Assembly (NCBI GenBank): GCA_028280415.1 | Contig: JANQLV010000043.1 | Location: forward strand, 1 to 64,000 | Length of the DNA stretch: 64,000 nucleotides | Reading direction: 5' to 3' | From: Saprospiraceae bacterium | Lineage (GTDB): Bacteria > Bacteroidota > Bacteroidia > Chitinophagales > Saprospiraceae | Shown: piece by piece, positions 1-64,000 of the stretch | Layout of the letters: each line of letters opens with the position of its first letter | How positions within the stretch are numbered: the stretch's first letter is position 1 | Notes under the pieces: generated by a model | Told to the model about the DNA's origin: nothing | Seen by the model: the letters and a program-made list of their open reading frames with translations, nothing else | Database searches by the model: none | Position numbers and translations under genes: made by a program

Positions 1-3000
1 GATCACTAAACCCGTATCCTGCGCATTACAACTCGTCAAATCTACATACAACGTATCACTAGGTAGTAAAGTCGTCTGCTCATATATCACCGAATCGCAA
101 TTATATTGATTCATTAAATTATAAATCACTAATCCTGTATCCTGAGGATTACAACTCGTCAAATCGATATATACTGTATCACTGGGTAGTAAAGTCGTCT
201 GCTCATATATCACTGAATCGCAATTATATTGATTCGTTAGATTATAAATTACCAAACCCGTATCCTGGGGACTACAACTCGTCAAATCGATATACACCGC
301 ATCACTAGGTAGCAAGGCCGTCTGCTCATATATCACTGAATCGCAATTATATTGATTCGTTAAATTATAAATTACCAAGCCCGTATCTTGAGGATTACAA
401 CTTGTCAAATCAATATACAGCGTATCACTGGGTAGTAAGGTCGTCTGCTCATATATCACTGAATCGCAATTATATTGATTCGTTAGATTATAAATTACCA
501 AGCCCGTATCCTGGGGATTACAACTCGTTAAATCGATATACACCGTATCACTGGGTAGTAAATTCGTCTGTTCATAAATCACTGAGTCGCAGTTATACTG
601 ATTCGTTAAATTATAAATCACTAAGCCCGTATCTAATGGATTACAGCTGGTCAAGTCAACATATATCGTATCATTCGGTGTAACTAAAAGGTTGGTTACA
701 ATAATACTATCGCATCCCAGAGAAGTTTGTAACGTATCTCTAAATACTCCACTCAAATATTGATATGCTCCGCCAACGAATAAACTATCCCCCCAGCAAA
801 TTTGCTCAATCAAATTTGTAGTTTCAGGATCACCCACTGTAACGGTAATACTCTGAGTTGGACTGATGATGCAAGCAGGTGAATTACTATCGGTAACCGA
901 AACTAAAGTATAAACAGTAGTTGTTAATGGGCTTACATTAATAATATACCCATCATTTATATTATTCAGTACCTGATTCGTAGTTCCATTAGAATAAACG
1001 ATATCAAATGGTCCGGTACCAGAAAGATTAAAAGTAATTGGTGTCGTCTCACCAGTACAAATGATAGTATCACCTGTAATACTCCCGGTAGGCAAAACAT
1101 TAACCGTTAACTGCATGGAATCAACGGCCGTACAACCTAAAGCATCCGTTACGGTTACTGCATAAACTCCGGCCATATCAACCGTAATGGTTTGTGTAAT
1201 AAAACTATTTGACCAATTATAGCTACTAAAACCACTCCCGGCATCCAATACCAAAGCATCATTATCACAAATCGTTATGTCCGGACCTAAATCAACTGTT
1301 GGCAGGTCTTGAATTGATACAATAACTGAAGCATTGGCTGTACATAAATTAGTATCTGTTACCGTTACTGCATAAGTACCGGAAGAATTAATATCAATGG
1401 TTTGGGTAGTATCTGTTGTAGACCATAAATAGCTGCTCCCCGGATTTCCGGCATCCAAAGTAGCGACCGAACCATCGCACAGATCAAGGTTAGAGCCCAA
1501 ATCAACCACTGGCAAATTATTAACAAAAACCATAGTGGTATCTGAAACAGTACAGCCAAAATTATTGGTAATTGTTACCTGATATTCTGTTGTGACCAAG
1601 GGAGTAACCGTCCTGGCAGCATCAGTATTTCCATCATTCCACAAATAAGTACAACCAAAGCAATACTGATCAGATATATCAAAAGACACATCGTTACTTT
1701 CGCATATAGTATGATCGGGTATGGTATCAATAGTAATATCACAGCGCAGTTTTACCACCCAATTATCATTAAATCCCTGGTTGGCATCGGTATAATCTCC
1801 TGAAGTATTAGAAGCTGAAAAACCGCCCAGGATATAACCTCCATCATCTGTTTGTTTAAAATTGGTTAATAAATCTGCACTACTCCCTCCAAAAGCTATA
1901 TCCCATATTTTATCCCCGGACTCATTGGCCTTGATTATCCAGTAATCGTGATTACCTTCCGTTCCATCTGTTTTATTCCCGGAAATTGGCGAACGGGAAT
2001 ACCCTCCAAATAATAAAATACCATCCGGAGTTTGATGAATATCGACACAAACATCCTTAAGCGTCCCCCCATAACTCTTTTGCCAGATAACCGTACCCGA
2101 AGTATCTGCTTTTAGAATCCACATATCTTCAAGACCATAGTTGGGTACCGTTTTATTCCCGGAAATAGTAGAAGTAGAAAAACCACCAAAAATAATGGTC
2201 GTATCACTTAAAACCTCCAGGCTTAGTATTTGATCATTTCCATCTCCCCCATAAGTCCGATCCCAGATTTTATTACCATTTGCATCCGTTTTGATCACCC
2301 AATAGTCAATGACATCTATTAATGCTTCCGTTTTGTCGCCACCAATATCAGAAGCCGACCAGCCTCCCATATAAAAGCTTCCGTCAGAACCTTCGTCAAT
2401 ATCCAGCATCATATCGAATTGCGCGCCCCCAAAGGTTTTATCCCAAACTATATTACCAGAAGCATCCAGTTTAATCGCATAAAAATCCCAACCTCCCCGA
2501 TTAGCTTCGGTCTTTGTACCGCTTATACCAGAAGCCGACCAGCCTCCAAGAATATAGCCCCCATCGGAAGTTTCCTGAATATGATAAAGTTGTTCATCCG
2601 CATCTCCACCAAGGGAGCGATCCCAAAGTACATTACCTAAAGCATCTGTTTTCACTACCCAAATATCAGAAGTCCATGAAAAACCATTATTGGCTTCTGT
2701 TTTATCTCCATCCGCATCAGAGAAGGACCAACCTCCAAGAATGTAACCCCCATCAGAAGTTGGCTGTACCTCCTGAATAACTTCAGAGCCTGAACCTCCA
2801 ATCAGCTGGTCCCAAAGGATATTTCCATCGGCATCTGTTTTCACCAGCCAATAATCGCCACTACCATTTTGGGTATCTGTAATATCTGTACTAATAGTAG
2901 AAGGACTCGAACAGCCATAAATGTAACCACCATCAGCCGTTTGGTGCAGTCCCTGGAGCTCTTCGAAATTATCTCCGCCATAGGCATCATCCCATTCAAT

Positions 3001-3126
3001 CGGCGGCTGAGCAAATAAACTGTTTTGGAAAAGACATAGCAATAGTAAGGCTAACAGATATGATCTGGAATGCGTAAGTTTTATACAGACTGGAGGGAAA
3101 AATCGAGTAGATTTTTCTATTCGCAT
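1..3126 (-). CDS. Giant secreted surface protein, propeller + Ig-like + 41-aa repeats (3' end outside window)
   Basis: The frame is open from an ATG at 3126 to the left edge, 1042 codons without a stop, so only the N-terminal part is visible. Residues 1-40 form a signal peptide with a long N-region, ending LFQNSLFAQ. Residues ~42-460 hold repeats of ~65 residues with TSDGGYILGGWS and WLVKTDADGNILWD motifs, resembling a beta-propeller of the kind common in Bacteroidota secreted proteins. Residues ~460-760 hold PKD/Ig-like modules with YLWS and AVTVTD motifs. From ~762 a module with ICWGDSLFVGG leads into 41-residue repeats containing YNCDSVIYEQTNLLPSDT and LTSCNPQDTG. A T9SS C-terminal sorting domain is expected beyond the edge but cannot be seen. 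Likely role is an exported surface or matrix protein; no enzymatic motif is seen. Confidence 0.85.
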   Translation of the reverse strand, partial: MRIEKSTRFFPPVCIKLTHSRSYLLALLLLCLFQNSLFAQPPIEWDDAYGGDNFEELQGLHQTADGGYIYGCSSPSTISTDITDTQNGSGDYWLVKTDADGNILWDQLIGGSGSEVIQEVQPTSDGGYILGGWSFSDADGDKTEANNGFSWTSDIWVVKTDALGNVLWDRSLGGDADEQLYHIQETSDGGYILGGWSASGISGTKTEANRGGWDFYAIKLDASGNIVWDKTFGGAQFDMMLDIDEGSDGSFYMGGWSASDIGGDKTEALIDVIDYWVIKTDANGNKIWDRTYGGDGNDQILSLEVLSDTTIIFGGFSTSTISGNKTVPNYGLEDMWILKADTSGTVIWQKSYGGTLKDVCVDIHQTPDGILLFGGYSRSPISGNKTDGTEGNHDYWIIKANESGDKIWDIAFGGSSADLLTNFKQTDDGGYILGGFSASNTSGDYTDANQGFNDNWVVKLRCDITIDTIPDHTICESNDVSFDISDQYCFGCTYLWNDGNTDAARTVTPLVTTEYQVTITNNFGCTVSDTTMVFVNNLPVVDLGSNLDLCDGSVATLDAGNPGSSYLWSTTDTTQTIDINSSGTYAVTVTDTNLCTANASVIVSIQDLPTVDLGPDITICDNDALVLDAGSGFSSYNWSNSFITQTITVDMAGVYAVTVTDALGCTAVDSMQLTVNVLPTGSITGDTIICTGETTPITFNLSGTGPFDIVYSNGTTNQVLNNINDGYIINVSPLTTTVYTLVSVTDSNSPACIISPTQSITVTVGDPETTNLIEQICWGDSLFVGGAYQYLSGVFRDTLQTSLGCDSIIVTNLLVTPNDTIYVDLTSCNPLDTGLVIYNLTNQYNCDSVIYEQTNLLPSDTVYIDLTSCNPQDTGLVIYNLTNQYNCDSVIYEQTTLLPSDTLYIDLTSCNPQDTGLVIYNLTNQYNCDSVIYEQTALLPSDAVYIDLTSCSPQDTGLVIYNLTNQYNCDSVIYEQTTLLPSDTVYIDLTSCNPQDTGLVIYNLMNQYNCDSVIYEQTTLLPSDTLYVDLTSCNAQDTGLVI
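2..700 (-). repeat. 123-bp in-frame tandem repeats, five full units plus a diverged sixth
   Basis: Unit boundaries fall exactly every 123 bp: 2, 125, 248, 371, 494 and 617, counted from the conserved ATCACT/ATTACC block. Units 2-616 are nearly identical at DNA level; the unit from 617 is clearly diverged. Each encodes 41 residues with paired cysteines (YNCDS and TSCNP). The array continues past the left edge, so its copy number is unknown. The strong nucleotide identity suggests recent expansion or homogenisation. Confidence 0.95.
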
Positions 3127-3187
3127 ATAGCTATTGCCCTTGGTTAAAATATTGTAATCTAGTAGGAGGGAATCATTTGTACAACCA

Positions 3188-3222
3188 CAAAAGTACATTT
3201 TAATCACCTAAAAATCAACAAA
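3188..3222 (-). promoter_or_regulatory. Bacteroidota-type promoter for the giant surface protein
   Basis: On the minus strand a -7 box TACTTTTG (3195-3188) is preceded by TTTGTTG (3222-3216), giving a 20-nt spacer from the nearest TTG. This matches the TTG...TAnnTTTG consensus and lies about 60 nt upstream of the ATG at 3126. The rest of 3127-3424 is AT-rich and shows nothing else recognisable. Confidence 0.55.
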
Positions 3223-3424
3223 TTACAAACAACTAAGACACTAATAATTCAATTACAGATACAAAATCTTCAGGAGAGTAATTCCCAGAAAACGTGTATA
3301 ATATACTATACACTCAAAATCAACACCTTAAGCATTTTAGAATTCTTATATACATCAGTATAATTTAAAGCAAATGAATTTTAAATATTTCAATTATTTT
3401 TTTCATCTAAATAAAAGGATGAAC

Positions 3425-4552
3425 TCAATCACTTAATTTTAGATAAGGCAATATTTTTTCAAGGCTTTTTTGCTCCATTATCTTAATCTGCCCAAGTTCA
3501 TTCAAATTGTTATAATCACCGTGCTGCTTCCTAAAATTGACAATCAATCTGGCTTCTTTATAGTTCAGATATGGATGTTTCATCAATTCTTCCACCGTAG
3601 CCCGATTGACGTTAATCTTACGAAAAACAGGACTTAAACTCAATTTTGGTTTTATGCTTTGGAAGGTAGAATCTGGCAATCCATAGGTATTTCCTACCTG
3701 GTCAATATTATAGAAGCCGCCTAATTTTTCTCTATAGCCGACAATCCCCTTTGCAAAATACGGCCCTATTCCTTTTAGCTTTTGCCATTCTTCCAAACCG
3801 GCCTTATTGATATCAATGATTAAGTCTTCCCGCTCCGTATTCTTTTCTTTAGAAGTTTGTAAATCAGAATGATCTAAAATTAAAATGAATGGTTCAAGTC
3901 GTTGAAAAAGTGTATCATCTATTCCATAAATCCTGGAAAGCATTGCCTTATTACGGATCGTCCCGCCCTTTTCTCTGTACTTGAGCAAATTATTAGCTGC
4001 CTTTTGGGGAAAGCCCAGACTCAACAATGTTTTTTTATCTGCACGATTAGGGTCAAACTCAAAAGTCTGTATTTCAGTTTTTTGAGCTGCTTCTATTTGG
4101 GGTTTTGATGCAAGACTAGGCTTTGGGATATTATTTCTAATTTTGATATAAGGAGCTAATTGATCATAAATTTCCGGACGCAAACCATAGATACGTTTCA
4201 GGTCTTCTTTTTTAAAAAAACGCCCTCCTTTATTCCGAAAATTAATGATGGTAATCGCCAATTTTTCAGAAACTCCGAATGATATTAATTCTGCTTCGGT
4301 CACCACATTAGGATCAAATTCTGTCAGATTTGTATCACTGGAAGAAGGACTGCTTTTCTTTTCCTCGAAAGCTTGTTGAAAAGTTTCGATCTCTATTTTA
4401 TAGGATTTAAAATCCATTTTATCAGAATCTATATAATAGCTCTGATATAGTTTTGGAATAAAAAAAATCAAAGCACATAAAAAGCTAAGTACCAATATTC
4501 CATTTCTCTCTCTTTTATTGTAATAAAAATACTCCCGAAAAATATTCTTCAT
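3425..4552 (-). CDS. ComEA-like protein with four helix-hairpin-helix DNA-binding modules
   Basis: This is a 375-residue protein with one N-terminal membrane segment (about residues 18-33) and four HhH modules at ~76-135, 166-225, 246-305 and 313-372. Characteristic motifs include LKGIGPYFAKGIVGYREK and FDPNRADKKTLLSLGFP. HhH modules of the ComEA family bind double-stranded DNA without sequence preference. Its ATG lies four bases after the comEC stop, so the two are almost certainly cotranscribed. Inference: an inner-membrane-anchored periplasmic DNA receptor that feeds ComEC during natural transformation. Classical ComEA carries a single HhH pair, so four modules is an expanded architecture, which also occurs in other Bacteroidota. 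Confidence 0.85.
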   Translation of the reverse strand: MKNIFREYFYYNKRERNGILVLSFLCALIFFIPKLYQSYYIDSDKMDFKSYKIEIETFQQAFEEKKSSPSSSDTNLTEFDPNVVTEAELISFGVSEKLAITIINFRNKGGRFFKKEDLKRIYGLRPEIYDQLAPYIKIRNNIPKPSLASKPQIEAAQKTEIQTFEFDPNRADKKTLLSLGFPQKAANNLLKYREKGGTIRNKAMLSRIYGIDDTLFQRLEPFILILDHSDLQTSKEKNTEREDLIIDINKAGLEEWQKLKGIGPYFAKGIVGYREKLGGFYNIDQVGNTYGLPDSTFQSIKPKLSLSPVFRKINVNRATVEELMKHPYLNYKEARLIVNFRKQHGDYNNLNELGQIKIMEQKSLEKILPYLKLSD

Positions 4553-4556
4553 AAAT

Positions 4557-6659
4557 CTAGTTTTTATTCAGATCAATAATAAATGCTCCCCGGACATTTA
4601 TATCGTAATAATCTACTTGCTCATCCTCACATTCTTTCTTATAAGTCGCTCTCCTGCCAGTCGAAAGATTCCCATCAAAAACAATTTTCTCAAATTCAAA
4701 AAATTGCATCAACTCCCGAATGGAATAATTATAATTATTCCGGGCAAGTATATAATCGACTTTAATTTTAGATTCCAGCTTCACCTTTGGCAATTCTTCC
4801 GGAAATGCTATCCTTATTTTATCGAATTGAATAAAGCAAGCATTTGAATAAAATGAATTGGTTTGAACTTCCTCTCCTAAAATATATTCCGATTGCTTTT
4901 TAACTCCACTTTTAGTAATGAAATTCCCCCCAACAAAATCCATTGTTTTTGAGCGGATATTTTGATCTGCAATACGAACCAGTTCTTCCCCTTTTATAAA
5001 ATCAAGCATCGTTTTTCCAGGAATATGATAAAATATTATTTTCTTTTGATTCACTTTTTGAACAACTGAAAACAGGTTAAAAAAACCGACCATAAATAAA
5101 ACAGCAAGTGCGGCTTTTAAATATTTTATATTTCTGAGATTAATCGCCAGTACAATCAAGGCAATCAGCAGAAAAAATAAAAGCAAAACTTCAAATTCAA
5201 TCCATATATTTTTAAAAGACCCGGAGGGTAATTTTTCAATTAAAAAGATTAAAGCATTCATCAACCAGATAGCCCCAAATAATATTTTAGCGAAGAGACC
5301 AGCAAAAAAGGGAAGCAAATACTCACTAAAAAACAAGACTAGACTCATTCCTAAAATTAAAAAAGCAAAAGGAACTACAATTAAACCGGAAAGCAGGAAA
5401 TAAACCGGAAACTGTTGAAAATAATACATGCTAAGTGGAAAAGTCGATAATTGTGCAGCAATTGCTACTGCGGATAATTTCCAGATATGATCCCCTGCCT
5501 GATGCTCTATATACCAAAGACTATAAACTTTTTGATACCAATAAACGATTCCGATTACCGCCAGATAAGAAAGTTGAAAACCGATTTCCAGTAGCAAAAA
5601 GGGGTTAAATAATAAAAGACAAAAAGCGGAAGCTGCCAGCGTATTATAAATATTAGTATTCCGATTTAAGGTATTCCCGATAAGGACAAAGCTAAACATC
5701 GTAGCTGCGCGCAATACGGAAGGAGACGCACCGGTAACTAAAGCAAAAAGCCATAATAATAAAATGGTAATCCAGGTTTTCGTCCAGTGCCATAAAGGAT
5801 GTTTCCATCTGATTAGATTTAGGAAAAAAGCAATAATACCCCAGATTAGACCTACGTGTAAACCGGAAACGGCCAATACGTGCATGGCCCCGGTAGTCGC
5901 ATAGGCATTTTTCAATTCTTCGGATAATTCTTCCTTATATCCTAATACCAAGGCAGAAGCAACCGCAAATGATTCCCCCTTGCCAAGGTGTTTTGCCAGA
6001 ACATGGATCAAATTCTTTCTGGCTCTGTATGCCATGCTCAATAATTTATTCCCCTGATTTTTTTGTAACACTTTCCATCGACCGGATTTAATAAAAGCCT
6101 GGTAATGAATATTTTTTCCAGCCAGATATTTTTTATAATTAAAAACATCAGGATTGAGCGGTTCGTCAATCAGCCTGGGAAAAGCTTTTAATACCAGCAA
6201 ATCACCATATTCAATTTTTTGGCTGCTGACATCATTGCGCATATGCAGCATGATCTTCCCTTTGCAATTATGCAATTCATCATAATTATCTCCAATTTTA
6301 CTGGTTTTTAAAACAATTTGAATTGAACGTGCTTTATGCGAGGGTGGATTATCTACCGTTCCTATAATCAAATTTTCCGAGTGTAAAAATTGTCTGAAAT
6401 GATTTTTAAAATGCCAATGATTATGAAAAAAACATAATTGATATGCTAAAAGAAAAAAGAATAAATTAATGAGCAAACCAATAATGTTTTGCCATTTAAA
6501 ATTGGTCTTTCGAAAAACGGATACGGCAATACAGCATATTAAAAATAGTAGAATATAATTAAAGCATGGAAGAGTATAATCCAAATAAAGGCAGGCAATT
6601 ATCCCGAGGATAAAGGGTAGTAAAATTCTAACAAAGGGGACCTCCCGCCAATTAAACAT
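4557..6659 (-). CDS. comEC: ComEC/Rec2 family DNA-uptake channel
   Basis: This 700-residue polytopic membrane protein starts with hydrophobic helices, then an extracytoplasmic OB-like segment at ~60-190. The competence domain follows at ~215-490 and carries the family hallmark GAMHVLAVSGLHVGLIWG. ComEC forms the inner-membrane channel that moves single-stranded DNA into the cytoplasm. The C-terminal soluble part (~530-700) sits where a metallo-beta-lactamase-like domain is found in other ComECs, but no HxHxDH metal motif is present, so that domain looks degenerate or absent. The gene is first in a two-gene unit with the HhH protein. Confidence 0.9.
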   Translation of the reverse strand: MFNWREVPFVRILLPFILGIIACLYLDYTLPCFNYILLFLICCIAVSVFRKTNFKWQNIIGLLINLFFFLLAYQLCFFHNHWHFKNHFRQFLHSENLIIGTVDNPPSHKARSIQIVLKTSKIGDNYDELHNCKGKIMLHMRNDVSSQKIEYGDLLVLKAFPRLIDEPLNPDVFNYKKYLAGKNIHYQAFIKSGRWKVLQKNQGNKLLSMAYRARKNLIHVLAKHLGKGESFAVASALVLGYKEELSEELKNAYATTGAMHVLAVSGLHVGLIWGIIAFFLNLIRWKHPLWHWTKTWITILLLWLFALVTGASPSVLRAATMFSFVLIGNTLNRNTNIYNTLAASAFCLLLFNPFLLLEIGFQLSYLAVIGIVYWYQKVYSLWYIEHQAGDHIWKLSAVAIAAQLSTFPLSMYYFQQFPVYFLLSGLIVVPFAFLILGMSLVLFFSEYLLPFFAGLFAKILFGAIWLMNALIFLIEKLPSGSFKNIWIEFEVLLLFFLLIALIVLAINLRNIKYLKAALAVLFMVGFFNLFSVVQKVNQKKIIFYHIPGKTMLDFIKGEELVRIADQNIRSKTMDFVGGNFITKSGVKKQSEYILGEEVQTNSFYSNACFIQFDKIRIAFPEELPKVKLESKIKVDYILARNNYNYSIRELMQFFEFEKIVFDGNLSTGRRATYKKECEDEQVDYYDINVRGAFIIDLNKN

Positions 6660-6784
6660 GCACTAAAATTTTCTCATGGAAAAAGATAGCTATCAATGTT
6701 AAGCGGTGGGGAATCTATTAAGCTATTATGCCGGATTCCAAGATAATAAAGAGCAGGAAAAACTTATAAAGAATTGAATATATT

Positions 6785-6817
6785 TTTTGAGGCATTGGCT
6801 CATCCAATGCCTCAAAA
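6785..6817. other. Perfect 14-bp stem-loop after fbp, without a U-tract
   Basis: TTTTGAGGCATTGG (6785-6798) pairs with CCAATGCCTCAAAA (6804-6817) around a five-base loop. It begins 17 bases after the fructose-bisphosphatase stop. Neither strand has a T-run after the stem; on the minus strand the hairpin is followed by A residues. It could be an mRNA 3'-end stabiliser or a non-canonical terminator. Confidence 0.6.
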
Positions 6818-6833
6818 CCAGCATCCTGAATGT

Positions 6834-7865
6834 TTAGTGCTTACCGTTTGCATTCATGCTGACGGTAGAAGGAACGCTATACCTTTCAATAAAAGCTTTC
6901 ATTTCATCTACCATGGCCGGCGAACCGATCACGATCGTTGAACGTTGATGTAAATCCGTTACTTCCAAATCCAGAATGCGATTAAGCTGGCAATTAATTG
7001 CTCTACCTCCGGCATGTTCCACGATAAAAGATAGTGGATTACATTCGTAAAGCAATCTCAATTTACCCTGAGGGTATTTGCGGGTATTCGGATAAAGAAA
7101 AATACCTCCTTGTAAAAGACTTCGATGGATATCTGAAACCATTGAACCAATATAACGCAGGCGCAGGTTTAAATCCGAGCAATAGTCGATATATCTGCGC
7201 ATTTCCACATCAAACTTCAGATAATAGCCTTGATTTACAGAATAATAATTTCCTCGGTCCGGAATTTTGATATCCCGGTGCGAAAGGCAAAACTCTCCAA
7301 TGGAAGGATCAAGGGTAAATCCATTTACTCCCCGCCCCGTAGTATAGACCAGAATAGTGGAAGTCCCGTAAATCACATAACCGGCAGCAACGAGTTCCGT
7401 TCCTCTTTGCAGGAAGTCTTCCAGCTTGCAAGGACCTTTGGTATCTGAAATGCGCCGGTAAATCCCGAAGATCGTACCAACCGAGACATTGACATCAATA
7501 TTGGAAGAACCATCCAAAGGATCAAAGACCACTACATATTTGGCATTTTTGGAAGCCACCGAAGGGATTTCAATAAAATCATCATTTTCCTCGGAAGCTA
7601 TACCACAGCACTCCCCACTGTTTTTCAGACAATCAATTAGTTTTTCATTGGCATAAACATCCAGTTTTTGCTGAGCGTCCCCCGTTGAATTTTCCGATCC
7701 CTCAACGCCTAATATATTTACCAATCCGGCTTTATTCACCTCCCGGTTAACAATCTTGGCCGCAACTCCAATATCCCGAAGAAGACCGGTAAGCTCTCCC
7801 GAAGCATAAGGGAAATCCTTTTGGCGATGAATAATAAATTCATCTAATGTGATAATACGATTCAT
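6834..7865 (-). CDS. fbp: Fructose-1,6-bisphosphatase class I
   Basis: The enzyme hydrolyses fructose 1,6-bisphosphate to fructose 6-phosphate in gluconeogenesis, in the cytoplasm. The metal/phosphate signature VFDPLDGSSNID lies at residues 113-124, with an EEND motif upstream and GSMVSDIHRSLLQGGIFLYP and CNPLSFIVEHAGG downstream, all typical of class I. I chose the ATG at 7865 (MNRIITLDEF), giving 343 residues, the usual family length. An in-frame ATG at 7949 would add 28 residues that look unlike the family. A strong hairpin follows the stop. Confidence 0.95.
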   Translation of the reverse strand: MNRIITLDEFIIHRQKDFPYASGELTGLLRDIGVAAKIVNREVNKAGLVNILGVEGSENSTGDAQQKLDVYANEKLIDCLKNSGECCGIASEENDDFIEIPSVASKNAKYVVVFDPLDGSSNIDVNVSVGTIFGIYRRISDTKGPCKLEDFLQRGTELVAAGYVIYGTSTILVYTTGRGVNGFTLDPSIGEFCLSHRDIKIPDRGNYYSVNQGYYLKFDVEMRRYIDYCSDLNLRLRYIGSMVSDIHRSLLQGGIFLYPNTRKYPQGKLRLLYECNPLSFIVEHAGGRAINCQLNRILDLEVTDLHQRSTIVIGSPAMVDEMKAFIERYSVPSTVSMNANGKH

Positions 7866-8253
7866 TTTGGTTAGGTTTAAAATACATTCCCGATATGCCG
7901 AAATAGTGCGCTTCCGCTCCCAGTTTTGTAATATCGGGATATACTGCAAATCGTCTTTTTGATACGTTCAGCACGGAAAACAATGATTTTCCATTTTAAC
8001 TAAAACACACAAATCTTAGCGACTTGTAGTACAAATGGTTTTACTGCTCAAAGATACGGTTAATTTACAGGAATGTTATTCGATTTTAGGCTAAATCTAT
8101 ATGAAACGAAAGTCAAATAAATTAAAACCGCAAAATGAATAGCCAAGAAGTTTGTTGGATTTGTAATCAGGCTTGCTACCTTTGTGCTTCGAAACAAAGG
8201 TGCTCGTTTTTTGGTTATAGAATCAGTGATGAACATCAGTTAAGAAAGCAGTC
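7866..8253. other. Divergent intergenic region between fbp and the ABC exporter
   Basis: It holds the well-matched plus-strand promoter listed separately. A possible minus-strand -7 element, TATCTTTG, lies at 8056-8049 with no clear TTG box. No ORF, RNA gene or strong hairpin was recognised in the rest. Confidence 0.5.
8155..8184 (+). promoter_or_regulatory. Bacteroidota-type promoter for the ABC exporter
   Basis: TTG (8155-8157), a 19-nt spacer and TACCTTTG (8177-8184) match the Bacteroidota primary sigma consensus exactly. Transcription would start near 8190, leaving a leader of ~60 nt. Confidence 0.7.
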
Positions 8254-10044
8254 GTGAAGCATTTAAAATATCTCCATAAATTTTTCTACCGATATCGTTG
8301 GCGATTCCTTCTGGGCATCGTTTTCGTGGCTTTGTCCAACTACTTTCGGGTATTACAGCCCCAGATGATTCGGCAAGCCCTCGATCTCGTTATTGAAAAT
8401 ATCGGGATGTACAAAACGCTGGATGGGTTTGAAAATCAAGCCGCCATGTACGCTATTGTCGGAAAGACTTTGCTCTTCTTTGGGGTCCTGGTTTTAATAC
8501 TTGCACTCACAATGGGAATTTTCATGTATTTCATGCGGCAGACCATTATTGTAATGTCTCGTTTGATTGAATACGATATGCGGAAGGAGATTTTCGACCA
8601 CTATGAAAAACTCAGTCTTTCTTTTTATAAAAGAAACAACACTGGCGATCTGATGTCGAGAATTACCGAAGATGTTTCTAAAGTAAGAATGTATCTGGGC
8701 CCGGCGGTATTATATGGTATTAACCTCACCTCATTATTCATTCTGGTTATTTATTCCATGTTGAGTGTAAGTGTAGAGTTGACCTTGTACAGTTTGCTTC
8801 CCCTCCCCTTTTTATCGATTTCGATCTATTATGTAAGTAGTCTGATTAATAAAAAGAGTGAAGAAATCCAGATTCAGTTAGCTGCACTCAACAGTACATC
8901 GCAGGAAGTGTACTCTGGTATCAGAGTCGTAAAATCTTATGTTCAGGAAATTCCAATGATCAGATTCTTCGCCAAACAAAGCGACTCTTATAAAGATAAA
9001 TCGATGGGACTGGCCAAAATCAATGCCATGTTTTTCCCATTGATGTTGCTCCTGATCGGAGCCAGTACTATATTGACCGTATACATTGGAGGCATTCAGG
9101 TAACCAAAGGAAATATAACTCCGGGTAATATTGCCGAATTTGTCATCTACGTCAATATGCTCACCTGGCCGGTTACCGCAATCGGCTGGATTGCTTCCAT
9201 TATTCAGCAGGCTGCAGCTTCGCAGAAAAGAATCAATGAGTTTTTAAATACAAAACCCGACATTATTAATCCGACTATTGACCCTGTGCCTTTAAAGGGA
9301 GAAATAGCATTCAATGAGGTTACTTTTGTATATCCCGATACCGGTATTAAAGCGCTGGATAAGGTTTCTTTCAAACTAACGAAGGGACAGAAGATGGCTA
9401 TTATTGGAAAAACCGGTTCCGGGAAAACTACAATTGCCGATTTGCTTTTGAGAATGTATGATGTAAGCGAAGGTAGCATCACAATTGACGGGAAAGATAT
9501 CCGGAAAATGGACCTTGCGAATCTCCGTCAACGGACCGGTTATGTGCCCCAGGATGTGTTTTTGTTTTCGGATACCATTGCCGGTAATGTAGCCTTTGGC
9601 AGAAATGAAGCTAGCCGGGAAGAAGTAGAAAAGTTTACGAAATATGCGGCCGTTTATAAAGATATCAAAGCTTTGCCTGAAGGTTTTGATACAATGGTTG
9701 GAGAAAGGGGGGTTACACTTTCCGGCGGCCAAAAGCAAAGAGTTTCAATAGCCCGGGCCTTGATCAAAAAACCGGATATTCTGATACTTGATGATTGTTT
9801 GTCTGCGGTAGATACCAATACGGAACAGCAAATTTTAGGTTATTTAAACAATGCTCTTTCCGATAAAACCACTATTATCATCACCCACCGCATTTATTCC
9901 ATGCTCAATTTTGATCAAATTATCGTTTTAGAAGATGGTCACATCTCTGAATCCGGAACACATGAAGAATTACTCCGGAAAAAAGGCTTTTATTACGAAA
10001 TGTTTGAACAACAGCGCCTGGAAGACGAAAAAAGCTTATCCTAG
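8254..10044 (+). CDS. ABC exporter half-transporter (MsbA/MdlA-like, permease fused to ATPase)
   Basis: A type IV ABC exporter of 596 residues with six membrane helices (~15-320) and an ATPase domain (~350-590). Walker A GKTGSGKTT is at 385-393, the signature LSGGQKQR near 489, Walker B ILILDDCLSAVD near 509, and the H-loop ITHR near 547. The residue after the Walker B aspartate is Asp instead of the usual catalytic Glu. That is typical of the degenerate half of heterodimeric exporters such as MdlA/YheI types, yet no partner half-transporter lies nearby. Translation starts at GTG 8254; the ATG just upstream is out of use because a stop follows it. The substrate cannot be deduced. Confidence 0.92.
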   Translation: MKHLKYLHKFFYRYRWRFLLGIVFVALSNYFRVLQPQMIRQALDLVIENIGMYKTLDGFENQAAMYAIVGKTLLFFGVLVLILALTMGIFMYFMRQTIIVMSRLIEYDMRKEIFDHYEKLSLSFYKRNNTGDLMSRITEDVSKVRMYLGPAVLYGINLTSLFILVIYSMLSVSVELTLYSLLPLPFLSISIYYVSSLINKKSEEIQIQLAALNSTSQEVYSGIRVVKSYVQEIPMIRFFAKQSDSYKDKSMGLAKINAMFFPLMLLLIGASTILTVYIGGIQVTKGNITPGNIAEFVIYVNMLTWPVTAIGWIASIIQQAAASQKRINEFLNTKPDIINPTIDPVPLKGEIAFNEVTFVYPDTGIKALDKVSFKLTKGQKMAIIGKTGSGKTTIADLLLRMYDVSEGSITIDGKDIRKMDLANLRQRTGYVPQDVFLFSDTIAGNVAFGRNEASREEVEKFTKYAAVYKDIKALPEGFDTMVGERGVTLSGGQKQRVSIARALIKKPDILILDDCLSAVDTNTEQQILGYLNNALSDKTTIIITHRIYSMLNFDQIIVLEDGHISESGTHEELLRKKGFYYEMFEQQRLEDEKSLS

Positions 10045-10221
10045 AATATAATTCATAAGTCCTTTTTATTATAGCTTGAATTCATTATTTGAAAAAAAGC
10101 AGCCAAATAAACATCTATTATCCTGACAGTTACACATCTTATAAAGATTAATGTATACTAAAGACTGGCCTGAGGCGGCATACGAAGTGCTTTGGGGAAC
10201 AGAATATTTGCTTGATATTTT

Positions 10222-10250
10222 TTGTAATTACAATCAAATAATTAAATTTG
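10222..10250 (+). promoter_or_regulatory. Bacteroidota-type promoter for the DUF3276 gene
   Basis: TTG (10222-10224, within TTTG), an 18-nt spacer and TAAATTTG (10243-10250) stand ~45 nt upstream of the start codon at 10295. Confidence 0.55.
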
Positions 10251-10294
10251 TTTAGTGAATTTTACACTTTTTTTCAATAAAAAATAAAAACATC

Positions 10295-10711
10295 GTGGAT
10301 AACGAGAGAAACCAAAGAAGATTCGAGAGTGTGTTTTCAAAGAAAGTTCGGGCTGGTAAAAGAAGGACATATTTCTTTGATGTTCGTAAAACGAAAGGTG
10401 ATGATTATTACCTGACACTTACTGAAAGTACAAAGAAATTCAACAGCGATGGCTATGAGCGGCACAAAATCTTTTTATACAAAGAAGATTTTAACAGATT
10501 TATGTCGGGGTTGGAAGAAACGCTCAATCATATCAAAACGGAGTTAATGCCGGATTACGATTATGATGAGTATACGAGAAGACACGAAGAATGGGAAGCT
10601 AAACGTGCAGAAGAAAATGCTGCTGCCGAATTAGATGATGAGACTTCAAATGATTCTAACTCTGAATCAGAATCATCCTCTGTTGAGTCCGAAGATGATA
10701 TGACCTGGTAA
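10295..10711 (+). CDS. PUR-alpha-like nucleic-acid-binding protein (DUF3276)
   Basis: A 138-residue cytoplasmic protein. Residues ~8-95 contain RVFSKKVRAGKRRTYFFDVR-type and DDYYLTLTES segments that match the DUF3276/PUR fold, which binds single-stranded DNA or RNA. The C-terminal ~40 residues are acidic and low complexity (repeated Glu, Ser and Asp). The start is GTG (10295). It has its own promoter and a strong terminator, so it appears to be monocistronic. The family is near-universal in Bacteroidota; its precise role is not established. Confidence 0.88.
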   Translation: MDNERNQRRFESVFSKKVRAGKRRTYFFDVRKTKGDDYYLTLTESTKKFNSDGYERHKIFLYKEDFNRFMSGLEETLNHIKTELMPDYDYDEYTRRHEEWEAKRAEENAAAELDDETSNDSNSESESSSVESEDDMTW

Positions 10712-10749
10712 GACAAGACAACATTAAATATTTTATTATAAAATACATG

Positions 10750-10787
10750 AAAGCAAGTTTCACTTTGGAGCTTGCTTTTTTGTTTTT
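10750..10787 (+). terminator. Rho-independent terminator after the DUF3276 gene
   Basis: AAAGCAAG (10750-10757) pairs with CTTGCTTT (10771-10778), followed by a T-rich tail. Confidence 0.8.
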
Positions 10788-11109
10788 CAAGCGCTCCATT
10801 TTTAATGTTTTAAAATTAAATGTCAAGTCAAATCTGTGACACATTTTTGGCACAGTAATTGGTTATTATATAGTGTCTGCGAAACTATTCCTCCCCACAG
10901 TAAAAAATCGAAAAAACAGAATAATAACCATGAAAAATATCAATACATATCATCTAATCATTCAAAGCCTGCTACTAGCTTTAGCACTAATGATGGCCAG
11001 GATACAAAAAATGGCCCGTTCGATGAGAACGGACCACGAAAAACAATTTAACAATTGGTTTGAAGGAATAATCCTTCATGGGAAAAGAAAATTCTTTAGG
11101 CAGAAAAAA
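10788..11109. other. Intergenic region between convergent genes
   Basis: Contains small hairpins (CGTTC/GAACG near 11020 and GAAGGA/TCCTTC near 11062). A weak plus-strand ORF from ATG 10930 has a hydrophobic N-terminus but runs into the end of the opposite gene; I do not accept it as a gene. Confidence 0.4.
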
Positions 11110-14100
11110 TTAAAGTGTAATAGTCAAATCGCCTTTTTTGATCTTAGATGAGCCGTCAATATATTCTACTTCAATAAAATATACATAAACTCCCATTTTT
11201 AGTACAGAACCTTTAAAAGTACCATCCCAGCCCTCTGTTTCAACATTAGGGCTAAAGTCCTGATTATGAAATACTTCTGCACCCCATCTGTCGAAAACAC
11301 GTAGTGTTGTAATCCTTGCTACATTCTCACCGGCAAAAGCTGTAAAATAATCATTAACACCATCTCCATTAGGACTAAAAGCATTAGGAATAAACAAATC
11401 GTCCCTGGGAATTACGCGTACCAATACATCAGCACTTACCTCACATCCATACTCATTTCGAACGATGACCGTATACTGTGTTGAACTGGTAGGATTCGCT
11501 ACAGGGTTTGCACAATCCGTACAACTCAAACCATTTGCAGGAAACCACTCATAGCTTAAAGTTGCAGAAGTATTGACCAAAGCCTCTAACTGGACGGAGG
11601 CAGCAAGATCCATTCTCAGCTCATCTGCAAGCGTCAGGGAAAGTGGCGAAACTGCTTCAATTTCAATCGTTTCAAACTGCTCACAACCATACTGATTTGT
11701 GACAGCGATTTCGTAGATTCCCGGGCTCAATCCATCTACTTTTGCATGATTGGAAATGACTTCTCCTGCTTCATTTGTCCACTCAAAAACAAGGTCTGCC
11801 GAAGGGTTGGCTATGATCACCTCAGCACTCGCATCCTCATTCTCGCAGCTTACAACAGTATTCAATACATCGGCAATTTGAGGTGCTTCATTATTCTTTA
11901 TCTCTATACTTTTGATTGCAGTACATCCATTGGCATCAGTTACCAGCAGATCATATGTCCCTGCATTCATCTGACTAAGTAATGATGTGGTCCCTCCATT
12001 TGACCAATTATAGGTATAAGGCGCTACTCCCCCATTAGCATTGACTTCGATCGAGCCATCTGAGCTATTACAGTTTTCATGCGCTAATTCAATCACATGA
12101 ATCGCAATATCAGATAAGAAAACGGTTAATTCTTCAGATTGTGAAAGCTGATAAGCAATACAATTATCTTCTACAAACAAAGTATAACTTACGGTAGTAT
12201 TGATTGAGATATTGTTGAGCGTTAGCTGAGTCGCATTATTACCAACGGAAATACCATTGACAAACCACTCATAAACGGGATTGGCACCGTGATTTTCTCC
12301 GCTGGCAGTAAATGTAGCGGCCTGTCCGGCACAAATGATATTGGCATTGGAAACGATGTCTAATGTCGGAACCTCTCCCTGGCTTACAGATACAGCAATT
12401 GGTGCGGAAGTCACTGCAGCACTATTGGTACAAGATTCAGCTACGGAAAGAATGCAACTTATTTGCTGTCCGTCAGTCAGCGTACTGGTTTCAAAACTCG
12501 GCTGATTGGTTCCGACATTAAGACCATCGATTTGCCATTGATAGCTTGGGTTAGCACCGAAATCAGTAGCATTGGCCGTAAAAGTGATAGACTCACCAGT
12601 ACAGATATTCGTTGCACTGGCTACGATTTCGATAGTTGGATTTACTACCTCATTCACAGTGATTGAGATGATGTTTGAGTTTGCTTCATTAGTTGTAGCA
12701 CACTGTGCGTTCGTAGTTACTAAGCAGTTTATGTTTTGTCCGTCAGTAAGATCGGCAGAAGAAAAAACCGGGCTATTATCTCCCACATTATTACCATCCA
12801 CCAACCATTGGAAAGAAGGATTGGCTCCCAGGTCGATTCCATTAGCGGTGAAGGTAATCGTTTCTCCTGCACAGATTTCAGTAAGATCAGCAATAATGCT
12901 TATGGAAGGGTTTAGAGCCGGGCTAATGTTTACAGTTACTTCATTAGAAAATACTTCTAAATCCGTAGCGCAATTGGTATCGTAAATCAGTTGACAACTG
13001 ACTACATCCTGATCGTTTAAAGATGCCGAAAAAAAGTTGGCCGCATCTGCTCCGGATACAGGGCTACCATTGATCAACCACTGATAAGCAATATTAAGGA
13101 TTGCCGTAGATTGATTGCTGGTCGCTGTAAATAGAATACTCTGTCCTTCACAGGCATTCGTATTGTTTGCACTGATAATTAACTCCGGTGTCTCTATTGG
13201 AAATATCGGTGCAATAAGAATTGGGTTAGAGACATGTACGTAGTTTACACAAGCTTGAGCCAGTGAAATTCTGCATTCGACAACATCGCCGTCGACTAAA
13301 TCATTTGATGAAAACGTCAATTCGTTTTCTCCGGCAACCACCTGACCATTAATCAGCCATTCAATTTGAACTGCCAGGTTATTGTTTGTAATAGTTGCCG
13401 TAAAAGTAGGAATGTCTTCGCAGGGTTCTTCAGAAATAGAAACAGTCGGTGTAGCGTAAGAAACACTGTTAGCCAGGAAAGAAAGAATATTTTCCATGAG
13501 GTCATTTTTGCTTGATGTTCTGATCCAGTCCTGATCACTGGTGGTAATCATTTTGCCATGAGCCAGATCAGAAGAGCAATAAATAAAGCCCCAATCTTTA
13601 TTATCATAATGTAAAAACGGAATGAAATTATCATCTCCGGTTCCGGAGGTTCCATACCAGTAATAGCTGATGGTATTATCTTCATCCATCCCTTCAGCCA
13701 TTTCGCCGCTTATTTCCATAGGGCTGAGATTACCCGCCACTTCTTCATCCCAGGAAAAGGTATTTCCAAGATTTTCCGCAATGTATTCAAAGATGATGTT
13801 ACCAGAAAGATTGGATAAGTATTCCGATTGGATATAAACATTTCCTCCATTTTCAACAAATTGCAGGATATTGTCTCTTCGATTGTCCGGGATATCAATT
13901 AATCCGGAAGCAATGATTAGTACATCCGTTCCGGAGAAGTTTGCATAATCATCCATGAAGGATTGATTTTCAATAGTAGCATTATGCCCAAGAGCCGTAG
14001 CAATATTAGACCAGTTTGTATCCATTTTGTGTAAAGGATGAATAGACTGGCTTTCGATGATGGTAATATTGGCACCAAAGGAAGAAAGTGTAAGGAATAG

Positions 14101-14142
14101 ACAGCAAGCTGTCAAAACAAACGTTCTGGTAAAAATTTTCAT
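11110..14142 (-). CDS. T9SS type B cargo: GATase-like N-terminus, Ig-like repeats, SprB-type repeat
   Basis: A secreted multidomain protein of 1010 residues. A signal peptide (MKIFTRTF... ending SSFGA) is followed by a ~200-residue domain with TDVLIIASGLIDIP and FVENGGNVYIQSEY, resembling the flavodoxin/glutamine-amidotransferase-like folds seen in other surface proteins. About five Ig-like modules follow, each with a GxNPSYQW-like or QWLVDG core. One SprB-type repeat has GSIEVNANGGVAPYTYNWS and NAGTYDLLVTDANGC. The last ~95 residues form a type B sorting domain (FIPNAFSPNGDGVND, FDRWGAEVF, GTFKGSVLKMGVYVYFIEV), directing export through T9SS to the surface. I chose ATG 14142; an in-frame ATG at 14163 adds seven residues. 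Confidence 0.88.
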   Translation of the reverse strand: MKIFTRTFVLTACCLFLTLSSFGANITIIESQSIHPLHKMDTNWSNIATALGHNATIENQSFMDDYANFSGTDVLIIASGLIDIPDNRRDNILQFVENGGNVYIQSEYLSNLSGNIIFEYIAENLGNTFSWDEEVAGNLSPMEISGEMAEGMDEDNTISYYWYGTSGTGDDNFIPFLHYDNKDWGFIYCSSDLAHGKMITTSDQDWIRTSSKNDLMENILSFLANSVSYATPTVSISEEPCEDIPTFTATITNNNLAVQIEWLINGQVVAGENELTFSSNDLVDGDVVECRISLAQACVNYVHVSNPILIAPIFPIETPELIISANNTNACEGQSILFTATSNQSTAILNIAYQWLINGSPVSGADAANFFSASLNDQDVVSCQLIYDTNCATDLEVFSNEVTVNISPALNPSISIIADLTEICAGETITFTANGIDLGANPSFQWLVDGNNVGDNSPVFSSADLTDGQNINCLVTTNAQCATTNEANSNIISITVNEVVNPTIEIVASATNICTGESITFTANATDFGANPSYQWQIDGLNVGTNQPSFETSTLTDGQQISCILSVAESCTNSAAVTSAPIAVSVSQGEVPTLDIVSNANIICAGQAATFTASGENHGANPVYEWFVNGISVGNNATQLTLNNISINTTVSYTLFVEDNCIAYQLSQSEELTVFLSDIAIHVIELAHENCNSSDGSIEVNANGGVAPYTYNWSNGGTTSLLSQMNAGTYDLLVTDANGCTAIKSIEIKNNEAPQIADVLNTVVSCENEDASAEVIIANPSADLVFEWTNEAGEVISNHAKVDGLSPGIYEIAVTNQYGCEQFETIEIEAVSPLSLTLADELRMDLAASVQLEALVNTSATLSYEWFPANGLSCTDCANPVANPTSSTQYTVIVRNEYGCEVSADVLVRVIPRDDLFIPNAFSPNGDGVNDYFTAFAGENVARITTLRVFDRWGAEVFHNQDFSPNVETEGWDGTFKGSVLKMGVYVYFIEVEYIDGSSKIKKGDLTITL

Positions 14143-14620
14143 GATTCCGGGATTCTTTTCCAAAGGCGGGGGAATCCTTTTCTTTTAAAAACCAATTGTT
14201 CGTAAGGGGCTGTGGGGATTTTTTGTGCTTGTTAAATTGTAAGTATGGGAGTATTTAAAGGAAGAGTGTTTGTTTTGAAGTCGATACAAATGTAATCGGA
14301 TTAGGTTTTCAGCACAAGTTTTGGCTACTAAAATCAATGCATAAGCTTATTTTTCTGTGACAGGGTAAAACTTTTATAAATAATTAAAAGCCTGTGTTTT
14401 AAACAATTTTTAATAAAAGATATGACATTTTAAAATGTAAAAAACAAACTATTTTCCCAACATTTTTTTTCATTTTCATGAAACATTTACTGCCTTTCAG
14501 AAATACATTTTCAAAATCCCGGTTTTGCTTAATTGAGTGACAGAATAAAATGTGATGAAGGAACTTTAAACCAGCAAAATTGATAAAACCAAGGTGAATC
14601 AGTGACTACAATTCGGTGAG
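14143..14620. other. Intergenic region upstream of the type B cargo gene
   Basis: AT-rich, with a minus-strand promoter candidate listed separately. No RNA gene, ORF or convincing terminator for the cyclase gene was seen. Confidence 0.5.
14287..14317 (-). promoter_or_regulatory. Bacteroidota-type promoter for the type B cargo gene
   Basis: The minus strand carries TTG (14317-14315), a 20-nt spacer and TACATTTG (14294-14287). This implies a leader of ~140 nt before the ATG at 14142. Confidence 0.45.
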
Positions 14621-17600
14621 TTAATGCAGATTTAAGGGACGACCATTGCTTTTGGCATTTCGTTCTACAAAATACATATCCACTTCCCCTTTATTCTTAG
14701 CCGCTATTTTTCCACGGTATTCACAAGTAAAATTATCTTTAACCAGCTCGTAGGTTGTCCCTGAAATATTTACTTTACCCTCATCAGAATTGTCTTCCAT
14801 CCGTGCTGCAATATTTACAGCATCCCCCCAAATATCATAAACAAACTTTTTAGTTCCGACAATCCCCGAGACGACATCGCCGGTATGTACCCCCAGGCGA
14901 ATTTCAAAAAACAGGCGTCCTTCCTTTTTTCTGTCTTGTTCAAAACGCAACATGAAATCCCGAATATCCAGCGCGGCTTCGATCACTTTCTTTGGATTAT
15001 TGACATCCGGTTTAGGAATACCTCCTGCACACATGTATGCATCTCCAATCGTTTTTATTTTCTCCAGACCATGTTTTTCGATAATAGCATCAAAATTTCT
15101 GAAACAGAAATCGATCTCGGCGACCAGTTCTTCCGGCGTAAGTTGTTCAGCGATTTTTGTAAAACCCTTAAAATCTGTAAAGAGAACCGTTACGTGATCA
15201 TAACGTTTGGCCTTTGCTTTACCAAATTTTTTGAGTTCTTCGGCCGTTTCACTTGGTAGAATATTTAATAATAATTCATCGGATTTTCTTTTTTCATGCT
15301 CCAGCTCCAGGGTACGGGCTTTAACTTCTCTTTCCAGTTCTCTTTCTCTTTTTATACTGCGGTAGAGGCGATATTCCAGAATACCTGCCACAGATGCCAG
15401 TGCTCCCAGAAAGCAGATACCGATAAACCACCAGGATTTATAAAATGCTGCTGCTACTTCTACTTTTAAACTCAGCTCTTCTTCATTCCAGTTTCCCGGC
15501 CCGGAAGCTGCCCGGACCCTAAACGTGTAATTGCCCGCCGGAATATTATTATACCTGGCGACGTTCACCTGCGAGGGTTTAGACCAATCTTTTTCATACC
15601 CTTCCAACATATAACTATAAGTGTTAACCGCAGGATTATTGAAATTGGCCAGGGCAAATTCGAAACTAAAGAATTTGTCTTTGTAAGAAAGGCGAATGGG
15701 TTGCTGTGGTGACAGGCCGGATTTTCGGTTGATGATACTATCGGATTCCCCATCCAGTTTGGAAAAACCGGAAAAGAGGATTTTGCAATTTCTTTTAAGC
15801 CTCCGGGTAGCCAAATCCCTGGAAGGATAAAAAGCATTTATGCCACTCAGCCCTCCAAAAAACATTCGGCCATCTCTGGATTTATAGAAGGATACCCGAT
15901 TGAATTCATTAGCAGAAAGACCATCTTGTTTGAAGAACAATGAAACCTGATCATTTTGCAGGTCAATCCGGGCTAATCCATTATCTGTACTCACCCAAAT
16001 ACTCGTATCCCCTTCCGCTAACAGGCCATTAATAAAATTATTCGCCAGGCCAGTTTTACTATCGTACACTCTGGTTTTCTTTTTCTCGAAGTCCCATTTG
16101 TGCAAACCATTACCGGTTCCCAGCCAAAGGTTTTTATCTGCATCTTCAAAAATCCCATTGACCTTATTATGCCTCAGCTTAAATCCATCATCCGGCATTT
16201 CCTGATTAATATGTTTTAAAACGCCTTCGCCTTTCTTAATCTGATAAACACCATCTTCAAGCGTGCAGAGCCAGATAGAACTATCCGAAGGACTTTGGTA
16301 GAGATAACTGATATCCAATTTGCTGGTATCTATCAGCTTAGCAGGATCGATAAAATTTCTGATCTTTTTGCTAGTCGGATTATAAATGTACAATGCATTT
16401 CGAAAGCCTAGCCAGATTTCGTTTTCATGGTCCACCAATGGCGAACCCAGATCAATGACCTCATCATTAAAAAGTGTATCCACTTCAAGCGTTTGTAAAT
16501 CTATCCGGCGACCGTTTCCGGTATAAAGTGCCTGATCATGATAAACCAGGCCAAAAGGAAAATTGAAATAATCATTTTGTGGAAACAAAGGTCGCAGGCT
16601 GTTGGTTCGGGCATCCAATACATGAATCGAATTGTAATAGCTGAAGTAAATATTTCCCTGCTCATCTTCCGTGATCCCGCGCATGCTGCAAAAACCATTG
16701 GAGCAAAATTCACTGCCTTCGCCGAGATAACAGGTAAAATTTTCTTCTGATCGTATCAACTTAATAGCCCCATAATCCGAAGCTACCCAGATCACACCGG
16801 AATCATCTTTGAAAATCTGCCGATAGTTGCAGGTATTTTTCAGCATGTCCCTAATTTGCTGATCATAATTATACACTGCTCCACTAGCCGCTTCATAAAA
16901 CCACAAATTCCCCAAGCCTCCAATCCAGATATCTCCATTCGGCTCAATGAGAAATGCTGTACTAATTCCCTGATTGAAAATAGCCGCCGTGACCGGATGT
17001 TCTGTAAAAGCTTCTTCGTCACTATCCTTATAATACACCTGTCCATTATTAAAAAGTACCCAGATTTTTCCATTCTCCCCTATCTGCATATCATTGATCC
17101 AGGCAGCAGAAGGAAGACCTTTTACCCTGTCTGGAAAATCGAAAAACATAACTGGATTACCTGCTCCATCCGTTTGGAGTAATCGATTCTCATCATAACT
17201 GATATAGTAGGATCCCTGATGTTGCAAGACAGCACGCTTAGCATAAGTACCTTTACAGCTTACAAAATCAGTGAGCAAACCTTCGGGAGAAAGCCGTTGA
17301 ATAAATGAAGCACCGGTTTCACTTAACTGGGTATTGAGTAGAATATTATTATTCTCATCGAAGCCCAGGCTATTAAATGTCCTGGGCTGATCGTAAACGA
17401 CACTGTTGGAATCAGCTTTGATTTTAAGTGTCTGTTCCCGGGAGGACCGAAGCATAGTCAGATAATTGGGATTCGCCATCCAAAGAACACTATCCTTGTC
17501 AATAACCATATCAGAGATGTAATCGAAAGGAATCTGATAATCCGGACTATTACTGGAGTACTGCAGAATATTATGTCCGTCAAATTTATTCAGGCCATTA

Positions 17601-17794
17601 ATAGTAGCAATCCAGATGAAGCCTTCGGGATCCTGAGCAATTTTAAATACATTTCGGTGACTTAAGCCCTCTTCGAATCCGTATACTTTTATCTCGATAT
17701 GCTCTCCGTTTTGCGCAGATAAAAGCCTCGCCCAAATGCTTAGGATAAAAGTAATAAATAGTAAGTGATATACTTTATTTCTACTGAGATGCAC
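14621..17794 (-). CDS. Membrane receptor adenylate cyclase: ligand propeller + Y_Y_Y + class III cyclase
   Basis: A 1057-residue sensor-effector fusion. After the signal peptide (ending ARLLSAQ) come two-component-regulator propeller repeats (~35-700; e.g. DPEGFIWIATINGLNKFDG and DADKNLWLGTGNGLHKWD), a Y_Y_Y domain (~711-780), one membrane helix (~785-803) and a coiled linker. A class III nucleotide cyclase domain ends the protein (~865-1045). The metal aspartates are D874 (LFTDFKGF) and D918 (TIGDAYM). The base-selecting pair K914 and D987 (YDIWGDAVN) predicts ATP as substrate. N994 and R998 provide the transition-state residues. All catalytic positions are intact. In hybrid two-component systems this periplasmic module usually ends in a kinase; here the output would be cAMP. 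The ligand is unknown. Confidence 0.9.
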   Translation of the reverse strand: MHLSRNKVYHLLFITFILSIWARLLSAQNGEHIEIKVYGFEEGLSHRNVFKIAQDPEGFIWIATINGLNKFDGHNILQYSSNSPDYQIPFDYISDMVIDKDSVLWMANPNYLTMLRSSREQTLKIKADSNSVVYDQPRTFNSLGFDENNNILLNTQLSETGASFIQRLSPEGLLTDFVSCKGTYAKRAVLQHQGSYYISYDENRLLQTDGAGNPVMFFDFPDRVKGLPSAAWINDMQIGENGKIWVLFNNGQVYYKDSDEEAFTEHPVTAAIFNQGISTAFLIEPNGDIWIGGLGNLWFYEAASGAVYNYDQQIRDMLKNTCNYRQIFKDDSGVIWVASDYGAIKLIRSEENFTCYLGEGSEFCSNGFCSMRGITEDEQGNIYFSYYNSIHVLDARTNSLRPLFPQNDYFNFPFGLVYHDQALYTGNGRRIDLQTLEVDTLFNDEVIDLGSPLVDHENEIWLGFRNALYIYNPTSKKIRNFIDPAKLIDTSKLDISYLYQSPSDSSIWLCTLEDGVYQIKKGEGVLKHINQEMPDDGFKLRHNKVNGIFEDADKNLWLGTGNGLHKWDFEKKKTRVYDSKTGLANNFINGLLAEGDTSIWVSTDNGLARIDLQNDQVSLFFKQDGLSANEFNRVSFYKSRDGRMFFGGLSGINAFYPSRDLATRRLKRNCKILFSGFSKLDGESDSIINRKSGLSPQQPIRLSYKDKFFSFEFALANFNNPAVNTYSYMLEGYEKDWSKPSQVNVARYNNIPAGNYTFRVRAASGPGNWNEEELSLKVEVAAAFYKSWWFIGICFLGALASVAGILEYRLYRSIKRERELEREVKARTLELEHEKRKSDELLLNILPSETAEELKKFGKAKAKRYDHVTVLFTDFKGFTKIAEQLTPEELVAEIDFCFRNFDAIIEKHGLEKIKTIGDAYMCAGGIPKPDVNNPKKVIEAALDIRDFMLRFEQDRKKEGRLFFEIRLGVHTGDVVSGIVGTKKFVYDIWGDAVNIAARMEDNSDEGKVNISGTTYELVKDNFTCEYRGKIAAKNKGEVDMYFVERNAKSNGRPLNLH

Positions 17795-18212
17795 TGAGAG
17801 TTGTTATTGTTTTTTGTTCTAAAACTGCAAAGAAAGATCGCAATTAGTTTAGTGAAAAAGAAATTAAACAGCGCTAAAACCCGGGATCAGATACTTAATC
17901 CCCGCTACGTTTTTGGTTTTATTCCTCCTTTTGGACTAGCTTTTTCCCCTTTGGTTTTACAGCGCTATACTATTTTTTTCCAAATTTTAACAAATATAAA
18001 ATTGCAAAACGTCACGGTTTGAAAAGGCATAGCTGTTAATTTTCATATTTAAAAATATTTATATTTATAAAAAATATTTTTCTACATGTCTCATTTTCAA
18101 ATACCATTTGTACAATTTTGAAAAACACTTTCTTTACCGCAGCTCATACAAATAACAATATTTTTGATATTATATTAAAAATAATACGTCACAAGAAAGA
18201 ATTAGGAAAAAA

Positions 18213-18244
18213 TTGACATTATTAATTTTTTATATGTAGATTTG
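18213..18244 (+). promoter_or_regulatory. Candidate promoter for the porP/sprF-PKD protein unit
   Basis: TTG (18213-18215, within TTGACA), a 21-nt spacer and TAGATTTG (18237-18244). It is the best plus-strand match in the region and would give a leader of ~410 nt. Confidence 0.5.
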
Positions 18245-18288
18245 TAAAATCTTACAATGAGAAAATTTATAAACCAGCCCATTAAAGA

Positions 18289-18311
18289 ATACCTGTACTT
18301 ACAACAGGTAT
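18289..18311 (+). other. Stem-loop in the porP/sprF leader
   Basis: ATACCTGT (18289-18296) pairs perfectly with ACAGGTAT (18304-18311) around a seven-base loop. It is ~45 nt downstream of the promoter candidate and has no T-run immediately after it. Confidence 0.5.
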
Positions 18312-18661
18312 AAAAATCAAATTTAATCTTATACATGAACGAAGCGACAAACCGCTTTTATTGAGGCATTAGCGGATTGCCAATGATACTTCATTCATTG
18401 TTTTAAGTTTTTATTTTAATTCCAACCGAAACTTACCATTGTCAGCTGGCAAGGACTGCAGGAGCATTGTTTTCCGAATCCCTTATCGCTGATCGAGCAC
18501 CTTGTTATAAGCTTAGATTCCCAAAAACCAATTATCTGATGTCATCAGGCATCACTGTCATTGTATTGCACAAACCAATTGAAACAATATGAAGACGGAA
18601 ATAAGTTAGAAAAAGTATCCTGTATGGACAGACATTTAAAATGGTAGGTAATCTCGGAACT

Positions 18662-19768
18662 ATGAACAGAACTTTACTAATTACATTTTTAATTTTTTAC
18701 ACTTTCACCACAAAGGCACAAGACCCTTCTTTTTCCCAGTTTTATGCCAGCCGAATTTACTTAAATCCAGCATTTACCGGTATAGAAAACGGGATTAGTT
18801 TTGCAGGGGTTTCACGTATGCAATGGGCAAATGTAGATCGTGGATTCAAGACTTATATTGCGAGTGTAGAAATTCAGGAACCCTTTTTAAGAAGTGGATT
18901 TGGTTTGAGTTTGTACCATGATACTCAAGGGATTATGCAACTCAACACGAATGGAATTTCCCTTTCTTATGCCTATCATATTCCTTTGGATGCGCATAAT
19001 CTGCATATCGGAATTCAGGGACACTGGATGCAAAAAAGCGTGGATTGGGATAAAATCATATTCTCGGATGAACTCGATCCGGTGTTTGGAGATATCAACC
19101 CAACTACAGCCGTTCCACTCCTGGACAGGATAAGCTATACCGATTTTGACTTTGGCATTATCTGGCGATTCGAAAAAGATATGAAAATCGGAAAGCTGTA
19201 CGCCCGGGATACCCGAACCAGTATAGGCTTGAGTTTGCATCACCTCCCCTATCTGTTTTTGGATAATACCGGTAATGAATCTTTTCAGAATCTCGGTACA
19301 CAAACCAGTCCCAGGTTAACCTTACATGCGGGCTCGGTCATTCCTTTGACTTTTTTTAATGGTAGAAAAAACAAAGTTTCTATTTCTCCGAATATCAAAA
19401 TCGATTTTCAGGGAGAAAGGTTTTTTGCACCCCGTCAGCATTTACAAGTTTTCACGTACGGGCTTTACCTGCTTTACGATGGAATTTATATTGGCGCTTT
19501 TTATCAAAACAAACATGCACTTCCTCAATTTAAGGATACTAATGCTTTCATTTTTGCCCTCGGAGCTTACCTGAAAAACCAGGGTAAAGAAAACCGGAAT
19601 TTATTCATCGGTATCAGCTATGATGCCAATACTACCGGAGTCGGCCCAAGAGCAGGTGGGGTTTATGAAGTAGCTATGCGCTGGAATATGGCCGCAAGTG
19701 GAAAGGTAAACGGAAAATCGGGTAAAAAACGATCCAGACGCATTCTGGATTGCTATAATTTTTTCTAA
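18662..19768 (+). CDS. PorP/SprF family T9SS-associated outer-membrane protein
   Basis: A 368-residue predicted beta-barrel. A signal peptide (MNRTLLITFL... ending FTTKAQ) precedes the family N-terminus DPSFSQFYASRIYLNPAFTG, which is diagnostic of PorP/SprF. Members cooperate with T9SS to export or anchor large type B cargo; SprF serves the gliding adhesin SprB. Here it lies 87 bp upstream of a giant type B cargo gene on the same strand, repeating the sprF-sprB arrangement, so it is probably the partner of that protein. I chose ATG 18662; an in-frame ATG at 18641 would add seven residues before the signal peptide. The C-terminus is rich in Lys and Arg and ends with CYNFF. Confidence 0.92.
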   Translation: MNRTLLITFLIFYTFTTKAQDPSFSQFYASRIYLNPAFTGIENGISFAGVSRMQWANVDRGFKTYIASVEIQEPFLRSGFGLSLYHDTQGIMQLNTNGISLSYAYHIPLDAHNLHIGIQGHWMQKSVDWDKIIFSDELDPVFGDINPTTAVPLLDRISYTDFDFGIIWRFEKDMKIGKLYARDTRTSIGLSLHHLPYLFLDNTGNESFQNLGTQTSPRLTLHAGSVIPLTFFNGRKNKVSISPNIKIDFQGERFFAPRQHLQVFTYGLYLLYDGIYIGAFYQNKHALPQFKDTNAFIFALGAYLKNQGKENRNLFIGISYDANTTGVGPRAGGVYEVAMRWNMAASGKVNGKSGKKRSRRILDCYNFF

Positions 19769-19855
19769 TCAAAAATCCCTTACACATGAGACACTAGAAT
19801 AATAATTACACTCAAACCATCTTCATGAACATAACTTAAACAAAATCGACATGCT

Positions 19856-22800
19856 ATGAACTCGGTCAATCTTATAAAATCAACGGGCAGGGAGTCGATC
19901 AAGACAGTGAATACACTGAAACATTTAATACTTCTTGCAATTTTCACCTTTAGCGGATCGCTACTAAGAGGACAATGCGATTTCAATTTTTCTCCATCTA
20001 CTCCCTGTAGCGGTGATCCGGTAATATTTACCACTGTATCCAATGAGCCGGGCTTTGCCTGGGATTTTAACAATGATGGAATTATTGATACTGTGGGGAA
20101 TGAAGTTGCTTATACATTCCCTGCAAGCAATACCGACGAAGAACAAACTATAAATCTCTATCAAGACAGTATAATTTGTAATACATCAAGTATATCATTA
20201 CTTGCCACAGCCGATGCATCTATTGGAGTAGTTCCCGGAACCGGAAATATTACCGGAAATCAGATTAGCACTTGCAGCGGAACTGCTGAAGTAAGCTTAT
20301 CTATCTTTAACGCCTCTACTACTTTTGTAAACAACCAATCTTACACTATAGACTGGGGGGACGGAACAATCGAAAACTATGACAATTCCTCCTTTTCAAA
20401 TACCGGTTTTATAACGCATACTTATAATGGTTTTGGCTATTATAACTTGCAAGTGACCGTCACCGGCGTCAATGGCTGTGTTAGCGTTGAAAATTATAGT
20501 TTTTATAATGGCAGCAATCCCAGTGTTGGTTTAGCCAATCCTGGTAACACAGTTGGATTGTGTATTCCATCCACAATCACCTTCCCCATAACCAATACGG
20601 AAAACAATCCCGCCGGTACGGTTTATTTTATTTATGTGAGTGGCGAAGAAGTTGCTTCTTTTACCCAGGATAATATTCCTTCTGCTTTTACGTATACCTT
20701 TACGGAAACTTCCTGTGGCCTGAGTACTTCAACCGGGAATTACCAAAACGCTTATGATGTACAAATCGAGGCAATCAATCCATGTGCCTCTTCTCAAGCG
20801 ACCATTGAGCCGATCGAACTGAGTGCGCCTCCGGACTTATCCATGATGATTAGCGATACTTTTCCCTGTTTGGGTTCCAGTACCTATATCACTAATACCT
20901 CCGAAACGTTCGAAGTACAAAATGGAAATTGCTTTAGCAATCTGGAAGCCAGTTGGTCGATCAGTCCTGGAGTTTCCGGAATTGACTGGAATATCCTCGA
21001 CGGCAATTTATTCAGTGCCAACGAACTGGAGATAGAATTTTTAATCGATGGAACTTATACGGTTGTTATGACGATCAACAGTGAAGATTGCGGATCAGAC
21101 AGCATCGTTCAGATTATAAATACGGTCAACGAGGGGATTGCCGGTGCGGAGATTGAATTGATCGATATCGATGGAAATCCAAATGAAGCCGCTTGCCTTC
21201 CCACTATTATTAATTTCACCAACCTTTCACAAGGAACCGATCTCAGTTGGTACTGGTATATCAACCCAATAGAAGGTTTTGAGTTTATCGACTCTACAAG
21301 CTTCCAGACAATTGATGCCAGTGTACAGTTTAGCGAACCCGGTATATACGAAGTCATTCTTTTTGCAACCAATGCTTGTAGTACCGTTACCTGGGATACC
21401 GCAATCGCGATTAGTGATTTGCCGGAAATTTATTTACTGGAGACACCGGATTTTTGTGAAGAAGCTACGCTAAACTTTGGAGGTGCAGAGGTTTACTTTA
21501 ATGATAACGAAAGTGAAATCACAAATTATTACTGGCATTTTCCGGGAGCAAATCCCGATTTTTCCACTGATAAAAGACCCCAAGGGATTTATTATGATAC
21601 CCCCGGTGAGTACATTATCACCGTCGAAGCTACCAATAGCTGTGGTACAGATATATTGACCGATACTTTTAATGTTCTTCAACCTGATGCGCTCGCACTC
21701 AGTACTGATACGACAGTCTGTGTCGACGCATCGGGATTTTTATTGTCCGCCGATCCGGATGGAGGCATATGGTCGGGAAGTGGTGTTAGCCCGGGTGGAT
21801 GGTTTGATCCCTCAATAGCAGAGGTCGGCGCTCATGAACTTACTTACGAATACGGGGGAGCAGCTTGTCCCCTGGAAGGTTCGATTACAGTTATTGTCGA
21901 AGACTTGCCCACCGTTGATGCCGGGCCAAATCAATCGGTTTGTGAAAACGATGCTGCGTTTTTTATTAGCGGCGGAAGTCCTGAAAATGGCGTGTGGACA
22001 TCCATTAATGGCGGTATTATCATCGGAAATAGTGTTTTTGATCCACAGCAATCCGGGCCGGGTATTTATACTCTAACTTACCAATACACCGATTATAATA
22101 ATTGCGAAAATTATGATGAAAAAATAATTATTGTCAATGAGCTTCCGGAAGTGGAAGCCGGGATTGATCGTGCAATTTGCGATAATCCTTACGATATACA
22201 GTTATCAGGAAATTACCCTCCTGGTGGAACCTGGTCCGGAGTAGGTGTTACTTCGGAAGGGCTTTTCAATGTATCCAATACTCCCGGACTCGGTTCTTAT
22301 GAATTAATTTACAGTTATACTGATCCAAATACTGGCTGTTCCAATTCCGATTTCATTACTATATCTGTCATTGAAAATCCAATGGCAGAAGCAGGTATTG
22401 ATCAAAGTGTTTGTATAGATGATGAATTAATAGAGTTAAATAGTGGAAGTCCGGCGGGTGGAGTCTGGAGTGGCCCCGGGGTCAACTCCGCCGCCGGAAT
22501 CTTTGATCCTCAGGCAGCCGGGACCGGGATACATACCCTTGAATATACTTTCGGAGAAGGTATATGCGCCACTTCGGATCAAATGGTTATTTACGTAGAA
22601 TCTTTGCCGGAAATCAGTGTCATGGAAGAAGCCGAATTATGCGAAGATGCTGCCATTTTCAGTCTTGGTCAGGCTACGCCAACGGGAGGTATCTGGCAAG
22701 GCCCCGGTATACAGGGAAATAATTTTAATGTACAAATAGCGGGAGTAGGCACGCATATTTTGACCTACTATTATACAAATCCTATGACTGGTTGTAGTAA

Positions 22801-25800
22801 TAATGAAAGTATTGAAATGCAGGTACATCCGATACCTTTTATTACTGTTTCGGATACTTTCTATTGTAATACTCCCGGAACTGTTAACCTCCCTTTTGCA
22901 ACTCCTCCAAACGGCAGCTGGTCCGGACCGGGTGTCATTAACGGATTATTCGATCCGCAGCTCGCCGGAGGAGTCGGGGTATACGACCTGGCTTATACTT
23001 TTTCCAATACACTTAATTGTGAAAGTACAAGCAATATTCAGGTGACTGTTTTAGCTCCCCCTTCAATCGAAGCGGGCCCTAATGATACCCTTTGTATAGA
23101 TCAGGGAATTTTTCAACTGCAAGACTTTTCACCCTATGGAGCGATCTGGAGCGGCCCCGGAATTATCGATTCAATTAATGGCATCTTCGATCCGCAGCAG
23201 GCTGGTGGTGGTACGCATATCCTTTCCTTTAGTATTGGACTTGGTAACTGTCAGGTCGAAGATACCAAGCTCATAGAAATAATTGATCTGACCGATGCAG
23301 CATTGGGAGAAGGACTTGCACTATGTATTTCAGATGAACCAATTGAAGTAAATGTAAATGGCCCGGCTGGTGGCTATTGGGAAGGGCCGGGAATCACCAA
23401 CGCTCAAAGTGGAACTTTTGACCCAACTATAGCTGGTCCCGGAATACATACCCTTACCTATACCTATGTGAATGCCACCATAGGTTGTAATGCATTTATT
23501 GTAAAAGATGTTACGGTCCATGATATGCAAACACCGGAGATGGAGCTGCCGACTGCGGGCTGCCAGTATGAAACCATGCAACTGATCAATCATTCTCCAC
23601 CTGATTATTCAGTAACCTGGGGTTTTGGAGATGGAAACAGCTCCACGGATTTTGAACCCATTCACATCTATGAACATACAGGAACCTATACGATAAGCCT
23701 GATTGCGGAAAATGTTTATGGCTGCATGGATTCCAGCAGTCAGGAGATATTAATAACAGAAGCACCACAAGCAGATTTTGAACTGGCAGCGGCTGAAGGC
23801 TGTGCCCCGCTTGAAGTCAGTTTTACAAACCAATCAAGTGGTTTTGATGTTGATTTTGTATGGAATTTTGGCAACGGCGTCACGAGTGATGAATTAAATC
23901 CGGGACTGGTAACCTTTCAGCAAGGTATCAATGATACAACCTACTATATTAGTCTGGCAGCCAGTAATGTCTGTGGTACTAATCATCATCTGGACTCGGT
24001 TTTAGTTCATCCTCAACCCGTCGCAGAATTCGGTATTTCCCCCGAATCCAATTGCACACCGGTAATCGCAAATTTTGCTAACGTTAGTACCGGGAGTGGC
24101 AGCGATTTTTTCTGGGATTTTGGCAATGGAAATACTTCAATGGATTCCCTCCCTTTCCCGCAAACCTATTATGCCGATACCATTACCCTGTACTACACGA
24201 TTAGTCTAACGGCGAGCAATCAATGCGGAATCAGCACGGCCACTCAGGAATTGGCAGTAGACCCTGCGGATGTTCAATCATTCTTTACACCTTCGGTTAC
24301 GGAAGGCTGTGAGCCTTTGACTATCGATTTCTCGGATTATTCTACTCCCGGAGCAAATATAGACTGGATATTTGGAGATGGAAACTCTTCAACCCTCGCA
24401 AATCCGGTACATACTTTTGAAGAAGCGGGCACCTATACTGTCATTCAATATGCCAGCAGCGTCTGTGGTTATGACAGTACAACCGTGGAAATAAACGTTT
24501 ATCCAATACCGGAAGTGGCCTTTGAACATATCCCGATTGTTTGTATGGGAGAACCGGTAATTTTCAACAATCTTTCCATTGGGACAACCGGCCATTTTTG
24601 GGATTTTGGAGAAGGTGGCAGTTCTGAATTGAATAATCCCGAATACCTATTCAACGAGCCCGGAACTTTTACGGTAACACTGGTCGGACTTTCTGCTTTC
24701 AATCAATGTCCCAATACTTATCAAAGTCAAATCACTGTTTTGGATGCTCCAACTGCTGCTTTCGAAGTTCCTGAACAACAAGGTTGCCTGCCACTCCATA
24801 TCGATTTGATCAATAGCTCCGAAGGAGGTGCATTTTTTGAATGGGACTTCGGCGACGGAAATTCCTCCATTTTAGAAAATCCGACACATATATATTACGA
24901 ACCGGGTTCTTACCCTATTGAATTAAGAGTAACTGATATTAATGGCTGTTTCAGTGATACCATCGCTTCCAGCATCATTGTTCATCCCAATCCTGAAATT
25001 GATTTTGAATATGTTCGTGAGGCATTCTGTGGTTTGCCCGCAGGTATTCAGTTCCAGAATCAAACCCTTGGAGCCAGCGGTTTTTTATGGGATTTCGGTG
25101 ATGGAACTCAATCTTTCCTGAATAGCCCTGCACATACTTATTTTGAAGATGGTGATTATAAGGTAAATTTAGTCGTTTCTACTCCTTTTGGATGTGTAGA
25201 TTCACTAGAAAAAGACTTGGGAATCTACCCACAGCCCATAGCTGATTTTGAAATCACTACACAAACAGGCTGTAGTCCTCTACAGGTATTTTTCAACAAT
25301 GAATCTGATCAGGCTAATAGTTATTACTGGAATTTTGGAGATGGTCATTATTCAACGGAACAAAGTCCGCTGCACACTTTTGCAGAAGCAGGCAGTTATG
25401 ACATACAACTAATTGTGGCGAATGATGAAGTTTGTTTTGATACTATCCAGCTCAATGATTTGGTAGAAGTTTCTCAAAACCCTTTCGCCAGTTTTGAGGT
25501 GATTGAAAATCAAAATGGAAGTTTTCAGTTTGTTAACCAATCCAGTTATGCAGATTATTATTTCTGGGATTTCAGTGATGGTACAGTAGCCGAAGATATG
25601 AATCCCAGCCATCGCTTTCTGACTAATGGAGCGAAACAGGTTTACCTGGAAGCCAGTTCGGAAAATGGTTGCACAGATGATACACTGATCACCATTACCC
25701 CTACTTTCATGAAAGCTTTATATATCCCAAATGGACTCTCTCCGGAACAAGGCATCGGTGAAGTAAGAGTATTTAAGCCGAAAGGCGTGGGACTTAAAGA

Positions 25801-26032
25801 ATACCGCATCCAAGTTTTTTCTTCCTACGGGCAATTGATATGGGAATCTACTGCCTTAAAAGATGGTCAACCTTCCGAGGCCTGGGACGGGCGCATGGGG
25901 GGGACAATCCTACCACAGGATGTATACGTCTGGAAAGCTTCGGCGATTTTCGAAGATGGTTCTGCCTGGCGGGGAATGGAAGATGATAATGGAGGATTTA
26001 AAACAATGGGAAGCCTGATCCTGCTGAGATAG
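19856..26032 (+). CDS. Giant PKD-repeat surface protein with type B T9SS sorting domain
   Basis: A 2058-residue secreted protein. Its signal sequence lies in an extended N-terminus and ends LLRGQ. An N-terminal PKD-like region contains GFAWDFNNDGIIDT. Eight tandem modules of ~75 residues follow (~618-1226), with WSGPGV, GIFDPQ and TGIHTLEYTF-type cores. Then come nine PKD domains (~1235-1950) with WDFGDGNSS-type motifs. The last ~105 residues form a type B sorting domain (YIPNGLSPEQGIG, SSYGQLIW, TILPQDVYVWKASAIF). The likely role is adhesion or gliding at the cell surface, inferred from architecture and from the PorP/SprF gene just upstream. No catalytic motif was seen. A terminator follows. 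Confidence 0.92.
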   Translation: MNSVNLIKSTGRESIKTVNTLKHLILLAIFTFSGSLLRGQCDFNFSPSTPCSGDPVIFTTVSNEPGFAWDFNNDGIIDTVGNEVAYTFPASNTDEEQTINLYQDSIICNTSSISLLATADASIGVVPGTGNITGNQISTCSGTAEVSLSIFNASTTFVNNQSYTIDWGDGTIENYDNSSFSNTGFITHTYNGFGYYNLQVTVTGVNGCVSVENYSFYNGSNPSVGLANPGNTVGLCIPSTITFPITNTENNPAGTVYFIYVSGEEVASFTQDNIPSAFTYTFTETSCGLSTSTGNYQNAYDVQIEAINPCASSQATIEPIELSAPPDLSMMISDTFPCLGSSTYITNTSETFEVQNGNCFSNLEASWSISPGVSGIDWNILDGNLFSANELEIEFLIDGTYTVVMTINSEDCGSDSIVQIINTVNEGIAGAEIELIDIDGNPNEAACLPTIINFTNLSQGTDLSWYWYINPIEGFEFIDSTSFQTIDASVQFSEPGIYEVILFATNACSTVTWDTAIAISDLPEIYLLETPDFCEEATLNFGGAEVYFNDNESEITNYYWHFPGANPDFSTDKRPQGIYYDTPGEYIITVEATNSCGTDILTDTFNVLQPDALALSTDTTVCVDASGFLLSADPDGGIWSGSGVSPGGWFDPSIAEVGAHELTYEYGGAACPLEGSITVIVEDLPTVDAGPNQSVCENDAAFFISGGSPENGVWTSINGGIIIGNSVFDPQQSGPGIYTLTYQYTDYNNCENYDEKIIIVNELPEVEAGIDRAICDNPYDIQLSGNYPPGGTWSGVGVTSEGLFNVSNTPGLGSYELIYSYTDPNTGCSNSDFITISVIENPMAEAGIDQSVCIDDELIELNSGSPAGGVWSGPGVNSAAGIFDPQAAGTGIHTLEYTFGEGICATSDQMVIYVESLPEISVMEEAELCEDAAIFSLGQATPTGGIWQGPGIQGNNFNVQIAGVGTHILTYYYTNPMTGCSNNESIEMQVHPIPFITVSDTFYCNTPGTVNLPFATPPNGSWSGPGVINGLFDPQLAGGVGVYDLAYTFSNTLNCESTSNIQVTVLAPPSIEAGPNDTLCIDQGIFQLQDFSPYGAIWSGPGIIDSINGIFDPQQAGGGTHILSFSIGLGNCQVEDTKLIEIIDLTDAALGEGLALCISDEPIEVNVNGPAGGYWEGPGITNAQSGTFDPTIAGPGIHTLTYTYVNATIGCNAFIVKDVTVHDMQTPEMELPTAGCQYETMQLINHSPPDYSVTWGFGDGNSSTDFEPIHIYEHTGTYTISLIAENVYGCMDSSSQEILITEAPQADFELAAAEGCAPLEVSFTNQSSGFDVDFVWNFGNGVTSDELNPGLVTFQQGINDTTYYISLAASNVCGTNHHLDSVLVHPQPVAEFGISPESNCTPVIANFANVSTGSGSDFFWDFGNGNTSMDSLPFPQTYYADTITLYYTISLTASNQCGISTATQELAVDPADVQSFFTPSVTEGCEPLTIDFSDYSTPGANIDWIFGDGNSSTLANPVHTFEEAGTYTVIQYASSVCGYDSTTVEINVYPIPEVAFEHIPIVCMGEPVIFNNLSIGTTGHFWDFGEGGSSELNNPEYLFNEPGTFTVTLVGLSAFNQCPNTYQSQITVLDAPTAAFEVPEQQGCLPLHIDLINSSEGGAFFEWDFGDGNSSILENPTHIYYEPGSYPIELRVTDINGCFSDTIASSIIVHPNPEIDFEYVREAFCGLPAGIQFQNQTLGASGFLWDFGDGTQSFLNSPAHTYFEDGDYKVNLVVSTPFGCVDSLEKDLGIYPQPIADFEITTQTGCSPLQVFFNNESDQANSYYWNFGDGHYSTEQSPLHTFAEAGSYDIQLIVANDEVCFDTIQLNDLVEVSQNPFASFEVIENQNGSFQFVNQSSYADYYFWDFSDGTVAEDMNPSHRFLTNGAKQVYLEASSENGCTDDTLITITPTFMKALYIPNGLSPEQGIGEVRVFKPKGVGLKEYRIQVFSSYGQLIWESTALKDGQPSEAWDGRMGGTILPQDVYVWKASAIFEDGSAWRGMEDDNGGFKTMGSLILLR
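21709..23535 (+). repeat. Eight ~75-aa tandem modules inside the PKD protein
   Basis: Eight consecutive protein modules share a layout: Cys near the start, then a GG-W-SGPG motif, FDP plus AG-G, a H-L-Y strand, and a second Cys. They differ strongly at DNA level, so this is an old expansion, unlike the near-identical array at the left edge. Confidence 0.85.
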
Positions 26033-26124
26033 ATATTATATATCCGGCAGGCGGAAACGCTTATATAGCTGGAATGATTAGAGCATTTAAAGAGCGTTAA
26101 TTCGGCTGGTTTTATACATGTTAA

Positions 26125-26154
26125 GGGGACTGATCATGATCGGTCCCTCTTTTA
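26125..26154 (+). terminator. Terminator after the giant PKD gene
   Basis: GGGACTGATC (26126-26135) pairs with GATCGGTCCC (26138-26147), with one G-U pair, followed by TCTTTT. The closing loop is tight, so the top of the stem probably opens. Confidence 0.65.
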
Positions 26155-26196
26155 ATGCCCCGGAACAAGTCTTTACAGATCAGGTTTAAAGCCATT

Positions 26197-26230
26197 AAAA
26201 AAGCCATTCCGAAACTTCAGAATGGCTTTT
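26197..26230 (-). terminator. Terminator of the small beta-barrel gene
   Basis: GCCATTC (26203-26209) pairs with GAATGGC (26220-26226), extended by flanking A/T pairs. On the minus strand the stem is followed by TTTTTT. It can also act on the plus strand. Confidence 0.8.
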
Positions 26231-26255
26231 CAATAAAATTAGTTTTAGTTCTTAA

Positions 26256-26837
26256 TTACTTACCACCGAAACGGTAACCAACTCCTAGTTTTCCAGCAAA
26301 CATGATGTCTGGCCAGTCTACAGTAAATTGATCACCAGAACCGTCTTCGAAGCTAGTGTTGTCGATAAAAGCACGACCAGCACCGAATCCGATATCAAAT
26401 ACAAATCCTCCGTCAGAAACGACTTTGTAGCCAATTCCAAAACCACCACCAACACGAGTTTGAGAGTAGTCAACGAATAAATCAGCATCATTTCCTTCCC
26501 AGTTATAGCTTCTGGAAACAAATCTCAACCAAGCATCAATATAGAATTTATCAGCTCCGTTGTTTGGATTGAAGTAATACTTACCAAAAACTGTAATTGG
26601 TAAACCAAAATACTTTGATTCAGCATCGTTGAAAGCAGCATCGTCAGAACCAGTAGCAATACCGATTGTTCCTTCAATACTAAGATTTTCAGAAAGGACA
26701 AAATCAGCTCCTACGTTCAAATCTCCGAATAACAATCCAATGGGATTAATCGTTACGTCAATTTGAGCGTTTGATTTGTTTACAAAAGAAAATGCCGACA
26801 GGCATAGTAGAAGTGCGAATAATTTGAAAGTTTTCAT
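26256..26837 (-). CDS. Small outer-membrane beta-barrel protein
   Basis: A 193-residue secreted protein. The signal peptide is MKTFKLFALLLCLSAFSFV with cleavage after KSNAQ. The mature part has alternating hydrophobic strands rich in Gly and aromatics (VGGGFGIGYKVV, VFDIGFGAGRAF) and ends with LGVGYRFGGK. This is typical of 8-stranded barrels such as DUF3575/OmpA-like N-domains. I chose ATG 26837, where the signal peptide begins and which sits ~40 nt below a well-matched promoter; an in-frame ATG at 26906 would overlap the promoter. Function unknown; the family cannot be fixed from sequence alone. Confidence 0.8.
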   Translation of the reverse strand: MKTFKLFALLLCLSAFSFVNKSNAQIDVTINPIGLLFGDLNVGADFVLSENLSIEGTIGIATGSDDAAFNDAESKYFGLPITVFGKYYFNPNNGADKFYIDAWLRFVSRSYNWEGNDADLFVDYSQTRVGGGFGIGYKVVSDGGFVFDIGFGAGRAFIDNTSFEDGSGDQFTVDWPDIMFAGKLGVGYRFGGK

Positions 26838-27234
26838 AATTAAAATGATTGGTTTTTTTAGTGTAAAATAAGGCTCAAATATAGTATAGTTATATAGAAC
26901 CAACAATTTATTAACACAATTTTTATATAATTTAAGTAAACATTAATCCCTATAGATTGTTTTTTATAACCGCTTTCAGCCAATTATTTTCATTTTTTTT
27001 TCTTTAGAGCTTATTGACATTGCACCTGAGTAATGAAATCAGGGTTTTACCGTGCTTCAATACAAATAATCGATGTCAGAGATTGCATTTCGATACGGGT
27101 ATCTGTCAACCATGCATTGATCGGTGCTTAAATGTTAAGAACAAGGATAAAATGGAGTAAATGGCCTATTTTCTTTGTTTATATAAGTATCTTTTGATGT
27201 CGTTATATGCTTAAACACTATAAGTACTAAGTTC
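26838..27234. other. Divergent intergenic region
   Basis: Contains the minus-strand promoter at 26876-26906. No convincing plus-strand promoter for the gene at 27235, and no RNA gene, was seen. Confidence 0.5.
26876..26906 (-). promoter_or_regulatory. Bacteroidota-type promoter for the beta-barrel gene
   Basis: On the minus strand TTG (26906-26904, in TTGTTG), a 20-nt spacer and TATATTTG (26883-26876) lie ~40 nt upstream of the ATG at 26837. Confidence 0.65.
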
Positions 27235-27813
27235 ATGGATTTACCACATAGATGGATTCTGTTGTTATTTGTATTGATTGGCTTTCAGGTGAATGCACAA
27301 GTTGCATTACCAAAGGAGATGAGTAAAAAAATGGAAAGGATGGGGCTGAATATAGCTGTACCTGCGGAAAAAATCTTCAAACATAAAAGGATCAGGCTCA
27401 ATGATTATATGATTGCAGACTATATTATCCGCCTTCGCAAGAAAAAAGTCGAAATTCAATATAAGTTTATTCCTGAAACTGCAGCGCCTTTCGTACCTCC
27501 ACATGTTCAATATTTCAATTTGCTAAACTCACTTGCCAGTAACGATCCGGAAACATCTCTTATTGCGGTTCACAGTATAACTCAATACGCTCTGAGCAGC
27601 AATTACCATGCGGATTGGGGCAGTATTGCCTATTTTGAACCCAAAATATCCTTTAGCAGCTACAGATATGCCAAATTGGTCAGTTTGTACAAATCGGGAA
27701 AAGGAATGGTCTATATGCTCTTCTTATTCAACAAGCCAGAAGCAGATAATGATTTGAATTACTTTGAAGCTAAATTTGATCAGGAGTTTAATACAGAAAG
27801 GTCCAAAAAATAG
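27235..27813 (+). CDS. Secreted protein of unknown function
   Basis: A 192-residue protein I do not recognise. It has a signal peptide (WILLLFVLIGFQVNAQ) and a mature region that starts with basic helical sequence. The rest is mixed alpha/beta and contains ADYIIRLRKKKVEIQYKF and FEPKISFSSYRYAKLVSLYK. There are no cysteines and no catalytic motif. It is probably periplasmic, since no lipobox or sorting domain is present. A hairpin begins three bases after the stop and belongs to a repeated element. Confidence 0.7.
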   Translation: MDLPHRWILLLFVLIGFQVNAQVALPKEMSKKMERMGLNIAVPAEKIFKHKRIRLNDYMIADYIIRLRKKKVEIQYKFIPETAAPFVPPHVQYFNLLNSLASNDPETSLIAVHSITQYALSSNYHADWGSIAYFEPKISFSSYRYAKLVSLYKSGKGMVYMLFLFNKPEADNDLNYFEAKFDQEFNTERSKK

Positions 27814-28315
27814 GAAGTCGCGTACTCCTTTTGGAAACGCGACTCACTACAACAAATTATAATCCCATGAACATATCCGAATCAGTGGCCGGGCTTCTTC
27901 CGGCGAACAAATCTTGAAAAAGATTTGCTTGATCAACGCTTTTTATCTAACTTCACTCTTCAATTTCGCTAAGCGGATCGAAGCTGTTTATAGCGAGTCG
28001 TCTTGTTAGGATTGACGACTCACTATTAACAAATTATAATCCCATGAACATATATTCTAGTTTTTGTATCGCTTTCATTCAAGCGATTTTCCATCTTGCC
28101 TCCTTTATCTATCATTCACAATACAATAATACTATCATTATCTCCTAGAAAAAAATACATTTTGCCCTAATTGTGTATTTTTATTATCATTTATTTACAA
28201 TTAAAAAAATACAACTCATTGATTTTCAATTATTTAAAATATTTATAGATTATAGATTGTGAATATAATTTTCATAAAATATGAAATATAATCTTCATTT
28301 TATCCTGAAAAAGCA
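27814..28315. repeat. Hairpin-rich intergenic region with a duplicated hairpin-plus-36-bp block
   Basis: Two copies of a unit are present. The first is a stem AGTCGCGT/ACGCGACT (27816-27844) running into a block at 27841-27876. The second is a stem GAGTCGTC/GACGACTC (27995-28022) running into a block at 28017-28053. The two blocks share CACTA and AACAAATTATAATCCC plus ATGAACATAT. The stems differ in sequence but both end in GACT. Between them are a GCCGG/CCGGC hairpin (~27888-27904) and CAAATCTT/AAGATTTG (27908-27927). The remainder up to 28315 is AT-rich. Confidence 0.75.
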
Positions 28316-28349
28316 TAAAAAAAGGCACTTTTTCTTGTAAAAAGTGCCT
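28316..28349 (-). terminator. Terminator downstream of the subtilase gene
   Basis: AGGCACTTTTT (28323-28333) and AAAAAGTGCCT (28339-28349) form an 11-bp stem. On the minus strand it is followed by a run of T residues. Confidence 0.85.
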
Positions 28350-28439
28350 CATACTGAGAATCATTGCTATGCAACCTGTCAAGGTATTACTTCCTGTTCA
28401 TGTGTCTGTAAAGATGATTTAATGCGATTTAATGCCTTA

Positions 28440-31400
28440 CTATTGTTTAATCACCTTGTGGTAGATTGCTTTGGTACCGTCAACTACTTTCAATATATAC
28501 ATACCCGACGGACAATGTTTTTCAATATTAATTGGAATCATCTGAGTACCGGCAACTACATCTACTTCATTCGCATATAGAAGGCTACCATTCTGCCCTA
28601 GCAGCAATATTTGAATGGTAGAAGCTTCTTCGGCAGTATGAGCCAGTTTAAGATGCTTGTCGAATGGATTTGGAAAAACAGAATCCAATTCTTCTCCATT
28701 GATTAATACTGACAGTACCGGGGAAAAAGTAATACTTCCATCTTCGTTTACTTGTTTAATTCGATAGTAGCGTCTACCTTTCTTACCCGGTGCAATGTCA
28801 GTAAATGTGTAATAATATGGTTGTGTTGTTGTGCGCTCAGCTACGACAGTTCCGATCACATCGAAATCAACGTTGCTATTATAATTTTCAATTACTTCTA
28901 TTTCAAAATGGATTCCATGTGCTTCGATAGGTGTCCAGGTTAGTACAACTTCCTCTCCTACCTGTACCGCTGTGAAATCTGGTAAAAAATCACCTTCCGG
29001 CGTTAGAGAAGGTTCTTCATACTCGTGAACGCTAACATTGGTAAATGCAAATGGAATATTGTTATCATTACTGAACCTAATCTGAAAACTGGTTGTAAAG
29101 TCCTGATCATGTTCTAATAACAAATCGGTGATATTCAAATCCTTCACTTTTGACCAGTTTAAATTCTGCTTTCCTAAAGTATGGATTTTAATCCATTCAT
29201 CTGTATCCGATCCTCTAACCGAAACCGTATTTTCCAGTACCTGCTGATTGCTCGGAATCTGGTCCAAAGCTATTCTATAATCAAAATCCAGTTCTATCAA
29301 TTCACTCATATCGCTATATTGAGACATATTCAAAGTAAGTACTGCATGATTATTAATCGGCATTCCGTTAGCCGGAACAGTAGGACGAAGAATAATCGCA
29401 TCGGCTTGTCGCACCTCCATTACCCCCATAGCCTGGGTTTGTAAATCCCATTTTGGACAACCTTTCAGGCCTAATTTATTGGCAGTATATAGTTCGGATT
29501 CCGCATTCAGAAAATACTCTTTGAATGGCAGATTAACCGGAGCATTATCCAATTGCTCTCCCAGTTGCCCGTCTCTTAAGCTATCGCTATATAACTGATT
29601 ACCATTATTCCCCTCCACAGCAACCCAGGCATCAATATGATAAGTTCCTACCTCCGTCAAATCGGCTTTAGTCTGAAATTCTACTCGTTTAGTTTCACCG
29701 GATCCAATCACTCCCTGATAAATTTCGTGTACCGGTGTACCTCCGTTGATGGAATAGTACATATCAAATTGCTCCAGGTTATTCGAACCAATATTTTTCA
29801 CAAAAATACTCACGGGTTCATCATCCAGAAGACTCGACGAAGTCTGATCCCTACCGGTCATCGCTATGCCTAATTGTTGAATAATCGGATGATTATCCCA
29901 GGGGCATATCTCAATATCTTCCGGAACCGACATCACAGATATAACACGTTGACTTCGATTATTACTGGCATCAACTGCACAAACTGAAAACCAATAGCTT
30001 TCTTCCAATTCCATATTTTCATCTACCAGGAATTCAGTATCTTCGGTCGTTCCCAACGTAATCATCTTATTTCCATTAAACATACTAATTTCGTATGTTG
30101 TAATATTTTCACTGCCTTCCCATTTCAACAGAATGTCTTTTTCGCAAATAGGTGTCGCGATCAGATTCTGGGGTTTATCCATAATCGTAAAAAATGCTCC
30201 GCTTTGTGCCGATATATCTCCCTGGTTTTTAGAAACCCTTACCAGAGCATTGGGTGAAAAGTTTTGTGGGACGGTCCATTGATAAGTGCGCTGAGTTGCA
30301 TTGATTTCCGGAGCAATCAAAAGCCAGGCATTTCCACCATCCAGAGAATACTCCAATTTAAACGTACTTGTATTCGTATTATCGGCATCCCAGCTAAGCA
30401 ATTCCTGAGTAGAAGGAAGAAAACTTTCACCTCCGGACGGATGTGTTACAATGATTTCTTCCCGAATCAGGTCATAAGTCGTATAAAACTTCTGTGGTCC
30501 AATAGGTACAGCTTTCCCATCAACTACTACCGTATAAATACCCGCTTCGGGGACATCAATCGTGATTTGTTCAATATTATTCAAGGTATCAATAGATCGT
30601 ACGGCCTCATTGGCAACGCCTTCGGCATGATGATCTAATACCCAGGGAAGAAAAGTAGAGCCATCCGGAGCAATTACACTAATATCCAAATCGTTCACTA
30701 ATGCTTTATTCGGATATATCGCAGCTTCCTTATCCGGCCAGTAAAGCATAATCTTGATTTGCTTTATTCCATCAGGGACATTAACTGCATGTGCATTCAT
30801 TTCTCCTTCAGCAATTTCACCGGATTGAAACTGTCCTTGCTTAATTACTTCTACAGCCCGTATGCCATTGATCAGACCAAAACCGTAGATATAGTCAGGG
30901 CCAGAATTTCCCAGATCGTCTGCTGTATTACAAGCAATAGCTTTGAGCAAGGCCCCATCGGGATCTTCTCCATTATTATCATTTCTGTATTCTTCGACAA
31001 GCAAGGCCAGTGTACCTGTTACAGCCGGAGCGGCCATACTCGTTCCTCCTTTAGTAGAGTAATTATAATCGCGACTGGTAGAAGTCACATTTCTACCTAT
31101 ACCGATGATTTCCGGTTTAAGCCTTCCGTCTTTTACAGGGCCACGGCTTGAACTACCCGCGATCGTTCGATTCTCTTCCGCCATTCCTACGGTAAGTACA
31201 TTCTTCGCACTTTGATAATATCGCAATACCGAATGATAACCCTGCGGATAAGGCGAACAAGTACCACTTCCGCTATTACCGGCAGCAAATACATGTAACA
31301 CTTTCGGAAATTCTCTCAACTGCCAATCGAGGTTTTGAGCAGAATAATTATAGGAGCCATTCGTATTGCAATTGAAACTGGTTCCATAAGAATTATTGGT

Positions 31401-32351
31401 TAAAACCATCCCATAATCATTATAATATTCATCCAGATTATAGGTGATTTGACTGGTTTTCTGCGTAATAATCGTACATTCGGGAGCCATCCCACGATGA
31501 CGAGGATCAAGATTTCCCGCTCCGCCAATGATTCCCGATACATGATCACCATGATCACCAAAAGAGTTGAAGGTTCCGTTTGCTTTATTGATCACCCGAT
31601 TGCCAAAATCGATATGATTTCCTAATTCTCCCCCATCGCCCACTCCAACAATCACTCCTTCTCCTCTGAGGTCGTAACCATTAGCCAGGGAATTATTGAG
31701 TACATTCACTCTTTGACTGATACGGGTTTCGTGATTCAATATCTGTACGGGTTCCTGCTTGACATCTACATAGGATACCAAGGGAGAAGCAGCTATTGTT
31801 TCTATTTTGCTTTCCGGTACCCGGGCTACGATAGTTGTATTTCCCCGATGTTTATCTTCAAGGACTTCGATATTATTCTGAACTAAAAAATTATGGATTA
31901 GTGTCGCTGGAGTCTTTTCATGAAAAATGATGGCCAGATCAATATAACCGCTTACTTCTTGTGTCCATTCCGGATAATCTTTACTAATCAATCTCTTATC
32001 CATTTTTTGTGTAGTCACAGGTTCTGCTACACTTTTAATATTCAAGGACTTTAAGATTACGGGATCAAGATTGGCCGGGATAGAAGCTAGATAAGTATTT
32101 CCGGACTGGAATTCCAGCAAGTTAATACGATACTGTTTCAGTTTTCCGAATGCCTCCCGGTTAGGTCTTTTTTCAAAATCAATCAACAAATAATAATTGC
32201 TTTCGAATTTGGCATTTTTTAGCTGTTTAAATTTTTCAGGCGCTTTTCGGATACTTCGCTCAATAGGTGATGGTGTGTTTTGAGCCAAGCACACATTAAT
32301 TGACAGGCTGATTAATGGCACTGCCATTAAAACTCTGTATAGCTTTCTCAT
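28440..32351 (-). CDS. Subtilisin-family (S8) serine protease exported by T9SS
   Basis: A 1303-residue secreted protease. The signal peptide ends NVCLAQ. A propeptide-like region follows to ~225. The S8 domain (~225-510) has catalytic Asp239 (VGVGDGGE), His270 (GDHGDHVSG), oxyanion Asn359 (AAGNSGSG) and Ser438 (GGTSMAAP). After it come a P-domain-like/jelly-roll region, Fn3-like modules and a C-terminal type A sorting domain (VFPNPFDKHLKLAH, CPSGMYILKVVDG). The Asp motif reads D-G-G rather than the commoner D-S/T-G. I chose ATG 32351 (MRKLYRVL), directly before the signal peptide; an in-frame ATG at 32375 is less likely. The substrate is unknown; a nutritional or surface-processing role is inference. 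Confidence 0.92.
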   Translation of the reverse strand: MRKLYRVLMAVPLISLSINVCLAQNTPSPIERSIRKAPEKFKQLKNAKFESNYYLLIDFEKRPNREAFGKLKQYRINLLEFQSGNTYLASIPANLDPVILKSLNIKSVAEPVTTQKMDKRLISKDYPEWTQEVSGYIDLAIIFHEKTPATLIHNFLVQNNIEVLEDKHRGNTTIVARVPESKIETIAASPLVSYVDVKQEPVQILNHETRISQRVNVLNNSLANGYDLRGEGVIVGVGDGGELGNHIDFGNRVINKANGTFNSFGDHGDHVSGIIGGAGNLDPRHRGMAPECTIITQKTSQITYNLDEYYNDYGMVLTNNSYGTSFNCNTNGSYNYSAQNLDWQLREFPKVLHVFAAGNSGSGTCSPYPQGYHSVLRYYQSAKNVLTVGMAEENRTIAGSSSRGPVKDGRLKPEIIGIGRNVTSTSRDYNYSTKGGTSMAAPAVTGTLALLVEEYRNDNNGEDPDGALLKAIACNTADDLGNSGPDYIYGFGLINGIRAVEVIKQGQFQSGEIAEGEMNAHAVNVPDGIKQIKIMLYWPDKEAAIYPNKALVNDLDISVIAPDGSTFLPWVLDHHAEGVANEAVRSIDTLNNIEQITIDVPEAGIYTVVVDGKAVPIGPQKFYTTYDLIREEIIVTHPSGGESFLPSTQELLSWDADNTNTSTFKLEYSLDGGNAWLLIAPEINATQRTYQWTVPQNFSPNALVRVSKNQGDISAQSGAFFTIMDKPQNLIATPICEKDILLKWEGSENITTYEISMFNGNKMITLGTTEDTEFLVDENMELEESYWFSVCAVDASNNRSQRVISVMSVPEDIEICPWDNHPIIQQLGIAMTGRDQTSSSLLDDEPVSIFVKNIGSNNLEQFDMYYSINGGTPVHEIYQGVIGSGETKRVEFQTKADLTEVGTYHIDAWVAVEGNNGNQLYSDSLRDGQLGEQLDNAPVNLPFKEYFLNAESELYTANKLGLKGCPKWDLQTQAMGVMEVRQADAIILRPTVPANGMPINNHAVLTLNMSQYSDMSELIELDFDYRIALDQIPSNQQVLENTVSVRGSDTDEWIKIHTLGKQNLNWSKVKDLNITDLLLEHDQDFTTSFQIRFSNDNNIPFAFTNVSVHEYEEPSLTPEGDFLPDFTAVQVGEEVVLTWTPIEAHGIHFEIEVIENYNSNVDFDVIGTVVAERTTTQPYYYTFTDIAPGKKGRRYYRIKQVNEDGSITFSPVLSVLINGEELDSVFPNPFDKHLKLAHTAEEASTIQILLLGQNGSLLYANEVDVVAGTQMIPINIEKHCPSGMYILKVVDGTKAIYHKVIKQ

Positions 32352-32572
32352 CTTAACAAGATTCAGATGTAACAATATAATTCTCTAAGGGGGTCTAACA
32401 ACAGAGGGTTTAGCAATAATTCATTGAGGGGGTGGTTCTAAAAACCAACTGAGAGGGATAGGTACGATTATAAGTTGTAATCACACAATAGAGAAGAGGC
32501 AATTCATATGCCGAAAGTAGACCGAGAACTATTTTTTAACAAATAAAAAAAAGTGTAATCTGTAAAATCCTG

Positions 32573-32630
32573 AAAGGTTTGCTTTTCGATATTCAAAAAC
32601 CAAAAATCGAATATTGAAAAGCAAGCCTTT
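32573..32630 (-). terminator. Long stem-loop terminator of the MbnP/diheme operon
   Basis: A stem of ~22 bp (32573-32594 with 32609-32630), with two G-U pairs and a 14-base loop, overlaps the last gene's stop. Tails on both strands are only moderately T-rich, so it may serve both directions weakly or protect the mRNA end. Confidence 0.6.
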
Positions 32631-33760
32631 TATTCAAAGGGATTCTGGTGAGCCGGATTATTCATAAAAACCGTATCCGTAAGTGTGTGGAGAAAAGTAA
32701 TGATGGCATCTCTTTCTTCAATACTCATAGGGAAAGGCTGGATATTGGGATCGAGATTAGGTGCACAAAATCCACCTGAGCTATAGTGATCCAAAACTTC
32801 CTCAAGCGTTTCAAACCGGCCATCATGCATATAAGGACCAGTATGAGCAATATTTAAAAGGGTAGGCACCCGAAACTTCCCGTAGTCGAAAATATTTCCG
32901 GTGACTTCTCCTAAACCAATATCAGGAAAGTTATTAAGATGTTCTACATCACAACCACCGAGATCCTCTATTCCATTATTGAGGAATCTATGATCTGTAA
33001 ACATCTGATTGAAAGTTTTATGGCAATGGGTACATCCGGGATGTTCATTCTCTTCAAATATAAAAAGCTCGAAGCCTTCCTGTTCTTCAGGAGTAAAGAA
33101 AATACCCGGTACATTCCGTACCTGCTCATACTTGGATTGACCACTGCTCACCAAAGTACGCTCAAATTGAGCAATGGCTTTAGCGGCTAATTCCTTGGTA
33201 ATTTCACTCCTGGATTCAATACCAAAAGCTTTGCGAAACATGGTCGGATAATTTTCATGCTCTTTGAATTTGTCTACAACATTTGGCCACTGATTATGCA
33301 TCTCGATCGGGTCTTCTACCGGAAGTAAAGCCTGTTCTTCCAAAGTCGAAGAGCGCCCATCCCAAAAAAGACCTTCATAAACATAACCAATATTCAATAA
33401 GGACATTGAACTTCTCCTGCCAGCAATTCCATCAATCCCGACACTCACCGCCAATTGATCTGTGAAGCTACCACTTGGAGCATGGCAGGAGGCACAGGAC
33501 ATCGTACTATCCGCAGATAAAATCGGATCATAAAAAAGATGCCGCCCCAACTCTACACCATCTACAGTAAGTGGATTATCACTCGGGATTTCCATCTGTG
33601 GATAACCCTCTGGAACAACCAGGTTATATGCGACAGGATCATAAGGAATATCCGAGAGATCACCCGGCATTCCATCATCATCCGGTGTTACTCCTTCGTC
33701 ATCACCACAAGCAGAAAGAATCAGTCCGAATGCAAAAAAGAATAAATATAATCGTCGCAT
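32630..33760 (-). CDS. Diheme cytochrome-c peroxidase/MauG-family lipoprotein (copy 2)
   Basis: A 376-residue lipoprotein with lipobox LSAC (Cys18). Two c-type haem sites are present, CASCH (89-93) and CTHCH (243-247). It also has the conserved family segments LLNIGYVYEGLFWDGRSSTL, EEQALLPVEDP and GPYMHDGRFETLEEV; the last supplies a probable axial Met. The family includes H2O2-reducing cytochrome c peroxidases and MauG/MbnH enzymes that oxidise tryptophan in a partner protein. It lies last in a run of two MbnP-like and two diheme genes on one strand. That context favours an MbnH-type role over plain peroxide removal, but sequence alone does not decide it. Confidence 0.88.
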   Translation of the reverse strand: MRRLYLFFFAFGLILSACGDDEGVTPDDDGMPGDLSDIPYDPVAYNLVVPEGYPQMEIPSDNPLTVDGVELGRHLFYDPILSADSTMSCASCHAPSGSFTDQLAVSVGIDGIAGRRSSMSLLNIGYVYEGLFWDGRSSTLEEQALLPVEDPIEMHNQWPNVVDKFKEHENYPTMFRKAFGIESRSEITKELAAKAIAQFERTLVSSGQSKYEQVRNVPGIFFTPEEQEGFELFIFEENEHPGCTHCHKTFNQMFTDHRFLNNGIEDLGGCDVEHLNNFPDIGLGEVTGNIFDYGKFRVPTLLNIAHTGPYMHDGRFETLEEVLDHYSSGGFCAPNLDPNIQPFPMSIEERDAIITFLHTLTDTVFMNNPAHQNPFE

Positions 33761-33825
33761 ATTTTAATTTTTTAGGTATCAGGCTTTCCAAAAGCGAATA
33801 TACGTATAATTTAAAAGCTTAAATT

Positions 33826-34905
33826 TCAATTTTGTTGTGTAAAGTTAGGGTCAGTTAATGTTTCTAAAAAAGCAATTAGCTGTCTTTTTTGGACTTCATT
33901 CAAATTTAATGGCCGGATCAGGGGAGATACATTGGGTCCGTGTTTGCCTCCGGAATTATAATGCTCAATGACTTCTTCCAGGGTTTTGAACCGTCCATCG
34001 TGCATATAGGGTGCCGTTAAGATGATATTTCGCAAACTGGGAACTCTGAACTTCCCGTTATCCAATGGATTACCGGTGATCAATCCATAGCCTTTATCCG
34101 TGAAATCTTCCGTGGTAAATGCTTCGCTTATTCCATTATTCAAATACTCATTAGTGGTCATCAAAGGAGCATTATGGCAATGTCCGCATTCGGCATCGGG
34201 TAAATCCGGGCTGGCATCGAAAAATAACTCATATCCCCTCATTTCTTCTTCGGAAAGCACCGCCTCTCCCCTGCGAAAACGATCAAATTTGGTATTGCCA
34301 CTAATTAATGATCTCTCATATTGAGCAATTGCTTTTACCGCCAGATATTTATCCATTTCTTCAATGCTGGAAATTCCAAAAGCTTTCCTAAACAGGGCAG
34401 GATATTCAGAGTGTTTTTTTAATCGGTTCAGCACTTCATCCCAGGAATTGTGCAATTCCACACTATCTTCCACCGGCAGTAAAGCCTGTTCTTCCAAAGT
34501 CTTTACCCGGCCGTCCCAAAATAATCCTTCCCGGTAATAGGCGACGTTGATTAAAGACATTGCACTCCTGATGCCTTCTTTGCCATCAATTCCCGTACTC
34601 CGTGCTTTTTTATCGGTCATTGCCAGATGTGGGAAATGACAAGAGGAACAAGACATCGTATTATCCGCGGATAATAAGGGATCAAAAAACAATTTTTCAC
34701 CAAGAGAAACCCCTTCTACCGTTCCGGGATTATCTTTCGGAACTTCAAACCTTGGAAAACCTTCCGGCAAATTATAAGGATAAGGCTTGGGACGATAAGA
34801 AATATGCGTAAGTTCACCGGGTGCCGGTGGCTTGGTTTTATCCTTGCACGTAAACAACATTACTACGCAAAGACATAGCAATGAAACAAGGAGGGCTTTG
34901 TACAT
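33826..34905 (-). CDS. Diheme cytochrome-c peroxidase/MauG-family lipoprotein (copy 1)
   Basis: A 359-residue paralogue of the next gene downstream. It has lipobox MLFTC (Cys20), haem motifs CSSCH (86-90) and CGHCH (240-244), the segments VAYYREGLFWDGRVKTLEEQ and APYMHDGRFKTLEEV, and predicted periplasmic location. Its ATG follows the stop of the first MbnP-like gene after only three bases, so the two are translated from one message. The copies share layout throughout but differ clearly, so the duplication is not recent. The likely reaction is H2O2-driven oxidation through paired haems; the partner is inferred to be the MbnP-like lipoprotein. Confidence 0.88.
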   Translation of the reverse strand: MYKALLVSLLCLCVVMLFTCKDKTKPPAPGELTHISYRPKPYPYNLPEGFPRFEVPKDNPGTVEGVSLGEKLFFDPLLSADNTMSCSSCHFPHLAMTDKKARSTGIDGKEGIRSAMSLINVAYYREGLFWDGRVKTLEEQALLPVEDSVELHNSWDEVLNRLKKHSEYPALFRKAFGISSIEEMDKYLAVKAIAQYERSLISGNTKFDRFRRGEAVLSEEEMRGYELFFDASPDLPDAECGHCHNAPLMTTNEYLNNGISEAFTTEDFTDKGYGLITGNPLDNGKFRVPSLRNIILTAPYMHDGRFKTLEEVIEHYNSGGKHGPNVSPLIRPLNLNEVQKRQLIAFLETLTDPNFTQQN

Positions 34906-34908
34906 ATT

Positions 34909-35730
34909 TTATTGTTCTAAAAGCGTGGCTTCGGAGTAATTACGCATCAATTGTTTAGCAATAATCAACTCCTCTTCCTGATTGCCATGTGCTCCGTCAT
35001 AAACTTCAATATCCAATAGATTATCGTCATTGGTATCGAACTGATCTATCGGCATATTGAAAAGTTTCTTTACATCAATATCGATATAGATTTCCAGCTT
35101 TTGTCCATCTTCAACGACGATTGGATCAGAAGGAAAGATAATTCGCTCGGTGTAAACTTCATCTCTGCCAAGGTGGAAAGTAAAACCTTCCCCTTCGGAA
35201 GTTTCGTATATCCCATCATTGTCTTTATCCACAAAGCCTTCGATTTTGGAAAAAATATAGCTATCCAGAGGAGCCCAATAATGAGAAGAGGTAGCGAGTA
35301 CATCTCCTGAACCGTAATCATTGGGACTGGTTCGATTCAAATCAGCCGGAACTCCAAAACCAATTTTAAAACCCTTATAGGAGCCCGCTGGTACCTTTTT
35401 AGTAAAAACGGTATCTCCCTCTTCGGCTCTGGATTGCTGATTGATATCAAAGCTCAAATCCACAAAGTCAATTTCAACTAATTCTGATTCATCAGTAGAA
35501 CTTTCCTCTTTAAGAAGACTGATATTGGATACATAAAGATCAAAAGTGGAAAACTTGATCGACATATCCGGTATGTATTCGTAATCTTTTTGAGTCAAAA
35601 ACAGTTCCCCGTCGTAATTTGCCCGAAAGATGATTTCAACATCTCCAACCACCTCCATTTCAGGATCTTTATCACATGAACTTGCTATAAAAATTGGCAA
35701 GGATATCAGTATAATTAATATTTTTCTCAT
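34909..35730 (-). CDS. MbnP-like lipoprotein (copy 1)
   Basis: A 273-residue lipoprotein with lipobox IASSC (Cys19). The domain begins with VEIIFRANYDGELFL. It has an LYVSNISLL strand, a GSYKGFKIGFGVPADLN segment and a SSHYWAPLDSYIFSKIEGF segment. These correspond to the MbnP family pattern, in which an aromatic motif with Trp (here Trp152) precedes the Gly-Tyr strand. MbnP proteins bind copper after a diheme partner converts a Trp to kynurenine. I chose ATG 35730 because the signal sequence starts there; the in-frame ATG at 35778 adds 16 residues. It abuts the diheme gene by three bases. The assignment rests on remembered motif similarity and context. Confidence 0.72.
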   Translation of the reverse strand: MRKILIILISLPIFIASSCDKDPEMEVVGDVEIIFRANYDGELFLTQKDYEYIPDMSIKFSTFDLYVSNISLLKEESSTDESELVEIDFVDLSFDINQQSRAEEGDTVFTKKVPAGSYKGFKIGFGVPADLNRTSPNDYGSGDVLATSSHYWAPLDSYIFSKIEGFVDKDNDGIYETSEGEGFTFHLGRDEVYTERIIFPSDPIVVEDGQKLEIYIDIDVKKLFNMPIDQFDTNDDNLLDIEVYDGAHGNQEEELIIAKQLMRNYSEATLLEQ

Positions 35731-35830
35731 TATAAGAATATTAAAAGTTTGGCAAAACGAACTCATACAAATTAACAAAAATTCGAATTACTTGTTGTCA
35801 TGAAAATGTACGAAAGTATTTAATTGTATA

Positions 35831-36667
35831 CTAGTTATCAATAGAAAAGGCATTTGTAGTATTTGTGACAATTTTTTCGGTAATCGTAACACTATCTTCT
35901 GCAACAAAATTTATGCCTGAGAACCATTTTTTATAGTCAATTTTCAGCGGTATTGTAACACTAGAACCCAAATCCAGAGATTGGGGAAAAGGCAATGTTA
36001 TACGCTGTATATTGGAAGGACCTTTCAGATCAAACTGCCTTTTCGAATCGACCTCCATGGTATCAGGAATAATGATTACCCGGTTGAATACATAACCCTC
36101 AGGATAAGTCCAGATTGTAGAATCCACCGATAATGCCAGCGCATGGTCCTCGGGCACTGTTTCCACATTAATAAACTCTGCATTTCCCAATAAACCCACC
36201 ACAAAACTCAGGCTGTCATATTGCCCGCTACCCCTGATTTCTCCGATATCGTAATCAAAGGAAAGAATACTTCGACTGACCAGTGTAAAGTCATCCTTAA
36301 AGCTCTCTGCACCTCCGTTGATAATATCAAAACTCATCACCTCATTTACTTCCAGGGTATCTGAACTACCAAATAATTTGAATTCTGAAAGATAAAAGAC
36401 CACTTCTTCGAAACGGCCCACATTGCCTTCGAAAATGTATAGCGAATCATAACTAAACCGAAAAGAATCCTGAAAGCTATGAAAAACTTCCAGATTAATC
36501 CTCGGATAAGTACAGCAATCGGGACAAGGGTTGTCGGCCGCTACATTATAATTGGATGCTTCGATATCCAGACAGCCTTCGACCGGATCTTTACAAGCGG
36601 AAATAAACAAAGCAAACAGGACAATCAGGATTGCCTGATTAATAATTCTATTGTTTACTCTGTTCAT
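35831..36667 (-). CDS. MbnP-like lipoprotein with extra Cys-rich N-terminus (copy 2)
   Basis: A 278-residue lipoprotein with lipobox FISAC (Cys25). It is followed by a short Cys-rich segment (GCLDIEASNYN...CPDCC) resembling the Ca/metal-binding-like insert seen in many Bacteroidota surface proteins. An MbnP-like domain follows: VVFYLSEFKLFG, YDSLSFVVGLLG and DSTIWTYPEGYVFNRVIII, with Trp186 at the aligned aromatic position. The start codon overlaps the end of the exonuclease gene by 20 bp. The gene lies 100 bp upstream of the first MbnP-like copy. Similarity to MbnP is weaker than for copy 1. Confidence 0.65.
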   Translation of the reverse strand: MNRVNNRIINQAILIVLFALFISACKDPVEGCLDIEASNYNVAADNPCPDCCTYPRINLEVFHSFQDSFRFSYDSLYIFEGNVGRFEEVVFYLSEFKLFGSSDTLEVNEVMSFDIINGGAESFKDDFTLVSRSILSFDYDIGEIRGSGQYDSLSFVVGLLGNAEFINVETVPEDHALALSVDSTIWTYPEGYVFNRVIIIPDTMEVDSKRQFDLKGPSNIQRITLPFPQSLDLGSSVTIPLKIDYKKWFSGINFVAEDSVTITEKIVTNTTNAFSIDN

Positions 36668-37466
36668 ATTCTTTTACCAGTTTTTTCACTATTTGCTTGA
36701 CCTGGAACGAAAACTCTTTATTCAAAATCCAGTGATAATACTGCTTGTCTTTTGAAAGGATTTCGGCAACAGGCTGCCCGACGTATTTTCCAAAATTGAA
36801 AATGACAATACCTTCACTATTGTATTTGAGCCTTTGAGTGGCATCAATTGTTTTTAAATCATTGGTAAATTCGTGGATTTGCTGCATATCATTTTTGATC
36901 GGCGACTCGATCACATTTCCATCTTCATCAATTAGATTAACGCCTTCGTAGCGTTTTAATTGCCCTTTAAATACATCGACAGTAGCTTTGACATCCGCCA
37001 GGGCATCATGGGCATCTGTTAATTCTTTATCACAATAAAATCTGAGTGCAGCTCTCAGTGTCCGCGGTTCCATTTTATAAAATATACGCTGAATATCGAG
37101 ACATCGCCTTCTATTCATATCCAGCTCCAAGCCGACTCTGGCAAACTCTTCCATTAATAAGGGGATGTCAAAACGATTAGAATTATATCCGGCTAAATCT
37201 GCTTTTCCAATAAAATCAAAAAGCTTTTGTGCAACCTGCTGGAAAGTAGGTTTGTTGCGCAAATCTTTCGGTGTAATCCCATGAACTTTCATAGCCTCTT
37301 CCGAGATTGGGATTCCGGGATTGATCAGCATGACCAATTCTTCAGGCTCATTGCCGTTTTTAAAATACTTGACAATCGCAATTTGTACAATGCGATCTCT
37401 GATCACATTTAGTCCGGTAGCTTCGATATCAAAAAAACACAAGTCTCTATCTAAATTAAATGACAT
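36648..37466 (-). CDS. DnaQ-like 3'-5' exonuclease with C-terminal DUF3820-like domain
   Basis: A 272-residue cytoplasmic protein of the DEDDh exonuclease superfamily. ExoI FFDIEATG supplies D13 and E15, ExoII GYNSNRFD supplies D100, and ExoIII AHDALADV supplies H153 and D158, so the active site is intact. The C-terminal ~60 residues (FNFGKYVGQPVAEI...YYHWILNKEF) match the DUF3820 pattern. Such proteins can be proofreading subunits or stand-alone nucleases; no polymerase is nearby. Its end overlaps the MbnP-like gene. A -7-like TAACTTTG at 37514-37507, over the ApbE stop, may give it its own weak promoter. Confidence 0.88.
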   Translation of the reverse strand: MSFNLDRDLCFFDIEATGLNVIRDRIVQIAIVKYFKNGNEPEELVMLINPGIPISEEAMKVHGITPKDLRNKPTFQQVAQKLFDFIGKADLAGYNSNRFDIPLLMEEFARVGLELDMNRRRCLDIQRIFYKMEPRTLRAALRFYCDKELTDAHDALADVKATVDVFKGQLKRYEGVNLIDEDGNVIESPIKNDMQQIHEFTNDLKTIDATQRLKYNSEGIVIFNFGKYVGQPVAEILSKDKQYYHWILNKEFSFQVKQIVKKLVKEYEQSKQ

Positions 37467-37511
37467 ATTCTTAGTTATAAAGTTATTGGATAGGTAAATG
37501 GTTATACAAAG

Positions 37512-38579
37512 TTAATTTGAAAAGCCAAGATTTGGAGCAGTAGCCCTGGATTTTATATTTCCGGACTCATCACTGTAGAGAAAATAGGCTTCTACATTCT
37601 CCAAACGGCTAATCATCTCCACCCCCCGTTCAAGTCCCATAGCCATACAAGCAGTGGCATAGGCATCGGCAGTCATGCAATCCGGAGCGAGAATGGTTGC
37701 ACTGAGTAAGGTGTTTTTTTCCGGAAAGCCGGTTTTAGAATTAATCGTATGCGCGTATTTTACACCATTTATTTCATAAAAATTGCGGTAATTTCCTGAA
37801 GTGGCCAGGGCCTGATTTTGTAATTTAATTTTTGACTGTATTTCTGTTAGCGGAGCATCCTCTTTAGGTTTGCTGATTCCTACCGTCCACCAATCCTGCT
37901 TGGGGTTTTTTCCTTTCACCCGCAACTCTCCGCCAATTTCCACATAATAATTTTGCACCCCTTTTTTATCCAATAAGCGCGTCACAGCATCCACTCCATA
38001 CCCTTTTGCAATAGCACTAAAGTCGAGTTGGATCCCTGCATGCTCCTTTTTCAAATATACCCAGCCATCTTCTGTACTTCGCTGGCTTACTTTTTCAAAT
38101 CCGACAAATTCCATTAAGGAATCAATCTTCATTTTATCTGCTTCCACCACAGGACGTTTCTCCGTATATCCAAAGCCCCAGTAATTTACAATGGGCATAA
38201 TCGTAGGATCAAAATATCCCTCCGTATTTTGATAGACCTCTTTTGCTTTTTCAAAATTCGCTTTGAAATGTAAAGGAGGGTTCTTTCCCTTTTTTAAAAG
38301 ATTCAAATACTGAATCTCATCAGCACTTTTATTAAACCTGGAAATAAAGGATTCCGGTTCATAGGTAGATACTTCATTGTTTACAGCTATCAGCAATTGA
38401 TCAATTTCAGGTTTAAAATCCCTGTTCAGTGAATCCAAATATTTTATAGAATAGTTTGTTCCCATTGTTTTCCCGGTCAAAGCCAGATACTCTGCTTGCG
38501 GTGAAGATGCCTGTTGATCCGTTTTACACGAAAAAAAGCATATCAAAATCCCCAGCCCTAATAAATAGCGTATTTTCAA
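37512..38579 (-). CDS. apbE: FAD:protein FMN transferase (ApbE), lipoprotein
   Basis: A 355-residue lipoprotein (MKIRYLLGLGILICFFSC, Cys18). It attaches FMN covalently to threonine of periplasmic-facing flavoproteins such as Na+-NQR or Rnf subunits. Family motifs are present: LTGKTMGTNYSIKY near the start, AIAKGYGVDAVTRLL and VEIGGELRVKGKNP in the middle, and YAHTINSKTGFP with ATILAPDCMTADAYATACM in the flavin/Mg site at the C-terminal half. Length is normal for the family. Its flavoprotein substrate is not encoded in the window. The exonuclease gene follows after 45 bp. Confidence 0.94.
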   Translation of the reverse strand: MKIRYLLGLGILICFFSCKTDQQASSPQAEYLALTGKTMGTNYSIKYLDSLNRDFKPEIDQLLIAVNNEVSTYEPESFISRFNKSADEIQYLNLLKKGKNPPLHFKANFEKAKEVYQNTEGYFDPTIMPIVNYWGFGYTEKRPVVEADKMKIDSLMEFVGFEKVSQRSTEDGWVYLKKEHAGIQLDFSAIAKGYGVDAVTRLLDKKGVQNYYVEIGGELRVKGKNPKQDWWTVGISKPKEDAPLTEIQSKIKLQNQALATSGNYRNFYEINGVKYAHTINSKTGFPEKNTLLSATILAPDCMTADAYATACMAMGLERGVEMISRLENVEAYFLYSDESGNIKSRATAPNLGFSN

Positions 38580-38923
38580 GACATTTTCATTTTATGGATT
38601 ATTAAGAAAAAGAGAAGCAACCGCAAGAGGTTCATCCTAATATTGCTGCAATGTTACGAAAAAAATAGCAGCCGTTTGGGGGTATTTTATTTTTTAAGGT
38701 TTCAATAATATTACCGGCATAAAACCGACAAGTCAGAATAATGAAAACCTGATAATTATTACCATTACTTTTATTTTTTGCCTTTCCCTTTTGCAAGGGC
38801 AGATGTAGACGGTTCACCAGACTAATAATTTGTCAAATTTGTCGATAGGAGTTTTAGAAAAATAATAACTTTGTAAATTTTGGGCTTATTTATTTTGTTT
38901 TGAGCTTTCAATAGTGCATGATT
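38580..38923. other. Divergent intergenic region between apbE and the DUF6495-like gene
   Basis: A plus-strand -7 box TAACTTTG lies at 38866-38873 with TTTG at 38838-38841, a spacing of 24 nt that is slightly long. Nothing convincing was seen for apbE. The minus ORF at 38632-38817 shows no coding features. Confidence 0.45.
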
Positions 38924-39409
38924 ATGAAATACAGAAGATTAAACCAAGAGGAATTAGCAGAAGTCGAAGAAGAATTTGTTCGCTTTCTGGTAGCCAATTC
39001 GATTACCGGAGAAGATTGGGTCAAGATCAAGGAAGAATCAACGGAAAAAGCGGAGCGTCTGATCGAAATGTTTAGCGATATTGTTTTTGAAAATGTGCTC
39101 AAAAAAGTCGAACATCTCGAATACAAATCCAGGCATGACATCAAAACATTCCACTGCTTACCGGATAAAATCAGGTTATTGGGCTTAATGGTTGAAGGAG
39201 AATCCAAGCTGAATTTCACAGAGGATCACAGTCCGGAGCAAATGATGTCCTTGCTTCAGCTGTCTGATGCCAAACTCAAATTATACGAGGCAGAAAAAAC
39301 GTATTCCAAAGAGCGGGAACTAGAGCTTTTTGAAATGATGGAGAATGGTTGCCTTATTTCGAAAGGAGACTTGTATATGACGCTGAACAAATTAAAAGGA
39401 GGGAAATAG
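38924..39409 (+). CDS. Small acidic cytoplasmic protein, DUF6495-like
   Basis: A 161-residue protein without signal or membrane segments. It begins MKYRRLNQEELAEVEEEFVR and contains GEDWVKIKEE and a Cys in FHCLPDKIRLLGLMVEG. It matches the pattern I associate with DUF6495, a small family conserved in Bacteroidota with no known function. The highly charged helical sequence suggests a protein-protein role, but that is only inference. I chose ATG 38924, the second of two ATGs, because the family normally begins MKYRRL. Confidence 0.72.
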   Translation: MKYRRLNQEELAEVEEEFVRFLVANSITGEDWVKIKEESTEKAERLIEMFSDIVFENVLKKVEHLEYKSRHDIKTFHCLPDKIRLLGLMVEGESKLNFTEDHSPEQMMSLLQLSDAKLKLYEAEKTYSKERELELFEMMENGCLISKGDLYMTLNKLKGGK

Positions 39410-39498
39410 ATGAGATTATCCGGCTGCCGCCATAGCCTCCCCGGGCGAAGCCATTCATTGGCAAGGCCGGGAAGCATGCATCAGGGTATCAGGGAGCA

Positions 39499-40197
39499 TT
39501 AAGGCTTTTTAAATACCGTCAGCTCACTATAGCTTTCCAGTTTTCCTTTTTTATTATACATCTCTTCCCGTACTACTCCTACTCCATCGGCGATCCATTG
39601 GATGATTTTGTATTTCTTTTTGACAAATGCGACTTTTGAATTGAACTCATAAGACAACTTATAACAATCATAAGTCCCGGCACTTGTACTGATCGTTTCC
39701 TTCGCCTCGATGTTCCGGTTAGAAATATCAAACCTGATCGTCATCAGTTTGATATCATTACTACTTACTTTGATCTCGGTAGAAGCATCTTCCAGGGTTT
39801 TGCCTACAGATAGTTCTTTGGGAAAAACCAGTGCATCTCCTTCAATCTCCAGCTCCATACCATAAGTAGATTTTACTAATGCAGGATTCAACATATTCAG
39901 GATATCTATTTCATATCCGTTTTCTTTGCAAATAACCTCAAAATCTACAGTATTGAGTTCCTCTTCGTTTTTATCACTCACAGAGCTAGACAGCTCGGCC
40001 TGCACGATCCCGTCCATTTCCGTAATATCATTGACCTTCGTATAATTTCTGGAGGTGACTTTTCCTTTTTTATCATAGTAAGTCATTTCAAATTCGGTAT
40101 CCGGCTCATAAGGTAAGAAGCCTATACACTCCTGGGCCTTGATCGCTTGTCCAGCCAACAACATTAAGATAGAGAAGATAAATTGCTTTGTTTTCAT
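39499..40197 (-). CDS. Secreted DUF3108/TapB-like protein
   Basis: A 232-residue secreted protein with signal peptide MKTKQFIFSILMLLAGQAIKAQ. Its mature part has the beta-rich pattern of the DUF3108-like (TapB) family: FEMTYYDKKGKVTSRNY at the start, then ISTSAGTYDCYKLSYEF and WIADGVGVVREEMYNKKGKL near the end. These proteins are periplasmic; some are linked to lipoprotein or surface functions, but none is well defined. It stands alone between convergent and same-strand neighbours. Confidence 0.75.
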   Translation of the reverse strand: MKTKQFIFSILMLLAGQAIKAQECIGFLPYEPDTEFEMTYYDKKGKVTSRNYTKVNDITEMDGIVQAELSSSVSDKNEEELNTVDFEVICKENGYEIDILNMLNPALVKSTYGMELEIEGDALVFPKELSVGKTLEDASTEIKVSSNDIKLMTIRFDISNRNIEAKETISTSAGTYDCYKLSYEFNSKVAFVKKKYKIIQWIADGVGVVREEMYNKKGKLESYSELTVFKKP

Positions 40198-40289
40198 TTT
40201 AGTTTTTTCCTTAAATGTAAGACATAAAACGAAGAACGACCAAACTGTATTTATTATTGGTCAGTCCGGGTATAGAAATATAAAGTATT

Positions 40290-41750
40290 TTAAAAGATTT
40301 CCATTTTGAGTTCTTCAATCTTTTGATCCAGCCAATCCTTATTGATAATGGTAGTCATCTCGGTCATGTCATTTTCCAATTTGATCAATTCTTTTTTGGA
40401 CTTCTCTCTGGACACAAATTCCAGATTGGATTTAATCTGAAATGCCCGGTTTGTAAAGCGAACCAGGTTGGACATTGCTTGTTTTCGGTGTTTGGGAATC
40501 AGTTTATTCCGACTCAGGTATTGACTAAAAGAACGCGTAAGCGAAACCAATGCCTCATCCGCCTGGAGATCGTAATAGGTTCTCAGTAAAAGGGATTTTG
40601 CCGCCAGATTATATCGAATATCCGTATATTCCACTCTTACCAGCAGCTCCAAAACTTTTTCCAATTGATTACTACTATAATAATAGGCCGCCAAATTGAA
40701 GGTATAAGCATTTTCAATTACTTCGGGATTCAACTTTTCTTTATATTCTTCTATAAAATTGTAAGTCCAGCTCATTTCCCGCAGGCGGATACCGGCGGTA
40801 ACAATATTTTTGTAATGCCATTGTGACAAAAAACCATTGGTATCCAGCAGCAGTTCTTTTTCCAGCTGATCTTTATACAGGATAAAGGCCTCCTTTAAAA
40901 ATTGCGTCTGCCCTTTATTAATTTGTTCGATACAAAAGTTCTGCAGATAGATGTAAATATTCTGTAATTCGGGTTTTGTAAATGAGTCACTATTTTTCTG
41001 AATAACGGATAAAGCATCGTAATAGTACGCCTGTTCACCGTCCCGGATCATCTGATAGATCTGAAAATAGACAATCACCATCGGGTTTTTCGCATATCTT
41101 TCCGGATGCTCCCGAATGGCATTCAGTAAAATATCCAGCAGATTTGTCGAGTAATCAATCTGCATAATCCGGCTGCGTACCAGCATTTCACAACTATCCC
41201 GTAATTTGACCGCCAGGTAATACTGATCCAGGTTGTTTTGTTTTTGTTGAATACTATGATCCTTTTCATGCCTGGAACGATGTGCATAATACTGATCGGA
41301 TTCTGCAGCCGTTAAAAACTGTAAATTGAAATAATCTGCATCCTTTATCGGATTCTTTTCCAGCCCCTGCTGTAGTTTGTAATTTATTTTTTCGTAATGC
41401 CGATACTGCTCCCTTTGTCTGAGTTGACGCAATAAAAGAAGTTTCTTAAAGTGCTCATTTTTCTTAAACTGTTCGTAGATTAAAAACTGTTCAGCCAAAC
41501 GAAGACTATACGTAAAAATAATAGCTAATTCCTGCTGGTTCAAAACTCTGGCTGGAAAAGCTTCTTTTACCAATATTTTTCGATCGCAATTCGATTCGGA
41601 AAAATCAGGAAACATTTTGCTGAGATAGCTCAGCAATTCCCGGACACCTTTATGCTTATTGAAATACGGAGAATGCGCAAACTCATAAAAGCGAGTCATC
41701 TCCTTTCTGGAAAAGGTTTGCAATAACTGGATTAACTGATTAGAATACAA
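40290..41750 (-). CDS. Helical-repeat (TPR-like) cytoplasmic protein of unknown function
   Basis: A 486-residue soluble protein built almost entirely of amphipathic helices rich in Leu, Tyr, Gln and Arg (e.g. FARKEM-type N-terminus, then ADYFNLQFLTAAESDQYY and AAYYYSSNQLEKVLELL). The pattern resembles TPR/SEL-type solenoids, but no single repeat motif is clean. No signal peptide, membrane helix or catalytic motif is seen. I recognise only general resemblance to conserved hypothetical proteins of Saprospiraceae. The divergent GPH transporter gene starts 111 bp away, so they may share a control region. Confidence 0.7.
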   Translation of the reverse strand: MYSNQLIQLLQTFSRKEMTRFYEFAHSPYFNKHKGVRELLSYLSKMFPDFSESNCDRKILVKEAFPARVLNQQELAIIFTYSLRLAEQFLIYEQFKKNEHFKKLLLLRQLRQREQYRHYEKINYKLQQGLEKNPIKDADYFNLQFLTAAESDQYYAHRSRHEKDHSIQQKQNNLDQYYLAVKLRDSCEMLVRSRIMQIDYSTNLLDILLNAIREHPERYAKNPMVIVYFQIYQMIRDGEQAYYYDALSVIQKNSDSFTKPELQNIYIYLQNFCIEQINKGQTQFLKEAFILYKDQLEKELLLDTNGFLSQWHYKNIVTAGIRLREMSWTYNFIEEYKEKLNPEVIENAYTFNLAAYYYSSNQLEKVLELLVRVEYTDIRYNLAAKSLLLRTYYDLQADEALVSLTRSFSQYLSRNKLIPKHRKQAMSNLVRFTNRAFQIKSNLEFVSREKSKKELIKLENDMTEMTTIINKDWLDQKIEELKMEIF

Positions 41751-41861
41751 TTGCGCTGATTATTTTCTATGAACGGTAAAAATAATACTTTTCAGGTGGC
41801 AATTTATCATTTCCGGGCAAGACTATTACCTAAAGCGAAGGAATATACTTAAATTTCGGAT

Positions 41862-43199
41862 ATGGCTATTCGTCCTCCCTTAAGAGTAATTATATGTTAT
41901 GCAATCGGTCAATTGGGTTGGTCACTTGCAAGTTTTAGCGTAATCAATCTATTGTTATACTTTTACATGCCGCCGGAGACCACCGAAGTTATTTTTCCGG
42001 AATATATTTTCCAGGGAGCGATTCTGGGCTTTTTTACGGTAGTGGGTTTTATCAGTTCCGGAGGACGTATTTTTGATGCAATCACCGATCCGCTCATTGC
42101 CAATTGGTCCGATCAGAGTCATTCGAAAATGGGCAAACGCAAAAAGGCTATGGCTATTGCCGCTGTTCCTTTTGCTCTGCTTTCCTTTCTCACTTTTTTC
42201 CCAATTAGCAGTTCCACTACCACCAATACAATATGGCTATTGGCAATTGTTTTTCTCTTTTATTTCTTTATGACACTGTATGTGGTACCTTATACTGCAC
42301 TCATCTCGGAACTTGGCCATCACCGGGACGATCGTCTGTTGATCAGTACTATTATTTCTGTGACCTGGGCACTGGGTTTCCTTTTGGGGAACGGTATATT
42401 CGCTATTCAATCCCTGCTGGAGCAAACGCAGGAGCTGTCCCCTACCCTGGCTTTTCAGACAGCCGTCGGAGGGAGTAATGTATTTGCATTAATTTGTATG
42501 CTCATCCCGGTTGCGTTTTTAAACGAAAACAAATATGCCCAACAAAAAACCCAATCTATTTCTATCAAACAATCTTTGGCATCGGTTTTCAAAAATGTAA
42601 ACTTTCGTTTCTTTCTCTTTTCCGATCTGACTTACTGGCTGGCACTCAATTTTATTCAGATCGGTGTAGGTTTTTATGTAACCGTTCTCTTTGGCCTGGA
42701 CAAAGGCATGGCAAGTCTGTTTTCGGGTATTGGTTTCATATGTAGTTTTCTACTGTATGTTCCGATCAATATGCTGGCAAAAAAGCTGGGAAAGAAAAAA
42801 ATCCTGAAAACTGCATTTTTAGTTTTTTGTCTGGTCTTTCTACTCACGGGATTAGTTGGCCTTGTTCCCTTATCAAAAACAATCCTTTTTTACAGTCTGG
42901 CTGTCTTATCTGCTTTTCCACTCGCAGCTTTTGGTATTCTACCTAACACTATTATCGCCGATATTATCCACGAGCATGAGGCAGAAAGTGGTGAACAACT
43001 ATCCGGGATGTTCTACGGTGCCCGAAACTTTATGATGAAAATCGGTATTACACTTTCCAATCTGATATTTCCCTCCTTGTTATTGCTCGGCAAGAGTATG
43101 GAGAATCCGACAGGAATCCGTGCTACGACCATCCTCGCATTTGTTTTTTGCCTTATCGGCTTTTTTATTTTTACCCGATATCAAGACATACAGAAGTGA
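41862..43199 (+). CDS. GPH-family sugar:cation symporter (MFS superfamily)
   Basis: A 445-residue membrane protein with about 12 helices. The diagnostic GPH (glycoside-pentoside-hexuronide) motif FDAITDPLIANWSD lies at ~70, followed by the basic loop SKMGKRKKAM. The central YVVPYTALISELG segment and the later DIIHEHEAESGEQLSGMFYG motif are also typical. Members move sugars or related compounds with H+ or Na+. The substrate cannot be read from the sequence, and no carbohydrate-degrading gene lies nearby. Confidence 0.88.
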   Translation: MAIRPPLRVIICYAIGQLGWSLASFSVINLLLYFYMPPETTEVIFPEYIFQGAILGFFTVVGFISSGGRIFDAITDPLIANWSDQSHSKMGKRKKAMAIAAVPFALLSFLTFFPISSSTTTNTIWLLAIVFLFYFFMTLYVVPYTALISELGHHRDDRLLISTIISVTWALGFLLGNGIFAIQSLLEQTQELSPTLAFQTAVGGSNVFALICMLIPVAFLNENKYAQQKTQSISIKQSLASVFKNVNFRFFLFSDLTYWLALNFIQIGVGFYVTVLFGLDKGMASLFSGIGFICSFLLYVPINMLAKKLGKKKILKTAFLVFCLVFLLTGLVGLVPLSKTILFYSLAVLSAFPLAAFGILPNTIIADIIHEHEAESGEQLSGMFYGARNFMMKIGITLSNLIFPSLLLLGKSMENPTGIRATTILAFVFCLIGFFIFTRYQDIQK

Positions 43200-43563
43200 C
43201 TTCTTTTTCGACAGAACCGGAAGTGTATAATCATATTTGTTTTTTATCTGCAATAACTGATTATGAATTCAATCCTTTTGGAATATAATGTATAGAAAGT
43301 TGTACCCAAATACCAGGTATTATTACAGGGTCTTTAAAAAAACAATATAAAAATCTAATAATCAGATTCTTATAAATTTAAAAACACCTGCCAGGTCCAG
43401 GAATTTCAGGGCCATTGTTTATTGAAATTGCAACAGATTAAAAAAATTACTATTTTCGGCTTTCAGACATAGTATTTGAGTACTCCTATCACAAAAGACA
43501 TTTTTCAATTAATCTACAATTCGATCAAAATATAATTGGTACGAATAAAAATTACACATTAGA
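43200..43563. other. Intergenic region after the GPH transporter
   Basis: AT-rich with an imperfect AATCT/AGATT hairpin near 43350. No clear promoter or RNA gene was recognised. Confidence 0.4.
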
Positions 43564-44310
43564 ATGGAGCTATTTAACCACAACAGAATACAAGAACTAA
43601 TTGATAACGGTTACGATTTTGATATTGGAAGGTATATTTCCGAGGGATTTGACATTGTGAAAAAAGAGTTTGGCCTTTTTGTCGGATTTACTTTGGTACT
43701 TTTTCTCATTTACACCGCAGCGAGCTTTGTTCCTTTTGCTTCGTTCATTGTAGGAGCCCCTTTGCTGGCAGGTTTTTATCTCACGGCTCATAAGGTGTTA
43801 AAAAACGAAATTATTGAATTTGGTGATTTTTTTAAGGGCTTCGACTATTTCGCCCAGCTTCTCATTCAGCAACTATTCATAATGCTCATTATGCTGGCGG
43901 TAATGGTTCCGGTTTTTCTTCTCATTTTCGCCGGAATTGCCATGACCGGAAGTAGTAGCGGACAGGCAACTCTAGTTATTTTGTTTTTCCTGCTCATGAT
44001 CATTGTGATGATAGGCGTTTTTTATGTTGCTATTAGTTACTCCTTTGCTCAGCATTTTATAATATTTGGAAATATGCAAGCCTGGGATGCTATGGAAGCC
44101 AGTCGCAAGATCGTAGCAAAAAACTTTTTTCCGGTCCTGGGTCTGGGCTTATTAGCAGGGTTAATCAATTTAGTAGGAGCACTATTATGTTTTGTGGGTT
44201 TATTGTTTACGATTCCTGCTACCTATGCGGCTTTCTATGTAGCCTTTAGAGATATTATGCAATTTGACGAAACGGAGGAAGAGGATATTCTGAATCATTT
44301 AGTAGACTAA
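43564..44310 (+). CDS. Polytopic membrane protein of unknown function
   Basis: A 248-residue protein with about six membrane helices: ~38-60, 64-80, 100-130, 135-160, 190-215 and 215-235. The N-terminus is cytosolic and contains GYDFDIGRYISEGFDIVKKE. It ends with an acidic tail (FDETEEEDILNHLVD). The layout resembles the DUF975/glycerophosphodiester-phosphodiesterase-membrane-domain group, but no catalytic residues are present. It lies upstream of recQ on the same strand, with 115 bp between. Confidence 0.7.
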   Translation: MELFNHNRIQELIDNGYDFDIGRYISEGFDIVKKEFGLFVGFTLVLFLIYTAASFVPFASFIVGAPLLAGFYLTAHKVLKNEIIEFGDFFKGFDYFAQLLIQQLFIMLIMLAVMVPVFLLIFAGIAMTGSSSGQATLVILFFLLMIIVMIGVFYVAISYSFAQHFIIFGNMQAWDAMEASRKIVAKNFFPVLGLGLLAGLINLVGALLCFVGLLFTIPATYAAFYVAFRDIMQFDETEEEDILNHLVD

Positions 44311-44425
44311 GCTATTTCATACCCGGGGATCATTCTTCGGGTATTGTTTTTCAAATTTTATAACAATACATTTACGATATAAAATAATTTAGTATCTTCG
44401 CTATTGAATCTATTATAACTGGTGA

Positions 44426-46561
44426 ATGATGACAGTCGACTTTGCGAAAGATGCTTTAAAAAAATATTTTGGCTACGATAATTTCCGCCCCATGCAGTCG
44501 GAGATTATAGAGGCGATTTATGCGAAAACAGATACTCTGGTTCTAATGCCTACGGGAGGAGGAAAATCCGTTTGTTATCAGATTCCGGCAGTTACTCAGG
44601 AAGGAGTATGTCTGGTGGTCTCTCCATTGATTTCTTTAATGAAAGATCAGGTAGAAGGTTTGAGAGCTAATGGGGTTCCGGCCGCTTATCTGAATTCTTC
44701 TCTAAACAGTGCCGAGCAAAATGCAGTTGAGAATGACCTTTTTAACGGAAATATAAAACTGCTTTATGTCTCTCCCGAAAAGCTCGTATCCCAGAGTTTT
44801 TTGCCCTTGCTTAAACAGGCTAAAATCAATCTCTTTGCCATTGATGAAGCTCATTGCATTTCATCCTGGGGGCATGATTTCAGGCCCGAGTACAAAAAAC
44901 TCAGATTTTTAAAAGAACAATTCTCCGACATCCCTCTGGTCGCACTCACTGCCACCGCCGATAAAGTGACCCGGCGAGATATTATTCAACAATTGGGATT
45001 ACAAAATCCCCGGGTTTTTATAGCATCATTCGACCGCCCGAATATCAGTCTGAATGTACGTCCCGGTCAAAAACGTTTCGAACAAATCCTCGCTTTCATT
45101 CAACAACACGCTAATCAAGCAGGGATTATTTACTGTCTTAGCAGGAAATCGACGGAGGACCTTGCTTCCAAGCTTCGGGAGAAAAGAATCGATGCAGCCG
45201 CTTATCATGCCGGCCTGGATCCGGCTACCCGCTCCAAAGTTCAGGAAGATTTCATTAAAGATGATGTACAAATCGTTTGTGCAACTATTGCTTTTGGAAT
45301 GGGGATCGACAAATCAAATGTACGCTGGGTAGTGCATTATAATTTACCCAAAAATATGGAAAGCTATTATCAGGAAATAGGCCGTGCCGGACGCGATGGC
45401 GCTCGTTCGGATGCTTTGCTTTTTTATAGTTTCAGGGATGTAATGGTTATGCGCGAGATTATTAGCAATAATCAAAGTGAAAATGAAGCCGTACAATTAT
45501 CCAAACTGGAAAGAATACAACAATATGCCGACTCTTTAATCTGCCGTCGTAAAATATTGCTCAATTACTTCGGTGAAAACCTGGACTCCGATTGCGGTAA
45601 TTGTGACGTTTGCAAAAACCCGCCTCAACATTTTGACGGAACGATCATTGCCCAGAAAGCATTATCTGCAGTCGCCCGGGCAAAAGAAAAAGTAGGTATT
45701 CGATTATTGATTGATATTTTACGAGGATCACAAAGAAAAGAAATCATCGAGCTAGGTTATGATCGTATCAAAACCTATGGAATGGGAGCAGATATATCTG
45801 CTTACGACTGGCAACATCTCATGGCACAATTGATCAACCTTGGCTTACTGGAAATTGCTTATGACCAGCGCAATGTTCTAAAGTTAACATCCCTCAGCCG
45901 GGCGGTCCTATTCGAGTCCAAAAAGGTACAACTCGTAAGAATGGCAGATATCAAGCAAAGGCAAGAAGCAGAAAAGAATAAAGTCAAGAAAAAATCCGTC
46001 AAAGAGCGTGTACGGGATGAACTGTTTGAAATTCTCCGAAAGCTTCGAAGAGATATTGCACAAAAAAGCGGTATTCCGCCTTATTTAGTGTTCTCGGATG
46101 CAAGCCTGGAACAAATGGCTGCCAGCCGTCCTGTTACGGAATTTGATTTTTCCATGATATCTGGTGTCGGAGAGAAAAAACTAAAACAGTACGGGCAAAT
46201 TTTTATGAGCAAAATCAAAGAATTCATTGGAGACAAGGCCAGTGCAGGTACGACCATTCAGGGAGCTACTCAGCTTCAAACCTTGCAGTTGTACAATCGC
46301 GGCTTTTCTCCGGAGCGCATTGCCATGGAGCGCGGTATCTCCGAGCAAACGGTTTATGATCATCTGGTCAAGATGTACGCCAAGGATCAAAAAATAGACA
46401 TCAAACGCTTTGTAAGCAGTAGTGAAATAAAACGGATCATGGAGGTCGTAGCAAGTCTGGAACCGCCTTATAAGCTTAGACAGATTTACGAAGCGCTCAA
46501 TGAGGAAATCCCCTATTATAAGATTCGCTTCGGATTAGCTTATTATTATAAAAAACGATAG
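44426..46561 (+). CDS. recQ: ATP-dependent DNA helicase RecQ
   Basis: A 711-residue 3'-5' helicase that processes recombination and replication intermediates. Walker A TGGGKS is at 43-48 and the DEAH box with the RecQ aromatic loop, AIDEAHCISSWGHDFRPEY, is near 140. Helicase motif VI QEIGRAGRDG is present. A zinc site (CRRKILLNYFGENLDSDCGNCDVC-region) lies at ~373-396, followed by the winged helix, an HRDC domain (~530-605) and a C-terminal helix-turn-helix region (SPERIAMERGISEQTVYDHL). The start is the first of two adjacent ATGs. A strong bidirectional terminator follows. Confidence 0.96.
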   Translation: MMTVDFAKDALKKYFGYDNFRPMQSEIIEAIYAKTDTLVLMPTGGGKSVCYQIPAVTQEGVCLVVSPLISLMKDQVEGLRANGVPAAYLNSSLNSAEQNAVENDLFNGNIKLLYVSPEKLVSQSFLPLLKQAKINLFAIDEAHCISSWGHDFRPEYKKLRFLKEQFSDIPLVALTATADKVTRRDIIQQLGLQNPRVFIASFDRPNISLNVRPGQKRFEQILAFIQQHANQAGIIYCLSRKSTEDLASKLREKRIDAAAYHAGLDPATRSKVQEDFIKDDVQIVCATIAFGMGIDKSNVRWVVHYNLPKNMESYYQEIGRAGRDGARSDALLFYSFRDVMVMREIISNNQSENEAVQLSKLERIQQYADSLICRRKILLNYFGENLDSDCGNCDVCKNPPQHFDGTIIAQKALSAVARAKEKVGIRLLIDILRGSQRKEIIELGYDRIKTYGMGADISAYDWQHLMAQLINLGLLEIAYDQRNVLKLTSLSRAVLFESKKVQLVRMADIKQRQEAEKNKVKKKSVKERVRDELFEILRKLRRDIAQKSGIPPYLVFSDASLEQMAASRPVTEFDFSMISGVGEKKLKQYGQIFMSKIKEFIGDKASAGTTIQGATQLQTLQLYNRGFSPERIAMERGISEQTVYDHLVKMYAKDQKIDIKRFVSSSEIKRIMEVVASLEPPYKLRQIYEALNEEIPYYKIRFGLAYYYKKR

Positions 46562-46606
46562 TCTTTTAAGCAAGTCCAGACATCTTTGAGATCTGTGCTC
46601 TTAAAT

Positions 46607-46646
46607 AAAAAAGGTATCAGCTGTGTACGAAGCTGATACCTTTTTT
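46607..46646 (+). terminator. Bidirectional terminator between recQ and the convergent gene
   Basis: GGTATCAGCT (46613-46622) and AGCTGATACC (46631-46640) form a perfect stem, flanked by A6 upstream and T6 downstream. It therefore works on both strands. Confidence 0.92.
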
Positions 46647-46693
46647 ATTGATGCTTTCGCCGTATAACGAAAGTTATGCTAGAGAATAATATT

Positions 46694-47365
46694 TTAGTCC
46701 TTCCGAGCTACATTGTCCTCTTTCTCGCTTTTCTTGGAAAAGTTTTTAGTGATCGTATATGCCCCATTTTGAAAAGAAGCTACATAAGCTCCATCTGCTT
46801 CGGCTTCCAGATCAACCATAAAATCATTTTCTCCTTTTTGCATTTCGTAGGTCTGCTTCATTACAATCTCTCCAAGGTTAGTTGCTAATTGGTATTTCAA
46901 TTCGCCGTCAGCAACAGAAAGTACAGAAACCCGGTATTGATTTTTATCGACTTTCTCGGTTTCCTGGATTAAGAAATTGTTGATCACATCTTTCACTACA
47001 GGGACAACTTCAGAATAGCTCTCTATACTGGCGTTTTCTTCCAGAATTTTAATTCTGTAAAACGCTTTTTTGAGACCCAATTCACGATCTTCGAAAGCAA
47101 ACTGCTTTCTATTATCATCTGTATCAGCCATTATTTCGCCGATTTTTACAAATTCTTCTCCGGAGTTCAAGGCTCGTTCAATAACATAAACCTGGCCGGT
47201 CTTGGCGGCATCCAGAGTCTCCCACATTACCACAATTCCAGCTCCAAAGTCCATCCCGTCAACCGACAAGATATTATCGCTTTGTGCATTGAGGGAGGGA
47301 TTAATTAAGGATAAGGTGAGAAAAAGTAATAAACACTTAAAAGAAATTTTTGCTAGATTTTTCAT
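46694..47365 (-). CDS. Small secreted protein, Fn3-like with a possible C-terminal sorting module
   Basis: A 223-residue secreted protein with signal peptide ending NPSLNAQ. Residues ~30-115 resemble the single Fn3-like module common in Bacteroidota secreted proteins (VVMWETLDAAKTGQVYVIER, AFYRIKILEENASIESYSEV). The C-terminal ~85 residues have strand patterns reminiscent of type A sorting modules (LKYQLATNLGEIVMKQTYEM, ADGAYVASFQNG) but lack the usual YPNP motif and continue into a charged tail. Export by T9SS is possible, not shown. Function unknown. Confidence 0.65.
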   Translation of the reverse strand: MKNLAKISFKCLLLFLTLSLINPSLNAQSDNILSVDGMDFGAGIVVMWETLDAAKTGQVYVIERALNSGEEFVKIGEIMADTDDNRKQFAFEDRELGLKKAFYRIKILEENASIESYSEVVPVVKDVINNFLIQETEKVDKNQYRVSVLSVADGELKYQLATNLGEIVMKQTYEMQKGENDFMVDLEAEADGAYVASFQNGAYTITKNFSKKSEKEDNVARKD

Positions 47366-47476
47366 CAGTATGTGGTTTTATTAATATCCAGCAAAATTCA
47401 CACCAATTTCACTAATTTCAGCCCTTATTCATTCGAATTCAAAAATCGACCAGCAAGCTGCAAATAACGAATTTAA

Positions 47477-48751
47477 TCAGGTTTTTCTTTTCTTTTTCTT
47501 GGCAGCAGGAAAGAGAATATTATTTAATATAAGCCGATAACCAGGCGAATTAGGATGCAGGCTCAGATCAGTTTCCGGATCATCTACAAAATGCCGGTAA
47601 TCCTCCGGATCATGCCCTCCGTAAAAAGTCCAGAACCCAGTACCAAAAACGCCGTGAATGTATCTCACTTCCTGAGCAGGTTTATTCTCTCCGAGAATCA
47701 AAACATCCGATTTGATAAATTCTTTACGAAAAGCTGTAGTTTGCCCCATAAAGCCTTTTACCGTACGAGTATGGTTTTGGGTCAGCATGGTGGGAACCGG
47801 ATCCCATTTAGCGGAAAAGTCAAAGAGGGTAAAATAATCCTGTTCGGGGATCACTTTGCGTTTGGTCGTATTATCAATAGAAGAATATTCGTAAATCATA
47901 GGATCTTGCTCCAAAGAAAAATCTTTAAAAGCAAATGTTTTGGAAAAATCCAGCTTACCCTGCGCACTCAAATCCTGAGGATCACCATCATACATATGAT
48001 CACAAATGTCCAGGCCGTCGGCTGCCAGTGCAATATCATAACTATCGGTCGCAGAACACATCGCAAACATAAATCCCCCTCCCTTCACATACTCTCTTAG
48101 TTCTTTAACCACACCCAGTTTTAGCTGAGATACTTTCTCGTATCCCAGGCTAGTTGCAAGAGCCTCCATTTTTCGCTGATTTTCTTTATACCAGGCAAAG
48201 TTTCGATAATTGCGGTAGAATTTGCCGTATTGGCCGGTGAAATCTTCGTGATGCAGGTGTAACCAATCAAATTTAGCTAACTTCCCCTCCAGAACCTCTC
48301 GATCGTAAACCGTCTCATAAGGAATCTCTGCATAGGTTAATACCATCGTTACAGCATCATCCCAGGGCTGTATTTTTTCACCTTGCGCATTAAACTCAGG
48401 AGTATAAACTGCAATTTGCGGAGCGACTTCCAGTTTCATCGCTTCCATATTAACCTCCTGATCACCAATTTCCGCTCTGATTTTATTGAATTGAGCATCG
48501 GGAATTACTTCGTAGCTAACGTCCCGGGTCAGGCATTCTTTTTCAAAAGCAGAATTGTGCTGAAAAGCAAAAGAACCTCCCCGGTAATTGAGCAACCACC
48601 AGGCCTCTACATTATTGTCCAAAACCCAGTAAGTAATGCCATAAGCTTTGAGATGATTCTTTTGTTCCATATCCATCGGCAACAGGATATAGGCAGCCGA
48701 AAGGTTCAAGCTAATTAAAAGGACTGAAAAAATGAGGGATAACTTTTTCAT
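47477..48751 (-). CDS. GATase1-like protein commonly labelled 'asparagine synthetase B', with a signal peptide
   Basis: A 424-residue protein starting with a signal-peptide-like sequence (MKKLSLIFSVLLISLNLSAA). It is followed by YILLPMDMEQKNHLKAYG, the start of a Bacteroidota family usually annotated as asparagine synthetase B. It lacks the AsnB synthetase motifs. A segment GGGFMFAMCSATDSYD resembles the nucleophile-elbow region of a class I glutamine amidotransferase-like fold. FDWLHLHHEDFTGQYGKF is also conserved in the group. The true reaction is unknown. The signal sequence implies activity outside the cytoplasm, unlike an Asn synthetase. The C-terminus is Lys-rich. Confidence 0.78.
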   Translation of the reverse strand: MKKLSLIFSVLLISLNLSAAYILLPMDMEQKNHLKAYGITYWVLDNNVEAWWLLNYRGGSFAFQHNSAFEKECLTRDVSYEVIPDAQFNKIRAEIGDQEVNMEAMKLEVAPQIAVYTPEFNAQGEKIQPWDDAVTMVLTYAEIPYETVYDREVLEGKLAKFDWLHLHHEDFTGQYGKFYRNYRNFAWYKENQRKMEALATSLGYEKVSQLKLGVVKELREYVKGGGFMFAMCSATDSYDIALAADGLDICDHMYDGDPQDLSAQGKLDFSKTFAFKDFSLEQDPMIYEYSSIDNTTKRKVIPEQDYFTLFDFSAKWDPVPTMLTQNHTRTVKGFMGQTTAFRKEFIKSDVLILGENKPAQEVRYIHGVFGTGFWTFYGGHDPEDYRHFVDDPETDLSLHPNSPGYRLILNNILFPAAKKKKRKT

Positions 48752-48826
48752 ATTGTAAGTATTATACTCCTAAAACGTAAAATTGAGCGCCCAAGGTATT
48801 AAAAAAATTGATTTTCGTTTATCAAA

Positions 48827-49435
48827 TCAATACACATCTGCGGGCTTATCGTTTGGGACCATTTTTTTCACATTTCGATTGGCAACTTTCGACTTCACTT
48901 TGGCTTCCGATTCACTCAGTTTTGTCATGTTCAAGGTTTTTCTTCTCTCATTAACATGATTAATATCCTGGACTTTGTAAAGTTGTACATCTCCAAAATC
49001 ATTAATAACGTACTGCGTTCCGTAAAGTTGTGGTATATTCCGGTTTAGGCGGGTTCTGTCGGTTAGCATCGCAAAATCCTCCTTGATAATATCGCCATTC
49101 CGGTTGGCTCTGCCCATTTGCTTGAGAACCGCTACCTGCAATTGGATATCGTGATCGCAAAGCTGCACCAACATCCAGAATTTATGACTATTTTCTTTCC
49201 CCACCATACTAATCGTGGGAAAGCCGTGACTCATCACAATCTTTTTAATCTCCTCGTGATCCTTCTTTCCGATGCTTGTTTTCCCGGTTTTCAGGAATAC
49301 ATCTTCCGAATGAATTGATTGAAGCACTCTAGCCGCCAGCGTTTCTATTTTCTTGGCCAGTTCGGGTTTCGTTTGAGCAAAGCTTTCCATACAGATAGCC
49401 AGGCAAAAAAGGAGTACAATACTTTTGAACTTCAT
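48827..49435 (-). CDS. Secreted DUF6624-like protein
   Basis: A 202-residue secreted protein with signal peptide ending MESFAQ. It has HGFPTISMVGKENSHKFWML, LCDHDIQLQ, FAMLTDRTRL and QLYGTQYVINDFG, in the order seen in the DUF6624 family. The conserved His and Asp positions suggest a metal or ligand site, but no activity is known. It has a basic C-terminus. The next gene on this strand is 75 bp downstream. Confidence 0.75.
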   Translation of the reverse strand: MKFKSIVLLFCLAICMESFAQTKPELAKKIETLAARVLQSIHSEDVFLKTGKTSIGKKDHEEIKKIVMSHGFPTISMVGKENSHKFWMLVQLCDHDIQLQVAVLKQMGRANRNGDIIKEDFAMLTDRTRLNRNIPQLYGTQYVINDFGDVQLYKVQDINHVNERRKTLNMTKLSESEAKVKSKVANRNVKKMVPNDKPADVY

Positions 49436-49929
49436 TTTTAAAAGTTTTAATTAAAAAAATAAGCAGTAAATATTGTACCAAGCAGCAAAATCAAAGCCAG
49501 ATATACTTTGAAAAACTGTGCTAAATAATTGAAAACCAAGCTAATAAGCAATAATCAAACACAAAATCCTATAATCAAAGGAAAATCAACTGTTAACGCA
49601 TAGCATATAATTCATATAAATTGGCACAGGGCCTTTTTACATTAAAAAAACTTTAACGTAAACTTCAACGTTGGATTTACTATACTTTTGTTATTTTGTC
49701 CGCAAAAAAGGGAGTAAGCTATTAAAATAACTGCATTCTGCAACTTAACTCTCTTTTTTTACGTGGAATATAATTTGGAAAAGGTATAAGGCATCAGGTA
49801 TTGCAGCCTGGTTTTCCGGAATTCACCACTAAGGGTATCCGCGATAAATATACCTCGACTGTTGAAAGATAAGTTTGCATACTTCTGTATCGACTATTTT
49901 GTTTATCCTAAATTGACCGAAACTACTGA
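49436..49929. other. Divergent intergenic region with a compact promoter-terminator cassette
   Basis: A -7-like TACTTTTG (49683-49690) is followed 14 bp later by an imperfect hairpin with a T7 tail (49704-49760). No coding region was recognised. The segment from 49761 to 49929 precedes the VWA gene and shows no clear promoter. Confidence 0.45.
49704..49760 (+). terminator. Terminator-like hairpin close to a promoter-like box (possible sRNA or attenuator)
   Basis: AAAAAAGGGAGTAAG (49704-49718) pairs imperfectly with CTTAACTCTCTTTTTTT (49744-49760), with mismatches. Transcription from TACTTTTG would yield an RNA of ~60 nt. Confidence 0.4.
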
Positions 49930-52032
49930 ATGGAGAATCTCAGTTTTCAATATCCTACCTGGTACATTTTATTTTGTCTACTCTTGGGGCTGACTTACGC
50001 ATTGGTTCTGTATTTTAGAAATGATACTTTTAAAGAAAAAGCAGGTATACTCAACTGGATATTGGGTATACTTCGTTTTCTGGGAGTTTCTTTGCTCAGC
50101 ATCTTATTACTCTCCCCTCTGATAAAATCCCTGGTACTGGAAGTAAAAAAGCCTGTAATTGTCATTGCTCAGGATCAATCTGAATCCATTCTTTCAGATA
50201 TGACCGAGGCACAAAAAACTCAATACCAGCGTACATTTGAACAATTTGAAACAGAACTGGGAAACAATTATGATATTAAAAAATATGCCTTTGGCAACGA
50301 AGTGAAGGAAGGAATAAACTTTGAGTTTACAGATAAGGTGAGTAATATCTCGGAATTCCTTAAATACGTTTATGACTTATACAGTAATCAGAACCTTGGA
50401 GCGGTTATCATGGCTTCCGACGGGATTTATAATGAAGGTTCTAATCCTATTTACAGTGGCGCCAAGCTATCCGCACCGATCTATACTGTAGCCCTTGGAG
50501 ATACGACTCCAAAGAAAGATTTAAGCTTAAAAAGAGTTTTCTATAATAAAATCGCATACCTCGGAGACCGCTTTAGCATTCAGGTGGATATTAGTGCTCA
50601 AAATTGTAATGCTTCGAATACTACTTTAACTATTTCGAAAGTAGAGGGGGGAACGACCAACAGGCTTGAGCGCATTCCTGTCAGTATAGACAAAGATGAT
50701 TTTTTCACCACAAAGGAGGTGATACTCAATGCTGATAAAGCAGGGGTGCAACGCTATCGAATTTCGTTGAATGAAATAGCCGGAGAGGTTACTACGGTTA
50801 ATAATACCAAGGATATTTTTATAGATGTCCTGGATGCCCGTCAGAAAATTCTGGTACTGGCCAATTCGCCTCATCCCGATTTAACGGCGATAAAACAGAG
50901 TGTTTCAAAAAATAAGAATTATGAAATCGAAATCGCTTATGCTACAGATGCCAATCTGGATTTGCGGGCTTATGATTTTGTAATCCTGCACCAACTGCCT
51001 GCCAAAACCAATAAAATTGTAGATATCCTTCGAGTATTAAATGAGCAGAAAACACCTCGTTTGTTTATTGTCGGAACACAAAGTAATTTTCTCGAAGTAT
51101 CCAGAGTACAATCATTAGTTACGATCACGGCTGATCCAAGGAATACCAATGATGTACAAGCCGCCTTCGCGAAAGATTTTAGTTTATTTACACTGGATGA
51201 AGAATTAAAATCTAAACTCCCAAACTTCGCACCGCTGCTTGCTCCTTTTGGAGATTTCAAAGCGAGCCCAAACGCAACAGTCCTGCTTTATCAACGAATC
51301 GGGAAAATCGACACGAAATATCCTTTATTTGTTCTTGGAGAGCAAAATGGAATAAAAACCGGAGTACTCTGTGGTGAGGGCATCTGGAAATGGCGTTTGT
51401 TCGATTTTTTACAACATGAAAATCATGCCCTGTTCGAAGAGTTAATCGGAAAAAGTTTTCAATACCTCACTTTAAAAGAAGATAAAAGAAGGTTTCGCAT
51501 CAGTATGAATAAAAATATCTTCAATGAAAATGAAGAAGTCTATTTTGATGCAGAATTATACAATGAGAATTATGAGCTGATTAATGAACCGGATGTGGCC
51601 CTTACAATCACTAATGAAAGTGGCAAAGAATTCAAATTTACTTTTGACAGAAATAATAATCGTTCTTATTCACTCAATGCCAGTTTTTTTCCGGTTGGTA
51701 ATTATCGCTTCCGGGGAACGGTTATAAGTAATGGGCAACAACTAAGCTACGATGGACAATTCAGCGTACAACCGATACAATTGGAACTCTACGAAACCAC
51801 CGCAAATCACGGCCTGTTGAAAATGCTGAGTGAGCAATACGGCGGGCAATTAATATATCCCGATCAACTCAGCAGACTTCCCCAAATGATCAAAGATAAG
51901 GATACGGTCTTTCCAACAATCTATGAAACCTCCAAAACGCGTTCGGTCATCAATCTGAAATGGATCTTTTTTATTCTCTTATTTTTGATCGTAACCGAAT
52001 GGTTCATCCGAAGGTATTTTGGAAGTTACTGA
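49930..52032 (+). CDS. Membrane-anchored VWA-type protein
   Basis: A 700-residue membrane protein. Two N-terminal helices (~10-28 and ~42-66) precede a VWA-like domain (~75-240). Its DQSES (82-86) matches the DxSxS metal-ion-dependent adhesion site and ASDGIYNEG supplies the second Asp. Beta-rich Ig/Fn3-like and GATase-like segments fill ~240-670. A C-terminal helix (WIFFILLFLIVTEWF) completes the Bat-like layout. Proteins of this kind are found across Bacteroidota; some are linked to aerotolerance or surface assembly, but none of those partner genes is present here. Confidence 0.78.
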   Translation: MENLSFQYPTWYILFCLLLGLTYALVLYFRNDTFKEKAGILNWILGILRFLGVSLLSILLLSPLIKSLVLEVKKPVIVIAQDQSESILSDMTEAQKTQYQRTFEQFETELGNNYDIKKYAFGNEVKEGINFEFTDKVSNISEFLKYVYDLYSNQNLGAVIMASDGIYNEGSNPIYSGAKLSAPIYTVALGDTTPKKDLSLKRVFYNKIAYLGDRFSIQVDISAQNCNASNTTLTISKVEGGTTNRLERIPVSIDKDDFFTTKEVILNADKAGVQRYRISLNEIAGEVTTVNNTKDIFIDVLDARQKILVLANSPHPDLTAIKQSVSKNKNYEIEIAYATDANLDLRAYDFVILHQLPAKTNKIVDILRVLNEQKTPRLFIVGTQSNFLEVSRVQSLVTITADPRNTNDVQAAFAKDFSLFTLDEELKSKLPNFAPLLAPFGDFKASPNATVLLYQRIGKIDTKYPLFVLGEQNGIKTGVLCGEGIWKWRLFDFLQHENHALFEELIGKSFQYLTLKEDKRRFRISMNKNIFNENEEVYFDAELYNENYELINEPDVALTITNESGKEFKFTFDRNNNRSYSLNASFFPVGNYRFRGTVISNGQQLSYDGQFSVQPIQLELYETTANHGLLKMLSEQYGGQLIYPDQLSRLPQMIKDKDTVFPTIYETSKTRSVINLKWIFFILLFLIVTEWFIRRYFGSY

Positions 52033-52091
52033 TCAGTGCTTATATGGTTTGACAGGAGATTGGCATTCAATCCTGTTGCAATACATCCTAT

Positions 52092-52967
52092 TCAGAGCCA
52101 GCTTCTTAATGCTTCGCTGATCCGCTTTGGTTGATAGCCGAGTTGAAATGCCTTTTCACTGTTGAGCGAAACATTTGCGGGACGGGCAGCAGCCATTTTT
52201 ACATCTGCCTGTTTTGAAGCCTGAACCAATGCCCCCGGTAATCCGAACGTTTCTGCCATTTTCACTGCAAAATCAAAACGGGATATGCTCTCTTTTCCTC
52301 CGAGATGCCAGATACCCTTAACCTGTTGTTCTAATAGCAAAAGCATGCCCTGTGCTGCATCCGAGCCACTGACCTTCGTTCGAAACTCATCGGTAAACGC
52401 AAAAACCGGCCGGCCTTCTTTCAGATTAGTCATCCAGGATTTCATAAATGAATTCCCCCATTTCGGCAAACCAAACATCACCGGACACCTTGCAATGCAG
52501 GCCCGGGAATTAAGACTCAAAATTTTTTCTTCAGCTATTGCTTTTTGTCGACCGTAGAGATTGACTGCCCGGGGCTCGGCTTGTTCATCATAGGGAGCAT
52601 TATCACCTGCAAAAACCAAATCAGTTGAAGCAAATAAAAATGGAATCGAATATTTATCACAAAGCGCTGCCAGTTCCACTGCGGTTTGGATATTGACCCT
52701 TTCCGATAATTCGGGATTTTTTTCGCAAAAATTCGGATTGGAAGCCGCCGCCAGATGTATCAATGCATCGGGCTTGCTTGCATTAAGTAAGGGATCCAGG
52801 TTTTCCAATTGACTTAAATCTACCCGTTTACTGATCAGGTTCGGATGTTGAACGGGGTTTTGTTGATAGGTCCCAATAATCTGCCAATGCTCCTGAGGCA
52901 GATGAGCAAAACAGGAACCGATAAACCCAGAGATACCGGTGATAAGTAATTTTCGTGTTCTATACAT
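52092..52967 (-). CDS. SDR/RmlD-like NAD(P)-dependent sugar-nucleotide reductase
   Basis: A 291-residue cytoplasmic protein of the extended SDR superfamily. The Rossmann motif GISGFIG lies near residue 11, the LIHLAAASN segment near 71, the active-site YxxxK pair (YGRQK) near 138, and a STDLVFAGDNAPYDE motif is typical of dTDP-4-dehydrorhamnose reductase-like enzymes. No other dTDP-rhamnose gene is nearby, so the substrate is open. The gene ends convergently with the VWA gene and precedes miaE on the same strand by 44 bp in reverse order. Confidence 0.85.
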   Translation of the reverse strand: MYRTRKLLITGISGFIGSCFAHLPQEHWQIIGTYQQNPVQHPNLISKRVDLSQLENLDPLLNASKPDALIHLAAASNPNFCEKNPELSERVNIQTAVELAALCDKYSIPFLFASTDLVFAGDNAPYDEQAEPRAVNLYGRQKAIAEEKILSLNSRACIARCPVMFGLPKWGNSFMKSWMTNLKEGRPVFAFTDEFRTKVSGSDAAQGMLLLLEQQVKGIWHLGGKESISRFDFAVKMAETFGLPGALVQASKQADVKMAAARPANVSLNSEKAFQLGYQPKRISEALRSWL

Positions 52968-53011
52968 TTTTGGACAAAGGGCTACGCAGAGAACAGAGTA
53001 ACCAGGGAAGC

Positions 53012-53593
53012 TTAGTGCATTCGATCGCCTCTGACAGCAAGATTTTCCATAATTCCAGCTTCATGCTGCAAGTATTCCTCCCATCGCAATTTTACCGCTT
53101 CTTCATTACCATAATGTTTGGCAAGATCGAGAAACAAGCGATAATGTCCGGCCTCTGAAATCATGAATTTATGGTAAAAATCTTTGAGATTATCATCACT
53201 AATGTACAAAGAAAGTAAGCGGAAACGCTCACAACTCCGAGCTTCAATCAAGGCATTAACCAGTAGTCGTTCCACCAATTGATCATCCCTGTTCCCCCCT
53301 TTTTGTTGAAACTTCAATAATTGGTTGACATAATCGTCTTTACGTTGTCGGCCCAAATCCAGCTTGCGTTTATCCAGTTCATTTAGTACCATTCTGAAAT
53401 GTCCCCATTCTTCGGTAACGATCGGGGCCAGTTCCCTGACCATTCGATGCTTTTCCGGATATTGCTGAATCAGAGATATACATGAAGTAGCTGCTTTTTG
53501 CTCACAGTAGGCATGATCCGTTAGTATTTCAGCCAGATCCATCTCGGCAAGATTCACCCATCTGGGGTCAGTAGGTAATTTCAATCCCAACAT
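53012..53593 (-). CDS. miaE: tRNA-(ms2io6A)-hydroxylase MiaE
   Basis: A 193-residue non-haem di-iron monooxygenase that hydroxylates the isopentenyl group of ms2i6A at tRNA position 37. The four-helix ferritin-like fold shows the ligand set E31 (HAYCEQKAA), E62 and H65 (EEWGHF), E117 (EARSCERF), E147 and H150 (SEAGHY). Length and motif order match the family. A well-spaced promoter precedes it. TrmD, which modifies G37, lies at the far end of the window in a separate unit. Confidence 0.94.
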   Translation of the reverse strand: MLGLKLPTDPRWVNLAEMDLAEILTDHAYCEQKAATSCISLIQQYPEKHRMVRELAPIVTEEWGHFRMVLNELDKRKLDLGRQRKDDYVNQLLKFQQKGGNRDDQLVERLLVNALIEARSCERFRLLSLYISDDNLKDFYHKFMISEAGHYRLFLDLAKHYGNEEAVKLRWEEYLQHEAGIMENLAVRGDRMH

Positions 53594-53628
53594 AGTCGAA
53601 TGATTTGATTTTTGATCTAAAAACGGAA

Positions 53629-53658
53629 CAAAGATAAAATGAAATAGCTATTATTCAA
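53629..53658 (-). promoter_or_regulatory. Bacteroidota-type promoter for miaE
   Basis: On the minus strand TTG (53658-53656), a 19-nt spacer and TATCTTTG (53636-53629) lie ~35 nt upstream of the miaE ATG. The -33 box overlaps the 3' end of the preceding gene. Confidence 0.7.
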
Positions 53659-54859
53659 GGCATTTAAACTGATCCATAAAAAAGTCCAGTTCATAAATTT
53701 CATAGTCTTCATATCCGGAGCTCCAGATTATTCTGACTTTATCTACTTCGCTCTTTTTGAGTTTCTTTTCATCGCCGGAGCTGATAAGATACTGGGCCCG
53801 ATAAGTTACCGTCCCGTCCAGTGGGTTTTGCGTCCCCATATTCGTCTTGTTATTGACCAGTCTTACATTTTCTCCATTGAGTAGTTTTATATTAATCGTA
53901 CCTCCTTTTTCCAGTACTCCATATTCGCGTTGAGCGGTTTTCGAAGCAATAGTAATATTCAGAGTTAGAAAAGTTAATCCACCGGAAAGCGAAGAAAGGT
54001 AACCCGTACAATACATATAATCCCGGTCCCTGAAAACGCTTCTCAGTTCCTCATTCGTATAAGTGAAAAATAACTGTTTAGCTACATCTTTGCGTTTCTT
54101 TCCTGAAAATTCGTCCGTCCCATTAAAGGAAAGCTCACATTTCTTTCTGGGAGGATTGAATTTCACATCCTTATCAGGATCATATTTTGCAAAAGTTTTT
54201 TTGAGCCCATGATCTTGCATCTTATAGGCCGCTTGCTCCTCGAATTCTTCGACGGCAGCTTCGGTCTTTGCCTCCGGAAACATGCTCACTTCACTAATAG
54301 CGGTTTCTTCTTTTGCATATTCTCCCTCGGACAGCTGGTACTCAGGATATTTCTTTAATGCTTTAGAGCGCTCCGCGTTTCCCATTGTAATCAAATTATT
54401 GGCTTCCTTCGCTTTTTTTGAAGCCATTTTCCGCGCTGCTTTCGCCTTTTTCTCTTTTTTCTTGGCTTCCTTTAGCTGTTCTTTCATTTCTTTAATCTCA
54501 TCGTCAAAATAATCATCACTATCTTCTGCATCTCTCAGTTCATCCTCGATAAGCAAGCGCGCATACTTGGCATCCTCTTCCAGTCTAATCGTCTCTGCCT
54601 CTGCCGCCGCCGCATCCTCTGCTATGCGAATTGCCAATTCCAATTCAAGATCATCCTGACTCTTTTGGGGTTCTGGTGAATCAGTACGCTTGCCTTGAGC
54701 AGCATTTTTCCCTTTTTCTTCATCTGCATATTCCCAGGAGCCGTCAGGGTAGACAATAATTTTACGCCCATCTTCATTAGTCGTAATTTGTTGTGCTATT
54801 CCAACTTGAAATGTAAAAAAGAAAATGCTTAACAGAAGGTAAAGATGGCCAGATTTCAT
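53651..54859 (-). CDS. Secreted coiled-coil protein with conserved C-terminal domain, unknown function
   Basis: A 402-residue secreted protein. The signal peptide ends FQVGIAQ. A short motif DGRKIIVYPDGSWEY follows, which recurs at the N-terminus of many Bacteroidota secreted proteins. Residues ~70-170 are an Ala/Glu/Lys-rich coiled coil (EMKEQLKEAKKKEKKAKAAR). The C-terminal ~160 residues form a beta-rich domain (ELSFNGTDEFSGKKRKDVA, LNITIASKTAQREYGV). No catalytic motif is seen. The coiled coil suggests oligomerisation or a periplasmic tether. Confidence 0.72.
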   Translation of the reverse strand: MKSGHLYLLLSIFFFTFQVGIAQQITTNEDGRKIIVYPDGSWEYADEEKGKNAAQGKRTDSPEPQKSQDDLELELAIRIAEDAAAAEAETIRLEEDAKYARLLIEDELRDAEDSDDYFDDEIKEMKEQLKEAKKKEKKAKAARKMASKKAKEANNLITMGNAERSKALKKYPEYQLSEGEYAKEETAISEVSMFPEAKTEAAVEEFEEQAAYKMQDHGLKKTFAKYDPDKDVKFNPPRKKCELSFNGTDEFSGKKRKDVAKQLFFTYTNEELRSVFRDRDYMYCTGYLSSLSGGLTFLTLNITIASKTAQREYGVLEKGGTINIKLLNGENVRLVNNKTNMGTQNPLDGTVTYRAQYLISSGDEKKLKKSEVDKVRIIWSSGYEDYEIYELDFFMDQFKCLE

Positions 54860-55273
54860 ATCTGATACTTATTTTCAGGTTATTAGATGATAATTGTCAA
54901 ACTTAAACCGGTGTACAAAAGTTGTAATCTTAGTAAATCGAAAACTCCCTTTTACAATGCTCGTTTTCGACTTCCATTTAGAGAGCGAATGGAACAAACT
55001 GTTTAGTAAAACCTCAAATCACTTTATTTTGAGTATATTTTCCATTAATCAAAGCAAATGATTTATTTTTATGCGATTAAAAAACGTTTGAAACTGGAAT
55101 TCGTCGATCCAGACAAAGGTTAATTTTCTCTTAATCTTTGTTTTACAACGATTATCTCAACTTTTTGATACGCCCCGAACCATAAAATTAAAGAAAAGCA
55201 TAAATATTTGATTTTCGCATTTCGATTTTTCAATACAAACCTTCGGCTTGCGAAAAAATAAAGCAATCAAAAA
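54860..55273. other. Divergent intergenic region upstream of prolyl oligopeptidase
   Basis: AT-rich. A minus-strand -7 box TAAGTTTG at 54905-54898 lacks a well-placed TTG. No strong plus-strand promoter, RNA gene or terminator was recognised. Confidence 0.4.
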
Positions 55274-57463
55274 ATGACTAAAAAACTCTTTTTCTTTTCC
55301 CTTTTAATTCTGGCTTATGCCTCTTGTACACTCCCTGAAGAACAAACCGCCAGACAGTCTGCAACTTTTGAACCTAAAGTCATCAAAGTGAACTATCCGG
55401 CTACTTTTAAGGATACCTCTGTACAGGACAACTATCACGGTAAAATCGTAAAAGATCCCTATCGCTGGCTCGAAGATGATCATGCCGATAATACCAAAAA
55501 ATGGGTAAAAACGCAAAACAATACAACTTTCTCCTATTTGGATCAGATTCCCTATCGGGAGGCTATTCAAAAACGTTTGGAAAAGATGTGGAATTATGAA
55601 CGTTACTCTCCACCCTTTAAAGAAGGTGGTAAATATTATTATTTTAAAAACGACGGATTACAAAATCAAAATGTACTCGTCGTACAAGATGATCTGGAAA
55701 GTGATGCGAGAATAACACTTAACCCCAATAAGTTTTCGGAAGACGGTACGGCCTCATTAGGGGGTTACGCTTTTTCTAAAGATGGAAGATATCTAGCTTA
55801 TGAAGTATCAGAAGGAGGCTCGGACTGGCGAACAGTTTATGTAAAAGACCTCGAAAAGGATCAGAAGCTGGAAGATAAAGTCGAATGGTGTAAATTCTCT
55901 AATATTGCCTGGTATCAGGATGGCTTTTTTTACAGCAGATACCCCAAACCCTCAGAAGAAGAAGCACTCAAAGGAAGAAATCAATTCCAACAGGTTTTCT
56001 ATCATAAGCTAGGCAATCCACAAGAAGAAGATCAATTGATTTTTGCCGATCGCGCTAATCCCAACCGCGGCTTTTTTGCCAATACAACCGATGATCAAAA
56101 ATATCTCGCCATCAGTGTATGGGAATCCACGAGTGGAAATGCTTTATATTTTAAAGATTTGTCTAAAGCGGATAGCGAATTCGTTCCCGTAGTCGAAACA
56201 TTTGATAATGATTATGTCTTTGTTGGAAACGCAGGTGACCGCATCTTAGTACTGACCAATTATAAAGCAGATAATAATCGCCTGGTTGCTGTTAGTACGA
56301 GCCGCCCCGAGGAAGGATACTGGGAAGAAATCATTCCGGAAAGCAAAGACAAACTCTCTTCTGTTACACTCGCAGGTGGAAAAATAGTGGCTAACTACAT
56401 TCATAATGCTTCCAGTAAAATCAGCATTTTTGATATGAAGGGCCAGCTGGAGCAGGATGTTCAACTGCCCGGTGTAGGAACGGTCAATACCTTCAATGGC
56501 AAGAAAAAAGAACAATTGGCTTTTTATTCCTTTACCACTTATAATCGTCCTACTACCATTTATTCTATAGACTTGGAAACCGGAGAGAATAAAATATTTA
56601 AACAACCGAATATTGATTTTGATTCCGATTTATATGAGACCAAACAGGTATGGTATAAAAGCTATGATGGCACTGAAGTTCCGATGTTCATCACCCATAA
56701 AAAAGGGTTAAAACTGGATGGTAAGCGCCCTACCCTGCTTTACGGATACGGCGGTTTTGATATCAGTATTTTACCGGGTTTTAATACGACCCGACTCAAT
56801 CTGGCGCCAATCATTCTGGAAAACGATGGCGTTTTTGCGGTAGCGAATATACGGGGTGGCGGAGAGTTTGGAAAGAAATGGCACAAAGCAGGTACAAAAG
56901 ACAAGAAACAAAATGTATTCGACGATTTTCATTCTGCTGCCGAATACCTCATTGATCAAAAATATACCTCGAATGAAAAACTGGCAATCTACGGTCGCTC
57001 CAATGGCGGTTTGCTGGTTGGAGCCTGTATGACTCAGCGACCGGATTTATACAAAGTTGCTTTACCGGCAGTAGGCGTTCTGGATATGCTTCGTTATCAC
57101 GAATTTACAATCGGGCGTGCCTGGGCTGTCGACTATGGTTTAAGCGAAAATCCGGAGGCCTTTGATTATCTCTATGCCTATTCTCCGATACATAATGTAA
57201 AACAGACAGCCTATCCCGCTACTCTGGTAACTACTGCAGATCATGATGATCGGGTTGTTCCGGCGCATTCCTTCAAGTTTGCAGCTACTTTACAGGAATA
57301 TCACCAGGGAGATAATCCTGTATTAATCAGGATTGAAAGCAGTGCCGGACATGGAGCGGGCAAACCGACATCGAAAAAAATTGAAGAAGCGGCAGATATC
57401 CTGAGTTTTACCATGTACAATTTTGGAGAAAACGTCGTCTACGAATACGATGTAGCTCAATAA
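55274..57463 (+). CDS. Prolyl oligopeptidase family (S9A) serine peptidase, lipoprotein
   Basis: A 729-residue enzyme with lipobox AYASC (Cys17), so it probably sits in the periplasm or outer membrane. The S9A N-terminal motif VKDPYRWLEDDHADNTKKW leads into a beta-propeller. The alpha/beta-hydrolase catalytic domain has Ser576 (YGRSNGGLLVG), Asp659 (TADHDDRVVP) and His693 (SAGHGAGKP). It cleaves short proline-containing peptides after Pro. Length and motif order are normal for the family. It starts a run of same-strand genes, but the 52-bp gap to cdaA leaves operon membership open. Confidence 0.95.
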   Translation: MTKKLFFFSLLILAYASCTLPEEQTARQSATFEPKVIKVNYPATFKDTSVQDNYHGKIVKDPYRWLEDDHADNTKKWVKTQNNTTFSYLDQIPYREAIQKRLEKMWNYERYSPPFKEGGKYYYFKNDGLQNQNVLVVQDDLESDARITLNPNKFSEDGTASLGGYAFSKDGRYLAYEVSEGGSDWRTVYVKDLEKDQKLEDKVEWCKFSNIAWYQDGFFYSRYPKPSEEEALKGRNQFQQVFYHKLGNPQEEDQLIFADRANPNRGFFANTTDDQKYLAISVWESTSGNALYFKDLSKADSEFVPVVETFDNDYVFVGNAGDRILVLTNYKADNNRLVAVSTSRPEEGYWEEIIPESKDKLSSVTLAGGKIVANYIHNASSKISIFDMKGQLEQDVQLPGVGTVNTFNGKKKEQLAFYSFTTYNRPTTIYSIDLETGENKIFKQPNIDFDSDLYETKQVWYKSYDGTEVPMFITHKKGLKLDGKRPTLLYGYGGFDISILPGFNTTRLNLAPIILENDGVFAVANIRGGGEFGKKWHKAGTKDKKQNVFDDFHSAAEYLIDQKYTSNEKLAIYGRSNGGLLVGACMTQRPDLYKVALPAVGVLDMLRYHEFTIGRAWAVDYGLSENPEAFDYLYAYSPIHNVKQTAYPATLVTTADHDDRVVPAHSFKFAATLQEYHQGDNPVLIRIESSAGHGAGKPTSKKIEEAADILSFTMYNFGENVVYEYDVAQ

Positions 57464-57514
57464 TACAAAACCTGAATTCCAAAATCTCAACCTTTTTATC
57501 TAAGTCAAAACATT

Positions 57515-58324
57515 ATGATAATACCCTGGTTTGAAATCGGATTTTTACCTATCAGGATTTGGGACATTCTGGATATCCTGATTGTAGGTTATCTGATTTA
57601 TCAATTGTATAAATTATTGAGGGGAAGTATTGCCTTCAATATTTTCATTGGTATTATCTCCATCTATATCGTCTGGTGGATCGTGCGCTTGTTACAGATG
57701 GATTTGTTGAGTCAGCTGCTTACGCAATTTGTAAGCGTTGGGGTTTTGATGTTATTGATTGTTTTTCAGCCAGAGGTTCGACGCTTTTTATTATTACTTG
57801 GTAATACGACGCTCAAACAGCAATCCAATTTTCTTAGCAAATTGCTCAACCGGCCACTAATCATCAACGAGAGAGCCAAGCTTTCTCAGGTCAGAGCTAT
57901 CCGGTCGGCCATGCTTAAGCTAAGTAAAAGTAAAACAGGTGCCCTGATCATTGTTTCGGCCAATCCCAATGTAGAGTTTTTCAGCAATTCCGGAGTAAAA
58001 CTGGATGCCAATATCAGCCAACCCCTGATCGAAAGTATTTTTCACAAAGAAAGTCCCTTGCACGATGGTGCGATGGTCATTCACGAAAATAAAATACATT
58101 CGGCGAGTGTTATATTACCTTTGTCCTCCAATACCACCCTGCCCAAAAGCGCAGGGCTTCGCCACCGGGCAGCCGTTGGGGTGACCGAAAACAGCCAGGT
58201 AGCCGCATTCATCGTATCCGAAGAAACCGGCAATCTGTCTTATGCTTTTGAAGGCAATCTGAGTTGGAAAATATCAGAAGAAAATCTGACAGATCTTTTA
58301 AAAAGGCATTTTACGGAAGAATAG
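57515..58324 (+). CDS. cdaA: Diadenylate cyclase CdaA (c-di-AMP synthase)
   Basis: A 269-residue membrane-bound enzyme that makes c-di-AMP from two ATP. Three N-terminal membrane helices (~10-90) are followed by a DAC domain (~115-260) with DGA (184-186, in HDGAMVIH) and RHR (216-218, in LRHRAAVG), both catalytic. c-di-AMP commonly controls potassium and osmolyte uptake and wall or envelope stress. No YbbR-type regulator or phosphodiesterase gene is adjacent. The following gene is a GNAT acetyltransferase 49 bp downstream. Confidence 0.94.
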   Translation: MIIPWFEIGFLPIRIWDILDILIVGYLIYQLYKLLRGSIAFNIFIGIISIYIVWWIVRLLQMDLLSQLLTQFVSVGVLMLLIVFQPEVRRFLLLLGNTTLKQQSNFLSKLLNRPLIINERAKLSQVRAIRSAMLKLSKSKTGALIIVSANPNVEFFSNSGVKLDANISQPLIESIFHKESPLHDGAMVIHENKIHSASVILPLSSNTTLPKSAGLRHRAAVGVTENSQVAAFIVSEETGNLSYAFEGNLSWKISEENLTDLLKRHFTEE

Positions 58325-58373
58325 TCATTCATTCGCTAATCAGTTTGTAAAGAAAGGAAGAAAACATTCCAAT

Positions 58374-58904
58374 ATGGAAATCATTCGGAAAGAAGAATTT
58401 ATCATTACAGCACAAGAGCATTCCGAAATTAATGCACTTCTCCATGCTTCCTTTGGGGATTACTCCAAGGACCGGTCCTATTACAAACAGTTACCGACGT
58501 TTCGCTATCTCGTACGCACAGAGGGAAAGCTCATCGGCCATATGGCCGTCGAACACCGCAATATTAATATCGCCGAAACCGTAGCCCGTATTTTTGGCGT
58601 CGCCGATCTCTGTGTGGATCAGCATTTTCAATCAAAGAATATTGCTTCCAATTTGTTGAAAAAACTGGAAATTCTGGGACGCCAACATCAAATCGACTTT
58701 TTAGTACTTATTGCCCATAATCATGAAGTTTATGAAAAGAATGGTTTTAAACTGGTCAATAATACTTGTCGCTGGCTGATGATCAATAGCCATCAAACCC
58801 TGGGCGTTGGTCATCGCCGGATAGAAGAATGTCTCATGATAAAACCCATCAGCAATCTGGTATGGAAACCGGGATTAGTTGATTTTCTGGGACATATTTT
58901 TTAG
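58374..58904 (+). CDS. GNAT-family N-acetyltransferase
   Basis: A 176-residue cytoplasmic protein with a single GNAT domain. The central strand IFGVADLCVDQHFQSKNIAS contains the acetyl-CoA-binding pattern (V-D-x3-Q-x2-x-A) and a YEKNGFKLV strand follows. The substrate cannot be told. It sits between cdaA and an M20 peptidase on the same strand and has no sign of transfer. It is unrelated to the surrounding genes in obvious function. Confidence 0.82.
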   Translation: MEIIRKEEFIITAQEHSEINALLHASFGDYSKDRSYYKQLPTFRYLVRTEGKLIGHMAVEHRNINIAETVARIFGVADLCVDQHFQSKNIASNLLKKLEILGRQHQIDFLVLIAHNHEVYEKNGFKLVNNTCRWLMINSHQTLGVGHRRIEECLMIKPISNLVWKPGLVDFLGHIF

Positions 58905-58980
58905 GAAAATCATTTAAAGAGACAGCTCTAAAAAGCCTGTGCCACGGGTAATTTCAGAGTGCTAAAATGAAGCCGGATTC

Positions 58981-59014
58981 TTGAATATGAGTTGACGGGA
59001 TATTTTTATATTTG
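58981..59014 (+). promoter_or_regulatory. Possible promoter for the M20 peptidase gene
   Basis: TTG (58981-58983), a 23-nt spacer and TATATTTG (59007-59014), 35 nt before the ATG. The spacer is at the long end of the range. Confidence 0.45.
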
Positions 59015-59048
59015 AGAAATTTTTTAAAAATAAAACCAAAATCTATAC

Positions 59049-60437
59049 ATGGAAAAAGTACAGGAGTATAATAAGGCGAATCAAGACAGATATCTGGAAG
59101 AATTGCTGGATTTGTTGCGCATTCCTTCGATCAGTGCCGATCCGGCTTATAAAAAAGACGTAATTAAAACTGCTAAGGAAATTGCTAAGGCTTTAAAGAA
59201 AGCAGGTGCGGAAAATGTCGAAGTTTGTGAAACAAAAGGCTATCCGATTGTCTATGCAGAAAAAATTATTGACAAAAAATTGCCAACGATCCTGGTTTAC
59301 GGTCACTACGATGTACAACCGCCAGACCCGCTTGATTTATGGGATTCTCCGCCATTCGAGCCCGTAATTAAAAAAACAAAGAACCATCCTAAGGGAGCAA
59401 TATTTGCCCGGGGAGCTTGCGATGATAAAGGACAACTATATATGCATGTAAAGGCTTTTGAAGCAATGAACAAAACCAGGTCCCTGCCCTGCAATGTAAA
59501 ATTTATGATCGAAGGTGAGGAAGAGGTTGGCTCCGTCAATCTGGGACCATTTTGTAAAAAGAATAAAAAACGCCTTGCCTGCGATGTTGTACTTGTTTCG
59601 GATACCTCTATTATCTCGAATAAAGTACCATCTATTACAACCGGTTTAAGAGGACTAAGCTATTTGGAAGTGGAAGTTACGGGTGCAAATCGCGATCTGC
59701 ATTCCGGAGTCTATGGTGGTGCCGTAGCCAATCCGATCAATGTGTTAAGCAAAATGATTGCTTCCCTGCATGACAAAAACAATAAGATCAAAATTCCCGG
59801 TTTTTACGATGATGTAGAAATCATTTCAAGAGCCGATCGCAAGGCTATGAACGAAGCTCCGTTTAACCTCAATAGTTATAAAAGAGAATTAAAGATCAAG
59901 GAGGTTTATGGTGAAAAAGGCTATACTACTTTAGAGCGTACATCGATCCGACCGACACTTGATGTTAATGGAATTTGGGGTGGCTATATCGGTGAAGGGG
60001 CAAAGACGGTACTACCATCCAAAGCCTATGCTAAAATAAGCATGCGTCTGGTTCCGAATCAGGATCCAAAGAAAATCACCAAGCTGTTTGCAGATCATTT
60101 TAAGAGTATTGCACCCGATGGTGTTACTGTAAAAGTACATCCACATCATGGCGGCAATCCGGCTGTTACTCCTACGGATTCCGTTGAATACCAGGCTGCG
60201 CATCTTGCGATGAAAGAGACGTTTGGAAAAGACCCGATCCCGCAACGTTCAGGAGGAAGTATTCCCATCGTTTCCCTTTTTGAAGAAGTCCTTGGTGTGA
60301 AATCCGTTCTGATGGGTTTTGGTCTGGATACTGATGATATCCATTCACCGAATGAGCACTACGGTCTATTCAATTATTACAAAGGAATTGAAACTATCCC
60401 CTATTATTACAAGCATTATGCAGCTTTGAAAAAATAA
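59049..60437 (+). CDS. M20-family metallopeptidase (dipeptidase-like)
   Basis: A 462-residue cytoplasmic zinc peptidase. H86 and D88 (VYGHYDVQPP), D125 (GACDDKGQL) and E158/E159 (EGEEEVGS) form the di-zinc site and catalytic base. The lid/dimerisation insert with DLHSGVYGGAVANPI is present, and the C-terminal HSPNEHYGL supplies the final ligand. The family hydrolyses dipeptides or similar short peptides; substrate range is not fixed by sequence. Length is normal. No signal peptide is seen. Confidence 0.93.
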   Translation: MEKVQEYNKANQDRYLEELLDLLRIPSISADPAYKKDVIKTAKEIAKALKKAGAENVEVCETKGYPIVYAEKIIDKKLPTILVYGHYDVQPPDPLDLWDSPPFEPVIKKTKNHPKGAIFARGACDDKGQLYMHVKAFEAMNKTRSLPCNVKFMIEGEEEVGSVNLGPFCKKNKKRLACDVVLVSDTSIISNKVPSITTGLRGLSYLEVEVTGANRDLHSGVYGGAVANPINVLSKMIASLHDKNNKIKIPGFYDDVEIISRADRKAMNEAPFNLNSYKRELKIKEVYGEKGYTTLERTSIRPTLDVNGIWGGYIGEGAKTVLPSKAYAKISMRLVPNQDPKKITKLFADHFKSIAPDGVTVKVHPHHGGNPAVTPTDSVEYQAAHLAMKETFGKDPIPQRSGGSIPIVSLFEEVLGVKSVLMGFGLDTDDIHSPNEHYGLFNYYKGIETIPYYYKHYAALKK

Positions 60438-60528
60438 AGTTGTCAATAAGATAAATAGAGGTTGAAAATAGCAGTAAGCAGTTGATTTCCGGAGGAAGCT
60501 CTACAGTGGTAAATAGAAAAAATTAATA

Positions 60529-61359
60529 ATGAGTGTTACAAAAAATAATGAACGAGCAAGTATTGTTAAATACTTTGTTCTTACATTCTTAATCTCCTGG
60601 ATTTTATGGAGTCCATTATATTTTTCTGAAGAGGCGAGTGAATTTTGGGCGCTACCAGGCGCCTGGGGACCAACTATTGCTGCTATTATTCTAAGCTACA
60701 TGAATCTTGGGAAAGATGGTGTTCGCAAATTATTGAAAAAATTATTTATCTGGAAAGTCCCTTTTAAATATTATATCTTTTCAATTTTTGGAGTATTGCT
60801 TGTCGGAATACTTGCTATTCTGTTTTACCGGATTACAGGAGGTAGCTTTCCTGATTTCTCGGTAGTTCTAAAAGGTATGGGCTTATCTGAAGGAGATTTA
60901 ATGTTAGCCCTTTTGCTCGCTCCCCTTTTCTTTTTGATTAATACACTATTGGGTGGGCCCATCGCCGAAGAACTAGGTTGGAGAGGTTATGCCCAGGGAA
61001 TACTGCAAAAGAATTATAGTCCTAACATTTCAGGCCTGATCATTGGCTTTTTATGGAGTATATGGCATTTGCCTTTATTCTTTTTTTTACCTCAAGCTGT
61101 AGGTTCTGTTCCGCTTTGGGCCTATATCCCCCTAATGACCGCGATGGGGGTGATTTTTTCCTGGTTATACAATCGAACCAGAGGAAGTGTTCTTTTAGCA
61201 ATCTTGCTTCATGGCGGGATGAATTTTGCTCATGGCTTTCTTGGTGCTGATATCTTAAGTGACCGCAATTTGCTTTTGATCCATGTATCCTTTATCATTA
61301 TTTTAGCAATACTATTGTCTTTGAAAAATAAAAAACCTGCTGCCAGCAGCAATGCATAA
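60529..61359 (+). CDS. CPBP-family intramembrane metalloprotease
   Basis: A 276-residue polytopic membrane protein with about eight helices. The three CPBP (Abi) motifs are in order: EELGWRGYAQG, which supplies the two glutamates and Arg; a WSIWHLPLFFF segment with His; and HGGMNFAHGF near the C-terminus. These form the metal site of RCE1-type CAAX proteases. In bacteria the role is often bacteriocin self-immunity or membrane stress, but no bacteriocin gene is nearby. Start ATG follows a weak upstream region. Confidence 0.88.
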   Translation: MSVTKNNERASIVKYFVLTFLISWILWSPLYFSEEASEFWALPGAWGPTIAAIILSYMNLGKDGVRKLLKKLFIWKVPFKYYIFSIFGVLLVGILAILFYRITGGSFPDFSVVLKGMGLSEGDLMLALLLAPLFFLINTLLGGPIAEELGWRGYAQGILQKNYSPNISGLIIGFLWSIWHLPLFFFLPQAVGSVPLWAYIPLMTAMGVIFSWLYNRTRGSVLLAILLHGGMNFAHGFLGADILSDRNLLLIHVSFIIILAILLSLKNKKPAASSNA

Positions 61360-61589
61360 AATGCCAACTCTTAAGCTCGATATACTCCATTTAAGTTTAT
61401 ATTATTTACATTGCTGTTCTATATTTAAAATAATGGCCCTCTCCGGCTTTCTTTGTTTCCACTTATTGTATACCGCCAGAGACCTGATAAGCTTATTTTT
61501 TCCAACAATATAAATTCGGCACACAATTAGCAATTATTTATATATGTATTAAAGCTGGTACTTTTACATTTGCCGGATAAAACTATACT

Positions 61590-61781
61590 ATGAGAGAAAC
61601 AGCTAAAAACAAAGCGCAGGATTTGCCTGTAGAATTATTGTCTTTATACCAAAGAATCGAATGCAATGCCCGTACCTTCGGCATGAGTCCTGAAGAAGTG
61701 GAGGATATCAAAAAAGCCTGTAAGATCGCCTATCAGCATAAACTCTTACTGGAAAAAGCCAAAAGAAAGTATTCCTCCTGA
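61590..61781 (+). CDS. Small helical protein, 63 residues, unknown
   Basis: A short soluble protein that reads as two or three amphipathic helices (LLSLYQRIECNARTFG, EEVEDIKKACKIAYQHK) with a basic tail. A -7-like TACATTTG at 61565-61572 precedes it. No family is recognised. Its intergenic location, lack of overlap with other genes and protein-like composition support a real gene, but only moderately. Confidence 0.55.
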   Translation: MRETAKNKAQDLPVELLSLYQRIECNARTFGMSPEEVEDIKKACKIAYQHKLLLEKAKRKYSS

Positions 61782-61834
61782 CTGTCCTGATCGAAGATTC
61801 TCTGATCATTATTCTTTATTCTTCATTAAGTCCT

Positions 61835-61842
61835 TACCTTTG
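61835..61842 (+). promoter_or_regulatory. -7 element for the FKBP gene
   Basis: TACCTTTG, identical to the ABC exporter promoter box, lies ~47 nt upstream of the ATG at 61889. No well-placed TTG is seen, so the -33 region is weak. Confidence 0.45.
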
Positions 61843-61888
61843 CGCCTTTATTTAACTAATGTGCAAAAGTACATTTCAAATTAACTTA

Positions 61889-62473
61889 ATGGATAAATTT
61901 AGCTACAGTTTAGGGACCGTTTTGGCTCATAACTTAAAAAAACAGGATATCACTGAATTTAATGCAAGCGACTTAGCGAAAGGAATTGAGGATGTGATCA
62001 AAGGGAGTCCTTTGGTGGTTGATCCTGCGGAAGCCAACCAGCTCATTCAAAATCACCTGAAAGCCATTGCTCAAGCCAAACATGGAAAGAATCTGGAAGA
62101 GGGTGCTGCTTTCCTTGCCAAGAATGGGGAACGTTCTGAAGTGACGACTTTGCCCAGTGGTTTACAGTATGAAGTTTTAAAAGCCAGTGAAGGACCAAAA
62201 CCATTAGCAACAGATAAAGTAACCACGCATTATCACGGAACATTGATTGACGGAAGCGTGTTCGATAGTTCAGTACAAAGAGGCCAACCAGCTACTTTTC
62301 CGGTAAATGGGGTAATTGCCGGATGGGTGGAAGCATTACAATTGATGTCTGTTGGTTCAAAATGGCGTTTGTATGTACCTCATAACCTGGCTTATGGGGA
62401 GCAAGCAGCCGGTGAAATGATCAAGCCTTTTTCTACCCTGATCTTTGATGTGGAATTGATTCAGATAAATTAA
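61889..62473 (+). CDS. FKBP-type peptidyl-prolyl cis-trans isomerase
   Basis: A 194-residue cytoplasmic protein of the FklB/FkpA layout. An N-terminal helical dimerisation region (~1-75; MDKFSYSLGTVLAHNL) precedes the FKBP domain (~85-194). The domain contains TLPSGLQYEVLK, DKVTTHYHGTLIDGSVFDSS, PATFPVNGVIAGWVEAL and NLAYGEQAAGEMIKP. It catalyses proline isomerisation and can act as a chaperone. No signal peptide is present, so it is the cytoplasmic form. I chose ATG 61889; the in-frame ATG at 61859 adds ten residues that are not helical-family-like and leaves almost no leader. Confidence 0.92.
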   Translation: MDKFSYSLGTVLAHNLKKQDITEFNASDLAKGIEDVIKGSPLVVDPAEANQLIQNHLKAIAQAKHGKNLEEGAAFLAKNGERSEVTTLPSGLQYEVLKASEGPKPLATDKVTTHYHGTLIDGSVFDSSVQRGQPATFPVNGVIAGWVEALQLMSVGSKWRLYVPHNLAYGEQAAGEMIKPFSTLIFDVELIQIN

Positions 62474-62499
62474 TACAGCTTGTAAAACTCAAAAATTGA

Positions 62500-62547
62500 A
62501 ATCCCAAATTCCGGATATAGGAGAACCTGTTCGTGGAATTTGGGATT
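62500..62547 (+). promoter_or_regulatory. Perfect 13-bp inverted repeat between FKBP gene and trmD
   Basis: AATCCCAAATTCC (62500-62512) pairs with GGAATTTGGGATT (62535-62547) around a 22-base loop. It lies 27 nt upstream of the trmD start. No T-run follows the stem, so it is not a standard terminator; it could affect trmD translation or bind a regulator. Confidence 0.5.
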
Positions 62548-62574
62548 CCAGATTAAAAGTTTTTGACTCAAAAA

Positions 62575-63273
62575 ATGCGTATAGATATCATTACTGTCTT
62601 ACCGGAGCTTTTGCGAAGTCCTTTTGAGCATTCAATAATGAAACGCGCTCAGCAAAAGGGACTTCTGGAGGTAATAACCCATGACCTTCGCGAATTTGGT
62701 CTTGGTAAACATCGCCAGGTGGATGATTATCAATATGGTGGTGGCGCTGGTATGGTGATGATGGTTGAACCTTTAGCCAATTGTATCGAGCATCTACAAC
62801 AGGAGCAAAAGTACGATGAGATTATTTATCTGACACCTGATGGCGAACAGTTAAATCAAAGCATTTCCAATCAATTATCACTAAAAGAAAAACTCCTTTT
62901 GATTTGTGGGCATTATAAAGGTATTGACGAACGGATTCGCCAAAATTATGTAACCAAAGAGATTAGCATTGGCGATTATGTATTGTCAGGCGGGGAACTG
63001 GCAGCAGCCGTATTAGTCGATTCCATTGGCCGGTTGATCCCGGGCGTTCTAAATGATGAAACCTCGGCTCTCTTCGATTCTTTTCAGGACGACCTGCTTG
63101 CCCCTCCGGTTTATACCCGTCCTGCCGAGTACAATGGCTGGAAAGTTCCCGATATACTGCTTTCCGGTAATGATGCAGCCATTGATCAATGGCGCTATGA
63201 GCAATCACTGGAAAGAACTAAAATACGCAGACCCGATTTGTTTGAAGGAGATAAGACCACAGGGGAATCGTAG
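62575..63273 (+). CDS. trmD: tRNA (guanine37-N1)-methyltransferase TrmD
   Basis: A 232-residue SPOUT-class methyltransferase that makes m1G37 in tRNA with SAM. The N-terminus [12 protein letters not shown], then [28 protein letters not shown] and the knot motif [14 protein letters not shown] are all typical; the C-terminal domain has [12 protein letters not shown] chose ATG 62575; the longer frame begins with TTG at 62563 and would add only four residues. A strong hairpin lies 27 nt upstream. Confidence 0.96.
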
Positions 63274-63339
63274 CTAAAAGAGCTTGTCAAGCCGGGCGCG
63301 AGTAAAATGAAATTTGAAAAAGCAAAAACAGTTTGAAAC

Positions 63340-63951
63340 TTAAAATTCTTTTCGAAGAAAAACACCATAATTATCATCCGTAAATATAAAATCATTTCCA
63401 AGTTCGGCAAGATTAGCGGCTAAACCGAATTGATAACTTTTATAATCGAGACCAACTCTTAATCGCTGAATACTCGCCAAATGATCTTCTTTTTTAAAAG
63501 CTGTAAATAATTCAAATGAGGTATATACTTTCCATCGCTCATTGATGGCCGGACGATACCTGATTATAGAAAACCAACTGTAAGCACCTTCATCCGTAAG
63601 ACTCAGTGACAGAATACCAAAGAATGTAAACTGCTTATTCTTTTTTAAAAAATGAAGCCCTCCATCCACATTGGAACCAAAATTATTCATTCGGCCTATA
63701 ACACTTATTCCCAGCCCCGGTTTAGTTGTATAGTTTAAGTAAGCCGCCGAGAAAAAGCTCACCTGATCTTCATCGTAGGTAACCTGAGCTCTGGTTCTGC
63801 TAAAAATCGTAAAGCGATATTTTGAATCGAAGTTTTTCAGGAATTGTATATCACTAAAAAAATACGCATTCCCGGGAAACAGCTCAACGCTCTGACTTTT
63901 CAAAGCAAAAAATAAATATAGAAAGCAAATCGTAAGTCCAAACTTTTTCAT
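63340..63951 (-). CDS. Small secreted outer-membrane barrel-like protein, unknown
   Basis: A 203-residue secreted protein with signal peptide ending FALKSQ. The mature part has alternating aromatic strands (FTIFSRTRAQVTYDED, LGISVIGRMNNFG, FTFFGILSLSLTDEG, VYTSFELFTAF) and ends GVFLRKEF with a terminal Phe, all typical of small outer-membrane barrels. No family is recognised with certainty. It is convergent with trmD, and its start lies near the right edge of the window. Confidence 0.7.
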   Translation of the reverse strand: MKKFGLTICFLYLFFALKSQSVELFPGNAYFFSDIQFLKNFDSKYRFTIFSRTRAQVTYDEDQVSFFSAAYLNYTTKPGLGISVIGRMNNFGSNVDGGLHFLKKNKQFTFFGILSLSLTDEGAYSWFSIIRYRPAINERWKVYTSFELFTAFKKEDHLASIQRLRVGLDYKSYQFGLAANLAELGNDFIFTDDNYGVFLRKEF

Positions 63952-64000
63952 AAAATAAGCTATTGGTTGAATACCCTTATCAGACCAGCTTTTGAGTATC

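Follow-up and report, generated by a model that had tools for sequence, protein, structure and literature searches.

A conserved Saprospiraceae cluster of MbnP-fold and diheme MauG/MbnH-like lipoprotein genes, with a possible methanobactin-independent copper site

The window considered here is a stretch of 64,000 nucleotides from a Saprospiraceae bacterium. It carries four lipoprotein genes, all on the minus strand, as the first-pass annotation had recognized from the sequence. MbnP-A (36667..35831, 278 aa) is an MbnP-fold lipoprotein, and MbnP-B (35730..34909, 273 aa; the start is taken as the ATG at 35730, not an upstream TTG) is an MbnP-family lipoprotein and the likely substrate of the diheme enzymes. 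They are followed by DH1 (34905..33826, 359 aa) and DH2 (33760..32630, 376 aa), both of them diheme MauG/MbnH-like lipoproteins. Lipoprotein signals, judged by eye, are present at the N-termini of all four proteins, and the gap between the MbnP-B stop and the DH1 ATG is three bases, as had been described. Also on the minus strand are the genes for an RNase_T/ExoX-like exonuclease (36648..37466; Pfam), which shares its last-mentioned strand and 20 bases with the beginning of the MbnP-A gene, and for a protein of the ApbE (flavin transferase) family (37512..38579; Pfam ApbE, 8e-81). Both are syntenic neighbors whose order is conserved, and the exonuclease is not thought to be part of the mechanism discussed below. 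No copper gene families were found among the 20 neighboring window proteins scanned, and a scan for promoters and terminators yielded nothing that was used.

The cluster is an old arrangement in Saprospiraceae, its conserved order being ApbE, exonuclease, MbnP-A, MbnP-B and then one or two dihemes. A first search gave 136 matches, some covering the Cys-rich element of MbnP-A only; the loci compared were 40 matches hand-picked for spread of score and 25 further ones (65 together), from which 7 duplicates were dropped. MbnP-A, MbnP-B and a diheme gene are contiguous in 43/58 unique loci, and 18 of these 43 have a single diheme; some loci end at contig ends, and genes missing from those may be cut off. 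The cultured Phaeodactylibacter xiamenensis has an orthologue of MbnP-B (locus L136). The cassette had been described as duplicated. This holds in that there are two MbnP proteins and two dihemes, but not in the sense of a recent copy: the order recurs in the family, and the MbnP-A and MbnP-B types form separate clades (SH-aLRT 99 each). Recent local duplication was rejected on these grounds, DH1 and DH2 together being likewise an old group on the trees.

Fourteen genomes were chosen for missing, parted or damaged cluster genes. Of these, 12 have both an intact MbnP-B and a DH-type diheme; one (G306) has neither and retains MbnP-A, and one (G280, 95% complete in 430 contigs) has MbnP-B and no DH-type diheme. 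Eight genomes have DH-type dihemes but an MbnP-A that is separated from MbnP-B, and all eight encode, at another place, an MbnP-B that has both Trp and His.

Assignment of both small lipoproteins to the MbnP family, for which the first-pass annotation had suggested an HMM check, is well founded. MbnP-B (E 7.3e-24, 85.1 bits) and MbnP-A (E 2.7e-10, 40.9 bits) pass the curated cut-off of 27 of Pfam MbnP (PF20243), and both predicted folds match the solved MbnP 7l6g far above other rows. The NCBIfam equivalog TIGR04052, with a cut-off of 140 bits, scores MbnP-B at 36.6 bits and gives no match for MbnP-A; canonical MbnP of the same order are also under it (28.3 and 53.9 bits). A phmmer search of MbnP-B against the PDB returned a chance match only (E 0.27).

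We take the first Trp of the WxW motif to be the one that is turned into kynurenine in MbnP, and the Met two residues ahead of it to be a copper ligand; the residue map was drawn from a weak match of the canonical profile to 7l6g (E 0.024) and from what a 2021 study is reported to have found for MbnP. Trp152 of MbnP-B (codon 35275..35277, minus strand), its sole Trp, aligns with this first Trp, and His186 (codon 35173..35175, minus strand) aligns with the canonical ligand His. Both are among seven invariant columns in a 27-row MbnP-B alignment. The reactive column is Trp in 48/51 MbnP-B and in 18/18 canonical rows, the latter partly by selection because 17 of them were picked by script for W.W and plus orientation. 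The ligand column, which like the Met column was not selected for, is His in 46/51 and 18/18, respectively. In the three MbnP-B rows that lack Trp the His is gone too, and two others (L133 and L134) keep Trp without the ligand His.

It is at the Met position that MbnP-B departs from the canonical proteins. Met is there in 17/18 canonical rows and in none of the 51 MbnP-B, which have Asn (24), His (19) or another residue (8); in the window the position is occupied by His150 (codon 35281..35283, minus strand). A His is lacking at this position in 32/51 MbnP-B. Of the 51, 6 have the second Trp of WxW at +2 and 28 have it at +3; the remaining 17, among them the window copy, which reads W-A-P-L, lack it. 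A compensating His pair (an HPL motif versus His150) was also considered. It gave a raw Fisher p of 0.010 over 46 intact MbnP-B and was dropped because it had no significance on the tree, where only one pair was on supported branches.

DH1 and DH2 have exactly two CxxCH motifs each (at 86 and 240, and at 89 and 243), the paired heme motifs noted earlier, and the best Pfam family for both is CCP_MauG (4.6e-55 and 8.6e-53). TIGR04039, the NCBIfam model of the MbnH family, scores them at 259.2 and 252.5 bits, under its cut-off of 362.85; partners of canonical MbnP are also under it (202.7 and 207.7 bits). A best match to this model was set aside as proof of MbnH identity, since three unpaired dihemes of the same genome match it as well (170.7–214 bits). 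The best PDB chain for DH1 is 6e1c, 'Di-heme enzyme' (4.7e-48), which we take to be MbnH. The axial Tyr is Tyr316 in DH1 (codon 33958..33960, minus strand; Tyr in 33/33 DH1-type rows) and Tyr326 in DH2 (codon 32783..32785, minus strand; Tyr in 41/41 DH2-type rows), the former aligning with a Tyr of 6e1c and with a Met of the CcpA 1iqc. The Tyr is also found in 29/29 partners of canonical MbnP. It excludes CcpA only, because it recurs in 4/4 unpaired dihemes of the same genome put in the alignment; neither it nor the match to the MbnH model is specific, three of these four unpaired dihemes matching the model too. On the tree, the dihemes stand apart from two classical CcpA chain fragments (SH-aLRT 99, with long-branch warnings), in line with the first-pass annotation. 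The 6e1c fragment comes out as a long basal branch, and the tree shows no particular kinship with it; DH1 plus DH2 and the partners of canonical MbnP form separate clades.

The two enzymes may not have the same task. DH1 and DH2 differ throughout, fall largely into two groups on the tree, and are each lost singly, as would suit a division in which one is the Trp oxidase and the other a partner that removes peroxide or donates electrons. We nevertheless find this improbable: the axial Tyr and both heme motifs are kept in all rows of both types, the DH1 and DH2 labels do not form two clean clades (the split costs 4 and 3 label changes), and neither type is always needed, because single-diheme loci keep either. 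About as doubtful is the idea that the dihemes are envelope peroxidases which leave MbnP-B, in this case a redox or metal lipoprotein, unmodified. The general CCP_MauG family match is compatible with it, as are a Gln and a Glu visible in the alignments, which are presumably residues of the peroxidase pocket. However, a Tyr is found where the axial Met would stand, Trp152 and His186 are conserved jointly and lost jointly in 3/3 Trp losses, and MbnP-B and the dihemes co-occur in 12/14 genomes.

MbnP-A presents a different picture. It keeps the MbnP fold but, as judged from its orthologues, appears to have lost the copper-site residues in most cases. The ligand His is absent in 56/57, including the window copy. 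The Met column is Met in 22/57 and Thr in the window copy, which reads W-T-Y-P and so is also missing the second Trp of WxW. Trp186 (codon 36110..36112, minus strand), one of two Trp in MbnP-A, does share a column of the joint alignment with Trp152, as had been pointed out, but it is not conserved among orthologues, a Trp being in the reactive column in 7/57 and within three columns in 12/57. Nor does the Trp track diheme number at the locus (4/25 with two, 3/22 with one, 4/9 with none). The earlier proposal of two enzyme-substrate pairs, with each diheme oxidizing its own MbnP, can appeal to the presence of two dihemes, to Trp186 and to a nearby Trp in a close relative (L075), but it is the least probable of the alternatives given these counts, the single ligand His in 57 MbnP-A, the lone diheme at 18/43 contiguous loci and the retention of MbnP-A in G306 without DH-type dihemes.

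The other Trp of MbnP-A, Trp248, is conserved. The Cys-rich N-terminus noted on one MbnP is real and conserved on MbnP-A: residues 31–55 (36503..36577, minus strand) hold four Cys after the lipidation Cys, kept among 41 rows in 40 (C32), 36 (C48), 36 (C51) and 40 (C52). Another lipoprotein encoded in this genome, an unrelated one, carries a short element that resembles it.

How does the cluster relate to known systems? With methanotroph MbnP/MbnH (7l6g; 6e1c; TIGR04052/TIGR04039) it shares the MbnP fold, the reactive Trp and ligand His of MbnP-B, and an adjoining diheme with axial Tyr. It differs in the missing Met ligand and, in the window copy, the missing second Trp of WxW; in the extra siteless MbnP and the two dihemes; and in scores under the NCBIfam cut-offs, although the last is true of canonical pairs of the same order too. 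It also differs in the genome around it: the MbnB family (PF05114) has no match in the whole genome, while 2/14 control genomes were positive. As far as the MbnB family goes, the suggestion of a system acting without methanobactin is supported, but its novelty was overstated. Pairs outside methanobactin loci are already known, a 2013 paper describing the MbnP/MbnH pair as conserved far beyond methanobactin producers (PMC3621798). Among the matches listed for the open-licence literature, none dealt with this cluster or with MbnP in Saprospiraceae.

Chitinophagales-like relatives have MbnP-MbnH pairs of the canonical WxW type, which belong to the same families and likewise place MbnP beside a diheme; at the best 30 MbnP loci, a gene with two CxxCH lies inside the fetched stretch in 28. 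These pairs differ in falling into separate clades for both proteins and in keeping Met-x-Trp-x-Trp and His (17–18/18), where MbnP-B has no Met. The genome of the window has a second pair, of the canonical WxW type, on another contig (C66). MopE/SACCP and CorA/CorB of methanotrophs offer another possible likeness, namely a copper protein with kynurenine and two His beside a diheme, to be compared with Trp and two His in the window MbnP-B (PMC3423442, PMC3912023). In CorA, the site is Kyn62, His64 and His114, with the first His two residues past the kynurenine, whereas His150 of MbnP-B sits two residues before the Trp; His150 is not general, a His being there in 19/51 MbnP-B. Neither a sequence nor a fold link to MopE/CorA came up among the matches listed.

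The reading that we favor, and that as a whole we consider somewhat probable, is of a methanobactin-independent system of the MbnP/MbnH type at the cell envelope, in which the dihemes make a copper site on MbnP-B and MbnP-A has no site. DH1 and/or DH2 would oxidize Trp152 of MbnP-B to kynurenine, and the oxidized Trp152, together with His186 and probably His150, would form a copper site without the canonical Met ligand. MbnP-A is probably not a substrate of oxidation and may have a separate role, for which it could be kept without dihemes. DH1 and DH2 may be redundant or act in sequence. What rests on data in this claim is the family, the fold, residue conservation, the axial Tyr, synteny and co-occurrence. 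Weighing against it are the lack of copper gene families among the scanned neighbors, the missing Met in all 51 MbnP-B, the low specificity of both diheme marks, the cases of G280, L133 and L134, and the weak profile match behind the residue map. More tentatively, Saprospiraceae may possess an MbnP class of its own, with a Met-less kynurenine site (His/His here, Asn or other in most others), duplicated dedicated dihemes, and a site-erased paralogue that no longer carries metal and instead acts in docking or exchange.

If this is true, a large family of environmental bacteria, remote from methanotrophs, would have Trp-oxidation copper sites in its core gene order, and such a site would tolerate losing its Met ligand. 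The natural series of Met, His and Asn beside the kynurenine would then allow a direct test of what that ligand does. The oxidizing enzyme, for its part, would be revealed by the loci that have one diheme, two dihemes or unlinked ones.

The cluster comprises four minus-strand genes: two MbnP-family lipoproteins, MbnP-A (36667..35831) and MbnP-B (35730..34909), and two diheme MauG/MbnH-like lipoproteins, DH1 (34905..33826) and DH2 (33760..32630). The three-base gap between MbnP-B and DH1 noticed in the first-pass annotation is borne out, as are the coordinates. The start of MbnP-A overlaps the preceding exonuclease gene by 20 bases. By HMM search both small lipoproteins score over the Pfam MbnP cut-off and both larger proteins are CCP_MauG, in keeping with the initial assignment.

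The dihemes appear distinct from classical CcpA peroxidases. With DH1 as query, the best PDB chain is 6e1c ("Di-heme enzyme"; 4.7e-48), followed by CcpA (1iqc; 4.4e-41). The axial position, Met in 1iqc and Tyr in 6e1c, is Tyr in DH1 (33/33), DH2 (41/41), and the partners of canonical MbnP (29/29), but also in four aligned dihemes of the own genome that have no MbnP partner (4/4). In the tree, DH1 and DH2 group together (SH-aLRT 97), the canonical partners form a separate group (99), and both stand apart from two CcpA fragments; 6e1c is basal on a long branch. The DH1 label needs four changes on the tree and the DH2 label three, so loci with a single diheme have no clean assignment. One MauG-like diheme elsewhere (L008, 1276-2667) bears a T9SS sorting tail, which suggests a secreted or surface version.

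In MbnP, kynurenine is reportedly formed from the first Trp of WxW, and the copper ligands are said to include His and Met. Sites were compared in a joint alignment of 18 canonical rows (a fragment of solved MbnP, 7l6g, among them), 51 MbnP-B and 57 MbnP-A. The canonical rows have the Trp in 18/18, partly by selection because they were picked for W.W, Met two before it in 17/18 and the ligand His in 18/18. MbnP-B, in which the single Trp is Trp152 in the window, keeps Trp (48/51) and ligand His (46/51); its Met place holds Met in 0/51, Asn in 24 and His in 19. All three Trp-less MbnP-B also miss the His, and two more miss it with Trp kept. MbnP-A has Trp in the column in 7/57 (12/57 within three columns), the ligand His in 1/57 and Met in 22/57. 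It retains the MbnP fold, and each of the three types forms one clade (support 99 for MbnP-A, 99 for MbnP-B and 96 for canonical MbnP). The window MbnP-A has two Trp, Trp186 and Trp248; the latter, near the C-terminus, is conserved (column over 90% in 24 rows).

Synteny was followed in 65 loci, 40 of them hand-chosen among matches and some shortened by contig ends; 58 were left once seven duplicates had been removed. MbnP-A, MbnP-B and diheme are contiguous in 43/58, with two dihemes in 25 and one in 18. In four loci MbnP-A is accompanied by one diheme but not by MbnP-B, in nine it has no diheme nearby (MbnP-B being present in four of these), and two loci contain MbnP-B alone. ApbE and exonuclease genes lie upstream of MbnP-A in most loci, and a T9SS-sorted subtilase downstream in some. 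The ApbE-exonuclease pair (window 36648-38579) stays before MbnP-A across the family, even with MbnP-B and the dihemes gone.

All MbnP genes were sought in 14 genomes where genes of the cluster are absent, separated or damaged, and dihemes of the DH1/DH2 type in eight of these. MbnP-A and a diheme at the locus went with MbnP-B, having Trp and His, elsewhere in 4/4 genomes (G198, G346, G155, G158), and MbnP-A alone with MbnP-B beside such a diheme elsewhere in 4/4 (G287, G339, G264, G068). Both MbnP types at the locus went with DH-type dihemes elsewhere in 2/2 (G196, G111), and a local MbnP-B without Trp and His with an intact MbnP-B elsewhere in 2/2 (G331, G308). G306 has MbnP-A only, no MbnP-B or DH-type diheme being found (best 78.8 bits); G280 has MbnP-B and no DH-type diheme (best, 347 bits, is the partner of another MbnP). 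Thus, MbnP-B and the dihemes occur jointly in 12/14 genomes and are jointly absent in one, and MbnP-A is independent of both in this set. The two enzyme-substrate pairs originally proposed are not supported: MbnP-A, generally lacking Trp and His and free of the dihemes, is most likely not oxidised. Three of these genomes carry another multi-MbnP arrangement, a tandem of an MbnP-B-like gene and an MbnP with M-H-W-N-W plus a diheme (L142 in G158, L143 in G155, L152 in G198).

MbnP-A also contains a four-Cys element (window 36503-36577), GCLDIEASNYNVAADNPCPDCCTYP. A similar stretch, GCTDPEAENYNNDADEDDGTCTYA, occurs in an unrelated lipoprotein of 154 aa that the genome also encodes (L214, 1526-1990). 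The element looks like a small module shared by the two lipoproteins.

The simplest account is that DH1 and/or DH2 would act on MbnP-B as MbnH does on MbnP, at a site that would lack Met, unlike the known one. MopE and CorA use two His and kynurenine (available portions of PMC3423442 and PMC3912023); the window MbnP-B, with His at the Met place, would offer the same set, in a different ligand order. The set is not general, since 32/51 MbnP-B lack that His. A candidate stand-in His in an HPL motif gave apparent complementarity (raw p 0.010) that failed on the tree. Copper would be the metal of the system; a scan of 20 nearby window proteins, out of 35 other ORFs of at least 150 aa, gave no copper family, and six of the 20 matched nothing.

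The nearest locus to that of the window, L115, is assigned to the same genus. The MbnP family is present in 210/248 genomes of the host's order, and MbnP-A matches occur in 136/150 of its family, a few covering the Cys-rich element only. The own genome has ten CCP_MauG genes and three of the MbnP family: MbnP-A, MbnP-B and a canonical one (FWNWNAGY) on contig C66, which has its own diheme. In this pair (L014, 8482-10419) the motif has Trp in place of Met. A whole-genome search for the MbnB family found none, as the first-pass annotation had supposed for mbnB. Its placing of an MbnP-diheme cassette outside a methanobactin locus stands as well, although not as a novelty: the available text of PMC3621798 describes the pair as conserved far beyond methanobactin producers, and that of PMC9426467 places MbnPH-like genes in other copper operons. 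The open-licence literature, among the matches listed, holds no report of the Saprospiraceae cluster, a Met-free MbnP-B class or a siteless MbnP-A.
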